Source of the DNA: Rhizophagus irregularis
Lineage: Eukaryota > Glomeromycota > Glomeromycetes > Glomerales > Glomeraceae
DNA: 64,000 nt
NCBI RefSeq assembly: GCF_026210795.1
Contig: NC_089451.1
Span: 604,001-668,000 of the forward strand
Direction: 5' to 3'
A program made the translations under genes and the position numbers. The number at the start of each line of letters is the position of its first letter. Position 1 is the stretch's first letter. A model generated the notes under the pieces. The model did no database searches. It saw only the letters and a program-made list of their open reading frames with translations, and was not told the origin of the DNA. This document shows, piece by piece, positions 1 to 64,000 of the stretch.

Positions 1-1
1 C

Positions 2-1879
2 CGGGAATCAAGTACACGACAAAAGGAAAATGTTCCAAGTGATAAATGCCGAATAACAAAAAAACGATCATCTGATTTATGTTATGCTAAAATTAAAGTT
101 TCGTGGTTAGTTTCGTTAAAAATAGTCCAAATCGAACGTTGCAAAAATTCTCCAAACCATGCACATTTGTTGTTGGAATGTGATAGGATCAAACGCCCTC
201 AAGTGATTCGGACCTTAGTGGAAAAGGAAGCAATAAAAAATTACACACCACCAGCAATTGCTTCAGCTGTCAGAGAATATGCAATAAAGGAGTTAGGCCT
301 TGGTACAAGTGTTAGTGAGTTAAAACGCCAAGAAGTAGCTAATATTAAATATAAAATTCGCGGACATATGGAAAAAATTTTTATTGGTGATTCTAATTTA
401 ATGTTGGATATTTCACAATGCATGTCCTATTTAATAGAAAAGGAATATAAGGTTGAAAGATACAGCACCCACCAATCCTCTAAAGGAATCGTATTTGCAC
501 ATCCCGAACAAATAAAAAAACTTGAACAATATGGATGGCTAACCCTTATAGATTCAACTCACAAAACTAATAGATACGATTGGCATTTGTTCACCTTGTA
601 TATTCGTGATACTTATGGGTGTTGGGATGTAGGTGCTCACTTTTTCGTGAGTAATGAAAGCTGCGAAACTGTCTCACAAGCATTAAAAATAATTCGTGAT
701 AATTATTGCCACTGGTCTCCTCGGTATATTCTTTCTGATCAAAGCAGCATAGAGGCCAAGAGCATCAAGAAAGCTTTTCCTGGTATAAATGGCGGTGAAC
801 AAGAGTGTGAAGTGATTCTTTGTGTTGTGCATATTATGAGGTTGTGGATGTCAAAGATTTACGATAAAAAAACCCGGGACGTTATGGTTGCTGCAATGCA
901 CAAAAGAACAAAAATTGGTTGTGAGAAACTAATTCAAGAAGCAATAGATAACTGTGCTGTTTCTTCTATTCAAAATTACATCAAGAGGAATTACATGAAA
1001 AATACGGAACGGTGGGCACTATGGGCTCGTCAACATTCTCCTTTACTTCTGCAAGTTACCTCCACAAATCCACTAGAATCTTATCACAGCGAAATAAAAA
1101 GATTGACATCTTCAAAACATGGTTTAGTCGGTACGTCCCTCATTTTCCACAGCCTTTTTTCATTATCTAATTAATCCAACTCAATTTTTCATCTTTAATT
1201 TGTTCATTTCTATCTACCCGTTCGCTTTCTGGCTATCAATTCGTTCACAATCATTATCTGTCCATCCATCTGTTCATCCACTTCCTTTATTTTAGGTGCT
1301 GTTCAAAATATTGTTAATATTGACCTTAAGAAGCGTTCTGATTCAGAAAAAGTTGCATTTGACTTTCGTACCAAAAAAATATCTGCTCATGGTGTAGAAG
1401 ACGATATTATTGAAGAAATTCACAAGTTTCCCTTTCCACTTCAACGTTTAATCGTTAAAGAAGCTTGTGCTGTAATGAATAGACTTGAGAAAGGAAAAGG
1501 TGCACCGGGTTTAACTTCGCTTGACTGTCATTGTTTGTTCTGAAATCGATACTTGCTTCTGTGCAAGCACATCTTCCATGAACATATGTATGGAAATACA
1601 AAACTGTTAACTGCCGACGTATGGAAAATGTTTCAGGAAATGTTTGAAGAGAGCGGTTTTGAAGTATATGAAAGTCGTGAATCAGTAATAACATTTGTAC
1701 AAACAGAAAAACAAAAAGATATTGAAAATCGAAGACTAACCGTAGCTGAACTAACTGAAAGAGTCCGTGATAGATACTGGAGGGTCGAAGAGATGGGTAA
1801 CGTTAGGAGGACAGAGGCTTATATCTCTATGTTAGAGTCCTCTATAAATCCAATTATTTCACAATTTGAAAATAAATAA
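2..1879 (+). pseudogene. MULE-type transposase with SWIM zinc finger, 5' partial
   Basis: The frame is open to the left edge, so the gene starts outside the window. The upstream part has a Cys/His-rich segment ending HAHLLLECDRIKRP, which fits a FAR1/WRKY-GCM1-like DNA-binding finger. The catalytic core follows: LIDSTHKTNRYDW (first Asp), ILSDQSSIEAKSIKKAFP (second Asp) and CVVHIMRLW. An intron with donor GTACGT and acceptor TTTAG fits 1131-1295 and joins HGLVG to AVQNIVNI in phase 1. The C-terminal SWIM motif is CHC..CKH, with an in-frame TGA at 1541-1543 between its Cys pairs. Without that stop the frame would run to 1879. MULE transposases cut and paste DNA and usually leave 8-11 bp duplications; no TIR is visible here. 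The family call is firm. The pseudogene status rests on the single stop. Confidence 0.85.
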
Positions 1880-2071
1880 AATCGTAAAACTTTAAATTTT
1901 CTTTTATTTTAAAAAATTATATGCATTAAAGAATTAAGTGGCAACATTATAATTATAAATAAAATAAAATAAAAATTTTACAAGTTTTTCTAAAAACGAA
2001 AAAAAAAATACATTATCATATGTTTATCATAAATAATGCGTAATTGTTTATCTTCCGGACCAACCTTGATC

Positions 2072-2098
2072 GTCACGTGATCGCAATGATCACGTGAC
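2072..2098. repeat. Perfect 11-bp inverted repeat around two CACGTG cores
   Basis: Arms GTCACGTGATC (2072-2082) and GATCACGTGAC (2088-2098) are exact reverse complements with a 5-bp loop. CACGTG also occurs in or beside several TIR elements of this window. Confidence 0.8.
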
Positions 2099-2109
2099 TC
2101 TACCCCGCT

Positions 2110-2265
2110 TTAACGACCCCCCTTTTTTGGTGATAGCCGTTCCACAAAAAATTTTTTGCCGATTTTGTGTTGGAATGTCATGTAACATTAATTCCTAAAA
2201 AGGAAAGAAAAAATTATATGTTTTGTAATTCTGGGCGAAATTGCTTTTGGCCGAAATTATGATGT
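2110..2265. repeat. Dispersed repeat fragment, inverted relative at 9601-9722
   Basis: The blocks GGTGATAGCCGTTCCACAAA, TAATTCCTAAAAAGGAAA and GGCCGAAATTAT recur in the same order, on the opposite strand, at 9601-9722. No TIRs or duplication could be delimited, so this is an unassigned repeat fragment. Confidence 0.55.
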
Positions 2266-2453
2266 GATTAATAGAGGTCTAATCACTAATAGAAATGATA
2301 TATCCGTTTGGGATTATGCGGTGATAGTGATTATAGTCAAATTGTGATTATAGAGGGGTAATTTGTTAGTATTTAAAACCGTTTCTCAAAATCGAGTTCT
2401 TATAAAGAGGTGTGACTGTATAGGGTGTGACTGTATGGGGGTCTGACTGTATA
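2266..2453. mobile_element. Right-end fragment of the 'GACTGTA' TIR element family
   Basis: Repeated GTGATTATAG and GTGTGACTGTAT units end in GTCTGACTGTATA. The same arrangement forms the right end of the large element at 55466-62127. No matching left end is present here, so this is a truncated relative. Confidence 0.55.
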
Positions 2454-2457
2454 TGAA

Positions 2458-2629
2458 AGTCTTATTAAAAAGTTGGCGAAACTCTGGAGAAAAATGAAAC
2501 CTGACAAAACTTATTATAAATGCTGAAACTGCTGAAATCTTGCCAAAACTATAATAAAACTATAGTAAAATTTTGGAGAAACTAATCGTAGAATTTTAAA
2601 GAGATTTAGGCTGACAACCTTAGGAACTA
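2458..2629 (-). mobile_element. Truncated TAAGGTTG-type hAT-like MITE
   Basis: Read on the minus strand, it starts TAAGGTTG and continues with the TTTTGGAGAAAC-related and ACTATAATAAAACTATAG-related blocks of the copies at 45768-46012 and 46719-46962. The other terminus is lost. Confidence 0.55.
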
Positions 2630-3019
2630 TACAATATAGGAGTTACACTCCATGAAAATACAGCAGATAGGTCAACCACATTTAGTAATTTATTAAGTTT
2701 ATAAATAAATCAATACAAGTATATATAATCAGACTAAATAAAAATAAAATTGTTCTTTATTCATGAAGTGCAATATTAAATATGCTTTAAATTTCTAATA
2801 AATTTTGTAAATTTTTATAAATCCAGAATTTTTTTGGTCATAATATAACAGTTTTCTAGAATATTTTAAAATTATTAGAAATTTTATTTATAATCTATTA
2901 CTAGTATTTATTTTATAATTATTATATTGGTAATACAAAAAAAATTATTAGTTAAAAAACTAGTAATTTACTTATGTATCAGAAAATCTGGTAAAATTAA
3001 AATAACTATTCTTAATTTT
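2630..3019. other. AT-rich stretch, no feature seen
   Basis: No open frame of useful length, repeat pair or splice structure is visible. Confidence 0.5.
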
Positions 3020-3034
3020 TAAATTTTAACTTCT

Positions 3035-4857
3035 GGATCACATGGACCATTTTTTCCCAAGAAAATTTCAGCAACTTTTTCATTAAAAAATGGCTTACGA
3101 CAATAATAACCAACCTCTAGTTGACTATTTAAAAGTCAAACAACATATTAACAACCTTGGAGATAGTTCTTTTCTTAACTTTTTGAAGATTGGCCTAAGA
3201 GAATATGCCGCAAATAATATAAATGAAAAACACATAGTTAATACCGTTAAACAAACTGCTGGCGAAGACTTAGCACCTTATGAAGCCCTATTATCTGAAT
3301 TTCGAGATGTTTTTAGTATCTTTGGAATGAAGAACCTTACCAAACTTTATCACTTTCTCTTTATTGTATTTACATACTCTTAACATTTTCAACTTCGTCT
3401 TGGCAGGACGATAACTTTTGGAAGCAAAGCTTTACGACGTCATTACAACAAACCAATTACGTGTCCAGTTTCACAGAAAATGCCTCGACAGATATGGAAA
3501 TTTATGCATATCCTGAACCTCAATCACAATTACAGCAACTTGTAGCACAAATTGAGTCAAAAGTAGATCAGATGGAGGAAGAGCCCTCTATTCCTGTCTC
3601 ACTTTAAACTCTTAAAGCAGATGCCGTAGCTTTTACTTCTAAAGGAAAAGGAAGGAAGCAAATTTCCTATGCGGAAGCAGTTAAACAGGACTCGAATAGT
3701 GACTCCAGCAGACCAAACTCGCCTTCTCCTAAAATGAATAAAAAGATGAAAAAAACTGCGCCCGTTTCAAAAACTAGCTCGTCTAGTACTAGCTGTAAGG
3801 CTCCTAAGAAACAACCTACTACACCTGCGCTCAAAACAATTAGCACTGTGATAACAGGATACAATCCCAAAATTAAGGAGAATATTCAAGAAATCACAGT
3901 ATATGATATTCCCTTCCGATGGACCCAACTTGATGTTCTTAATCACTTAAAGGCCTGGGATCAAGTTATTGCGATTAAATTTAAATCGCAACAGAAATAA
4001 ACTACCGTTACTGTATCAGTGAACGCAAAAAGCACGCGTTGGATGCATGGAATAGTAGAGCGTAAAGCCGGCTAACATGGAGATTTACCCATAAGATGGT
4101 TTCAAGCTACTTGGGATCTAAAACAAAGAAAAGAACGGGAGCGATTCATTGGAATTCCTGTTTTTATTACCATTGCAACCTTATACCTGGAAAATCCTGT
4201 TTACTCTATTCTTACACCTGTGAGGTGTAAAGCATTTAAATTAATTCAAGATAGGGGCACCTGCAAATTGATAACTTACTACGAATCATAGGCTGACTTG
4301 AATAAAGTTATTGATAAGGCTTTCAGTTTACTTGAATTTACAGGTGATTGGAAAAGGTATTACTCCCCCTAATTTAAAGCAAAGAAGGAACTGCCATCAG
4401 AAGGTAAAACAAGATGACAATTCCAAGATATCACAGAATAATACTAATACATTTAAGCTAGATAAGAAACAAAAGGAGACTAAGCGAACTAAGAAAATTG
4501 ATAAGAGCTTAAACGACGTTGACAAACTAACTGTTTTAGCTGAAATTAAATCAATGCTAAGAAAATTAGGAGTATCTTGAGAAATTCTGTACAGAATGAT
4601 CAGTGAGGCCTAGTTTTAGAAGTGTAGTAGTTGTAAGGTGGTTTTGTTGTCGGCTTTTACCTTTTATTTTTTATTTTTATTTTTATTTTTGTTGTTTTCG
4701 TTTTATTTTTTTTTGGTATGAAGTGTCATTTGACGCAAGTGTCTTCGAAACATTCTGTTACGCGGGAGTGGGGGACTTTCCTTATTTGTATCTTGTATTG
4801 TTACAATGTTATCATAAAGTTTCGACCAGTCATACTATAAATAAAAAAAAATAAAAT
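3035..4857 (+). mobile_element. ORF1-only non-LTR-like retroelement, copy A (old)
   Basis: The 14-bp direct repeat AAATTTTAACTTCT flanks the unit at 3021-3034 and 4858-4871. The 3' end is an A-rich tail (ATAAATAAAAAAAAATAAAA). The unit holds one ORF1-like gene and about 280 bp of 3' sequence, with no reverse transcriptase. The target-site duplication plus A-rich tail is the signature of target-primed reverse transcription. It is a divergent relative of copies B-E, which carry 14-17 bp duplications of their own. Its 5' end, GGATCACATGGACC, lacks the CTCTTTCC leader of the others. Confidence 0.8.
3090..4580 (+). pseudogene. ORF1-like protein of retroelement copy A, decayed
   Basis: An ATG at 3090 opens 97 codons. 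The frame then breaks and resumes with SSWQDDNFWKQSF, which aligns with the SRSWDNFSTQF region of the intact copies. Later fragments keep family landmarks: EITVYDIPFRWTQLDVLNHL (first RRM-like unit), PIRWFQATWDLKQRKERERF (linker), a KAFKLIQ-type second unit, a Lys-rich tail and the terminal LAEIKSMLRKLGV. Several in-frame stops (for example TAA at 3605-3607, and after KFKSQQK) and at least one frameshift separate them. The intact relatives are about 501 residues long. Divergence and decay make this the oldest copy here. Confidence 0.75.
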
Positions 4858-5157
4858 AAATTTTAACTTCTATGTACTGATGTTACTATTTTGAAAAAAA
4901 ATATTGGTATATTAAATTATTAGTATAATGATATATAATAGATTTTTACAATCATTTAATTTTAACTTACATTATACTAATTAAAATTCAATACATACTA
5001 CCAAATTGAATTTATATTCAGTAAGAAATAGTAATTTATTATTGCAAGAAAATTAGCCAAAAGTAATATAAATCAGATTTTTATATATGTTACTATAAAG
5101 AAAACAAAAAAATTGTATCAGTATATATTAGAAGTTTGATATTTATATTCTATTTTA

Positions 5158-6048
5158 CAGTAGGCGATCAAAAGTATACGGACACTTTTCAAAATGAAAA
5201 AATTTATATACATAATAATAAAATTAAAATAAAAAATTAAGTTAAACATATTCATCGTCTTTATTTATTAAACTTTATTAAACTAGATAAAAATTTATTG
5301 ATAAATTTCATTTTCATTTGTGCGCTTAATTCTATGAGATATGTAATTGATCGACATTTAAAATATACCAGAGAAATATATTTTATGCATTTTTTTTTCA
5401 TATACTTTTCAAGTATTTTATCAAGAAATTTAATATAACATGCAAACATAATGTAAATAATAAAATTTTGCATAAGTTTATTAGCTCAATGTAAGGTTAT
5501 CAAGTAAAATTTTACATGAGTTTACAGAATTTGCAAAATTCATATAAATTTAAGATTTATTAAGAATATTTCAGTATCTAGTGATTGGATTTTTATGATC
5601 TTAGATTTATTAGATCTGCCTCATTGAGTTTATTCGAATGATAATAAAATAACAATTGTAAAATCAATATTTGGCACACAATTATATTTTAATTATTTAG
5701 AATTATTCTATACTATCATATTTTGATTCAATGATCAGATTTTCACGATGTTTAGCTCATTAGATTCGCCTCATCGAGACGATTCAAATGATACTAAAAT
5801 CATATTTATTAGAACGATATTGATTAAGTTACATTATTTTCAAATTTTGTGAACCGTATAATAAAATTAAAATAATTTATGCCATAGATAGTTTCATATT
5901 TCTAAAAAATTCTGAAAAATATAAAGCATAAAATTTTGTTTATTATGATTACAAATATTAGATTATAAATTATTTATATCACATTAATACATAATTTTTT
6001 GCATAATTTGGTAAAACAAAGTGTCCTTATACTTTTGATCACCTACTG
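5158..6048. mobile_element. Mariner/Tc1-like non-autonomous element, 891 bp
   Basis: The left end CAGTAGGCGATCAAAAGTAT and the reverse complement of the right end, CAGTAGGTGATCAAAAGTAT, match over about 31 bp with two differences. TA dinucleotides lie immediately outside both ends (5156-5157, 6049-6050). The interior is AT-rich with no transposase. It holds two diverged copies of a module (around 5580-5650 and 5730-5800) containing GATTYGCCTCATYGAG, found also in unrelated elements at 36.6, 55.7 and 61.8 kb. Confidence 0.8.
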
Positions 6049-6467
6049 TAATTAAAGAAAAAAACTTAAAAATCAATTTTTTCTTTTTTTTTAACAATCA
6101 GTTTTAGATTTTTAATAATAAAGATTTATATTTTATACTTATAATTAATATAGTAATCATAAAAGAAATATTTATTACATAAAAAATTCAAAACCAAATA
6201 AAGTATGCTTAAAGGAAGGAAATGCTTATACAGGAGATACTTATAGGTAGGATCAACTGTATTAAAAAAAAAATAATTTTTTTTACTTTTATATTTTTCT
6301 TTATAAATCTACCTTTATAATATATTACAATCTATAATTTAATATTAAAAGCTTTATATCAGATACATGTGGTATGAGGGATTACTAAGCAGGGGTTACA
6401 CAACGGTAATGTACTATCAGCTAAAATTTTTTTTTTAAAAAAAAATATTACATTTTAATTTCCAACC
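6049..6467 (+). promoter_or_regulatory. Upstream region of the RanBP1 gene
   Basis: This is AT-rich intergenic DNA between the mariner-like element and the RanBP1 start codon. A long T run then A run at about 6427-6445 precedes TCCAACCATGG. No specific factor site or TATA box can be assigned with confidence. Confidence 0.3.
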
Positions 6468-7626
6468 ATGGCTGATACTGCCGATACTGAGAATAAGCAA
6501 GTCGTTACGGAATCTTCAAGGGGAACTGAAGAAGTAAGAATAATTTGACGCGTTTGTATAGTGTGCAGTAATATTTATCTTATCTTTCTTTTAATAAATA
6601 GGAGGACGTGGTTCCTTCACCTGACATTCACTTTGAGCCCCTTGTCAGTCTTGACGAGGTTGAGGTGAAAACATTTGAAGAAGACGAGGATGTTTTATTT
6701 AAAATGTGAGTAAATAGAACAAGGTTGAGATCCTATATTTTTATTTCTAATGTATGAATGAGTGAAGCCCTTATCCTTGGTTAGCCAACAGCAAATTCAC
6801 TTGCTTTTTACAGCCTTTCAAAATAGAAGGGAAAATGGACTGCAAGTTTGCTAATCTGTTGAAGATTAAATGGGGGAAATTCTGTGAGATCGAATTATAA
6901 TAGGACCATCTCTACACTGCGAGCTTCCAAACATATTTAATAAATATAATTGTTGGTTTTTTTTAATTAGGCGCGCCAAACTTTTTCGATTTGATAAACC
7001 CTTAAAGGAATGGAAAGAACGAGGCACTGGAGATGTTCGTTTTCTTCAGCATAAAGAAACAAAAAAAATTCGTCTAGTAATGCGACGAGATAAGACTCAT
7101 AAAGTTTGCGCCAATCATTACAGTAAGTGCGAATCTATTTTAAGAAATTTAATTTATTTTTTATGCGATTCCGATGTTTAAACCCATAGTATATTCTAGT
7201 TACTTCCGAAATGCAACTTTCCCCAAATGTTGGATCAGATCGCTCGTGGGTGTGGAATGTTAATGCTGACGTTTCTGATGGCGAACCAAAAGCAGAAACG
7301 TTAGCTATTCGGTTTGCAAATATTGAAAGTACGTTTTATAAGATATATGTGCTGTTTACATTCATTATGTGTAAGACCCATTTTAATATAATGATATATT
7401 TAATGGAATAGATGCTAATTCCTTTAAAGAGAAGTTTTATGAAATGCAAAAGATGAACATCGAAATTAAAGAAGCAAAGAAAAATGAAACTCCTAAGAAG
7501 GATGATGAAAAAAACAATGTAAAAGATGAGAAAGACAAAAAAGATGAAAAAGATGAAAAGAAACAAAAGGATGAAAAAGATGAAAAGGATGAAAAGGATG
7601 AAAAGGATGAGGAAAAAACTTCTTAA
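6468..7626 (+). CDS. Ran-binding protein 1 (RanBP1/Yrb1 family)
   Basis: Spliced model: 6468-6533, 6602-6705, 6971-7122, 7200-7328, 7412-7626. All introns are GT-AG with GTAAGA, GTGAGT, GTAAGT and GTACGT donors. The frame closes exactly at 221 residues. The Ran-binding domain is plain: [74 protein letters not shown] and [20 protein letters not shown]. RanBP1 binds Ran-GTP and, with RanGAP, stimulates GTP hydrolysis so that export complexes fall apart in the cytoplasm. Yeast Yrb1 is about 200 residues, so the length fits. The last 50 or so residues are a Lys/Asp/Glu repeat tail ([12 protein letters not shown]), longer and more repetitive than expected. This is the only clear housekeeping gene in the window. 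Confidence 0.93.
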
Positions 7627-8096
7627 ATATGTTTATTTCATCCAAATTAAGCCAATTAAACTATTATTATTAAACATTCAGTAATAATCATTTACAATAA
7701 TTATCTATTAATAATGAAAGTTAGTAATAACTTAAAAACAAAACCAATAAATAATAAAATTGTAATTAACTGAATCCAACAATAACAATCTAATTATAAA
7801 GCCATATAAGTAAAATTTTCTGGTTTTTTTATTAGCATTTCTTTTCAGAATATTATAATTAAAACTGAAATTATAACCAAAAGTTGAAAAACAATAAGCT
7901 TATATAGCAAAATTACCAAAATACTAAAATATCAAAACTGCTTAAACTATTAAAACTTTCTAAAATTCTAAAAAATAATATTAATTAATAAAAGTTATTA
8001 CTATAAAAATTACTATAAAATTTTTTATATTATAAAATTAATCCAAAAATTAGTAAATTTTACTTTAATTTTATTTAATTTCAATATTTTATAGTA
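7627..8096. other. AT-rich downstream region of RanBP1
   Basis: Presumably contains the RanBP1 3' UTR. Short TTATTA/TAATAA motifs abound, but no polyadenylation site can be singled out and no other gene is visible. Confidence 0.4.
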
Positions 8097-8105
8097 AATT
8101 TATTA

Positions 8106-8476
8106 GGGTATTGCTAAATATCACCAGTGGTGATCATCACCACACCACTTAATTCTGGCTGAAAATTATAATTTTGGCCAGAGTTAAAAAACACATCGTA
8201 AATTTTTTTTAAAAAATTTCAATATGTGTAAAACAAACCTGAAAAAAATTTTTTTTAAAACAAAAAATTGTATTTTGCTTATAAAATCAAACTTTCCTAT
8301 TTTTCTCAAAAACTATCTAAACAACAGCCTTTATAATCTAAGGCAAACTTGTTCTACCCATAAATTTACATATAATAATGATATTTATATTATAATTAGA
8401 ATAATATTTCAGTCAAAAATTTTTGAAAATTCAAAAAATATGTGATGATCACCACTGGTGATATTTAGTAATACCC
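8106..8476. mobile_element. MITE with 9-bp target duplication (MULE-like), 371 bp
   Basis: The left end GGGTATTGCTAAATATCACC and the reverse complement of the right end, GGGTATTACTAAATATCACC, continue matching through AGTGGTGATCATCA (about 34 bp, one mismatch). The 9-bp direct repeat AATTTATTA lies at 8097-8105 and 8477-8485. A 9-bp duplication is typical of Mutator-like elements. There is no transposase inside. A related single end, GGGTATTGTTAAAT, lies at 8533. Confidence 0.8.
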
Positions 8477-8485
8477 AATTTATTA

Positions 8486-9470
8486 AATATAAATTTTACT
8501 TTAATTTATATATTTATAAACTATTTTTTAAGGGTATTGTTAAATCTTCTAGTGGACAATTTGGTTAGAATTATAAAATACTAGGCTAGAATTAAAAAAT
8601 ACTGATTATAAAATTTTAACTTATTGCGGTTTTCAAATTAATGTGATTGGCAAATTTTTTTAATAAATAAATATCAACTGCAGAATTATTATGAAAAGTG
8701 ATTATGTGGGTATATAAACTATAAATGTTATTTGATTTACATAATGCTAAGCTAACACTATATCATGTTCAAAATATTTTTTACTATTCGTTTCATATTT
8801 TCACTAGCAATATACAACTTGATAGTTTCGATTTCTATAATTGATTTCCAACTTTATTTTATGTAATTCTTATTATTATATTAGTGGTTACCATATTAAA
8901 AAGTACCAGAACAAAAAATAATTAACCATTAATTATTAGAAATAACTTTCTGAATATAATTTGTATAGGAATTTCAGTTATTTTCAGTTATTTTCAGTTT
9001 TTTCGTTATAATTGATTAACAAATTACCTGATCACACTAATCGAAAAATACAATAAATAATAATATATTAATAAATAATAAATATTGATTTAATGTTAAT
9101 CATAACAAAATTTTAAATTTTTGTTAAAAAAACTTTTAGTAAAGTGAAAAATCAAAAAATTAAAATTTTGCATTTTTTTTAAAAAACAATTTTTTTGATT
9201 TTAGACAAATTTTTTCTTTTTGTAAATTTACATATAAATAACTGTTTTTTAAAAAATTGAATTAGTGAAAATCACTAGTGTAATAATCATTAATGGTAAC
9301 ATTTTTTTTATTTTAAAGTAAATATTAAGAGTTTAATTCCATATAATAAAAACAAAACATTACAAATATAAAAATAATACTTAATTTACCTGGTACAAAT
9401 ATGCTTATATATTAAAAAAAAAATAGATGCAGAAAAAATAAAATAAAAAAAAAGAGTCTCACATAGTGCT
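8486..9470. other. AT-rich region with one stray MITE end
   Basis: GGGTATTGTTAAAT at about 8533 resembles the left end of the 371-bp MITE just before it; no partner end was found. The rest is AT-rich with no credible coding signal. Confidence 0.4.
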
Positions 9471-9537
9471 CTGAAACGAGTCATTGACTCGTACGATTGG
9501 TCGAAATGAAAATGATGAAAATTACAATCAAATCAAA

Positions 9538-9865
9538 TCGATTCGAGTCGAGTTAATAATTTAATAAAATCGAGTCAAGTCAAGTTAAGCCGAATTAAAT
9601 ATAATTCCGGCCAAATTCATGGAATTTCCTTTTTGGAAATTATGTTACACAAAATTCAAGACGAAAATTTTTTGAAAATTACAAAAATGGAATTTTGTGG
9701 AATGGCTATTACCAAAAAAAGGAAATGATTGGCATATCGAATAAAATCACGTGATTTAATTCGACTCGACTCGATTCGGTTTGACGGGTTTACTAACTCG
9801 ACTCGAATTGAAATGTTTTTATATTTTTATAATTTTAACTCGACTCGACTCGACTCAATTTAACT
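9538..9865. repeat. Inverted GAGTCGA/TCGACTC block around a dispersed repeat
   Basis: Left arm units CGAGTCGAGTTAA and CGAGTCAAGTCAAGTTAAG (about 9541-9590) face right arm units TCGACTCGACTCGA and CTCGACTCGACTCGACTC (about 9757-9860). Between them lies the inverted relative (9601-9722) of the repeat at 2110-2265, and a CACGTG motif. A MITE-like fold-back structure is likely, but its ends are not defined. Confidence 0.55.
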
Positions 9866-10169
9866 AAAGCATTCTTTAGAACTAATTTAAATACATCTAA
9901 TTTTCTTAGTATCAACTTTATTTTTACTAATATTAAAAACTTATCAATACCATTTAAGTCTCAATTTTCTTAATTTTTTTGACCATCTTTTGCTTCTTAC
10001 TCAATTGAGTATTAGTATTATTTGTTTAAACCTTAGAGTCATCTTTTTAATTTATTTTCTGAGAGGATCTAAAGGTAAAATATTTTATCTAATCATCAGT
10101 AAATTCGTCTAAACTAAATAATTTACCAATGCTTTATATTTTAAGGATATAAGTAGAACTCTAAATAGG

Positions 10170-11235
10170 TCAGATCAGATCAGATCAGATCAATTGGTTA
10201 ACCTAACTTGAAACTTTTTTTTAGGTTAAATCAGGTTAGGCGACCTGTACCGAATTGCACTAAGCTTATCTGATCTATTTGATCTTAATAGATTAGATTA
10301 GTTGGTTAATCTGATTTTTTTAGAATGGATAATTATTTATAAATAAAAATGAAAAAAACATCAGATTATAAAAAATAATAAAAAATATTACAAACTGGCA
10401 TTTTTTATAAATAAAAGTAAAAAAAATGCCATAAACTGGTAATTTTAATAAATAATACTAGAACGGCATTTTTTTTATAAAAAATAATGAAAATGCCATA
10501 AACCAGCATTTTTATAAATAAATGCCAGAATGGTGTTTTTTTTCATAAATAATTATAAAAAAATACTACATCCTAGCATTTTTCATTAAAAAATGTAAAA
10601 AAATGCCATAAGTCAGCATTTTTCATAAAAGAAATGAAAAAATACCATAAACTGGTATTTTCATAAATAAAAGTGAAAAAAAATGCCAAAATAGCGTTTT
10701 TAATAAATATGAAAAAATACTATAAACTGGCATTTTTCATAAATAAAAGTAAAAAAATGTTGGAATGGCATTTTTTCATAAATAAATATTAAAAAATGCC
10801 ATAAATCAGCATTTTTTATAAATAAAAGCAAAAAAAAATGCTAGAATGGCATTTTTTTCATAAATAAATATAAAAAAATGCCATAAACCAGCATTTTTCA
10901 TAAATAAAGTGCAAAAATGCCAAAATAGCGTTTTTTTATAAATAAATATGAAAAAATGCCATAAACTGGCATTTTTACATTTTCATAAATAAATATAAAA
11001 AAATACCATAAATCAGCATTTTTTATAAATAAAAATAAAAAAACACTAGAATGGCATTTTTTTTATAAATAAATATAAAAAAACACCATAAATTGTAAAA
11101 ATCCAGTTTTTTATTTTTAGGTTAACAGGTCAACCAGATCAGGTTGAAGCCTTAACATGATCTGGTACTAGATCATAGATTTGATAACTTGATTTGATTA
11201 TTTCAGATCAACCTGATCAGGTCATCTGAAATCAC
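10170..11235. repeat. Minisatellite framed by GATCAG-rich inverted ends
   Basis: From about 10330 to 11095, a unit of roughly 50-60 bp recurs a dozen or more times. It combines TGCCATAAACTGGCA-like short palindromes with TTTTTCATAAATAAA spacers. The flanks are rich in GATCAG and TGATC: GATCAGATCAGATCAGATCA near 10172 and TCAACCTGATCAGGTCATC near 11206. Both flanks also contain GGTTAA and GGTCA blocks. The whole could be one element with degenerate termini and a satellite core; termini and duplication were not established. Confidence 0.6.
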
Positions 11236-12716
11236 TTAATCTATTCAGAGCACTAGATATAAAAATAGAGTAGACCGGATTATCTAGATATAATAGTTAT
11301 AGTAATGAAAATAAGAATTTCTTTAAATATAGCTTAGAATCTTCTGTTCTTTTCTTTATTTAAAATTCCAGTTGGCTAAAAATTATTATACAAGTAAACT
11401 TCTAAGTCTATATTTCTTCATTCCATAATCTCATTACCTTTTGATTAAAGCCAATAAATATTGTATATTTTTGTTGTGATTTAAATTTAATCGCAATCAT
11501 TTGACTTTAGGTTTTTAAGTAATTAAGGGTCCAGTATATTACATCATCATTTGTATATAACCATATAATGATCATTTTATACTAGGAAACGGGAACTGTT
11601 GGAGCGTCCGAAGTATTCAGTATAATTAATAATTGTACATTTAATACTAAAAAAAATTGTCAGCGTGCTGTGCATGCCCAAATTCTTGTGTAATATTTGT
11701 CTAAGATATCTCACTAAATACTTTCGTTCTAAGTCATAATATAATCAGTTTTCACCCTTAACATAATTTTTTCAATATTATTTCTTCTATCAAAATAAGT
11801 AAAAGTTTAGCCTTTTCTGCTTAAAGTTTTCTTATTTATTTATTAAAATTTTATTGATATCACCGTAACACATGGCTAAATTTGTATATATGTAAGACAA
11901 AATTTCATTCGTCGATCAGGCTATAGTACAGAACGACATTGCATTTGAAATGCGTAGAAGTAGTATGTCCTCATACTTCGGACAATGATTACATGACCAC
12001 GAAATTGATGAGAAAACTTTTGAAAAAATAAAATATTTCCCAACCTACCATATGAATTTTATTAAATATACATTTAAATAATAAATATAATGCATCCTAT
12101 CTACATTTTAACCATTTATTAATATTTCTATATATTTTTATGGACAAAACTTAATGAAAATACCATTTGCTTGATTGATATTGTACATTAAAAATAATAA
12201 CTCCACAAACGCCAAATATATAATTCAAGGTTATTAAATTAATTTATTTGCCTTTTCATTTCATTATAAAATTATAATAATCTAATTATTACTTCACAAC
12301 ATATGAAATATTTTGTATTTAGTTTAAAGAAACAAATACGTTTAAGATAATAAAAAAATAAAATGGTATTAGTAAAAATTTTTATTTGAATATGATGCTT
12401 GCTAATTTTTTGATATAAATTATTTAACTAATTACTATATTATTAAGTCTCTAGTCTAATTAGAAAATTCACAACTTACCTTAAAGAATTCGCAACTATT
12501 ATTAACTTCATATGGTAGTTTTTCGTTGTAAACTATATTTATACTATACTTTTTTAAAGTTTTTGTAATGAAAGTAAAAAAAAGATGATCTCCAATTTTT
12601 TGCCATATATGGGATGATGTAATATACTGGACTCTTAAATACATCAAATTGAATTCAGGTGAAAGGGATATTATAAACTGTAATTTTATAAGTATAGTAG
12701 GATTCCAGACATCATA
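11236..12716. other. AT-rich region; possible short TIR pair at 11606 and 11983
   Basis: GTCCGAAGTAT (11606-11616) and its exact reverse complement (11973-11983) are 378 bp apart overall, the size of a MITE, but neighbouring bases match poorly. No coding feature was found elsewhere; a 91-codon minus-strand open frame at 12456-12731 has no recognisable content and runs into the next element's TIR. Confidence 0.35.
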
Positions 12717-12718
12717 TA

Positions 12719-13642
12719 CAGTGTGTTGCAAAAAAAACCAGAAAACTGTTCACGTGATAAAAATGCATGTTATACGCCCAAAATAAATTCAATTTACATT
12801 ATGTAAATTGTATAATAAATCTGAGACCCAAGGCTACATTTTGATATCTTTTGAAGTTATAAACACTTCATTATCTTTTGAAAAAATCAGCAATAATTAT
12901 TTATTTCAAATTAAAAAATATAACAGAAAATTAAATTACATTTATAAAACATTGGTGGATTAGATTTAATTTAAAATACTCAAATATTATTAAGAATAAT
13001 GCCAAAAAATAAATATCAAAAAATTTGCAGTAAATAAACCTTTATGATAAAATGATGAGAGTTTTATTCATTAAGTTATCACAATTTCGGTATATAGTAA
13101 AAAATGCTAATAAATGGTTCAAATTACAAAAATACGTGTAGTTTACTTAAAACAAAACCAATTTTTATCATTTAAAATGCAAAATAAACTTGAATATTGG
13201 GGCTACGTTTTGACATTATTTAGGGCTCTAGTACATTTTTACTTTTTGAGAAAATTAACTACAAATGTTGATTTTAAAGAAAAATTTGACATGAAATTCT
13301 TAAATTAAAAAATGGATGCAAATTCACTAGAAATTTCTCAAATTTTATCAAGATAAATGGGAAAATTGCGAATAAAAAAAAATTTTAATATTATTTAGTA
13401 TTATGCAAAAAAAATATAAATTTGCTCTAAAATAGTTATAAAAAATTTTTAAATAAGAAAAATATAATTATAAGCTTAATTATAGAAAAATTACTAAAAT
13501 AAATTCCATATTAATTATTATTGATAAAATCTATGGGTTTCCCGTTTCCATCTTTCAAATAAGCTATTTTACGTACAATTTGGTGAGATCATCATGGTGT
13601 TATGACTGATTTTTTAATTCCGGTTTTTTTTGCAACACACTG
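12719..13642. mobile_element. Mariner-like non-autonomous element, 924 bp
   Basis: CAGTGTGTTGCAAAAAAAAC at the left end is matched by the reverse complement at the right end over a perfect 21 bp. TA lies directly outside at 12717-12718 and 13643-13644. The interior is AT-rich without a transposase. Confidence 0.8.
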
Positions 13643-13644
13643 TA

Positions 13645-15896
13645 TATAACTCATAACTGATTTACATGAATTTAGCACTTTTTTCTCTCTCTAAAATAGA
13701 TCTAATTTGCTAAAAATCAAATTATCACATTTTAAATCTATACTAATTTGTTAAAACTCAAAATATGAATTATAGTAAAATTCTAAATAATATAGGTTTA
13801 AATTTGCTTAATAAAATATAATTTCAGTTTATTCAAATTATTTGTAGATCAGTAAATTTAATTGTCAATTTACCGAAATTAACAATCTTTTTTTTATTAT
13901 CAATAAAAAAAATAAATAATTTATATAAATTAAACTGTCAATTTTTATAATTTATAATAGATTATAAATAAAATAATAATCAATAAAAATAATAAATTAA
14001 ATATAAATAATTATTAAGAAAAGGGAAGGAAAAACTCTTTCTAATGATCATTATGACCATTTTTTTTACAGAAAAATAATTTAAAATTTTTAATTTTATA
14101 GCTTAAAAATGTTTCACATGAACGACAAGGTCACCAAATGCAATATTAACGAAAAGAACTTTTTTGAAATACTACATATTGCTCTTCAGAAGGTTGAACT
14201 TACTTGTATCACATGTCAAATAACCAAAAACAGGCAAAAAAATGGCGCAAATTGCATAAACTATTTGCAAATTTGTATGTTAATTCACAAATAGCCAAAA
14301 ACAGCTAAGAATAGCCAAGAATAGCAAGAATAACCACTGCTTGTCGTGCCATTTTTTTTGCCGATTTTTAGCATTTCAATTTGTGTATGTTACCTACTGA
14401 AAAATATAACAATACCAAAACTTTTACAAAAACTTAAAAAACTTATAAAGACAGTACTAAAAGAACTTGGTAAATAAGTTGCTAAGTTACACAGTCATCA
14501 ATCTTTGTTGAGATTTGAGAATGCATGATGAGAAAATTACTGGATTATTAGTTTGGAGACATAATTATGGAAAAACTACATATTTTAATGACATATGATT
14601 TACAGTTTTACTCCTGTTGAGTCCAATTCATTCAACTCCCAGTTGAATCCTTCAAGAATCTCTTCCCCATCTACATTCACTTAATGCATACTCTATAGTT
14701 CCCTTTTCTGGGGTCTATGACCATTCCATTCCTAAGCATTTTCTCCATAATATAAAACTGATTCTTAGTAATATGGTCTAAAGTTAATTAAACATGAATA
14801 AATTTAATTAAATATGGATAAATTAAGCTATAAGTTTAATTTTGTTTAACAACCACAGGTTATAGTATCAAAAAAAAATCAAAAATAAAATAATTAAAAT
14901 TTAATTTCATAAATATAGAACAAAGTTCTTCAATAAATATATTATTATCTGTTCAATTATATACTTTATTCAATTATATGTTCAATAAATTACCTAATGA
15001 CAATGTAAAGAATAACAATAAAGAATAACAATAAAATATATATATTACTTAATCTAATTATTCTTGATTTTTTAATACTGCATAAAAGGATTGTTCTTAA
15101 TAGGTTGCAAAGCTTATAAACCAAAATTCTACAAAAATATAAAGATCAAAGAATTTAAAAAATGTAAAATAATAAAAAAAAAAGTAAAATAGGATTTTTT
15201 TTTCAAGAAATATTAGATTTTTGATTACAAAAAATAATATAAAGATCATAAATGTTAGATAATACATATAAAAACTAGTTTGTGCACAGGAACAGGTATT
15301 GCAATAGGCAATGCCTGGCAAAAAAAGGCTTAAACACTAGTTAAATAATACATACATTTTACAATTTTATAAGAAAAAAAGTACATATATTATATTGACA
15401 ACATTAATAGTATATTAAATATTGTTTGGGTATATTGTTGTTTAGAAAGTAAATACAATAAAGAAATATATATGCTACAGTGCATACAACTTAGTATTAG
15501 CAATTAAATTTGATGAAATTTAAATTACTACTATTCATTCAAAAAAAAAGATAAACATAAAGTATAAACATACAATGATAAACCAGATTAAGTTTAATAA
15601 AACTATGTTTTTAAATTTCCTATAAAGTATTTTTTAATAAAGTAGTAACAATTCAAAGTTGGAATATTTTACTATTAAATTAATTATTTGGCCATTTTAT
15701 TCTGACCAGAATTACATGTAAATCTGGTCAAAATTACTTTCGTTTAATTATTAACTATATAAATTTGGCTAGAATTAAGAATTATAACTTAAATTAAATA
15801 AATCTGACCAATAAAATTACAGGATTAAGTATTACATAATGTAAAAAATTTGGCCGCTTAAAAATTCTTTTGTTAGGACTAGGTTGTATGCACTGT
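13645..15896. other. Long AT-rich region without an assignable gene
   Basis: Only short open frames occur, none with recognisable content. At 14290-14340, AATAGCCA/AACAGCTA-like units repeat a few times. At 15700-15800, CTGACCAGAATTA and CTGGTCAAAATTA-like units repeat and resemble the TGGCCAGAATTA motif near 8170 and 55590. Confidence 0.4.
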
Positions 15897-15898
15897 AT

Positions 15899-15997
15899 AA
15901 TATTCTGGAAGTTTACAATACCCATAAATTTATGTATGTTTACATCGTAATACTCTGTAAATTTATGGATATTGTAAACTTACGTAATATTATGCCT
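15899..15997. repeat. Fold-back hairpin, about 100 bp
   Basis: TAATATTCTGGAAGTTTACA followed by ATACCCATAAATTTATG is mirrored by CATAAATTTATGG-ATATTGTAAACTTACGTAATATTA in reverse complement (arms about 37 bp, a few mismatches, short loop). Probably a MITE or fold-back remnant; no target duplication was identified. Confidence 0.5.
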
Positions 15998-16168
15998 GAT
16001 TAAATTTGCTGATGTAGGAAGCATATAGTTGTCAGTATTTCTTTGTCTTATTAATCTTGTTTTATTTTGTAGTTCCTATATTTTTTAAGCCAATACCAAT
16101 GTGTGAATCTGGATACATAATTGCAAGTTTTATATAATTTCCATATGTATCAATTTTGTATTATATAT

Positions 16169-17135
16169 TTAATTGATTAAAGCTTCTAATGAACTATCAG
16201 AAAATGATATTGGAAGTTGTGTTTCATTTATATCAGATGTCATAAAGCCAGCCATTAGTTGTTCATATCTATAATCTTTATTATGAATTTCTGTATCAAA
16301 GTTATCACCTGAGATTACAATATCTTGAAGTCCAGTATTTCTAATTATAGAGTTTCTGTATGAATTTTTATTAAATTCTGATATAGTAGCAGTTGTGTGC
16401 AAAATAAGTATGTACAGTATATGTGAGTGGGCCAAGGCATTTTCTCACTATGGATCTTGTATTTAGGAAAACAAAATGACCGAAATCACTCTCAATTGTC
16501 TTATCGTTCCTATAGGAAAACTTATGAATATTCCATGCATTACAGCAGATTGCAAAATTGTAAGACCACCCTATGATTTTCAATTTGAAAATTTGATATT
16601 TTGAATTTTTCAAGAATTAGTAAAAAAGCAAGTTTAAATACCTATTTTGGTAATAACTTTAACTCCTTAAAATTAATATAGATTTTAAAGTAATTTATTT
16701 ATATTGAATCATATGATATATTTCTATTTTTATTTAAGGAGTTGAATAAATAGGTTTTTAACTTGATTTTTTACTGGTTTTTGAAAAATTCAAAATATCA
16801 AATTTTCAAATTAAAAAATCATAGGGTGGTCTTACAATTTTGCAATCTGCTGTAAAGTAATACAATCGATTACAATTTATAAAGCTAGTACTTATAGAGA
16901 ACTCGAGAGCACCATTTAATAAAATCCCTCTCAAATTTTGTATAATTCAAGCCAGAAGCGGTATTGTAAAGGAAATGGATGGGTATGATATGTTTAATGA
17001 AATTTTTACTTCTATTGAGAAGCCTAAAGCAGAGCACTTCCATATCACTGTATACCCCTGGTTAGAATAATCTTCTGTATCATGTAGCGCTATAGTTGCA
17101 ATTTTTATGTATTTTAGGCTGGCTTTTGGCAACAA
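16169..17135 (-). pseudogene. Unrecognised protein gene split by a MITE
   Basis: Minus-strand protein-like segments follow one another. They are LKYIKIATIALHDTEDYSNQ with GFSIEVKISLNISYPSISFT (from 17135), NGALEFSISTSFINCNRLYYFT (to about 16856), FISFPIGTIRQLRVISVILF (about 16530-16470) and NKNSYRNSIIRNTGLQDIVI to the end at 16169. Stops and frame changes separate them. The MITE at 16543-16852 sits between the second and third segments. The composition looks like real protein, and a multicopy fungal family is plausible, but no domain is recognised and no function is proposed. Confidence 0.45.
16543..16852. mobile_element. Mariner-like MITE with about 70-bp TIRs, copy 1
   Basis: CAGCAGATTGCAAAATTGTA starts the left end and is matched at the right end in reverse complement. 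The arms continue to pair through CCACCCTATGATTTT and AAATTTGATATTTTGAATTT (about 70 bp with few differences). TA flanks both ends (16541-16542, 16853-16854). Total length is 310 bp; no coding capacity. Confidence 0.8.
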
Positions 17136-17244
17136 TTTATTTCATAAATAAAGTATTATCCTGTATGACATAAAAACATATATTAGCGCTTGTTTTTTCC
17201 ATCCCAGAATTTTATCTGAGCCCTAATAATCATATAAAAGCACT

Positions 17245-17982
17245 ATGTCTACCTCAACAGCTGAACATGACTCTTACTTGGTTGAGAACTGGAATACAGA
17301 GACCTTTATCGATTATTTGAAAGAGCAGAACCTCAAGCTTGATGATGATGACTTGGGAATACTCTGCAACAAAAGATTACTGGCCAAGAAATTCTTGATA
17401 TGACCAAAGAAAAATTTGTAGTTATGGTTTAAAATGTGGCCCTGCTATGAGACTGCCATGCATTGCGAGTATATTTTAGCCATCCTTCACGCTTTGCTCT
17501 ATATCGTCAAAATAATAACCAAAAAAAAGCTTACCTTGCAAAGAAGGTACTAGTTGAATTGATTATGCAATCAATGCCTCAAAAAACTTATTTGCATCAT
17601 GGAAGGGAAGCTACATCAAGTGGTTATGAGTTTTGCTCAGAATTTGATCCAATGCAAAAGTGCACTACAGGTGAATAAAAATAAGAAAAAACATAAGTCG
17701 GGCGAAGCATTTGGAGATGATTACAACTATATCTATAAGATTGTTACAACAGCCACAGAATGGTATTTTATTTTGTTTGCCTCAGATGGTATTTCATATA
17801 CGAGTAAAAATACACTCAATATATGGTTCAGCAAGTCTGCATTGAAAGAAGGTTCAGAGGAAGAAAAAGAGTTGCATAAGAATGTGAAGCGAGTAATGAG
17901 GATGATTAAAGAATAGGTAGATGTAGAGAAGGAGCCGGTGATGAAGAAGCAACGGGTTAAAGGATATTTCGAAAAAGAATAA
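17245..17982 (+). pseudogene. SAM-like domain multicopy protein, frameshifted
   Basis: ATG at 17245 opens a start with WNTETFIDYLKEQNLKLDD, then (after a frame change) KITGQEILDMTKEKFV, then (another change) YGLKCGPAMRLP. This pattern fits a sterile alpha motif near the N-terminus. The C-terminal part is open from about 17599: KKKHKSGEAFGDDYNYIYKI, VTTATEWYFILFASDG and LKEGSEEEKELHKNVKRVMR. A TAG follows, then a short basic tail KKQRVKGYFEKE. I associate this layout with expanded Rhizophagus families, from memory. SAM domains mediate protein or RNA contacts; the specific role is unknown. At least two frameshifts and one stop make this a pseudogene. Confidence 0.6.
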
Positions 17983-18533
17983 TAGTCTGCCATCAGAAGC
18001 ATAGAAACTTTGTTATGTATCCTGAACTACGTCCCGAATATTTGTATTTATTTTTTGCATGTATTGATAAAAAATTTTTCTTGGCAAAAGTGATCTGCAT
18101 TCCAAATTGGAACTTTTATATTTGCATTTTTGTATTTATGTAATTGAGCAATCTTGCGAGGTAATAGACTAATGGGATAATTTGGACCTGAATACTCGTA
18201 ATTTTTGATCATAAAGAAACTTCACAATTGCACCTTGTGACAATGATATTGGAAGTAAAAATCAGGCGTGATATATAAAAAAATTAATTTATTACATATC
18301 ACTATAATGCACTGAGAAATGAATCTTTCGATTACAATGCAGGGTGATACTCTTGCTAACTCCAGAAATCTGGTGTATGAGAAATCTCGTGCTTATGCTT
18401 GAAAGCATGTCATATACATATATATATATTTCACTTAATTTTTCTTAATTGCAAAAGAATCACTTCTAATATCTTATATTACATAAAATTTTTGCAATAT
18501 TCGCATATATCTTTATTTACATTATATTAATTA
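17983..18533. other. AT-rich spacer, nothing identified
   Basis: No gene or repeat ends were recognised apart from the MITE that begins at its right edge. Confidence 0.4.
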
Positions 18534-18811
18534 CAACTAATTGCAAAATTGTAAGACTATTCTATGATTTTCAATTTGAAAATTTGATAATTTAAATTTT
18601 TCAAGAATTAATAAAAAAGCACCTATTTTGGTAATAACTTTAACTCCTTAAAATTAATGAAGATTTTAAAGTAATTTATTTTCTATTTTTATTTAAGGAG
18701 TTGAATAAACAGGTTTTTAACTTGATTTTTTACTGGTTTTTGAAAAATTCAAAATATCAAATTTTCAAATTAAAAAATCATAGGATGGTCTTACAATTTT
18801 GCAATCAGCTA
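18534..18811. mobile_element. Mariner-like MITE, copy 2 of the family at 16543
   Basis: The same internal order and long TIRs as copy 1: GCAAAATTGTAAGACTATTC on the left and GGATGGTCTTACAATTTTGC on the right. TA lies outside at 18532-18533 and 18812-18813. It is slightly shorter (278 bp) and its tips are more diverged, suggesting it is the older copy. Confidence 0.7.
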
Positions 18812-18905
18812 TAAAAGAATTAATTAAGCTAAATATAAAAACAAACATTATATATGACTAAAAATAAATGGTAAATAAATCAAATTGTTTATTTTTTCTT
18901 CTTTG

Positions 18906-19838
18906 TTACTTCTTTTGTTTCCCACTTTTATTGGATCCTTCCTTTTTTTTTTCTAATGGTTTTAGTAATTCATCAGTTATCACAAATTTAGTTGTAGTAT
19001 TTTTATTCTCTTCACACCATTTTTTGGCTTCTTCTTTAGCTTTTTTCACTGGTATCAATTCAAGAGTGTAATCTTCAATGTAGTAAAGATTTTCCTCATG
19101 AAAAAGAAAGTTTGACAGAGCCTCCTTCATATCACATCCTCCACGTATCATCATACCATCTATACGAGACCATATGTAGATAACACCATCAGGGTCTTTT
19201 AACCAGAAAATTGAATCATGACATGAAAGCACAGGGCAAAAATTGGTAATACAATAAAGTTTGGCAAATCTCTTAATCTCATCATCATACAGAATATTTT
19301 TGTTCATTTCATCACGAAATGAATATTTATCTTTCAATGAAAAAAGAAGTTCAGGCAAATCTTTTTCACATTGTAATCCACAATCGCTTGACAATTGGGG
19401 CATGGTTCCATTGTTTGTTTTGTTACTGTTGAAATTGTGCGTGTCTTTATTGAAAGGTCTTGCCTCCACAAGGATAACTGGAACCACGGATTTGTCTCGG
19501 ATCAGGTGCCGTAATCCCAGTGATTTGCTTTCGTTAACAGATTCCCATTCTCGTCCTGAGGGAACATGCACTAGTTCTTTAAGTTGAAATCTTGTTGAAA
19601 ATTCAGCATCTTTAGTTTGATTTTTGGGGGACCTATCAATGACGTTCCAAATGCAATCTTCTTTGCCCTCTGACGGTCTCTCTTTCAAGAAATTGTTAAT
19701 GCTGTTGGAAGGTATGTAGGATTTTTCTCCAACAGCATTATCCAAGCTGATAGTTGTTTTAGATGTTCGAATAGATAGGTTGTTTATTTCTTGAGTTTTC
19801 TCAGAACTTAACCTATGTTTATCGAGTAAAAAATACAT
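18906..19838 (-). CDS. Uncharacterised 310-residue protein
   Basis: An uninterrupted 310-codon frame in a region of otherwise broken genes. Visible blocks are VPVILVEARPFNKDTHNF, a Cys-containing stretch LYCITNFCPVLSCHDSIFWL, YIWSRIDGMMIRGGCDMKEA, LYYIEDYTLELIPVKKAKEE and a Lys-rich C-terminus. There is no signal peptide or membrane segment. Codons upstream of the chosen ATG stay open for about 20 residues (through TGETAIFTNTGRP) before a stop. An upstream exon may therefore exist, perhaps near 19930-20040, where MELYKKLVKEKQASKFLYKM follows a TTTTTTCAG acceptor. Splice phases could not be reconciled, so the start is uncertain. It resembles a multicopy Rhizophagus family in my recollection; no function is assigned. 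Confidence 0.6.
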   Translation of the reverse strand: MYFLLDKHRLSSEKTQEINNLSIRTSKTTISLDNAVGEKSYIPSNSINNFLKERPSEGKEDCIWNVIDRSPKNQTKDAEFSTRFQLKELVHVPSGREWESVNESKSLGLRHLIRDKSVVPVILVEARPFNKDTHNFNSNKTNNGTMPQLSSDCGLQCEKDLPELLFSLKDKYSFRDEMNKNILYDDEIKRFAKLYCITNFCPVLSCHDSIFWLKDPDGVIYIWSRIDGMMIRGGCDMKEALSNFLFHEENLYYIEDYTLELIPVKKAKEEAKKWCEENKNTTTKFVITDELLKPLEKKKEGSNKSGKQKK

Positions 19839-20497
19839 AGGCCGTCCAGTATTTGTAAATATTGCTGTTTCTCCGGTTTGATCTTTTTGGAGTATTGTAC
19901 GGAAATTTTAGTCAATAGTTATTTGAAAAAAAAACAATAATATACTCATAAATATACTGGCATGGCTTCAGAAACATTTTGTATAAAAACTTTGATGCTT
20001 GTTTCTCTTTGACAAGCTTTTTATATAACTCCATACCTGAAAAAAATAATCTTTGCTAATTTAGCTTACTTTCCTTTGAAAGGGAGAAACCTTGCCTCAT
20101 CCGATGTATCAAACGTCCTTAATAAGATGGATGGCTCCTTCTATGTGCTTAAAAAGAGATGTTTGCATAACACAAATGTGTATAATGGCTAATATATATA
20201 GTAAATATTACATCACTTGATCCAGTGCTTTTCCAAATTAGTAATAAACGATTGTACAATTAGTCATGGGTAGTAATTATTACATCACTCAAATGGTATT
20301 AGTATTAATCAAAGGTCAATATTGTTAATCTAGTATATAGATAACAAGACATAACACCATGTCACTTTGTAAACATCATGTAATTTATTTTCTGTATCAA
20401 TAAATCAATAATTCTGATGAGGATATTACCTCATTTCTTTATCTATGCTACCAAACTTTTGAATCATTCCATCTTATATAAAAAATTATTATCAAAC
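19839..20497. other. Upstream region between two divergent genes
   Basis: May contain 5' exons of the minus-strand 310-residue gene (see that entry) and the promoter of the plus-strand coiled-coil family gene starting at 20498. No specific regulatory site is claimed. Confidence 0.35.
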
Positions 20498-21632
20498 ATG
20501 CAATCCATTGATTCATTGAGAGAATTAAATGCCAAGCTCTTGGCTGAGATTGCTGAGCTTAGGAAGGAGAATGCTGAGATTCTGAGAAGTTACTAAGATT
20601 TGCTAAGGTTGAGGCTGAGAATGTGGGGCTGAAGCAAATTATTGAAGAGAATGCAAGGCGTAATGCTGAGAATGCTGAACTCAAGTCTAGAGTCAGAGAG
20701 CTTGAGGCGAGACTTGCATTATTAGAACAGCGTTTCCATTTGGTCAGACACAAAACGGTGAAGAAGTGATGCCAGTGGTGATGTTACCAACTGTTGATGT
20801 ACCTGATTCTATAATAGACCAACTCAACAATGAAGCTAGTGACCTTGATGGTAATGAGGAAATGGTCAATTTCTTGGATGATGTGTATAAGAAAAGCATT
20901 AGCAATAAGGAGGCAGGAAAAGAAACAGAGAGATCAAAAGGCGCTTGTAATTTTTCAGGATGTGACTAAAATTCCTGAGGTTATGGACATATTAATTTCA
21001 GAGCAAGACAAGCAAGACTGATCACAATCTTATAAGGCTAGTTCTGAGAGCATAAGATCTGCATCTTGCGTCTTATCAAAACAACCACAAGTTAATGCAT
21101 CCAAATTAACATGTAATCTTGAAACCCGTGAAGATTCTTCACGATTGGAGTCATGTGACATGGAGGAACTTAAATCCGATCAGCATGATGAAGTTATTTA
21201 AAAATATAAACAGTTATCATCACCTGCATATACAACTACATCAGATCAAACTTTTAGAAAAAGAACAGGATCCATCTTCAGATACTGCACAAAATATAGT
21301 TTGCATGTTCAAGAAAGCTAAGAAGCTTGGTCAAGAAGCAATTTTATACTGGTACTACTTTATAGAAAAATATGATAAAAGGATTGATAACCTTATTGCT
21401 GGTGGAGTTAAGAAAAAAACTGCAACATCTATGGTATATCAAGAAATCAAACAGCTTTTACTTGAAATAACAGATGTGAATTTGCATCAAAAAAATTCTT
21501 AGAGCTAGAAAATTATATAAATTATTCAATACATTGGGACTAGAGAAAATTAGCCAGGTCTCTTATAGCGCAGATGCTATTTCAAGCCTCAATTACCAAC
21601 AAATCCAAAATGTAATAAAATATGTGAATTCT

Positions 21633-23585
21633 ATTTATTTATTTATTTATTTATTTTATATGAAGCCGGCGGAGGATATTCAAATGAGCATGATTCCTAA
21701 GTAATAAAACCTAAGTAATACAACCCAACATATGCCTACCATCGATTTCCAGAGGAGCTGGAAGCCAACCCGAACTACTTGAAAATAAAAGACCTGCACT
21801 ACTACCACGTCCGATAAAAGTCCAGGCGAACACACTGGGTAAAAAAAGGAGAGGGAAAAAAGTGGAGAGGACAAGTCCCTTTCCAAGAAATTGTGGTGCA
21901 TACACATAAACCTATTCTATCCTAAAAAATAATACAATTCTGAAATTCGTAAAACCGCTAATTAAAGCGTAGGCTAAACTAGTTTCTGTAATAAAGTTAA
22001 AATTTCTGCTAAAACCACCTTGTTATCTTTATTACCACCCTTTTTCTTCGAGGTATTCTTTGCCTTCTTCTGATTCTTCGGGTGTTTCTCCTCCTGGTTA
22101 TTATTTTTCAGGACTTTCTTCGAGGATGTAGGTTTATCCTTCTTCTTAGGCTGATTACTTACCGAATTTTTGTCAGACTTACCTGATTTCTTCGTATTCG
22201 GAGTATTTTTAGCCTTCGGTTTGTTTTGTGCTTTCTTCAAGTTAGGAATGGAGTGTTGACACCATTTCAACTCCTTACCATCAGGTACGAAAAACTGTGG
22301 CGTATCTAAGGCCCTTAGTGTGGTCTCCCAATTCTCGAAAAAGGCCACAAGTTTCCTCCTTCCTTTGCTTGTTTGTATGATTTTAAATGAGCTAGCACCG
22401 CACTTCATTAAAAATTCACATGGTTTACGGTCCATCCACAAGGTAGCCATCGTCATATCTTCCGGAATGTCATGAATAACGGCTTGGAACTTTTCACGTT
22501 GTTTTCTTTCTCGTAAAGTCCAACTCGCAGGGAACCATCTAACGGGTATACCTCCCAGGTCTGTCGTCCAATATTTATTAAACTGGGGAAGGGCAAATGA
22601 GGAAAGAGCTATTTTGACTCGAAGAGTCTGATACTTATGTTGCTGTTTAACGGAACATTTAATAGCGTTCCCCCAAAATTTTAACTCTGCTATTATTTTC
22701 TGCAGGTTCCAGGTATACGGGATATCGTAAACTATGATGTCTCGGATTCGCTCTTGCTCCTCTCCGACAGCTTCGTATCCAGTCAGTATCTGTGTTGCCT
22801 CCGGTTCGGATGATTTCTTTCCCTTTTGGGAATTTTGGGCTGATGTTTTCACATCAGGTTTTGCCTTTGTTGATTGGTTCGCGACTTGTTTATCATCTGT
22901 AACACGCGCCTTTTGTTTATCTTTCTTCCGGGAATTTTCAGGTATCACAGTTTGATCAACAGGGGTCATTACTATATCAGGCATTGATGGAAGCTTGATA
23001 GGTACTGGATTTGGTGGTTTTTGGAATCCTTGGCGTATTAGATCATCTACATCTTGCTCAAGAAAAGGTGACGCATCCATTAGGTAATCATCAGTATCCT
23101 GAGAATTATCGTCATCGTCATCATCATCACCGCCCATATCGCCAAAATTGCAAAAGAATTGGGTAGAAAAATTATCCCAAGACCTGGACGCAGCATATAG
23201 CGCTATAGAAAATATTAGCGAAAGGGTAGTGGGTTGTATATTCGTAGCTTGAGCTTGTGAAGTGAAGTTCGCAGGGTTGGCTGTTTCGCCAAACCGCTCT
23301 ATCAGTATCTGGGCTTTATCCTTAGGTACTGAAGGGTTTTTTTCAAATAAGTCCTTAAGAAAACCGTCTGTAACAAAAGAACTTAAGTTGTGTGTAAAAG
23401 TTTGAAAATAAATTTCGTTAAACTTAGAAACGAAGTCTAAAGCTTCTTCGTTTGGTGTTCGGCTCTTATCCATAGACATTTTTATATTTATGTAATAAAA
23501 TTTAATAAAGGGAATATTTTTTTTAAAAAAAAATTATTACGCAGAAATTTTCGTAAAAAATGTATTCGGGAAAGAGTCCTTATAG
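21633..23585 (-). mobile_element. ORF1-only retroelement, copy B
   Basis: The 14-bp duplication AATATGTGAATTCT lies at 21619-21632 and 23586-23599. On the minus strand the element begins CTATAAGGA, then the family leader CTCTTTCCCGAATACATTTT. It has a 5' UTR ending TTACATAAATATAAAAATG, one 501-codon gene, about 300 bp of 3' UTR and an (AAAT)n tail. It lacks any reverse transcriptase or endonuclease. It sits inside the coiled-coil family gene. Confidence 0.9.
21974..23479 (-). CDS. ORF1-like protein of retroelement copy B (501 aa, intact)
   Basis: The start is the ATG following the conserved 5' UTR. Residues 1-112 are helical and hydrophobic. Residues 117-124 are an Asp run. A basic, low-complexity linker spans about 180-230. 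Residues 246-300 (RDIIVYDIPYTWNLQKIIAE onward) and 331-392 (FQAVIHDIPEDMTMATLW, then FKIIQTSKGRRKLVAFF) each look like an RRM-type beta-alpha-beta unit. A Lys/Asn/Ser-rich tail (410-487) ends in the conserved LAEILTLLQKLV. RRM-like units plus a basic tail are expected of a nucleic-acid-binding ORF1 chaperone of non-LTR elements. The RRM call is inference from the beta-strand pattern, not from canonical RNP residues. The protein is nearly identical to copies D and E. Confidence 0.75.
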   Translation of the reverse strand: MSMDKSRTPNEEALDFVSKFNEIYFQTFTHNLSSFVTDGFLKDLFEKNPSVPKDKAQILIERFGETANPANFTSQAQATNIQPTTLSLIFSIALYAASRSWDNFSTQFFCNFGDMGGDDDDDDDNSQDTDDYLMDASPFLEQDVDDLIRQGFQKPPNPVPIKLPSMPDIVMTPVDQTVIPENSRKKDKQKARVTDDKQVANQSTKAKPDVKTSAQNSQKGKKSSEPEATQILTGYEAVGEEQERIRDIIVYDIPYTWNLQKIIAELKFWGNAIKCSVKQQHKYQTLRVKIALSSFALPQFNKYWTTDLGGIPVRWFPASWTLRERKQREKFQAVIHDIPEDMTMATLWMDRKPCEFLMKCGASSFKIIQTSKGRRKLVAFFENWETTLRALDTPQFFVPDGKELKWCQHSIPNLKKAQNKPKAKNTPNTKKSGKSDKNSVSNQPKKKDKPTSSKKVLKNNNQEEKHPKNQKKAKNTSKKKGGNKDNKVVLAEILTLLQKLV

Positions 23586-23694
23586 AATATGTGAATTCTC
23601 ACACAATGAAACCGGGAAGATTCTTCACGATCAGAGTCATGTGACTTTGAAAACCGTTTCTCAGGAGAATGATCAAATTAAGGCTGAGATAAAT

Positions 23695-25554
23695 TTATTT
23701 ATTTTATTTATTTTAAGGCGAGCCAGGAGGATAACATTGATAATTTAGAGCTAGTAAAAAACTATGTAAAACACAATGATAAACTTCGTCCACTAAAAAG
23801 CAAACCCTGACTAGGATTTTTGTAAAAAACTAGCCACTCTAAAACACAACCATTAATAGAGTAGATAAAAACAGGAAAAAAGGATGAGAACATCCTAACG
23901 CTAAGGTAACTCAGCCCTAAAATGCTAAGATTCTAATAAGAAAAAAAGAAACAACTATACTAGTCTACGTAAAAGGGATAAAATCTCTGCTAAAACTACT
24001 TGGTTACCCTTATCACGGTCTTTGCTCTTTGAGGTTTTCTTTGCCTTCTTCTGAGCGCGGGGATCCTTCAACTGGTTTTCATTCTTCTTATTTGAGGTCG
24101 AGGACGATACTTGATCCTTCTTCTTAGACTTATTACTGACCGGAACTTTACCTGCTTTACCAGATGTCTTCGTGTCCAGGGTCTTTTTAGTCTTCAGTTT
24201 ACGTGCTTTCTTCAAGTTAGGAATAGAATGTTGACACCATTTCAACTCTTTGCCCGAGAGTAAAGAAACTGGTGGTGAATCTAAGGCCTTGAGCGTGGTC
24301 TCCCAATTCTCGAAATAACCTACCAGTTTTCTTTTTCCTTTACTTGTTTGAATAATTTTAAATGCACTGGCACCGCTATGCATTAAAAATTGGCTTGGTT
24401 TACGGTCCGTCCACAAGGTAGCCATCGTCATATCCTCCAGAATGTCATGAATGACGGCTTGGAACTTTTCACGTTGTTTTCTTTCTCGTAAAGTCCAACT
24501 TGCAGGGAACTATCTCACAGGTATACCTCCCAGGTCTGTCGTCCAATATTTGTTAAACTGGGGAAGGGAGAAGGAGGAAAGAGCTATCTTGACTCGGAGA
24601 GTCTGATACTTGTGTTGGCGTTTAACCGAACACTTGATAGTGTTTCCCCAAAATTTTAACTCTACTAGTATCTTCTGCAGGTCCCAGGTATATGGGATAT
24701 CGTAAACTATTATGTCTTGGATTCGCTCTTGCTCATCTCTGACAGCTTCGTATCCTGTCAGTATTTGAGTAACCTCATTATCGGATGATTTCTTATCCTT
24801 TTGGGAATTTTTTGCTGATGTTTTAGCATCAGGTTTTGCCGTTATTGATTGGTTCTTGACTTGTTTTTCAGCTGTAACACACGCTTTTTGTTTATCTTTC
24901 TTCTGGGAAGTTTCGGGTGTCACAGTTTGATCTGCAGGGGTCATTTCCACATCGGGCAGTATTGGAGGCGTTTCAAGTACTGGATTTGGTGTTTGTACTC
25001 CTAATTCGCTCAGCTGAGAGCCTAATTCAGCTGCATTCCATTCATCATCTTCTGACTCATCGAATAAATTAGGGTCAACTTCATCGCCCATATCGCCAAA
25101 TTCCATGTAGAAGTGAGTAGTAAAATTATCCCACGACCTGGACGCTGCGGAAAGGGCTATAGAAAAAATGAGCGAAAGGGTGGTTGGTTGTATATTCAGA
25201 GAACGGGCTTGTTCTATAAATTTCTGAGGGTTGGCTGACTCGCCAAACCTATCTATTAACATCTGGGCTTTATCCACAGGTGTAGTAGGCTTTTTTTCAT
25301 ATAGGTCTTTAAGGAAACCGTCCTGTATAAAGGTACCTAAGTGTTGTGATATTGTTTCAAAGAAAATATCTTGAAATTCAGAAACGAAGTCTATAGCTGC
25401 TCCGTTAGGTGTTCTACCCTTATCCATAGACATTTTTAAATATTTGTAATAAAATTTAATAAAGGAGATTATTTATTATTTTTTTTTAAAAAAAAATTAT
25501 TACGCAGAAATTTTTGTAAAAATGTATTCGGGAAAGAGTTTTTGCCTCCAGCAT
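23695..25554 (-). mobile_element. ORF1-only retroelement, copy C (second subfamily)
   Basis: The 17-bp duplication TTAAGGCTGAGATAAAT lies at 23678-23694 and 25555-25571. The minus-strand 5' end is TGCTGGAGGC, then AAAAACTCTTTCCCGAATAC. The 3' tail is AAATAAATAAAATAAATAAA. The 3' UTR (23695-23954) differs from that of copies B, D and E, and the protein is shorter, so this is a distinct subfamily. It sits 109 bp from copy B within the same host gene. Confidence 0.88.
23955..25433 (-). pseudogene. ORF1-like protein of copy C, one nonsense codon
   Basis: One continuous frame of 493 codons is broken only by TAG at 24510-24512. That codon replaces the Trp of IPVRWFPASW found in the other copies. 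Otherwise it keeps the order: helical N-domain (IFFETISQHLGTFIQDGFLK), an acidic patch, ILTGYEAVRDEQERIQDIIV, VYDIPYTWDLQKILVELKFW, FKIIQTSKGKRKLVGYFENW, a Lys-rich tail and LAEILSLLRRLV. The acidic region is less Asp-rich than in copies B, D and E. A single stop suggests recent inactivation. Confidence 0.8.
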
Positions 25555-25894
25555 TTAAGGCTGAGATAAATACATTAACAAATATATTATCTGCATCTCA
25601 ATCTAATTCAACCTGTGACTGGGCCTATTTTCGTAGCAAAACATTAGATCAAATATTCTAATTTATATAGAGAATGTAGTAGTGAACATTTCTAAACTAA
25701 CTGGATTACCAAGTGTTTTGACAGATAAAGCTGTGATAAGTATATCAGAAACATCTCAAGCCTCTGATTTCAAACTTTTCATTTTTGAAGCCAATGTAAA
25801 CAGTCAAATATCAAGCACGAGAAGATGATAAAATTCAATCACCAAATGTAATTGCCAAATATTAAGAACGAACAAATTAATTATGAATTGGCGT

Positions 25895-26400
25895 AGATGG
25901 ATAAATAATTAGCCGAAAAGGATAAACATTTAAGAAGAGCAATGATCTACATGATGTAATATTTATCAGATGATCAACAAAGAACCAATAGAATAATTAG
26001 AGTCGATCAATTGCGGCTTAGCAATCTTTAACAATAAGAACAATTAGAAAGAATAATTATAAGCCACAAAAGATAGATTATAAGCAAAACACATAAAGCG
26101 AATTAAAAGAACATATAAAATAATGTCAGAAAGATTAAAGAACATAAAATAATATAAAAGATAATATAAAAAGATAGCATATTAAAAGATAGCGTATTTA
26201 AAATATAGATAGCATATTAGAAAGATAGTTCAAAGATAATATGTAAAAAGAACATAAAAGATAGTATATAGATAGAATAGAAAGTAGTATAAAATTTGTA
26301 TAAATAGAGAGCGGAATTCAAAGTAATTCCATAGTTCTCATCCACAGAACTCAATAAAAATATAGGTTTCATTTAATTATTTGTTAATAAAGTTTAATGT
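25895..26400 (+). mobile_element. Probable solo LTR or LTR fragment
   Basis: It shares order and sequence with 39665-40139 on the opposite strand: GATAAATAATTAGC, ATGATCTACATGATGTAATA, then AAAGATAGCATATT-type subrepeats, a TATA-box-like GTATAAATAGAGAGC (about 26299) and an AATAAAAATA polyadenylation-like site (about 26350). This U3-R-U5-like layout suggests an LTR. Exact ends and flanking duplications were not resolved. Confidence 0.5.
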
Positions 26401-27257
26401 TAATTAAAGGTAATAGGTTCGCCCTAAACTTTAATTAATGTTTGCTTAATTAATTTAATTGAATAAAATGAAAATTTTAAGATGAATTAAATATACATTT
26501 TTGAAAAGTAATAATTCGTAGCGAGAGCTATCGAAGTTTGGAATTAAAGGTAAAAGTGGATATAATCTGGGGAAAATTTAGAGAAGTTAAATTTTATTTT
26601 ATATCGTTCAACGTTTTATATTACTAACGCTATTTATGTTGTGAACCAAGAATGTTGTTGTTATATGTTGTTGTGTGTTGTTCGTTGATTATGTTGTTTG
26701 CTAATTATGCCATTGATTATTTGCTTGTTCGTTTATTTGTTCGTTTGTTCGATTATTCGTTCGTTCGACCATGAGAATGCCCATTTGATGTGGCAACTCT
26801 GTAGATTGATGACAGAGGGAATTGGGGGATCTCACCAGGCTCGATCCAGAATTAATTATCAAATCGCTTTACATACTTGAAATTCCAAAATAGCTATAGG
26901 GGGATTGATAATTATAATTTGCTATGGAGCTCTTCTATTTGTGATGAAAAACATGGGAATTATGGATTACATGGCTTATGGTACTGCGAAAATGGGAATC
27001 AGCTCCCTTATAATCCTGAATTAGTGAAGTTGTATTCTCAATATAAGTTGGAATATTGTCTTACCTGCAACACTTCAAGCAATAAACTCAACTTCGCAAT
27101 TGTAACAAAGCTTGGTCTTGTGGTCTGATCACCTGAAATGCACAGTAGTCGATATTGAGAAATTCTTGCTGAAAAATAGGGCTGTGTGACATAAGTTTGG
27201 CATATATATTCACATTATTTCCAAAAAAAAATTTTTCCTTTCCTAAGGTAAACAGCA
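26401..27257. other. Unassigned region with a short open frame at 26877-27128
   Basis: An 83-codon plus-strand frame contains NYGLHGLWYCENGNQLPYNP and EYCLTCNTSSNKLNFAIVTK, which look protein-like (paired Cys) but match nothing I can name. TTGTT/GTTCG-rich simple sequence precedes it at 26640-26770. Confidence 0.35.
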
Positions 27258-27273
27258 ACCTGTAAATACGAAT

Positions 27274-29219
27274 TTTATTTATTTATTTATTTATTTATTT
27301 TATGTGAAGCCGGCAGGGGATATAAACGTGAGCATGATTCCGAAGTAATACAACCCAACTAAATCCTACCATCGATTTCCAGAGGAGCTGGAAGCCAACC
27401 CGAACTACTTGAAAATAAAAGACCTGCATTACTACCACGTCTGATAAAAGTCCAGGCGAACACACTGGGTAAAAAAAAGGAGAGGGAAAAAAGTGGAGAG
27501 GACAAGTCCCCTTTCCAAGAAATTATGGTGCAAACACATAAACCTATTCTATCCTAAAAAATAATACAATTCTGAAATTCGTGAAACTGCTAATTAAAGC
27601 GTAGGCTAAACTAGTTTCTGTAATAAAGTTAAAATTTCTGCTAAAACCACCTTGTTATCTTTATTACCATCCTTTTTCTTCGAGGACTTCTTTGCCTTCT
27701 TCTGAGTATTCGGGTGTTTCTCCTCCTGGTCATTATTTTTCAGGATTTTCTTCGAGGATGTAGGTTTATCCTTCTTCTTAGGCTGATTACTTTCCAAATT
27801 CTTATCAGACTTACCTGATTTTTTCGGGTTCGGTGTATTTTTAGCCTTCGGTTTGTTTTGTGCTTTCTTCAAGGTAGGAATGGAGTGTCGACACCATTTC
27901 AACTCCTTACCATCAGGTACGAAAAACTGTGGCGTATCTAAGGCCCTTAGTGTGGTCTCCCAATTCTCGAAATAGGCCACAAGTTTCCTCCTTCCTTTGC
28001 TTGTTTGAATAACTTTAAATGAGCTAGCACCGCACTTCATTAAAAATTCACATGGTTTACGGTCCATCCACAAGGTAGCCATCGTCATATCCTCCGGAAT
28101 GTCATGAATAACAGCTTGGAACTTTTCACGTTGCTTTCTTTCTCGTAAAGTCCAACTTGCAGGGAACCATCTAACGGGTATACCTCCCAGGTCTGTCGTC
28201 CAATATTTATTAAACTGGGGAAGGGCAAATGAGGAAAGTGCTATTTTGACTCAGAGAGTCTGATACTTATGTTGCCGTTTAACGGAACATTTAATAGCGT
28301 TCCCCCAAAATTTTAACTCTGCTATTATTTTCTGCAGGTTCCAGGTATATGGGATATCGTAAACTATTATGTCTCGGATTCGTTCTTGCTCCTCTCTGAC
28401 AGCTTCGTATCCTGTCAGTATCTGCGTAGCCTCCGGTTTGGATGATTTCTTTCCCTTTTTGGAATTTTTGGCTGATGTTTTCACATCAGGTTTTGCCTTT
28501 GTTGATTGGTTCGCGACTTGTTTATCATCTGTAACACGCGCCTTTTGTTTATCTTTCTTCCGGGAGTTTTCGGGTATTACAGTTTGATCAACAGGGGGCA
28601 TTACTATATCAGGCATTGATGGAAGCTTGATAGGTACTGGATTTGGTGGCATTTGAAATCCTTGGCGTAAAAGTTCATCTACATCGGGCTCAAGCGGATA
28701 TGACTCATCCATCAGATAATCATCAGTATTCTGAGATCCATCATCATCGTCATCATCATCATCACCCGTATCGCCAAAATTGCAATAGAATTGGGTAGAA
28801 AAATTATCCCAAGACTTGGACGCAGCATATAGCGCTATAGAAAATATTAGCGAAAGGGTGGTGGGTTGTATATTCGTAGCTTGAGCTTGTGAAGTGAAGT
28901 TCGCAGGGTTGGCTGTATCGCCAAACTTCTGTATCAGTAACTGGGCTTTATCCTTAGGTACTGAGGGGTTTTTTTCAAATAAGTCCTTGAGAAAACCGTC
29001 TGTAACAAAAGAACTTAAGTGGTATGTAAAAGTTTGAAAATAAATTTCGTTAAACTTAGAAACGAAGTCTAAAGCTTCTTCGTTTGGTGTTCGGCTCTTA
29101 TCTATAGACATTTTTTATATTTATGTAATAAAATTTAATAAAGGGAATTATTTTTTAAAAAAAATTATTACGCAGAAATTTTCGTAAAAAATGTATTCGG
29201 GAAAGAGTTTTTTTTTTTT
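27274..29219 (-). mobile_element. ORF1-only retroelement, copy D
   Basis: The 16-bp duplication ACCTGTAAATACGAAT lies at 27258-27273 and 29220-29235. The minus-strand 5' end is an A12 run directly followed by CTCTTTCCCGAATAC. The 3' end is an (AAAT)n tail. It is nearly identical to copies B and E throughout, including both UTRs. Confidence 0.92.
27606..29111 (-). pseudogene. ORF1-like protein of copy D, one nonsense codon
   Basis: A 502-codon frame (stop included), the same length as intact copies B and E. One in-frame TGA at 28251-28253 replaces the Arg in KYQTLRVKIALSS. The N-domain, Asp run, two RRM-like units and Lys-rich tail are all preserved. Since the flanking duplication is perfect, the stop is probably a recent mutation after insertion. 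Confidence 0.82.
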
Positions 29220-29586
29220 ACCTGTAAATACGAATATTGCAACTATGTAAATAAGCAAATATAATGGGCATACTCACTGCGTATCTTAGTGTGAGAAAGT
29301 TATAGGTTTACTTTTGGTTTAGGCTGAGCATTTGCTGGCATCTTCAGAGCTTTAAACTGTATCATAAGCAAAGTCACTAGTTTGTAATTTATCCAATGTA
29401 TTGCAAATAAAAAAAGCTTGCTTTGATTAATTCTTTGTAGAGTAGTAATGGACGAATTGATAAGGATTATTTATGCTGATAGTTTGATCGTACTCACACT
29501 AATACAGGATGAAATCTTAATTCGTGATCAGTAAGTTGGAGATTTTTTTGGTTTGCAACTATCTTTGCAGATCCTTAGCGTAATTG

Positions 29587-29648
29587 GTGTGCTCATTTAC
29601 ACTGTGCTCATTCACACTGTGCTCATTCACACTGTGCTCATTCACACT
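29587..29648. repeat. 15-bp tandem repeat, four copies
   Basis: ACTGTGCTCATTCAC is repeated about four times (the first has TTTAC instead of TTCAC). Confidence 0.8.
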
Positions 29649-30002
29649 AATTTCAGGCTATTATTTCACCTGCAGATCAAATAGAAATCAGATAGTAAGA
29701 GAGTAATACAAAAAAATATATTATCATTTTCAGAATAGCTACACCCCAATTTGTATTTATTTTTTTATTTCTGTATTAATGCTCCCTGATAGCTTTGTTA
29801 CTGCAGGAGATAACCTAACTATTTTAATAAAGTATTTTATGCATTAAGGCAAGGAAATAGTAGAAACTTTCTCGCTCCCTTGATCTTTGATCGGCGGGAT
29901 AAGAAAATTCATTTTTAGATAATATCTGTAAAAATATTACATATCTCTGACTTCTACTCTGAGAAAATTTATTTTTTTGAGGAGAGATCAAGAAATGAAA
30001 AT

Positions 30003-30420
30003 TAGTCTAATATAATCTGAATTCATCATATTTTGAGAGGTTTAATCCTTCCTTAGGATGAGCTAACGCATCTAGTAATGAATTGTGTTCATCTATTCCA
30101 AATTCTCTAGATCTAGAAAATGCGTCAAACAATCCATTTCTTTCATGCTCAGATAAATTAGGAAGACACCTAGTAAATAGTCTAAAAGAATATTATGATA
30201 ATAAGCTAATCGGACATGATCAACTATCTTCGTCAAAATGAGCTATATAATCCCACCCTGTATATGTTTTTCTAGGATCTCACCAATAATTGTCATCATC
30301 ACAGGATTTGTCATTCTCGTCATCCTTGTCATCTGCCCAAAATTTGTCATTTGTCACAAATTCTTCATCCAGATTATTACCGGCGCTAGGATCAGAATTG
30401 GTTAGTAAGTTTTGATTCAT
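30003..30420 (-). pseudogene. Short broken gene, unrecognised
   Basis: ATG at 30420 opens NQNLLTNSDPSAGNNLDEEF followed by an Asp-rich stretch. After a GGTGAGAT donor-like site or stop, protein-like sequence resumes as FTRCLPNLSEHERNGLFDAF and NSLLDALAHPKEGLNLSKYD. It could be a small spliced gene, but no acceptor was firmly placed. Function unknown. Confidence 0.3.
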
Positions 30421-31205
30421 AGCTGATGAAGATGTGCAAATATAATAGAATATGCTAACAATACTTATCTTTAATTTAGTGTTCTACAGCCTTTTCAATT
30501 GGAAGTAGTAACACAGATGAAATGAATCTCGATTACACTGTATATTATCAGCTAATCATGAAATAATAGAGCCAAAATAAGCAAATATAACGGACATATT
30601 TTGCTATGTACCCCAGCATAAAAAAAAGTGCCAGTGAAATAATAGAGACGAAACTTACTTAACAAAGCGCTAGGCAAGACATTACACAATTAAGGGTAGG
30701 TTTACTTGGTTTAGGCTGGACATTTGCAAGAAGGCTTTGTAACTAATACATAGTTTCTCTTTCAAGCTTCTCATTAGTGTCACAACCAATGAAACGGGTC
30801 CCTTTAGAACCAGCTTTATCTAATGTATTGCAAATAAAAAAACTTTGTTGATTAAAATTTTCTCATATAACTAATTGGATATTCAAAATTATACATTTAA
30901 TGCAGGATAATTTAGGCGATTCATGATCGATAAGTTGGATTGTCAACGAAGATCTAGGGACATTTATGTTTTGCAACCATCACGGCGGATCTTTAGTGTA
31001 TGGAAAACAAGATAGGTGCATTGCCTGCAAGATAGATATTTCAGTAATTTCGAACTTACTATATTTGTGGAACAAGATAGATGGATGTGAAACAAATGTT
31101 AACTTATCCTCAAAGATCTTTGATTATAGGGGATAAAAGTAATATAAGTAGGGGAAATTACTTCACACTTTGCACTTTATACTTCACTCTTTACAATTTA
31201 TCACT

Positions 31206-31600
31206 ATGGCTAGTGAACCTTTGGGCACCACTATATCCAATGAACCTTTGACCGGCACTTCTGAAATTCAAACAGATACTTCAGAGCCTTTCCAACTCGA
31301 AGTACTTGCATTAGCTGTTTTCAAATAGCATAAGGAAAAAGAATTACCAACCATGCACCGTGCAAATATTATTGCAATACTTCAAAGAAAAATTATTTTT
31401 GAAATTTTTTGCAGATATTAATAAATTATTAATTAATTATTAGAGAGCTTTTGAAAATAAAAAACCTGTTACGTAAGAGATCATGAATGAAATAACTGTA
31501 ACTGAAGTAAAAGAAGCCGAGGAAGAAAAAAAAAATAAGCAGGTAGTCAAAAAAGTCAAAAGGAAAAATTTTCAGAAGCAGGCAGAAGCGACAATTACGA
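31206..31600 (+). pseudogene. Small protein gene remnant
   Basis: ATG at 31206 gives a 40-codon frame (ASEPLGTTISNEPLTGTSEI, TSEPFQLEVLALAVFK), ended by TAG. The same frame continues as HKEKELPTMHRANIIAILQR, so the TAG may be a mutation. A Glu/Lys-rich segment follows further on (VKEAEEEKKNKQVVKKVK). It is located just after duplicated unit 2. Function unknown. Confidence 0.3.
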
Positions 31601-31883
31601 TAAATTTGTAAGTAAATCGTTTAGTTATTTATTATCAAAGTATTTTTGTTTTGAATTATTCTGCTTACTAGAACAAATATTTTCTTAGATGAACAACTTG
31701 GATTCTTAATTAGTAGCAATATTTACTTTAGTGAATTTTCAATGTTTCGTTCATGATATATTATTACTAAATTTTATATGCTTGAAAATTATTATCAGTT
31801 ACTTGAATTGGAAAATTCTACATGACTATAATTCATTATTACATGATTGTCTTCTATCAATGTGTCCTTCTTTTTATACAGTG

Positions 31884-32594
31884 CAGAACCTCTATAATAG
31901 GAACTTAAAAAAATTTAAATAAAATTTGATTTTATAATTGAATTTTGATTTTATAAAAAAAATTAAAATCTATTTGTTAAAAGAAATTAATTTATAAAAT
32001 AAAAAAAAGTCTTGATTTTTTAGATTATGTAAGCATTATGTGATATATATATATTAACCAATTAGAAATTAGGACTTTATAAATTATATAATTATTTATT
32101 ATATTTATTATAAACTGATAAATCAGGTACATGATGATTAAATTTATATAAAATTACTTTGTTTTTGAATTCTTCTGTTTATAAATTTATCATCTGAATT
32201 GCCTTCTAAATATTCACTTAATAGTATATAATCATTATTTATAATATTAAATTGACCTATATTTAAACAATTTTATTCATTAAATTTTTTTTTTTGCAGT
32301 TTTAGAACTTTTTTTTTTCTTGATATATTGAAAAAAATTTTGATGATGTAAAATTTAGACTAGTCTCAATTTTAACTAAATTTGATTATTATATTTAAAT
32401 TACAGATTTTTAAACAGCTAAAACTTAACTAAAATTTAATTTAGAAAAAAAATAACTGATAATTTTTAAAGCTAATGATCATATCTATAAAAATTATCAG
32501 TTAAATTTTTACTTTAATATAAAAAAATTTTTTTTTAGAAATTTATAATCAATTAATTGTTACTATACATAAATAATTAAGTATAGAGGTTCTG
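31884..32594. mobile_element. Possible MITE with CAGAACCTCTATA ends
   Basis: CAGAACCTCTATA at 31884-31896 and its reverse complement TATAGAGGTTCTG at 32582-32594 bound 711 bp of very AT-rich DNA. No convincing target duplication was found. Confidence 0.45.
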
Positions 32595-32869
32595 TACCAT
32601 GTAGTTTGTAATAACATTTTGAACATGCCATAAAATATGTAAATCAATCAACTATACCTAAAATTTTTCTTGTTATATATAAAAAATTCAGGAAAGTTTC
32701 ATGGTTAATATTTTCACATTCTTTTAATAATATTTTAATGAACTTTATCAAAACTTCAGTTATAGTATCTGGATTTTGGAATATTGTAATTCAATTTGAA
32801 TTTCATTATCCACACTAAAATCCATATAAATAACTAATTTTGTTTTGGTAATTGTTCTAACTGAAAGTA

Positions 32870-33420
32870 TCAAAGTCAAATGTTGGATAGAAATAACTTT
32901 TGTACTTATTCAAAAATTCATCATTATCATCAAAAGAAATATCTTTATTAAAGATTCATTTGAAGATTCATCAGTATGAATATCATTCATATTATATTTG
33001 GTTACCAGTTCTTCAGAATCATCCTTAATTGATTTATCAATCTTTGTAATATGTTAAAAGATGTTTGCTTTAATTCTTTTTTACGTAAAAGAAAAGTAAA
33101 ACTTTATTCTTCATACATATCAATATCATATATTATTTATGTTAAGTATGTTTCACTTTTTATTTGCAAATTAAATGATTCAATTAATACCTATGACATT
33201 TGAATTTCATTTAACAGAGGTAAAGATATTGATTGCTTAGAATGCAATGATTTTAAAAAAATTAATTGTTCTAGTTACATGTGAATTTTTAGTGTGTGGG
33301 TCAACTAGTTTTCTATTACATTTGCTGCAAAAACATTGACCTTTGGTTTTAATTTTCTTATTACAATAGGAGCTTGGCCAAAAGTTGTTATTTTTGAATC
33401 ACTTTTCAAAATTTTAGCAA
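32870..33420 (-). pseudogene. Decayed protein with Cys-rich zinc-binding segment
   Basis: Minus-strand protein-like segments: SYCNKKIKTKGQCFCSKCNR followed by KLVDPHTKNSH (about 33370-33270), and KIDKSIKDDSEELVTKYNMN with DIHTDESSNES (about 33050-32945), then FDDNDEFLNKYKSYFYPTFD. Frame changes and stops separate them. A C..C..H arrangement with an adjacent acidic region occurs in the N-termini of some CACTA-type transposases; that assignment is speculative. Confidence 0.35.
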
Positions 33421-34301
33421 CAGTTTAAGTTAATATCAGAATTTAAATTACTGTGCTTTTATTATAATCAACAAATTTATATTTTATCACTTTTTTTTCA
33501 TGATAAATTTAAATTAATATTAGAATTTAAATTTACTGCATTTTTATTATAATCAATAAATTTATATTTCATTATTTTTTTTTCAAATTTGTCTAAGTTA
33601 ATATTAGAATATAAATTTACTATGCTTTTATTATTTATACTTCATCATTTTTTTTTAAACATACATTTTGATAAATTTAAGTTGATAATAAAAGTTTCTA
33701 TTTTTAAATTATTTATCTTGATAAATGTAAATGTTTAATCAAATTTTATATATACAATTTTTTATTATAATTTGTCTTGATAAATATAATAAATTAAATT
33801 GCAATCTAAAAATAATCATGACAAATTAAACTTTTTATACTATAAAAATAATCATAATAAATTAAAACTTTAAAATATTTAGTATTAAAATTACAGAAAA
33901 AATTTTTTATACTATAATTCATCTTGATTTTTATATTATTTTTTTTGATGAATATAAATCAACATTAAAAAAATTTAAAAATAAACGAGCTAAAAATTAA
34001 AATTATATAAAAGTAGTTATCAAATATTTTATTTTTTTTAAATGTTTAACAAATAAACAAGTCAAAACTCTAATAAACAAATAAGTCAAAGCTCTAGTTG
34101 TTGAACAAATCTATACTTAACTATAATGAATTTCTATAAACACAACTAGGCAATCCTGTAAAAAATCTGATCCGTATTTTATCTTTCTATATTTTTTTGT
34201 GAATGGTATCATTTCATGGAATTAATAGCCTTAAATCATGGAAATTTTCATCTCACTTGTCACTATCCTATTAGATTATGCACAACTTGGAACAAATACA
34301 T
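33421..34301. other. AT-rich region, three TTATTATAATCAA-type repeats
   Basis: Around 33450-33660, a roughly 85-90 bp unit (TTAATATYAGAATTTAAATT, TTTTATTATAATCAA, TTTATATT) repeats about three times. No gene is visible. The last 90 bases before the hAT element may belong to the LINE remnant that resumes at 37012. Confidence 0.4.
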
Positions 34302-34309
34302 CTCCTACA

Positions 34310-36486
34310 CAGGGACGATGATTTTCTGCTTTAAGCAGAAAACCGCAGAATTGTCCGAAATGATAGCTCAAAGCAGATACCATAAAAATAATCGCAGATT
34401 ATAGCAGATTTTAGAAAATCTATTTTTAATCTTTTTTTTCGAAGTATTTTTTTAAAAAATCGTAACTACTAGTTAAAAATGGTTAAGCATGGAAAAAAAG
34501 TAACTGTATATACTCGCGCAGCTGAACATCCAGGTCATTTTAAAGTTGTTGATGACGGTATTTTGCTTTGTATATATTGCAATTATGCTATTAAATGGGA
34601 AAAAAAATCAACCGTTGATGACCATGTTCGTGGTCCTGTTCATTGTGCAAAAAATGCAGCATATGAAAAAAAACAGAGAAATGGTGAAATACGACAACAA
34701 AGGACAATTACTTCAACAATTTCTATTGCTGATAGTAAAAAAGAATTAATTGAAGATTTAATTCAAGCTCTTGCTACTGCTAATATACCTTTAGAAAAAG
34801 TGAATTCTCTTATTCCTTTTTTTTGAAAACATGGAGGTTTATCCCCCAAGCACCTACATTACGTCAAATGTACTTACCTCAAATCTTTGAAAACCATCTT
34901 ACACAACTTAAACTTATGTTTGAAAGTAAACCAGTAGCAATCACCATGGATGAAACTTCAGATGATTGTGCTCGTAGTGTGGTGAATACTCTTTTTCACT
35001 TTCGCACAAATACCAAATTAGTTTCTGTGGATTTTTTAATTCAAGTTAATAATTCAACAATAGGATCAACTCTTCTTACAATTCTGACAAAATACAATAT
35101 TCATTTTTCTCTTCCACGTTTATTTATATCAGATTCAGCCGCTTATATGAAGAAATGTTTTCGTGAAGTGTTAAAACCTGTTATGCCACAACTGATTCAT
35201 GCTCCTTGCTGTGCACACATATTGAACTTAATTGGGTAAGTAAAGTATTTTTGTTATAAATTCAATTATCTCAAAATAATTTTGTATAATATTTTAAATT
35301 TGTAGTGAAACATGGCAAAAATTTAATCCATTTGCTATTTTAAAAGAATTCTTGGCTAAAGTAAAAGAATGCTTTGTTCGTAGTCCAGCAAGAAGAGGTA
35401 GATATTTAACACACTTACGCAATTATGGTATATCTTCTCCTTGTAAAATTCCTCTTCCTACTTCTACACGTTGGAATTCATGGTTTAAAATGGTTGAGTA
35501 TACAAAAATACATATACTCTATTGGAATTCCTTTTTTCAGGATGAAGTAACCAATGATTCAACAAATGAAACACTTAAAAATATTTTAAAAACTCTTTCT
35601 GATCCTTTCAAATTTGGTACAATTTCAGTTTATATTCATTTTATTTCTATATATGCAAGACAATTCATACAAGATACTGATTTTTTTCAGAAACAAAACA
35701 AGCCTATATTTCCATTTGTAGAGGGACGCCTTAATCATCTTTCTGCATTTTTAGAAAGTAATTGCAATTCTCAAGATTTTGGTCCAGATCTTGATAATAC
35801 TATTATTTCACATTATTTTAACCCACCTGATTTTTATCCTGTTTTTCGTTTAGCTTTTGAAGCTGCTTTTAACAAATTTAATGCTCATATTCCTTCACAT
35901 CCTACACGTTCACTTTTTTTGGCTGCCCAAATTTTTGATCCTAAATATATTTTACTTGGTCCATTGGAAAGAAAAAATTTACGTCAATATAGTGCTATTA
36001 GAGAATTAGCAAACCCTTCAGATGAATTACTTTGTGAATGGTCCATTTATTGTGGGTTGCAATTGGAAAATTCAGTTGGAGAAATTAATTTAGAAGAATA
36101 TTGGATGAATTTTGGAGATAAATTACCAATTCTTTCAAAAATTGCACTTGATTATATTTGGTTACCTGTATCAAGCTGTAGTGTGGAAAGAAGTTTTTCA
36201 ATTTATAATAATATTTTGGATGAAAATCGACAAAATCTTTCAGAGGATTCTTTGAAAGGATTAAATATGATGTATTTTAATGGAAACTAATTGTAAAGTC
36301 AAATAATAAATAAAATAAAATTTGATTTTAATAAAATTTTTTATAGCTGAAATGAGCAGAATTGCGAAATAAATGAGCAGAAAATGCGCCGAAATAATCA
36401 TTTTAAGTCCGCAGAAGCAGGGCAGATCATAGGTTAAATCGCCGGCAGATTTTATAAAATTTCGCCGCAGAAATTCATCGTCCCTG
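34310..36486 (+). mobile_element. hAT transposon with 8-bp target duplication
   Basis: The perfect 8-bp duplication CTCCTACA lies at 34302-34309 and 36487-36494. Terminal inverted repeats begin CAGGGACGATGA and read TTTCTGC inside both ends. Subterminal regions are rich in GCAGA/TCTGC repeats, a typical hAT transposase-binding arrangement. It contains one transposase gene. Confidence 0.92.
34479..36290 (+). pseudogene. hAT transposase, near-intact
   Basis: The N-terminus is BED-finger-like: VDDGILLCIYCNYAIKWEKK, then HVRGPVHCAKN. The core has TMDETSDDCARSVVN (first catalytic Asp), FISDSAAYMKKCF (second Asp) and APCCAHILNLI. A GTAAGT..TTGTAG intron at 35236-35305 joins HILNLIG to ETWQKFNPFA in frame. 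The end is the hATC dimerisation domain: LPILSKIALDYIWLPVSSCS, then VERSFSIYNNILDENRQNLS, with the catalytic-type Glu. One TGA at the T8 run (34824-34826) and one frame change immediately after it, before FIPQAPTLRQMY, block a full product. An assembly error in the homopolymer is possible. Confidence 0.85.
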
Positions 36487-36494
36487 CTCCTACA

Positions 36495-37011
36495 TCAGGA
36501 AATTTGTTTAGACATAATTTAGTGTAATATTTCGGAGGTGGTGTAAAATTTTGAAATATTACACTAAAAACATAATATTACAAAAGTTTATGCTCTTAAA
36601 TTTGAATAATTATAGTAATTTAAGAATATCTTACTATCTACTGATCCAATCAATATGATCTATAGCTCATTGGAATCAGCTCATCATGACGAATCAAATG
36701 GTAGTAAAATCGTATCTTTACATTTGATAGATAACTTTCTATTAATTTAAAACTTTATTACATACTATAGAGCGTTCTATCAACTATAGAAATGCGAATT
36801 TACTACCATTTAATTCGTCTTGATGAGCTGATTCCAATAAGCTATAGATCATCTTGATTGGATCAGTAGATAGCGAGATATTTTTAAATTACTATAATTA
36901 TTCAAATTTAAAGCGTAAACTTTTGTAATATTACGTTTTTAGTGTAATATTTCGAAATTTTACACCACCTCCAAAATATTACACTAAATTACGCCTAAAC
37001 AAATTTCCTGA
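36495..37011. mobile_element. Fold-back element, about 517 bp
   Basis: The whole unit is a near-perfect inverted repeat. TCAGGAAATTTGTTTAG and AATTTAGTGTAATATTTCG at the left are mirrored by CGAAATATTACACT-type sequence and AAACAAATTTCCTGA at the right, with arms of roughly 230 bp each. Both arms contain the CTCATCATGACGAATCAAAT module shared with other elements in the window. The hAT duplication ends exactly where this element begins. Its own target duplication is not clear. Confidence 0.75.
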
Positions 37012-37712
37012 TATATCCTTTTTTACCATGTCTTCTTAAAGAGCTGAATCACTTAATATCATGGCTTTTTATTAGAAATCTATTGCATGACCACTGGCTG
37101 ACAATATCCATTTCTAAAGTTCCTGCGCATGCAGATAACGAATTTAACAACCATGTTGACTCCTTGCCAAAGCTGCTTAGTACACGAATCAACCTGCTAC
37201 GTCGCCTTTAGGCTATATTTCTGCATCATATATGCTTCTTTTTAATGACTTGCCGTTGGATGTTAATTTACATACGTTTGGCTTTCAAAAACATTTTTAA
37301 AGCCAAATATTATCTCGCTTTGTGTTAATTGACATGTTTGCTTCACTAGGTCACTCTTCGTTCTTTAACTGGTTATATATATGAATTTGTTTAGTATTTG
37401 ATCCTGGTCCTTTTGATCATGTTAACGATCACATTTCCTTTTTTGCTTTTTGGCTTAGACTCCTGTTGGACACATTGTCTACTCTCAATCATCTTTAACT
37501 ACAACATTTTTCTATTTACGATTCATCATGGTTATGTCTTAGCTGTAACTCAACTACAGAAGACCTTCAACACTTATAGGAATGTCCCTGCAACTTAACG
37601 GAATATAAACTTACAAACCCTTCGCTTATATGATTATGTACATTCTGACTAACTGAACTATTATGTTCACGTGTTTCTCATATATCAAATAGTAAAGGAA
37701 TTCATGTTAAAG
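37012..37712 (+). pseudogene. LINE-type retrotransposon C-terminus (RNase H end and zinc knuckle)
   Basis: From 37110: ISKVPAHADNEFNNHVDSL resembles the last RNase H helix (KVPAHxGNxxNxxVDxLAK). From 37395: FFAFWLRLLLDTLSTLNHL, then IYDSSWLCLSCNSTTEDLQH, resembling the CxxC..H..C knuckle that ends many fungal LINE ORF2 proteins. Stops lie between and within. The rest of ORF2 is absent or replaced by the hAT and fold-back elements to the left. It is not continuous with retroelement E, whose duplication cuts it at 37713. Confidence 0.6.
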
Positions 37713-37727
37713 TACTTTTACATCATA

Positions 37728-39649
37728 GACCAGAAAAAACTCTTTCCTGAATACATTTTTTACGAATATTTCTGCGTAATAATTTTTTTTAAAAAATAAT
37801 CCCCTTTATTAAATTTTATTACATAAATATAAAAATGTCTATAGATAAGAGTCGAACACCAAACGAAGAAGCTTTAGACTTCGTTTCTAAGTTTAACGAA
37901 ATTTATTTTCAAACTTTTACACACAACTTAAGTTCTTTTGTACAGGACGGTTTCCTCAAGGACTTATTTGAAAAAAACCTCTCAGTACCTAAGGATAAAG
38001 CCCAGATACTGATAGAGCAGTTTGGCGAAACAGCCAACCCTGCGAACTTCACTTCACAAGCTCAAGCTACGAATATACAACCCACTACCCTTTCGCTAAT
38101 ATTTTCTATAGCGCTATATTCTGCGTCCAAGTCTTGGGATAATTTTTCTACCCAATTCTATCTCAATTTTGGCGATACAGGTAATGATGATGACGACGAT
38201 GACGATGGATCTCAGAATACTGATGATTATCTGATGGATGAGTCATATCCGCTTGAGCCCGATGTAGATGAACTTTTACGCCAAGGATTTCAAATGCCAC
38301 CAAATCCAGTACCTATCAAGCTTCCATCAATGCCTGATATAGTAATGCCCCCTGTTGATCAAACTGTAATACTCGAAAACTCCCAGAAGAAAGATAAACA
38401 AAAGGCGCGTGTTACAGATGATAAACAAGTCGCGAACCAATCAACAAAGGCAAAACCTGATGTGAAAACATCAGCCAAAAATTCCCATAAGGGAAAGAAA
38501 TCATCCGAACTGGAGGCTACACAGATACTGACAGGATATGAAGCTGTCGGAGAGGAGCTTGTGCGAATCCGAGACATTATAGTTTACGATATCCCGTATA
38601 CCTGGAACCTGCAGAAAATAATAGCAGAGTTAAAATTTTGGGGTAATACTATCAAGTGTTCCATTAAACGTCAACACAAGTATCAGACTCTTAGAGTCAA
38701 GATAGCACTATCCTCATTTGCCCTTCCCCAGTTTAATAAATATTGGACGACAGACCTGAGAGGTATACCCGTTAGATGGTTCCCTGCAAGTTGGACTTTA
38801 CGAGAAAGAAAACAACGTGAAAAGTTCCAAGCCGTTATTCATGACATTCCGGAGGATATGACGATGGCTACCTTGTGGATGGACCGTAAACCATGTGAAT
38901 TTTTAATGAAGTGCGGTGCTAGCTCATTTAAAGTTATTCAAACAAGCAAAGGAAGGAGGAAACTTGTGGCCTATTTCGAGAATTGGAAGACCACACTAAG
39001 GGTTTTAGATACGCCACAGTTTTTCGTACCTGATGGTAAGGAGTTGAAATGGTGTCGACACTCCATTCCTACCTTGAAGAAAGCACAAAACAAACCGAAG
39101 GCTAAAAATACACCGAATCCGAAAAAATCAGGTAAGTCTGATAAGAATTTGGAGAGTAATCAGCCTAAGAAGAAGGATAAACCTTCATCCTCGAAGAAAA
39201 TCCTGAAAAATAATAACCAGGAGGAGAAACACCTGAAAACTCAGAAGAAGGCAAAGAATTCCTTGAAGAAAAAGGGTGGTAATAAAGATAACATGGTGGT
39301 TTTAGCAGAGATTTTAACTTTATTACAGAAACTAGTATAGCCTACGCTTTTATTAGCGGTTTTACGACTTTCAGTATTGTATTATTTTTTAGGATAGAAT
39401 AGATTTATGCGTTTGTACTGAATTTCTTGAAAAGAGGACTTGTCCTCTCCACTTTCTTTCCCCCTCCTTTTTTTTACCCAGTTTGTTCGCCTGGACCTTT
39501 ATCGGATGTGGTAGTGGTACAGGTCTTTTATTTTCAAGTAGTTAGGGTTGGCTTCTGGCTCCTCTGGAAATCGATGGTAGGATCTATTTGGGTTGTATTA
39601 CTTCGGAATCATACCCTTTGTTATATCCCCTGCCTGCTTCGCAAATAAA
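37728..39649 (+). mobile_element. ORF1-only retroelement, copy E
   Basis: The 15-bp duplication TACTTTTACATCATA lies at 37713-37727 and 39650-39664. It begins GACCAGAAAAAA then CTCTTTCCTGAATAC. The 3' UTR matches copies B and D and ends in a short GCAAATAAA tail. It contains no reverse transcriptase. Confidence 0.9.
37835..39340 (+). CDS. ORF1-like protein of retroelement copy E (501 aa, intact)
   Basis: Intact frame of the same length and architecture as copy B: helical N-domain, Asp run near residue 118, linker, RRM-like units near 246-300 (DIIVYDIPYTWNLQKIIAEL) and 331-392 (FQAVIHDIPEDMTMATLW), a Lys-rich tail and a terminal LAEILTLLQKLV. Differences from B are scattered substitutions, mostly in the linker and tail. 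Like B, it could be translated into full-length protein if transcribed. The nucleic-acid-binding role is inferred from architecture. Confidence 0.75.
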   Translation: MSIDKSRTPNEEALDFVSKFNEIYFQTFTHNLSSFVQDGFLKDLFEKNLSVPKDKAQILIEQFGETANPANFTSQAQATNIQPTTLSLIFSIALYSASKSWDNFSTQFYLNFGDTGNDDDDDDDGSQNTDDYLMDESYPLEPDVDELLRQGFQMPPNPVPIKLPSMPDIVMPPVDQTVILENSQKKDKQKARVTDDKQVANQSTKAKPDVKTSAKNSHKGKKSSELEATQILTGYEAVGEELVRIRDIIVYDIPYTWNLQKIIAELKFWGNTIKCSIKRQHKYQTLRVKIALSSFALPQFNKYWTTDLRGIPVRWFPASWTLRERKQREKFQAVIHDIPEDMTMATLWMDRKPCEFLMKCGASSFKVIQTSKGRRKLVAYFENWKTTLRVLDTPQFFVPDGKELKWCRHSIPTLKKAQNKPKAKNTPNPKKSGKSDKNLESNQPKKKDKPSSSKKILKNNNQEEKHLKTQKKAKNSLKKKGGNKDNMVVLAEILTLLQKLV

Positions 39650-39664
39650 TACTTTTACATCATA

Positions 39665-40139
39665 AGAAAATAGTATAAAAGAATCGAAATAATTAATTAA
39701 TGTATAAAAGGTATTTTTATTATTCTGAGTTATTCTGAACTAAATTAACTGCAGAAACTTAGTCAAATTTTCCTCCTATTTATACATTTTGAAATTTAAT
39801 TTTTACTACCTAAAATTATAAAAGTACAATAAAATAACCTGTTCTTTTTTTCAAATATGCTTTCTTTTTTATGCTATATTTTATGTGCTATATTTTATGT
39901 GCTATATTTTATGTGCTATCTTTTATAATTTATAATTACTCCTCTTAATTATTCCTATTTATAAATTTGATAAACTTGTTATTATACTGGGATTGATAAA
40001 CTTGATAAACTAATTATCATATTGTAATTGATCGACTCCCTAATTAATCTATCTGATCTTTATTAATCATTCAATAAACATTACATCATGTAGATCATTC
40101 TATTTCCAAATGTTCATTCTTTCAGCTAATTATTTATCG
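39665..40139 (-). mobile_element. Probable solo LTR, relative of 25895-26400
   Basis: On the minus strand: GATAAATAATTAGCTGAAAG, ATGATCTACATGATGTAATG, tandem AAAATATAGCACAT subrepeats (39880-39920), a TATA-like GTATAAATAGGAGG (about 39785) and AATAATAAAAATA. This is the same order as the plus-strand copy. The ends are approximate. Confidence 0.5.
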
Positions 40140-40184
40140 AATCACGTGACTTTCTATCATGTGATTTTTTGTTTGTTATATTAT

Positions 40185-40884
40185 CTAGGGGATAGGTAAA
40201 TATACGGGGGGGCCAACTCAAGGTTACACAGGCTGATCAATTACCGATTGAACTGAAGCCTTCATAAATTGGTTACACAAACGAAATTTCATATTAAAAT
40301 TTCGCTTTTTTTATTTTTTTCGACACGCACACATAAGAAAGTAGCCGATCTCAGAAGTTAAGTTTGTTCATATTAGCTTTATATAGACGAAGTTTTTTCA
40401 TCCAAATTGGACCACTGGTTAATTTCTTTCGTATTTTTATATGTTTTATTACATGACAATAGTAAGTTAGAAATTACAAACTTTTTTTTTTTGAGATTTC
40501 AATAAAAAAATAATTTTTTTTTTCGCTTAAAACATTTAAAAATAGTGTTTTCTTCTTTCGTTGTGCATTATTTTCAAGTATTTAATAAACTTTTATATAT
40601 TTTTGAGGTATTTAAAATAGCCGATCAAGTTTTTTGAAATATATAGAAGCGAAACCTTGACAAAAATTATATATTTGTGTAGTTTTGGATTTTGTCATTT
40701 TCGGGGGCTAATTTTTTTTTCATAGATCATATTGATTATCGGCCCATTTCTCGCTTTAAACATGGGGTATTTTTGAATTTTAATATAGTTACTTATAAAA
40801 TTACTATAGGCTTCAGTTCTGGTCTTATGATCATGGCCTGTGTAACCTTGAGTTGGCCCCCCCGTATATTTACCTATCCCCTAG
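40185..40884. mobile_element. TIR element with perfect 48-bp inverted ends, about 700 bp
   Basis: CTAGGGGATAGGTAAATATA, continuing CGGGGGGGCCAACTCAAGG and TTACACAGGC, is mirrored perfectly at the right end. The outermost CTAG is palindromic, so a CTAG target duplication and a longer TIR cannot be told apart. The interior has no credible transposase. Perfect arms suggest recent activity. Confidence 0.8.
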
Positions 40885-41480
40885 ATATTATTTACAGTTA
40901 TTTTGGTATCTATGGTTACAACAGAATCTCGCTTACTTATAAGATAGGTCACCTCCAGACTTAAAGTAAAATCATATATAAAATTCTTTGCAGATCCTAC
41001 TATAAAAGGAAATTTATGTTACATTGTTATGATTTTTTTTCTTTTTAGCTAATTAACCAATAGAATTTAAGAAAAAAGTAAGGTAAAAACTATTAGTAAA
41101 GGGCCAATTTTCTATGGGGACCTTTATTATAAATAAGCGGGGTCCTGTTATAACGTTGACCAATCAGATACTTACCCAATTGTTAATTTTTTTTTTGATC
41201 GGTCACCTAATTTATTCAATAGTTAGAAATTGGTGTATATTTTAATCGATCAGTTTAATACCCAATTGATAACTATCATTCAGTTTAAATTTACTGATTG
41301 ATTTCTATTGTTTCAATTAAACTATTGATAAACTATTTTTCTTTAACTAAAATTAAACTATTTTATACTATTGAAATTTATACTAACATTTTTTTTAAAC
41401 ATTTAATTTTGAAACTTAAACTATTTTATATTATCTTTAATATTTTTTTTCAAACATTTACTTTTAAAACTTTTAAAAAA
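40885..41480. other. AT-rich region leading into the intron-like array
   Basis: Contains CAATTGATAACTA/CAATTGTTAATTT-like repeats around 41180-41340. No gene is visible. Confidence 0.35.
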
Positions 41481-42275
41481 AAATTTTTTTTTTAGGAAAT
41501 TAGTTTCAATTTGAATACTAGAATCCATAAAAGTTTCAAACATTTTACTTTTGAAACTTTATTAAACTGAAAAAATCATTTATTTAAAGCTATTAAAAAA
41601 TGATTTTTAACATTTTTTTTTAACATTTTATTGTAGAGAATTAATTCTGAAGTTGGATACCAAATCTCATAAGTTAGTTTTGAAGAAATTTTTTTGAAAC
41701 TATTAAAAAAAATGCTTTTTTCTAATATTTTATTATAGGGAATCAGTTCTAAAGTTGGATACCGAATCCCATAGGTAAGTTTCAAAAATAATTTTTAACT
41801 TTTATTCTATTATAGGGAATTAGTTATAATAAATTCTATAGGCAGTGTTGTACATGGAACATGTTCCGCCAAAATTTTAATGATCTGGACAATGTCCCGT
41901 CTACATTTCGTCCAAAAATTGCAATTTGTCTTATCAAGACAGCACCTAATGGGCTATAATTTAGAATTAAGATCACGTGATTTTAATGTCCCAATGTTCC
42001 GGACATTGCTAAAATCTTTGGACGTGTCCTGGACTGTTTCGTCCTATCCCGTCCATGGACATGTCCCGTCCCTATGACAACACTGCTATAGGTAAGTTTT
42101 GAAAAAAAATTTTTGAAACTTTTTAAAAAAATAGTTTTTAATGTTTTTTATTATTATTCTATTATAGGAAATCGGTTATAATGAATCTCATAGTTGAATT
42201 TTGAAAAAAAATTTTTGAAACTTTTAAAATAACGGGGTTTAAAGTTTTTTTATTATTATTCTACTAGCTGTAGCT
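41480..42275 (+). repeat. Intron-like tandem array, block 1
   Basis: About six repeated modules. Each has an exon-like segment such as GGAATCAGTTCTAAAGTTGG..CCCATAG, a donor GTAAGTTT or GTTAGTTT, a hairpin (TTTTGAAAAAAAATTTTTGA type), an A-rich spacer, TTTTTAAC/TTCTAAT and a TTCTATTATAG acceptor. Clear examples start at about 41673 (GTTAGTTTTG), 41775 (GTAAGTTTC) and 42091 (GTAAGTTTTG). A 243-bp MITE at 41843-42085 interrupts it. See blocks 2 and 3. Confidence 0.7.
41843..42085. mobile_element. Small hAT-like MITE inside the array
   Basis: The ends CAGTGTTGT and ACAACACTG are inverted. The 7-bp direct repeat CTATAGG lies at 41836-41842 and 42086-42092. The interior repeats CATGT/CCCGTC motifs, for example GGACATGTCCCGTCC near the right end, and contains an ATCACGTGAT palindrome. 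Confidence 0.7.
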
Positions 42276-42440
42276 AAGGTTGCTTGCCAAAACTAGAGGG
42301 TTTCGGCAGAATGGCGTATGCGAAACTGCCAAAACTAGTTTTGCGAAATCATCAAAAAATGCCAAAACTGCAAAACCTATTAAAATCACGAAACTGCTGT
42401 AACTTGCCGAAACTGTTTTGGCGTTTTAGCAATACTTTCT
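42275..42440. mobile_element. TAAGGTTG-type MITE, degenerate copy
   Basis: Begins TAAGGTTGCTTGCCAAAAC as in the copy at 53182. The interior repeats GAAACTGCC/GCCAAAACT. The right end is worn (GTTTTAGCAATAC). Confidence 0.55.
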
Positions 42441-42589
42441 ATATGATTTAATTAGAGTTTCAGCATTTAAACAATTTATAAGAATAAAGACAATATGATT
42501 TTTTGTATATAAATATTTATTTTATAATATTTAATATTAAACTAATAAAATATACGATTAAAAATATAATAAAAATTAAAATTTAATAT

Positions 42590-43450
42590 CTTTATCTTCT
42601 ATGTGGGACCTGCTTCTACTTCTTCTTCTATCTCTACTTCTATCCCGTCTTCTATCTCTACTTCTATCTCGTCATCTATCTCTACTTCTATCTCTACTTC
42701 TTGATCGAGACTTAGATTGCGACCTTCTTCTTTTCCTTCGCAATCTATATTCATATCGATGTTGATCATGCGCAGCATGCTGCCGTCAATACTCTCGTAT
42801 AAACAGATCTAAAATCCAATAAAAATATTAATGAATTGAATGAATTGCCTAAATAAAATTAATTTAAAATAATAATTAATAATAATTACCAGTTTGTAAT
42901 CAAAATTCATGTTTAATATCAGCAAACACGCTCTATCAAAACTATTTGGGCTTACAATAGGAATGTCGTCATTATTATTATTTATTATTCTACTGAGGTT
43001 TTTAGCATAACAATCAAATATTCATAAAAATATATTACTCTTTCTTTTGACATTATTTATGTACTAAAGGATTCAATAAAGGTGATTTAGAAAGAGAAGA
43101 AGAAATAAACTAATAAAGTATAAAAAAAGTTTAATGATGGTCATTCTGATCCGTATATTAATATTGTTATTGTACGGGCATCATGCTTAATAATGATCTG
43201 ATGTGGCACTCTTTATACCCTTGTTTGAGGCATTCCATTTTGTAGAGCATTGCCTGGGTGTCGCTGCAAATACGGTTGCAGCGAACACCCTATTTGATAT
43301 TATTGTCCATGCATTTACATGGTGACGGTTTGCAATTCTTTTGAATTGCTGATGCAAATTTCTTCGCTCTGCAATTAATTGCCTAGCAGCGTTAATCGTC
43401 TATTGGAATGCTGGTAGTGGCGGTGGAACAAAAGGTACTAATGCTGCCAT
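42590..43450 (-). pseudogene. Small Myb/trihelix-like protein with RS-repeat tail
   Basis: Minus-strand ATG at 43450: AALVPFVPPPLPAFQ, a stop, then INAARQLIAERRNLHQQFKR, NRHHVNAWTIISNRVFAATV and PRQCSTKWNASNKGIKSATS. The spacing of Trp residues (NAWTIIS, STKWNA) suggests a Myb/SANT-like helix set. Further down (42790-42595), after a TTGGATTTTAG acceptor-like site, LRRKRRRSQSKSRSRSRDRS and degenerate RDRSRDR repeats form an RS-type tail, encoded by (AGAGATAGAAGT)n. Several stops indicate a pseudogene. The Myb-like call is tentative. Confidence 0.45.
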
Positions 43451-44059
43451 TTTTTATTTTTATGATTTTTTCATAACTTGAAAATTAAATACAATTTGAA
43501 AATCAAAATACAATTTAGTTTTGAATTGCGAAAAAAATCCTATATACATCAAATTTCATAATATTTATATTAATTTTAAAATTCGTTATAATGTTTAAAA
43601 CATGAACTGATGAACATAATAATATTCTACATAATTAAAGTATTTGTAACAAAATAAACACAGTTTTGATTCTAATGTAATAAATTTAATTAACGCAGTT
43701 CTAAATTTTTTTTTGTAACGCAGTTCTTAAAATTTATTGATCTAATGTAATAAATTTAATTAACAAAGTCCTTAAAACTTATTGATTTTAATAAAATATG
43801 CTTATCCTTATTCCTTAATTAAATTGCATTATTTTTAAAATATAATATGCTTATTCTTATTCCTTAATTAAATTGCAATGTTTTAAAATATAATATAAAA
43901 TTACAATTGCCTGCATAATTATATGTTAACTGAACTTTGATTGCGAATATTTTGCCCTGCATAATTACATCATTTATTTCCTAAATAGTGTCATTATTTA
44001 AATCACATGATATTAGAATTAATTCTCATTGGATTAACTATTGTAATTATTTCTCATTA
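43451..44059. other. AT-rich spacer with a short direct duplication
   Basis: Near 43735-43870, blocks TATTGATYTAATGTAATAAA and TTATTCCTTAATTAAATTGC are each repeated twice. No gene is visible. Confidence 0.4.
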
Positions 44060-45490
44060 TTATTATTCCTCATTATCATCATAATTATCATCATTATTAT
44101 CACCGTCATTCATACTTAATACATCATCTATATCATAATCATAGTCACCTTTCTCAGCTTTCTTGTTATTACAACTATCATCAACTTCATCATCTTCCGC
44201 ATTATTTTCATCTGAATCATTCAATATATCTCTTAGAATATCGCCGATTTCACTAGTAATTGAATCATGCGATAAATTAACAAATTGATCAATCTATAGA
44301 CTTTTGATTACTACACGGCAATTGTTTTCGGGTATTGTTTCGCCACTTGTAGTTAATCTTTAAGTAGAAGCTGGCTCTTCATTATATTCCTCATTGTCAT
44401 CTTCTGCAAAAGCTTCTGCAATATGTATATTGAACTTATCATCACCAAGACGAGTATTCTTTTTTTGATCAATTCCATAAAATCCAAGTTCAGTTTTTGA
44501 ATTGGATTTCCAATACAAAATTAATTTGCACATAAATTCTAGTTTATCCACATTAAGATTTAAGCGATGTTTATGAAATAGCCATCCTAAAGTTGAAAAT
44601 CCACATTCGCAAGTTGCTGAGTTAGGACATATTGCAAATAGATAACTTGCAATTCTTGGTAGGACATCTGGTTCTGGTTCAGTATTAATATATTTCCACC
44701 AATTCACAGGATTATCTTTAGTAAAACCAATATCTAGGTCAAATAGCTCTTGTTCATTAATATATTTCTGTATTTGATCACATAAAGTTTCAGCTTCGTA
44801 ACAGTCAAAACCTAAATTTTCCTGATTAAAGCTGCACATTTGATAATTCTCATAAGAGCGCATTTTTTAAGTGGCGCATTTCTAAATCTGGGATCCATAA
44901 AAAAACAAGTAATATACTTATCATCATCGAACTCATCAAATCTTTCATTTATTACTTTGATACAATGACTTCAGAATGCAGGATTTAATGATTTGGGTAA
45001 CTTTTTTAATGTAACTGCAAGTCTTGCCAAGCTCAGGAAACAATCTGCAAGTGTAGTTCTTCTCGATTCTAATGAAAGTACTGCTTTTCTTAGAGGATCC
45101 AGAACAAATTCAAGAACTCGTAAATTTTGAAAAAAAATTTCTCGATTGAATAATCGGTTTTATTTTGTCATTTGTTAGCATTTTATTGTGATTGCTAGCC
45201 ATTTCTTCTAGTGCTGATTCCAAATTTATTACTGAATTTACGGATTCACTAGCAGTAGTCCAGCGTGTCTTGCAATATAATTTTAATCCTCCTTCACTAA
45301 TTCCTTTTTCTTTAATTATTTGAGCAAGTTTTGCATTAGCCTGATGAAAACTTCTAAAAAAGGTTGTCAAAATATTAACACATTTTAATAAACGTTCCCC
45401 AAACTTCTCTTTGATGATGTCGCATGCAATTAACAGTCACTGGACATTTCCAGCACAGCACCAATCACTAATTAAAAATTTTGTACTACA
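44060..45490 (-). pseudogene. hAT transposase remnant
   Basis: Minus-strand order: DIIKEKFGERLLKCVNILTT, FFRSFHQANAKLAQIIKEKG and LKLYCKTRWTTASESVNSVI (45430-45110). After a gap comes MRSYENYQMCSFNQENLGFD, then the hATC block ASYLFAICPNSATCECGFST and LGWLFHKHRLNLNVDKLEFM (44863-44480). Past a TAA at 44359 the same frame gives an acidic tail rich in Asp/Asn (GDYDYDIDDVLSMNDGDNND). The N-terminal BED and first catalytic Asp regions are missing at the junction with the Helitron remnant. No TIRs were found. Confidence 0.75.
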
Positions 45491-45559
45491 TAAATTAGCC
45501 TATCTTCATTTAGTTCGAAGTGATATAACAAATAGCAAATTGAAACAATAAACGTGATA

Positions 45560-45767
45560 ATGAAAATCTTAAAATTTGAATTCAGATAAATTAACAGAGT
45601 CAGCACTGGGATAGATTGTTAAATCACCAGATAATTGATCTAACACCATCAATATTTTTAGGCATCAAGATTGCTTTTCTGACCATATAATCCACATTTT
45701 CATAATTTTCAATCAAATGTGAATAAACAAAATTGATAAGTGCTGGTAAACCTTTTTTAGTCATCCC
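45560..45767 (-). pseudogene. Helitron helicase fragment e
   Basis: MTKKGLPALINFVYSHLIEN, VDYMVRKAILMPKNID and, shifted, LDQLSGDLTIYPSADSVNL. These match the PIF1-like helicase region following motif III in Helitron proteins. It is separated from fragment d only by the MITE at 45768-46012. Confidence 0.75.
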
Positions 45768-46012
45768 TAAGGTTACCTACCTAAACTTCTCCAAAATTCT
45801 ACGATTAGTTTCTCCAAAATTTTACTATAGTTTTATTATAGTTTTGGTAAGGTTTTGGCAGTTTCAGCATTTATAATAAGTTTTGGCAATTTTCACTTTT
45901 TTCCAGAGTTTTGCCAACTTTTTAATAAGACTTTCATATAGTTTCAGCAAAATTTCACCATTTTGGCATTTTGCCAACTTGCCAAAAAACACTTGTTTCT
46001 CCAGCAACCTTA
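45768..46012. mobile_element. TAAGGTTR hAT-like MITE, copy in Helitron
   Basis: Ends TAAGGTTACC and GCAACCTTA. Imperfect 8-bp flanks GTCATCCC (45760-45767) and GTCATCAT (46013-46020). The interior shares TTTTACTATAGTTTTATTAT and TTATAATAAGTTTTGGCA with the copy at 46719. Confidence 0.65.
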
Positions 46013-46718
46013 GTCATCATCAAATTCAAAGGAAGATTTATACTATTTTCTGTACCAGGAACAATGGAATAATTACCATCTCCAATATTCAAAAGAAATT
46101 TGGCAAATTTCTTTTGCTTTATGATCTCCTGTGGATCAAGATCTTGATAAAGTTTCATATTAATAAATAATTTCATAACTTTTAGGTGTTTTCATAAAAA
46201 AGAGCAAGTCAAGTATGATGAGACAATATCAGCTCAAAGGGAACGTGGTATGACTGGTAAAACCTGCCTAAAATCACCTTCAAATACGAAAACTTTTCCA
46301 CCTAAAGGCTTATTAATGCAAGTGATATCACGTAAAGTCCTATCCATAGCTTTAAATGCAAACTTCAGATGAAAAGCTTAGTTGCATTAATTAAACAAGC
46401 TTTTCTACTTTCACAGAAAATGTTGCAGGTTGAAAGTTCATTTAATTTCAGAGGAATTTTAAAACGTGAATGGGTTGTTCTCCTACTATCAATCAATTCT
46501 TGAAGAAGCTATAGCCAATATGATTTCTCCATAGAATTTAACAGTTGCCAGCAACATATTATACAAAAAAGTCTTACCGATACCACCAGAACTATCAACA
46601 AAGAAGCAGTTACATGTATTATTAATAGAAGATAAAACAGCATCATAAATAGTTTGCTGGTCTTTATTCAGCAAAGGAACATTCTGATTTAATGCACTTT
46701 GCAATAGTGTAACATCAT
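46013..46718 (-). pseudogene. Helitron helicase fragment d (PIF1-like, Walker A)
   Basis: PLLNKDQQTIYDAVLSSINN, then a Walker A variant VDSSGGIGKTFLYNMLLATV (normally GPGGTGKT), then LIDSRRTTHSRFKIPLKLNE, and FAKFLLNIGDGNYSIVPGTE. PIF1-family helicase in Helitrons unwinds DNA during rolling-circle transposition. Stops and frame changes occur between blocks. Confidence 0.85.
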
Positions 46719-46962
46719 TAAGGTTGCTTGTCTAAACCTCTTCAAAATCCTATGATTAGTTTCATCAAAATTTTACTATAGATTTATTATAGTTTTGGCA
46801 GAGTTTCGGCAGTTTTAGCATTTATAATAAGTTTTGGCAGTTTCGTCTTTCTCCAAAGTTTCGCCAGTTTTTTAATATAACTTTAATATAGTTTCAGCAG
46901 AATTTCGCTTTTCGGCGAAATGCCATCTTGCCTAAACCCCTAGGTTTCGGCAAGCAACTTTA
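46719..46962. mobile_element. TAAGGTTGCTTG hAT-like MITE in Helitron helicase
   Basis: Ends TAAGGTTGCTTG and CGGCAAGCAACTTTA. The 8-bp flanks AACATCAT and AACATTAT differ at one position. It lies exactly between contiguous parts of the Helitron protein. Confidence 0.75.
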
Positions 46963-47670
46963 AACATTATATGATATTTCTTCTTAAATCAGTTGATTTA
47001 ATACATCAGGACCATCAAGAAATCCAGATCCTTCCAAAAAAAGAGGTATATCAGGAAAATCTTTTAGAGATTTTACATTCAACTGCAAGTAAGATTCCAA
47101 TTGTCTCAATGCTTCCTGTTCAACTGCATCATTTACATCACTATAAAAATCACGATTCTGATATAAAATATCTTTACAAAGAGCAACTTTATGATTATTT
47201 CACAGAATTTTAGGTGCAGCAAGTGACAAAAGATAAGAATGGTCACAAAAAGGAAATGTAATTGTTAATCCATTCTCATACAACATGCTTTTCTCAAACA
47301 GACATCCCATTCGGTATTATCTTGAAGAAGGCCCAAACGAATATAGGCTTCCTTAAAACTTCCACATATATGACCTTCAACTGTCTTCAAGTCATCAAAA
47401 TTAGAAGCACCTCCTACATGAGCAAGCAATATTCGCAAATAATAATATTCACCTTCTGAAGGTTGCACCATGTACAGTCTTCCAATCCACTTGTAATAGT
47501 TTTTCGTATATTCTACAGTACTTATGATCGGTTGAATTCCAAGTATAATAAAGTGGAAAGTCAACATATCTGTAATTATGAGCAGCAGGATTCTTAGCAT
47601 TTTCTTGAAACTAAGCAACTAAAGTAATTACATGTAAGTCAGCATAATCTAAAACTTGCTGCAATTTTAT
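46963..47670 (-). pseudogene. Helitron protein fragment c
   Basis: DYADLHVITLVA, a stop, FQENAKNPAAHNYRYVDFPL, IGRLYMVQPSEGEYYYLRIL, LAHVGGASNFDDLKTVEGHI and AYIRLGLLQDNTEWDVCLRK, then CKDILYQNRDFYSDVNDAVE. This is the linker between the HUH/Helitron-like N region and the PIF1 helicase. The order and strand continue fragment b. Confidence 0.85.
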
Positions 47671-48342
47671 CAGCAAGTTTTAAAAGTGTTACTTTACATA
47701 ATTATAGTGTTAATTAACATTAAGGAGTTGTTTAATATGATATATCTTATCATTTAATACTGTATACTGTAATGATTAACACTGAATGCTGTTATATATG
47801 TATAATTTTACAAGTTTTTTTATGTTGTTTGATATCCAATATGATATGCAATGTAGTTTAATACCATCAATCAATCTAAACAAATATAAAATATTGTTTC
47901 ATTAAAATTTAGTATAAAAATATACTAGTTGTTATCGCTATTTATTAACACTATACATATTTTTTAACACAAAATGTAGTTTAACATATTGTTAATATTG
48001 TTAAATGCCAATAAGCAATATATATAAATATGAAGTTAGTTATACTGCAATTTAGTATAGAAATACACCCATTTTTATTAGTGTTTTTTAATATTATACA
48101 TATTTGTTAATACTAAGTGTAGTTTATTGTGTTGTTCAATATTAATAATTAATGTATATAAATACATATGAAACCTTATTACTGAAGACTCCCTCTTTTT
48201 ATCACTATAAAACAGGCAGAGGGAGTAGCAATAGCTCTCTCCCTATAAGTACTTTATAACCTTTACCTATTTATAGAGAAGGGGCTTTTTGTAAAGTATT
48301 AAAGTTAATAGATATATATATATGTATATATAAATACATATA

Positions 48343-48524
48343 CAGTCAAAGCTCGTTATAGTGAATCTCGTTATAGTGAACATTAAGTAAAATCATGTTA
48401 TAGTGACCTATTGATTTTTTTCCTTATAATTAATTTCTCTCAATATAGTGAATTTTCTTAATAAATCTCGTTATAGTGAAATTACATAGTGGAACGGAAA
48501 GTTCACTATAACGAGCTTTGACTG
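48343..48524. mobile_element. Pogo/mariner-like MITE, 182 bp
   Basis: Perfect 23-bp terminal inverted repeats starting CAGTCAAAGCTCGTTATAGT. TA lies outside both ends (48341-48342, 48525-48526). CTCGTTATAGTGAA repeats inside near both ends. Perfect TIRs suggest recent insertion. Confidence 0.9.
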
Positions 48525-48689
48525 TATACATCTATTAAAAAGTTATAAAAGAAAATTTCGAATTTCGGGAAAAGGCTCTGTTTATATATTTTTTATACAT
48601 CACATGTATTACGTGATACTGAATTAATAATTACTGCAGCTTCAACTGCGCCTGCTATGGTATAGAGCTTTTTTTAGCAAAGCTTATTT

Positions 48690-48892
48690 TTTTTTTCTCT
48701 TATGACCTTTATTTTTCCTTTCCTCTTTCGCTTCTCTTTCCCTTCTCCTTTCTTCTTACCCTTCCTCTTCCCCTTTCCCTTTCATTCTACCCTTTCCCTT
48801 TGCTCTCCCATTACCCTTTCATTTTCCTATTTCCCATTTTGTTTTCCCATTCTTTTTCGCTTTCCCCTTTTCTTTTCGTTCTCACCTTTTCC
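48690..48892 (+). repeat. Pyrimidine-rich tract preceding array block 2
   Basis: About 200 bp composed almost wholly of C and T (CTTTCC, TTCCCTT repeats), directly upstream of the first donor-like GTAAGTTTTG at 48898. It could be a promoter-like or splicing-relevant element. Confidence 0.6.
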
Positions 48893-48897
48893 AAATG

Positions 48898-50507
48898 GTA
48901 AGTTTTGAAGCGTTCGCCTCAAAACTTTTTTATAAAATTTAATTTTCTTTTTTATGTGGGAATGTTTTTAATGTTTCTTTGTTTTTTTTTTGTAGGACAT
49001 TCGTTATTATACCTTTAGAGCGAAATTGTAAATTTCAATGCAAAAGTTTTGAACCTTTTTTTTTTTAAGATTATTTTTTTTTAATTAGGAAACATTACTA
49101 ACGTTTCCTATATTTTTTTTTGTGTAGGATCTTTAGCTTGTTTTCAGTTCAAAATATTAAAAACTTTAAATTAATTTTTTTTTTATTTTAGGAAACTAAT
49201 ATTATTTAATAGTAACTAAAGATGGCGGTCTGATAGTCTAAACAAATCTTTCTGATGAAAGTTATTTCTTCACATGAAAACTGTCAGAATGATTTGTGAA
49301 GAATATTTATATACTACTGTTTTCTGGATTTCTGAACACATTTCCTATAATTTTTTTAAGGACTCTGTGTATTCAACTTAAAAAACAAAAGAGTAAGTTT
49401 CGAGACGTACGTCTTAAAACTTTTTAAAATTTTTTTTTTTCTTTTTAGGAAACATTACTAACATTTTCTATACTTTCTTTTTTATAGATGTTTGACTTTG
49501 GATCTTGGAAATGGTGGTGGATATGATAAGCTTTGAAGAGTTCACTTTCTCTTCAAAACTTAAAATCAATTTTTTAAAAAAAAAATTTTATTAGGAAACG
49601 TTTTCTAACGTCTCCTTTATCCTTTTTGTTGTAGGATTGGAATGTTCAGAATGGATGAACAGTTTGGTAAATTTCATTTCGTTATGAAACTTAAATAATA
49701 AATTTTAAAAATTTTTTTTTTTATTAGGAAATGTTCTAACTGAATGTCTCCTTTATTTTTTGTAGGTTCGAATATCTGGTATTGGATACGATAAGTTTCG
49801 TACTTTTTGTTACGAAACTTCTGTTGTTTTTTTTTTCTTTTTTTTAGATTAGAAAATGTTTACTAATATTTCCTTTTTCTTTATTTTATTTAGGTATATA
49901 ATAGAATCCGTTCTAATTTCGAAACCAGGATCCTGGATGGTAAGTTTCAAAGAGTTTCACTTCAAAACTTTAAAATCAATTTTTTTTAATTTTATTTAAA
50001 CTTTTTATTAGAAACCGTTCTAACTGAACGTCTCCTTTATTTTTTGTAGATTCGAGAATATCCGTATTGAATATGGGTTCTGAAACGGTAAGTTTCATAT
50101 GTTTCATTATGAAACTTCTGTTATTTTTTTATTTTTTTAATTAGGAAATGTTTACTAACATTTCCTTTTCTTTTTCTTTTATTTAGACTTCAGAATATTT
50201 TTGATTCTGGATGGTTATGGGTAAGTTACACAAATGTTGTAAAACTTATCATATATATTTTTTTAATAAAAACGTTTTCTAACATTTTCTTTTCATTCTT
50301 TTAGGTTCCAGGAGTTCAAGTTACTGGGAATTTGTAATTGGTAAGTTTTATTTATCATGGAACTTTCTTTTGATTTTTTTAGGAAATTTTTATTAACATT
50401 CTTTTCTCTTATTTTATAGGTACCGTCCGGTGTTTGATTTTGTGAAAACAGCAGGTTTTGTAACAACTTTCGTTGCAAAACTTATTTTTTCAAATTTTTT
50501 ATTTTAG
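48898..50507 (+). repeat. Intron-like tandem array, block 2 (about ten modules)
   Basis: Intron-like units: 48898-48995, 49028-49127, 49393-49487, 49526-49634, 49667-49765, 49791-49893, 49940-50049, 50088-50184, 50221-50304, 50341-50419, and a weaker one ending at 50507. Each starts GTAAGTTT-like (two have AT instead of GT). Each forms a short hairpin directly after the donor (TTTCGTA..TACGAAA, TTTCATA..TATGAAA, TTTGAAGAG..CTCTTCAAA). An AGGAAACNTT..CTAAC..GTTTCC block with a branch-point-like ACTAAC follows, then a T-rich tract and TAG. Exon-like segments between them are 25-46 nt. Confidence 0.75.
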
Positions 50508-50970
50508 TAACTTAGCAAAAATGGACCAGTTTTGGAGTGTGTGAAGGAGTTAAAGAGAAAAAAAGGAATAGAGAACTAAAGTGGATGAAAAGATGTCTGG
50601 GCGATACAAAATTATCGGAGATACGCAAAATGTATAGCTATTCAGCGTACTTATAATTTTATTTTACAGTTTTACGTTAGACATTAGATAGAAATTAAAA
50701 TATTTAAATAATACAAATTTATTTAGTATTAATAAAATAATAAAACAATACATTTATTTTCGCGTTAATATATACATTGTTTATCAAATTTATTAATAAA
50801 AAATTATATTGTACAATATAAATAAACTAACACATGATACGCGTTAGTTAACATTAATTTGCCATTTTTTTACACGTATTTTAATAGTGTCGGTCATTAT
50901 AGGGTTAGTTTTTCTATGTTTTTAAGATGTTAAACAACACTAGTGTCAATTGGTATTAATTAACACTAGT
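50508..50970. other. Non-coding right part of the 3.3-kb insertion
   Basis: A purine-rich stretch (AAGGAGTTAAAGAGAAAAAA) follows the last acceptor-like TTTTAG, then AT-rich DNA with GTTAACATTAA-type motifs up to the element's right end. This could be the terminal exon of a transcript from the array. Confidence 0.35.
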
Positions 50971-50980
50971 ATACACCACC

Positions 50981-52306
50981 CAAAATTTTACTGATGTTAT
51001 CATCATTATGGAAAGTAATAAGCTGCTTCTTAGGAAAATGAATCGCCAATCTTTAAACACTTGGAGAATGGCCATGCATCCTGTAATGAAAAATTCTCCA
51101 AATCGCTTCTGAAGACGAAATGTATCTTATGTCAAGATACATCTTTATCTCATCAACAGGTTCTTTAATAGGTGATCGCAATTCACTAGCACTTTCAGGT
51201 CATAAAAATGTAATAATAGCTTTATCGTAACTTTTGTATATGTATTTATACAAATATTTAATAGCCAAAACTGAATTACAGATTTCAACATTGATATGAG
51301 CATCATATTTTTCTACCAATTCAACATTGTGAGGAACCACTCATTGGTTATCTAAATGGACGTCATGTCTAACTTCAACAAAAGAACCATTGTCACGTCT
51401 ACGGTAAAGAGGATATCTGTCACAATTGTCCTGTATGAAGGATTAAAAAGATTTCAGATAATGCTTCTGGCAGAAACCATCCTTCATACACAGAGCTGAA
51501 AGATTAAGTACACCATACTGACTATGCATCATAGACGATATAACGGTCACAGTGAACATTAGGATCAGGGATTTCTACGGAAACAATTGCATTATAATCT
51601 TCTGCAGAATGAAGTTTTGAATCTTGCAAAAGAATTAGGAGAATATGAGCATATAGTAAGTCACATTTCTAAAATTTGATTACGTAAACAAATGTGACAA
51701 CTTTACTGAGGCAGTGTTTTTCACATAAATCCTTTAACAATTCTTGTAGTTTTATATGAAAAACATGTGCCATCAAATCAGGTCTATCTTGATATGGCAA
51801 CAATTTTCTTGTAATCTCTTGCCACTTAGAATTACATATGAAGGTGACAAAAAGGTCAGGCTTTTCAAAGTGACTCACGATAATCATAACATCTTGATAG
51901 AATTAGTATATCTGATATGAATCACCAATAAACGTTAAAGGAAGAAATATCTAACATCCAACATTCTGTCCAATATTTCCAGCATCTCTATTATCAGCAT
52001 CTTTATCATCAACATGTATGGTATCAGCAACTCCTTTATATAAATCTAAGCAAAGGGATGATTAATTAAATCTGAAATAATTCAAATGATACTATTCTAT
52101 CTTTAAATACTGGTCTACAACATACTGTTAATACAAACGGCCAGCATGTTGTAAGCAATTACCAGGTCTAATCTGTAACCTGTAAGAATAAAATTGCATA
52201 GAAGTCACTGTATCTCTTAAAGCATTTATTTGAGCATTATCTGCAAGCACTATATCAATATGCCATCCATCATTACCATTTAGAAATAGTAGCACGTATT
52301 GAAGAA
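50981..52306 (-). pseudogene. Helitron protein fragment b (Helitron_like_N region)
   Basis: Minus-strand order: VLLFLNGNDGWHIDIVLADN, TSMQFYSYRLQIRPGNCLQH, QYVVDQYLKIE, GVADTIHVDDKDADNRD, HFEKPDLFVTFICNSKWQEI, FHIKLQELLKDLCEKHCLSK, VEKYDAHINVEICNSVLAIK, YLYKYIYKSYDKAII and MYLDIRYISSSEAIWRIFHY. This is the classic Helitron N-terminal domain preceding and overlapping the HUH replicase; the HUH residues themselves are not clearly legible. Many stops and frame changes occur. Retroelement F separates it from fragment a. Confidence 0.85.
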
Positions 52307-52551
52307 AATTATTATTATTTTTTTTTTTTTAAACCTTTATTATAGATGCGATCATGTCCTATTATAATCATGCTTACTTACATATATAAACTTACAAAAT
52401 ATAAGATAAAAAAAAAATACATATAAGAATTAAGCATTATGAAACAAGACTACTTTTCAAAAAGAACAAGTCGACCTGTCACCTAAACGATCACATCATT
52501 ATTAAAAACTATGATGCGACCTCAAATTCAAAGGTGACTGTCATGATCTAC

Positions 52552-54577
52552 CTAAAAATTTGCCCAATGACTGCCTCGATGGAATGCCAAATCATTCCAT
52601 TTATTCCAATTACTTTCTAACATCTTACAGCCAACATTTTTAACACCCACTTCAGTGCGATTACTATGTGACTTAGCTTTTTTATCTTTACCGCTAATAC
52701 CGCACTGCTTTTCTTCCTTTACTACACGTTATAAATAACGTGCATGTATGATTCTTTCTTTATTAAAAAGCTGTATGTACATACTATTGGATACAGAATG
52801 ATGAAATAAACGAAAACAATTTTCTAAATAATTTGATAAAACTACTGGGGAAGTCTATATATTTTTCTTTCAAATAAAATTTGCCATATGTAAATATAAT
52901 TAAATATGGAATGATGTGAAACTAAAAATAAATTCGATAGACAAACTGTCTATATATTTTTCTTTCTAACCAAATAGCCTTATGTAAATATTATCAGATA
53001 AGGAATGATCTAAAATCCTAAAATAATTATTCATTTTTTCCCTTTTGATAATTTATTTCTTAATAATTAGCCATCCCACAAAAGAAAATAGAAAAACAAA
53101 ACAAGAATAACTAATCATATACTTATGTCCCCTTAATACAACATACCTTGCTCTAATTTACGAGCTTTAATTGCATACTGATAAGGTTGCTTGCCAAAAC
53201 CTCTCCAAAATCCTGCGATAAATTTCGGCAAGATTTTACTATATGTTTACTATAGTTTCGGCAGGGTTTTGGCAGTTTCGGCAAATGGGGGTTTCGGCAT
53301 TTCGGCAAAGTTTTGGCAGGATTTTTAATATGATTTAATATAGTTTTGGCATTTTCCGTATAGGTTTTGGCAGTTATTAAGAAGGTTTCGGCAAGCAACC
53401 TTACATACTGATTAACCACGTAGTCATGAGTAACCCCACGTTCACGTCTTGCTCTTCTAACCCCATTACAATATGTCGTTAAAAGACTTTTATCTCTAAT
53501 ACTATTCAAACCCCGATGAAATTCTGACCTTGTAATAGGTTTTCATCTATTGAGTATTTCTTGCCAAGGAGCGACATTATCCTGTCCACTAATTTCCATT
53601 TTTTGAAGGTTCGTAACAATATTATCTATTGTAACACTTTGACCAGCACTACTCGGCTGTTCTGCTAACTTAGCATCGTTTCGTTCAAAAGAAGTGTCTT
53701 TTTTCTTTCTTAATTCAAAAAAATGCTTTTTGTTAAAAGAATAGTTCATAAAAATATCATCTATTAACATTTTGTATCCAACTTTACTCGTAACTTGATC
53801 TACCAGAAACTCCATTTCTTTTTCTGATATGTACTGTTTCTTAAGGATATCACCTCTACGTTTCAACTTATGTTTGGAAATGAGTACTTTTGATTCAATT
53901 CCATTATTTGTAACCTGCCATTTATTCTTATTACTCTTGAGGTTGTTTTTAAACCTCTTTTTATACTTCTCTTGTTCTTTCGGTGTCTTAAATTGCTTGT
54001 TTATCCGTGAATTTGAATACGTAACTGCATATTTACGTGCTCCACCATCCATTGAAACTTTTTTTGTATAAGACACGCCTACGCGTTTACTTATTACTTG
54101 TTTAATTTTACTAAAATCCTTAAACACATTTTGCGGCGGAGGTGTAGGAGTTACTATCACCTCTGAACGACAATTTTGACAAACTTTTCTATTTCTTGAC
54201 ATCACGTAAGCACAGACGTTACTACAAAACAAGCATGGGATATAGAACCCCAAATACCATGTTCGTTTACCATGACTAAATTTAATATAAGTTGTAGTTT
54301 GCCTGTTCTTTTCTTGTTTCATTAATCTATTTTCAATAACTACAAGTTTATCCAATAATAATTGACGTATTCTTAAAAAATACTTGTTTCTAGTTTCTAT
54401 GTCAATAGGTAACCCACAAAATACACTTGTCAAGTATTTTGAAATCCTGTATTTAGTATTCATCATAGGCCGATCTGAATTAATCAAATAAGGCTTATCA
54501 TATTTCTTTATTATATATCTATTGTTGGTAACAATCGTTAACATATCTTTCTCTTTCTGTAAAAAATCCACATGCAA
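52552..54577 (-). pseudogene. Zinc-ribbon-like protein carried by retroelement F
   Basis: The first 344 codons are open (54577-53543). TKYRISKYLTSVFCGLPIDI is followed by a Cys pair array (C115xxC118..C122..C133xxC136: IPCLFCSNVC, KVCQNC), then a long Lys-rich region and a coiled Glu/Lys section. After TGA at 53543-53545 the same frame continues GLNSIRDKSLLTTYCNGVRR to VNQY, where a MITE intervenes, then AIKARKLEQ. A GTATGT..CCCCAG intron (53146-52845) leads in frame to VLSNYLENCFRLFHHSVSNS. Another stop (TAA) precedes GISGKDKKAKSHSNRTEVGV and NWNKWNDLAFHRGSHWANF. The family is unrecognised and no function is assigned. Confidence 0.55.
53182..53403. mobile_element. TAAGGTTGCTTGCC hAT-like MITE, best-preserved copy
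   Basis: Left end TAAGGTTGCTTGCCAAAACC; right end matches as the reverse complement of TAAGGTTGCTTGCCGAAACC. The perfect 8-bp duplication CATACTGA lies at 53174-53181 and 53404-53411, which is hAT-type. The interior is made of GGTTTCGGCA/GTTTTGGCAG repeats. It interrupts the element F gene. Confidence 0.9.
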
Positions 54578-54959
54578 AAGGATATAGGACTTTCCTTTTC
54601 TGGTGGAATATATTGTATCAGCCCCATGTACCGTTTCACTTTTTCTGGACAGAAAAAAGTATAGCCGATAAAAATTTCTTTATTCAGAATCTTTTATCTG
54701 ATTGGTGCGCCGTATTTACGCCTTCTTTTAAAAAAATTTCGCAAGAAAACAAAACTTTTATGTCTTTAAAGGACTATTAAGCCCTTGTGAACTTGTTCGA
54801 ACTGAAAAGAGTGATAATAAAAAGTGTGTTGTTTAAACCAAGAAACACTTTTATTTTAATACTGAAGTGCTATTTTTCTAGTAATTTAACGAGAAAAAAG
54901 CGTAATATTTCTTGTGTGAAAAATGGACGTGAACGGTACAGGAAAGAGTTTTTTTTTTT

Positions 54960-55365
54960 GTATTGAAGAAGATTATAGGAAGAATGCAATTCAGATATTC
55001 TTTGTAAAGTTCTATTACAAAGTTTAAGAACAATATCTCGATTAAAAGGTATTTCAGCTGAATCAGCATCATTTTGAAACAAATCTCTTATTTGACGAAA
55101 ATTCTGGATATAAAGATTATAAGTATCTAACATATTCTGCAAATTCTGCAATATTTTAGCATTCAGATCACACATAATACAAAGCTGATTGCTATTTTCG
55201 TGATCGGTGTTATAGATATAAAGCTGAGCAAATACCAGTTTCTGTCTATCATTGGGCATTAAAGATCTTAAAATTTGATTTACCTTGACCTTGAAAGCTT
55301 TCATTAATATTAGCACTAAAAGAAGAGCATGACAAAATTCTGTTGTAAGTTCTGATGTTTTTACG
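54960..55365 (-). pseudogene. Helitron protein fragment a (start of preserved part)
   Basis: FRKNIRTYNRILSCSSFSAN and NESFQGQGKSNFKI are followed, shifted, by MPNDRQKLVFAQLYIYNTDH, NLQNMLDTYNLYIQNFRQIR and RISELHSSYNLLQY. The latter matches the conserved IYDxxHE..YNPYIQNFRQ segment of Helitron proteins. It ends where retroelement F inserted. The N-terminus and any 5' TC end of the Helitron are not seen. Confidence 0.8.
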
Positions 55366-55465
55366 AAAACTTATTGCTTCTGAATGGAAGGAAGTATATA
55401 AATCAAGTAAATAAAGGGAGGATCAAGTACAGGAGGTTAATGGATCTTGCCACCTGCACAATATA

Positions 55466-58400
55466 CAGTCAACTCTCTTTATAGTCACACATTTGCGACA
55501 GTCCATATTTGGTGATTATAAAGAGATGTGACTATATAAAAAATTTCTTATATTTGTATATCATAATTCCGGCCAAAAATTAATTTTAGCCAGAATTATA
55601 CTTAAAACTTTATTGTATCGTAACTTCGCCAATATTAATCGTAGAGAGATGATCTTACCGCCATTCGATTCGTCATGATGAGACGGTTCTAATGGTATAA
55701 AATACGTCGAAATCCAATCACTAGATCAATTTCCGAAATTAAAAAATATTAAATGGTTTTTAAGTAATAACTCCGTCAATATTGATCACAAAGAGATGAG
55801 CTTACCACCATTCGATTTGTCTCGATGAGGCGATTCCAACGAGCTATAAATCGTCTTTTTACAATTCTAGATACCGAGAAATCTAACAAAATGTTAAATG
55901 GCGCAGTAAACGTAAATCAAGAAATATTATAATGCCGATGTTTAACATTTTGTTGAATAACTCGTTAGCCAGTAATCGGAAAAGGATAAAACTGGGTTGG
56001 TCACCCTATCTCGGTGGTTAGTCACTGAGACCCTCATTAAGCCTGAGTATGGTGAGGTCGCAGGTTCGATTCCCATGACCACGGAAATAAAAAGAATTTT
56101 ACTGCGGACGCTACAACCAATAGCGTGAAGGTACAGGGATTAGTGTAGTTGGACTGCATCATGGTGAATTAGTGTGTACGGTTAGGCCGCACATTTCAAC
56201 TAAGGGTCATGGTGTCCTTTTAACGTTCCCTATGAGGCCATTGGCATGTGCGCAGTCCTGTCCTTGAGGTCACTACTATACCTTGGGGGGGACTTCCTGT
56301 CTGGGTGGTCACTCCACGATACCACTTGGGGTCAGTAATGGCTAGATGGTCATCCTAGATGGTAAAGCTGAGGGTGCAATGTCTTAGTGGTAGTTAGACC
56401 TTCTGTTAGGTCTTAGGCCAACCAAGGTGTTCGTGCACAGAACAGGTAGCATGGTTATGGGGTTCGATTTTCCACTTCTGGGTCCCCTGGTTGGCGATCC
56501 CCTGGTGGTTGATACCCACCATAAGGGGTGATCCTGGACAGAAGCTTGCTACTTCCTGTCTGAGTGGTCACTACATAAGTATACCACTTGGGGTAAACAA
56601 CTGTACTATCGGTGCTAGGTAATCGCGGGCTGTAGTGGCCTTTGAGTGAGACCTCGTACCTAAAATGGTGGTATGGAAGGGTACTAGATGGTTGATGTTA
56701 CCTGTCGAAAGTCCTCCATGAAAGTAGGTGCTCTCTAAAGGTCGTAAAATAAATTGAGTACCAGTATCATGCAATGGATTAAGGATGAGTAGGCGGCGTG
56801 TACCTAGCTTCAGATCAGCCTAAAATGGATCGATGGGGGATGTCTTCTACATGGTGCTGTTACCTGAGGAATTAAGTCTTTCGGTTTAATGGTTGCCTAT
56901 TGAAGATGATAGGACACAGACCCGAGATTAGTCTCATAAGAGGCAATGGGTGGTCTGGCCGTAAACAATAGCAAAGGAAAAGGATAAAACTGGGGTTGGT
57001 CACCCTATCTTGGTGGTTAGTCACTGAGACCCTCATTAAGCCCGAGTATGGTGAGGTCGCAGGTTCAATTCCCATGACCACGGAAATAAAAAGAATTTTA
57101 CTGCGGACGCTACAACCAATAGCGTGAAGGTACAGGGATTAGTGTAGTTGGACTGCATCGCATGGTGAATTAGTGTGTACGGTTAGGCCGCACATTTCAA
57201 CTAAAAGTCATGGTGTCCTTCTAACGTTCCTATGAGGCCATTGGCATGTGCGCAGTCCTGTCCTTGAGGTCTACTATACCTTGGGGGGGGAGGGGCTTCC
57301 TGTCTGGGTGGTCACTCTATGATACCGCTTGGGGTCAGTAATGGCTAGATGGTCGTCCTAGATGGTAAAGCTGAGGGTGCAATGTCTTAGTGGTAGTTAG
57401 ACCTTCTGTTAGGTCTTAGACCAACCAAGGTGTTCGTGCACAGAACAGGTAGCATGGCTATGGGGTTCGATTCCCTACTCCTTGGGTCCTGGTTGGTGAT
57501 CCCTGGTGGTTGATACCCACCATAAGGGGTGATCCTGGACAGATGCCTGCTACTTCCTGTCTGAGTGGTCACTATAAAGTATACCACTTGGGGTAAACAA
57601 CTGTACTATCGGTACTAGGTAATCGCGGGCTGTAGTGGACTTTGAGTGAGACTTAGTACCTAAAATGGTGGTATGGAAGGGTCTTAGATGGTTGATGTTA
57701 CCTGTCGAAAGTCCTCCATGAAAGTAGATGCTCTCTAAGGTCGTTAAATAAATTGAGTATCAGTATCATGCAATGGGTATAGGATGAGTAGGCGGCGTGT
57801 ACCTAGCTTCAGATCAGCCTAAAATGGCCCGATGGGGGATGTCTTCTATAGTGGTGCTGTTACCTGAGGAATTAAGTACTCGGTATAATGGTTGCCCATT
57901 GAAGATGATAGGACACAGACCTGAGATTAGTCTCATAAGAGGCAATGGGTGGTCTGGCCGTAAACACTTGCAAAGGAAAAGGATAAAACTAAGGGTTGGT
58001 CACCCTATCTCGGTGGTTAGTCGCCGAGACCCTCATTAAGCCTGAGTATGGTGAGGTCGCAGGTTCGATTCCCATGACCACGGAAATAAAAGAATTTTAC
58101 TGCGGACGCTACAACCAATAGCGTGAAGGTACAGGGATTAGTGTAGTTGGACTGCATCATGGTGAATTAGTGTGTACGGTTAGGCCGCACATTTCAACTA
58201 AGGGTCGTAGTCCTTCTAACGTTCCCCTATGAGGCCATTGGTATGTGCGCAGTCCTGTCCCCGGGTTGAGGTCACTACTATGCACCTTGGGGGGACTTCC
58301 TGTTCAGGTGGTCACTCCACGATACCACTTGGGGTCAGTAATGGCTAGATGGTTGCCTAGATGGTAAAGCTGAGGGTGCGATGTCTTAGTGGTAGTTTGA

Positions 58401-61400
58401 CCTTCTGTTAGGTCTTAGACCAACCAAGGTGTTCGTGCGCAGAACAGGTAAACGTGGTTATGGGGTTCGATTGACTTGCTTGGGTCCTGGTTGGTGATCC
58501 TGGTGGTTGATACCCACCATAAGGGGTGATCCTGGACAGAAGCCTGCTCTGTCAGTAAATTAGTCTACAAAGTATACCAACAGGGGTAAGCAACTGTACT
58601 ATCGGTGCTAGGTAATCGCGGGCTGTAGTGGCGCTTTGGTGAGGCTTAGTACTAAATGGAATGGTATGGAAGGGTCTTAGATGGTTGATGTTACCTGTTG
58701 AAAGTCCTCCATGAAAGTAGATGCTCTCTAAAGGTCGTTAAATAAATTGAGTATCAGTATCATGCAATGGGTATAGGATGAGTAGGCGGCGTGTACCTAG
58801 CTTCAGATCAGCCTATAATGGCCCGATGGGAGATGTCTTCTATAGTGGTGCTGTTACCTGAGGAATTAAGTACTCAGTATAATGGTTGCCCATTGAAGAT
58901 GATAGGACACGACCGAGATTAGTCTTCAAGAGCAGAATGGGTGGTCGGCCGTAAAGCATTAGCAAAGGATAAAACTAGGGTTGGTCACCCTATCTCGGTG
59001 GTTAGTCACTGAGACCCTCATTAAGCCTAAGTATGGTAAGGTCGCAGGTTTGATTCCTATGACCACGGAAATAAAAAGAATTTTACTGCGGACGCTACAA
59101 CCAATAGCGTGAAGGTACAGGGATTAGTGTAGTTGGACTGCATCATGGTGAATTAGTGTGTACGGTTAGGCCGCACATTTCAACAAGTGGGTCATGGTGT
59201 CCTTCTAACGTTCCCTGTGAGGCCGTTGGCATGTGCGCGTCCTGTCGCCGGGGTCCGGCTACTACTACCTTGGGGGGGACTTATGTCGGGTGGGTCCTTT
59301 TACTGCGATACCGCTTGGGGTCAGTAATGGCTAGATGGTCGTCACAGATGGTAAAGGCGAGGGCTTACCTATAGGGGTGATCCTGGACAGATGCCTGCTA
59401 CTTTCTGTCCGAGTGGTCACTACAAAGTATACCTCTTGGGGTAAACAACTGTACTATCGGTGCTAGGTAATCGCGGACTGTAGTGGCCTTTGAGTGAGAC
59501 CTAGTACCTAAAATGGTGGTATGGAAGGTGCTTAGATGGTTGATGTTCACCTGTCGAAAGTCCGCCATGAAAGTAGATGCTCTCTAAAGAAAGTCGTTAA
59601 ATAAATTCGGAAGTTATCAGCATCACGCAACGGGCAATGGGTATAGGATGAGTGAGGCTGGCGCGTACCTAGCTTCAGATCAGCCTATAATGGCCCAATG
59701 GGGGATGGATGCCTTATAGTAGCTGTTACAGATTCGTTTAATAAGATTCGATATAATGGTTGCCCATTGAAGATGATAGGACACAGACCCAAGATTAGTG
59801 CTTATGGGAGAGGCGATGGGTGGTCTGGCCGTAAACATTAGCAAAGGAAAAGGATAAAACTAGGGTTAGTCACCCTATCTCAGTGGTTAGTCACTGAGAC
59901 CCTCATTAAGCCTGAGTATGGTGAGGTTGCAGGTTCGATTCTCATAACCACAGAAATAAAAAAGAATTTTACTGCGGACGCTACAACCAATAGCGTGAAG
60001 GTACAGAGATTAGTGTAGTTGGACGATATCATGGTGAATTAGTGTGTACGGTTAGGCTGCACATTTCAACTAAGGGTCATGGTGTCTTCGCGTTCTGATG
60101 GGGCCGGGTTGGCGTGTGCGCGTCTATCGCGGTCGGCTACTATGCCGGGGAGGGGACTTCCTGTCAGGGTGGTCGGCTCTACGATACCGCTTGGGGTCAG
60201 TAATGGCTAGATGGTCGTCCTAAATGGTAAAGCTGAGGGTGCAATGTCTTAGTGGTAGTTAGACCTTTTGTTAGGTTTTAGACCAACTAAGGTGTTCGTG
60301 CGCAGAACAGGTAGCATGGCTATGGGGTTCGATTCTGATCACCATTGTCGGCCCTAGTTAGTGATCCCTGGTGGTTGATACCCACCATAAGGGGTGATCC
60401 TGAACAGATGCCTGCTACTTCTGTCCGAGTGGTCGACTACAAAGTATACCACTTGGGGTAAACAACTGTACTATCGGTGCTAGGTAATCGCGAGCTGTAG
60501 TGGCCTTTGAGTGAAATTTAGTACTTAAAATGGTGGTATGGAAGGGAATACTAGATGGTTGATGTTACCTGTTGAAAGTCCCATGAAAGTAGATGCTTTC
60601 TCAAAGGTCGTTAAATAAATTGAAGATCAGTATCATGCAATGGGTATAGGATGAGTAGGCGGCGTGTACCTGCATTCAGATCAGCCTAAAATGGCCCGAT
60701 GGGTGATGTCTTCTATAGTGGTGCTGTTACGAGGAATTAAGTACTCGGTATAATGGTTGCATTGAAGATGATAGGACACGACCCGAGATTAGTCTCATAA
60801 GAGGCGATGGGTGGTCTGGCCGTAAACACTTGCAAGGAAAAGGATAAAACTAGGGTTGGTCACCCTATCTCGGTGGTTAGTCGCGAGACCTCAGTTAAGC
60901 CTGAGTATGGTGAGGTCGCAGGTTCGAGGCCTACGCTGACGGGAATAAAAAGAATTTTACTGCGGACGCTACAACTAATAGCGTGAAGGTACAGGGGATT
61001 AGTGTAGTTGAACTGCATCATGGTGAATTAGTGTGTACGGTTAGGCCGCACATTTCAACTAAGGGTCGTATGTGTCCTTCTAACGTTCTCTATGAGGCCA
61101 TTAGTATGTGCGCAGTCCTGTCCTTGAGGTCGTTACTATACCGCAGGGGGGACTTCCTGTCCAGGGTGGTCGGCTCCACGATACCACTTGGGGTCAGTAA
61201 TGGCTAGATGGTCGTCCTAGATGGTAAAGCTGAGGTGCAATGTCTTAAGTGTAGTTTGATTGCTGTGCTAGACTGGAAAGGTGTTCGTGCACAGAACAGG
61301 TAGCATGGTTATGGGGTTCGATTCCCACTTCTTGGGGTCTTCGTTGGTAATCCCCTGGTGGTTGATACCCACCATAAGGGGTGATCCTGGACAGAAGCCT

Positions 61401-62127
61401 GCTACTTCCTGTCCGAATGGTTACTACAAAGTATACCACTTGGGGTAAACAACTGTACTATCGGTGCTAGGTAATCGCAGGCTGTAGTGGCCTTTGAGTG
61501 AGACTTAGTACCTAAAATGGTGGTATGGAAGGGTACTAGATGGTTGATGTTACCTGTCAAAAGTCCTCCATGAAAGTAGATGCTCTCTCTAAAGGTCGTT
61601 AAATAAATTGAGTATCGGTATCATGCAATGGATATAAGATGAGTAGGCGGCGTGTACCTAGCTTCCGATCAGCCTATAATGGCCCGATGGGGGATGTCTT
61701 CTATAGTGGTGCTGTTACCTGCGAATTAAGTACTCGGTATAATGGTTGCCCATTGAAGATGATAAAACGCAGACCCGAGATTAGTCTCATAAGAGGCAAT
61801 GGGTGGTCTGGCCGTAAACACTAGCAAAGGAAAAGGATAAAACTACCACCATTCGATTCGTCTCGGTGAGACGATTCTAACAAGCTATGATACATCTTTG
61901 TACGATTATTAGATGCCAAGTTATTTAATATATTCTTTATAAAACTGTGATTATAAACGGTTCTTTTTAATATAAGATTTTTGAGGATAGGTGTGATAGT
62001 GACTATAGATAGATTGTGACTATATAGGATAGATTTTAATAATAAAGTGTTTTGAACATTCAACTGGTGTGACTATATAGTAGAATATGACTATAACGGG
62101 AGTGACTAATATAGAGGGAGTTGACTG
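55466..62127. mobile_element. 6.7-kb mariner-like TIR element enclosing a GC-richer tandem array
   Basis: The left end CAGTCAACTCTCTTTATAGT and the reverse complement of the right end, CAGTCAACTCCCTCTATATT, are inverted, with further GTGACTATA repeats inside both. TA lies at 55464-55465 and 62128-62129. The flanking arms (55640-55960 and 61840-62110) contain the CCATTCGATTCGTCTCGATG module. The whole may be one element that acquired an array, or two ends of separate insertions. No transposase was found. Confidence 0.6.
55985..61843 (+). repeat. Six tandem units of about 0.9-1.0 kb with tRNA-like boxes
   Basis: Units start at TTGGTCACCCTATC-like sequence at about 55997, 56996, 57996, 58981, 59866 (TTAGTCACCC) and 60856. 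The fourth unit (58981-59865) is short, lacking about 100 bp. Composition is far richer in G+C than the flanks. Each unit holds GGTGGTTAGTCACTGAGACC, then about 50 bp later GCAGGTTCGATTCCCATGAC, an A-box/B-box-like pair with a perfect GGTTCGATTCC B box in several units. Most units have a second B-box-like GGGGTTCGATTC with an upstream TTAGTGGTAGTTAGACC. No consistent protein frame is shared between units. The units differ by scattered small indels. Confidence 0.85.
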
Positions 62128-62129
62128 TA

Positions 62130-62838
62130 TAGCAAACTTTGGAGAAGATAGGCTGCTATTCTGATTTTTCTCACACAACTAAAATCTCACGCCATAGTGT
62201 AAACACGTTGATTTATGTTTTCCAGATCAAGACGCCTTCCATCAAATCTTCTTTGTCAGTGATGTTCGGTCTCTCTTTTGCAATCTTCATTTGCGTGAAT
62301 CTGAAATCTCGCTTATGGCAGACATATTGGAGCAGATAAAGAAAGATGAGTGTTAAGGAAAAAATATAACACAACATCATGCAAATTGGATAGCAATATG
62401 CATAAATTAACATATGAACACGTGAAGAAAAAGAGAAGACATTTCGGGATATGATATCAGTACAACGGCATGGAGAATAAATTCAAAGTTTACATCATTA
62501 AAACAATTTTTTTTTTTTTTTTTTTTTTTCCGATTATACGATAAAACAATTTTTTTTTTGATTACATTAGTAATAAAATGTTTTTTCAAACAACTTTATT
62601 AGAATCTAATTAAAATTTATTTAAAAATTCAAAAAAATCATTTTTTTAAACAACTTTATAAATTAAACTTTATTTAAAATTCTTAAAAAAATCATTAACT
62701 ACAAAAATTGTTAAATCATTAATTTATTATATAATGTTATACACTTATAAATAATAAATAATAATTAATCTATCAATGTTATTACTTATTAAAAAATGTT
62801 TAAGGAACAGATCACGTTCACTCCTCTTCCTGAAATAA
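62130..62838. other. AT-rich spacer, nothing identified
   Basis: Contains a T run of about 25 at 62502-62530 and short AT-rich frames without recognisable content. Confidence 0.4.
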
Positions 62839-63212
62839 GGCTGCTCCAATTTGATAGTTTGTTTAACGTCCTAACTTTATATAAAAATTGAGGGGGGGAA
62901 GGGGGTCAAATTAAGTAAACATTTAAAAATAAACATAGTTTTTTCTTTATCACTCAATGCATTTTTACTAAAAATACATCTTAATTTATTACAGATAATG
63001 CAATTAATAAGTTTACATATATTACTTTTATTAATTATACCATTTTCTTTGGTAGATTCAATTACACTGGAAAGAAATTCTTTTAAATATTATACAGATC
63101 GGTGATGTTATTATAAGTCACGTGATATAACATATGTTTGTTTATTTTTAAAAATTTTTCAAAAATGAGGGGGGTGGGGTACGTTAAACAAACTATTAAA
63201 TTGGAGTGGCCT
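62839..63212. mobile_element. MITE with CTCCAATTT..ATAGTTTGTTTAACGT ends
   Basis: GGCTGCTCCAATTTGATAGT then TTGTTTAACGT on the left; the right end is the reverse complement of GGCCACTCCAATTTAATAGT then TTGTTTAACGT. The arms are about 31 bp with three or four differences, and TA-like flanks (TAAGG, CCTAA). G-rich subterminal runs follow on both strands (GAGGGGGGGAAGGGGG, GAGGGGGGTGGGG). A CACGTGA motif lies inside. Confidence 0.65.
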
Positions 63213-63429
63213 AAAATAAAATAAAATAAAAAATAAAATAAAAAATTACTTAAAAAATGGTTAATTTATACAAAAGTAATGTGAAAGAATTAATATAAAA
63301 TTAATACATACAAACAAAAAAAAACGTGAGCAAAAACGTGATGATAAAACAAAAAAAAGGGCAAACAGTGGTGACACAATTGTATAATTATTTATACATG
63401 TAATTTAAACATTACAAATTTTTTTAATT

Positions 63430-64000
63430 ATATAGATTATAGGAATCAGTTATAATGAATCCCATAGCCCATAGGTAAGTTTCAAAAAAATTTTTTGAAA
63501 CTACTAAAAAAACATTTTTTTTAACATTTTTTTTTATTATTCTATTATAGGGAGTCAGGTACAATGAATCCCATAAGTAAGTTTTGAAAAAAAATTTTCA
63601 AAACTTTAAAAAATATTTTTAACGTTTTTTTTCTAATACATTATTATAAGGAATTAGATATAACGAATTCTATAGGTTAGTTTCAAAAAATAATTTTTTA
63701 AAACTATTAAAAAAACGTTTTTAACATTTTTTTTTAATATACTATGATTATAGGGAATCAGTTCCAAAGTTGAATACTGAATCCTATAGGTAAATTTCAG
63801 AAATTTTTTTTCAAAATTTAAAAAAAAATGGGTTTTAATGTTTTTTATTATTATTCTATTATAAGGAGTTGGATATCGAATTCTATAGGTTAGTTTTAAA
63901 AAAAAATTTTGAAACTATTAAAAAAATGTTAATAAACGTTTTTTTATTATTCTATTATAGGGAATCAGCTCTGATATATATACTAGAATCCCATAAGTAA
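63430..64000 (+). repeat. Intron-like tandem array, block 3 (runs off the window)
   Basis: Five to six modules. Exon-like segments are such as GGAATCAGTTCCAAAGTTGA..CCTATAG and GGAGTCAGGTACAATGAATC. Donors are GTAAGTTTC, GTAAGTTTTG, GTTAGTTTC, GTAAATTTC and GTTAGTTTT. Hairpins (TTTCAAAAAAATTTTTTGAAA) follow, with a TTTTTAACATTT-like block and a TTCTATTATAG acceptor. The array continues past the right edge. It is closest in sequence to block 1. Confidence 0.75.

Follow-up and report, generated by a model that had tools for sequence, protein, structure and literature searches.

The locus studied here raises a simple question: what is an array of very small exon-like pieces and hairpin-bearing intron-like units in the genome of Rhizophagus irregularis? 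It might be a micro-exon gene, a pile of multiplied introns, a structured non-coding transcript or a set of DNA palindromes. The window, the whole stretch of DNA that was analysed, is 64 kb long (C23:604001-668000) and belongs to a genome of 146.7 Mb in 32 contigs.

The array and its carrier in the window

Between positions 48,898 and 50,507 of the window, on the plus strand, about 12 intron-like units alternate with exon-like pieces of 25-46 nt. The units contain a donor, a branch motif, a T-rich tract and AG, and most of them have one hairpin at the donor and another at the branch site (Table 1). The modules reported in a preliminary description of this DNA are real, although about 12 were found where it had counted about ten. 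It also gave every unit the same donor and an immediate hairpin, which holds for most of them, but the donors at 49526 and 49791 read AT, one donor is lost, and the hairpins at 49028, 50221 and 50341 are weak or imperfect. The pairings that it quoted are all present: CGTA with TACG in the intron at 49791, CATA with TATG at 50088, GAAGAG with CTCTTC at 49526 and GAGACG with CGTCTT at 49393.

A covariance model was built from 52 introns of other loci and run on the window. None of these introns came from the window itself, and 2 of the 52 came from L001, its 89% paralogue. The model found nine introns with E values of 7.5e-4 or lower, all on the plus strand between 48898 and 50305, and gave weaker matches at 50341 (E 0.04) and 50451 (E 0.018). 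In the whole 64-kb window no place outside the array scored below E 0.01. Intron 3 is interrupted by a 142-bp stretch (49201-49342), of which another copy, 92% identical, lies at C7:5103221-5103362. With two AT donors and one lost donor, the window copy is a decayed fossil. Copies would decay neutrally after landing, and the window copy is probably among these.

Table 1. Features of the array-carrying element (positions in the window)
Feature	Position	Strand	Evidence
Non-autonomous TIR DNA transposon carrying the array, 3,329 bp including MITE	47668..50996	+	TIRs, TT on both sides
5' terminal inverted repeat CATCAGCAAGTTTTAAAAGTGTT, starting with T in this copy	47668..47690	+	match at C23:651668
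Conserved upstream block, possible promoter	48171..48342	+	similarity resumes at 48525 past the MITE
MITE inside the block, 27-nt perfect inverted repeats	48339..48528	.	
CT-rich tract ahead of the first donor	48686..48896	+	
Hairpin intron 1	48898..48995	+	model E 2.9e-6
Exon-like piece, 32 nt	48996..49027	+	
Intron 2, donor GTAAATTT, donor hairpin weak	49028..49127	+	model E 2.6e-5
Exon-like piece and disrupted intron 3, donor lost	49128..49360	+	comparison with L001
Exon-like piece, 32 nt	49361..49392	+	comparison with L001
Hairpin intron 4	49393..49487	+	model E 2.4e-9
Exon-like piece, 38 nt	49488..49525	+	
Hairpin intron 5, donor AT (L001: GT)	49526..49634	+	model E 4.8e-6
Exon-like piece, 32 nt	49635..49666	+	
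Hairpin intron 6	49667..49765	+	model E 7.5e-4
Exon-like piece, 25 nt	49766..49790	+	
Hairpin intron 7, donor AT (L001: GT)	49791..49893	+	model E 3.6e-5
Exon-like piece, 46 nt	49894..49939	+	
Hairpin intron 8	49940..50049	+	model E 7.4e-5
Exon-like piece, 38 nt	50050..50087	+	
Hairpin intron 9	50088..50186	+	model E 1.3e-8
Exon-like piece, 34 nt	50187..50220	+	
Intron 10, donor hairpin imperfect	50221..50304	+	model E 1.5e-4
Exon-like piece, 36 nt	50305..50340	+	
Intron 11, hairpin weak	50341..50419	+	model E 0.04
Exon-like piece, 35 nt	50420..50454	+	
Short intron-like unit 12 with hairpin, donor GTTTTG	50455..50507	+	model E 0.018
3' terminal inverted repeat, reads CATCAGTAAAATTTTGGG...	50969..50996	-	match at C23:654969-654996

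When the window was compared with its closest copy (on C22, 89% identical), the similarity stopped at matching inverted-repeat ends, CATCAGCAAGTTTT... and CATCAGTAAAATTTTGGG.... Allowing up to two mismatches, the 5' repeat has 77 matches in the genome and the 3' repeat 19, nine of which are one variant, with no match to the control in either search. The window element is flanked by TT on both sides, and 2-bp target duplications were found in seven of eight two-ended elements, the eighth (on C7) fitting 3 bp only. The window element thus has the terminal inverted repeats, at sharp common ends, and the target site duplication of a TIR DNA transposon, a setting that the preliminary description had missed. 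From 40 of 202 candidates scored, 119 matches were grouped by hand into 40 array loci. In 26 of these loci the 5' repeat lies upstream on the same strand within 9 kb, and the remaining 14 do not have it; the 14 include C7:5103221, which holds no array and matches the interrupting stretch of intron 3 only. At L002:9-78 (C5:2621508-2621577) the 3' end of an element is immediately followed by an inverted copy of the 5' end.

Other features were observed in the window. A second hairpin-intron array with unrelated exons (of the GGAATCAGCTCCAA..GAATCCCATAG type) was seen at 63474-64000 and L039; its best model match has an E value of 0.012, and by eye its exons resemble those of L032. Between 55800 and 61900 there are about six tandem copies of a unit of about 1 kb (marker at 56094, 57093, 58092, 59078, 59964 and 60952). 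This repeat has a G+C content of 0.46-0.48 in a window of about 30% G+C and contains a tRNA-B-box-like stretch, GGTTCGATTCC, and it gave no Rfam or tRNA match. Across the whole window no Rfam match was obtained at gathering scores and the tRNA scan found none. An ORF at 35298-36287 has a hAT dimerisation domain (PF05699, E 9.6e-12), and an AT-rich tandem array at 10376-11093 (periods 67, 79 and 40), with AATGCC and GGCATT arms, gave weak covariance-model matches on the minus strand (E 0.07 and 0.21).

Related arrays and a second transposon family

The donor hairpin is widespread in the genome. The exact pattern GTAAGTTTCG N3-30 CGAAACTT was found 688 times on both strands, a few palindromes being counted twice, whereas the backwards pattern was not found at all. 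When the hairpin could be preceded by any two bases, 983 spans were obtained (reversed control, 9), and the pattern GGAAACGTT N1-10 AACGTTTCC gave 89 spans (control, 0). Among the matches listed, those to the exact pattern are clustered in arrays, in places with a spacing of about 129 bp. The intron design is common to arrays with quite unrelated exons, and the loops of the donor hairpins range from 3 to 15 nt. At L036 the outer arm is altered on both sides by eye (GTAAGTATT..AATACTT). Introns of another type were seen at L041:3027-3600, with a hairpin that starts within the exon and holds the donor GT in its loop (ATTTCGAAG directly followed by GTATA CTTCGAAAT); by eye, their outer pair shows a change from C-G to T-A.

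The conserved upstream block led to a second transposon family. At least 41 matches to the block were found (40 of 94 candidates scored), namely the block's match to itself, a fragment of 36 nt and 39 further matches with 85-93% identity. Three of the block matches were followed, and they sit in elements of 5.1-5.7 kb with the ends CACAGGTCGAA. These ends occur 162 times genome-wide (control, 1). Among the matches listed, many pairs of ends are about 4-5.5 kb apart, others 8-9 kb and a few wider. In one 8-kb relative with the same terminal inverted repeats (L059), an ORF of 821 aa contains the tnp2 domain found in CACTA transposases (PF02992, E 1.4e-9), and three of the 8-kb relatives (L057-L059) contain no hairpin introns. 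Element A, which carries an array, has about 440-670 bp at the 5' end and 800 bp at the 3' end in common with L059, with nothing detectable between. Its block is 89% identical to that of the window element over 176 columns, and the window element itself shows no similarity to L059.

In the second family, target duplications of 3 bp were found in four of six elements (A, C, L057 and L058); element B fits 4 bp and L059 has none. Element A (C20, 1.018 Mb) is 97.9% identical over 4.3 kb to a copy at 1.094 Mb of the same contig, and 99.2% identical over its first 1.2 kb to a copy on C23. Such high identities suggest a recent spread or, for the pair on C20, a local duplication. C20:1017659-1022770 is an example of a recent intact copy. 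In all 16 examined loci that have the block, the array lies on the strand of the block, and four opposite-strand GTAAGTTTY words occur in three of them. At L041:4657-5058 an ORF matches the Cas12f1-like TNB domain (PF07282, E 1.3e-20), as in Fanzor/TnpB-type proteins; the ORF extends across the right boundary of the CACTA-type element, with the TNB domain just outside.

The second family resembles non-autonomous CACTA elements (tnp2, Transposase_21) in its CAC... ends, and its two ends are also those of 8-kb elements, including the one with the tnp2 transposase ORF; its duplications, mostly of 3 bp, may fit as well. It differs from them in that the interior of the array elements is replaced by the upstream block and the array of tiny exons and hairpin introns. 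The window family is a further departure, with CATCAG ends and mostly 2-bp duplications.

Hairpins, splice signals and complementary change

Donors were picked blind to the hairpin, starting from an upstream branch motif and acceptor and taking the first GTRAG 18-60 nt on, which gave 120 distinct donors in the array loci examined. Their first 45 nt had a mean folding z of -3.28 against dinucleotide shuffles, compared to -0.05 for 15 chaperonin-gene introns taken as controls. Of the 120 donors, 75 had a stem score of at least 9, as did 36 of 360 shuffles and 2 of the 15 controls; the controls were placed from 15 gaps between protein matches, and some of their boundaries may be off. The second hairpin at the branch motif, also claimed in the preliminary description, is borne out: 94 distinct branch regions had a mean z of -3.58, and control regions, located by distance from the intron end, +0.2. 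Several exons looked palindromic by eye as well, and this idea was rejected, as 99 exons proved unstructured with a mean z of -0.08.

The association of hairpins with splice signals is directional. Under a strict rule, 81 of 198 donor hairpins have a branch motif, a pyrimidine tract and YAG within 95 nt downstream, whereas in the mirror test, with the same rule applied to the reverse complement of the upstream side, none of the 198 do. The array introns thus present the U2-type signals, GT, branch motif and AG, in order on one strand.

These results bear on whether the arrays act as DNA palindromes, either as binding sites of a transposase or host factor or as by-products of replication slippage or template switching that perfects palindromes, the splice-like letters being incidental. 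The palindromic words GTTTCG and CGAAAC occur in both hairpins, the arrays are located inside transposons, and T-G and C-A decay is symmetric (see below). CACTA elements elsewhere have subterminal repeats that are bound by their own proteins. However, palindrome counts in the CACTA relatives lend the transposase-site idea no support: the three 8-kb relatives (8.2-8.5 kb each) are without GTTTC..GAAAC and have GAAAC..GTTTC once among them. Moreover, stems vary while pairing is kept and the loops differ in length, which is unlike a protein site, the hairpins keep their register with the GT, the branch motif and the YAG on one side only, and the intervening exons are unstructured. We consider the palindrome explanation unlikely, if still worth keeping in mind.

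We favour a different reading, to which we give a probability of roughly 55%: the array is probably the cargo of non-autonomous TIR DNA transposons and consists of non-coding units that would be multiply spliced, with introns that fold locally. The cargo would be a block like a transcription unit, with a conserved upstream region and a CT-rich leader, followed by tandem modules, each made of a putative non-coding exon of 25-46 nt and an intron of spliceosomal type of about 95 nt. The typical intron is predicted to fold into two local hairpins, the first from donor position +3, burying +4 to +8, and the second with the branch motif spanning its loop and its 3' arm. Active master copies would be transcribed and spliced. 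The hairpins may tie the donor to the branch site of the same intron, so that the tiny exons are not skipped, and local folding may ensure that each donor is matched to its proper branch site among near-identical splice sites.

Folding of the 52 introns left the donor GU mostly free (0.72 and 0.67 unpaired) with positions +4 to +8 buried, and shortened the path from donor to branch site from 68 to 30 nt. In controls it was shortened from 49 to 20 nt, and the branch A was no more often unpaired than in controls (0.35 and 0.38). As the controls are shortened too and their branch A is equally exposed, the shortening is not special and these folding numbers are no proof of the proposed mechanism. 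Burying +4 to +8 could also hinder U1 instead of helping it. A candidate alternative use of the same words would be a hairpin at the exon end (GAAAC G/GTAA GTTTC) that presents the donor in its loop.

The variation of the stems was followed in a set of 155 distinct donor hairpins, which were found by their outer arms alone; the inner pairs were not used for selection, and for them the set is without stem-bonus bias. Watson-Crick pairing was seen at inner pair 2 in 144 of 150 hairpins (A-T 77, T-A 37, C-G 30). At inner pair 4 it was seen in 91 of 118. In the 52-intron alignment, pairs 11-28 (A-U 21, C-G 11, U-A 9) and 12-27 (A-U 33, G-C 6) have no unpaired sequence. The covariation score of the whole structure was 0.216, compared to 0.135 for shuffles (none of 500 reached it) and at most 0.108 for slid versions. 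Two of five measures on the same alignment were unremarkable: further pair types numbered 26 against 26.0 (reached by 321 of 500 shuffles), and there were 12 pairs with both sides changed, against 9.5 in shuffles, 25 of 500 of which reached that number. The alignment holds 52 of 68 candidates, at most two per locus, chosen by a score that includes a stem bonus, so its covariation result is biased towards pairing. RNAalifold predicted the donor stem from this alignment, and the branch stem was not predicted.

Genome-wide, the outer pair was CG in 688 cases, TG in 163, CA in 151 and TA in 179, an odds ratio of 5.0, with TA pairs at 179 against 96 expected under independence. The frequencies of U.G and C.A are much the same (163 and 151; 46 and 40 in the set of 155), and nothing now favours RNA wobble pairs; the wobble test shows no RNA-level selection at present. 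In the branch stem A-C exceeds G-T (44 against 23 at one pair), and its CpG pairs seem for the most part to have decayed independently. Only nine 4-mer classes make up the fully complementary inner stems, so that independent events are few. A tree from the rest of the intron likewise supports few independent pairs, and on it no association was seen for the outer CpG pairs. Parsimony placed seven changes at pair 11-28 and four at pair 12-27, with every sequence still paired (41 of 41 and 39 of 39), on a tree from at most 88 T-rich columns. Divergence of exons and introns had no consistent direction (L001 and window, 0.111 and 0.155; L041 and L042, 0.030 and 0.046; L041 and L043, 0.055 and 0.038).

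The preliminary description had taken the kept pairing as a sign of selection on RNA structure. Complementarity is indeed kept across families, but the similar frequencies of U.G and C.A and the inconsistent divergence of exons and introns are as in neutral decay. Since many C-G pairs in the family of the window decay about equally often to T-G or C-A, the term 'compensatory' fits comparisons across families more than those within the array.

Exons, known systems and significance

A micro-exon protein gene was among the explanations offered at the outset. Such a family could encode, for example, secreted effectors like the bicycle genes of aphids, captured by a transposon and decayed in the copies seen. 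The exons of 25-46 nt with many introns fit this picture, several copies have an ATG at the end of the first exon, and reading L001 by eye gives an almost uninterrupted open chain. However, the lengths of 120 exons fall into 29, 45 and 46 modulo 3, with no excess of 3n. In 35 runs of four or more exons, chosen with the same stem-bonus score as the 52-intron alignment, the longest open frame of the spliced exons had a mean percentile of 0.50 among permuted exon orders, and 3 of the 35 runs were fully open; no frame is kept through the spliced exons. L021 has, by eye, four tandem 38-nt exons, so that the frames must rotate through one that holds a stop. The exons are also not consistently better conserved than the introns. 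The coding micro-exon gene, plausible at first from the chain in L001, was rejected on exon lengths, permuted orders and divergence, and a coding family that has decayed in these copies is improbable. The exons look non-coding, as far as tested.

The bicycle genes resemble the arrays in their many very small exons, and in the available text nearly all their internal exons are in phase 2 and protein-coding (PMC9168663), unlike the array exons, which are without 3n excess and keep no frame. The SP7-like effector genes of R. irregularis are similar in that they form a repeat family spread over chromosomes. They differ in having protein repeats and a conserved intron before the first repeat, and the accessible part of their description mentions no micro-exon array (PMC11333574). 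We dropped them as the identity of the array for these differences in gene structure and because the array exons keep no frame.

An introner-like tandem expansion had been suggested too. Here single introns would have been multiplied by insertion into genes and piled up at this place. The arrays do consist of tandem duplicates with structured introns, there are many similar structured introns in one genome, and fungal introner-like elements have inverted repeats or stable folds, according to the text available (PMC8469720). Yet each unit combines an exon with an intron and is repeated in tandem within a larger element that has ends of its own, all copies examined belong to such elements or are tandem duplicates and none is a single intron inserted in a gene, and the two hairpins are local instead of end-to-end. 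Moreover, none of the 15 chaperonin introns is similar, and the model run on 12 other loci found none below E 0.2. This origin therefore appears very improbable, the least probable of those weighed here.

Two known introner systems are nevertheless close in some respects. The introner-like elements and symmetrical sister stwintrons of Hypoxylaceae are repeated introns of spliceosomal type with inverted repeats. As described in the part of the source available, their terminal inverted repeats are 45-55 nt long and they are seamless in genes, with no target duplications (PMC8469720). Arrays of the window type have, in contrast, two local hairpins, tandem and apparently non-coding exons and a surrounding transposon. 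The introners of Amoebophrya share with the array introns palindromes that form hairpins and a transposon-like spread; in the available account they make up a subset of the introns, with non-canonical splice sites and with 5' and 3' ends that pair (PMC7789003), whereas the array introns are GT-AG and have one hairpin at the donor and another at the branch site.

Repeated introns with structure are already known, and so are gutted CACTA elements. In the portion of the open-licence literature consulted we found no description of a transposon cargo of tandem non-coding micro-exons with two-hairpin introns, and recognised no intron arrays in Rhizophagus or in DNA transposons.

Returning to the transposon cargo that we favour, a more far-reaching form of it is possible, though we regard it with considerable doubt. 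The cargo might work as an RNA: a promoter-driven, multiply spliced non-coding array whose introns have a folding code of their own, in the form of the donor and branch hairpins. Unrelated transposon families would have exchanged it, and tandem duplication would have enlarged it. Either the spliced product or splicing as such would then benefit the element, for instance if its transcripts thereby avoided fungal silencing. If the arrays are spliced, a single intron design would be available in hundreds of natural variants with several different stems, and the part that RNA folding plays at donor and branch site would be directly testable. It could then also be asked why mobile elements of what is probably a mycorrhizal fungus carry long non-coding splicing arrays, and whether splicing may help them to escape silencing.
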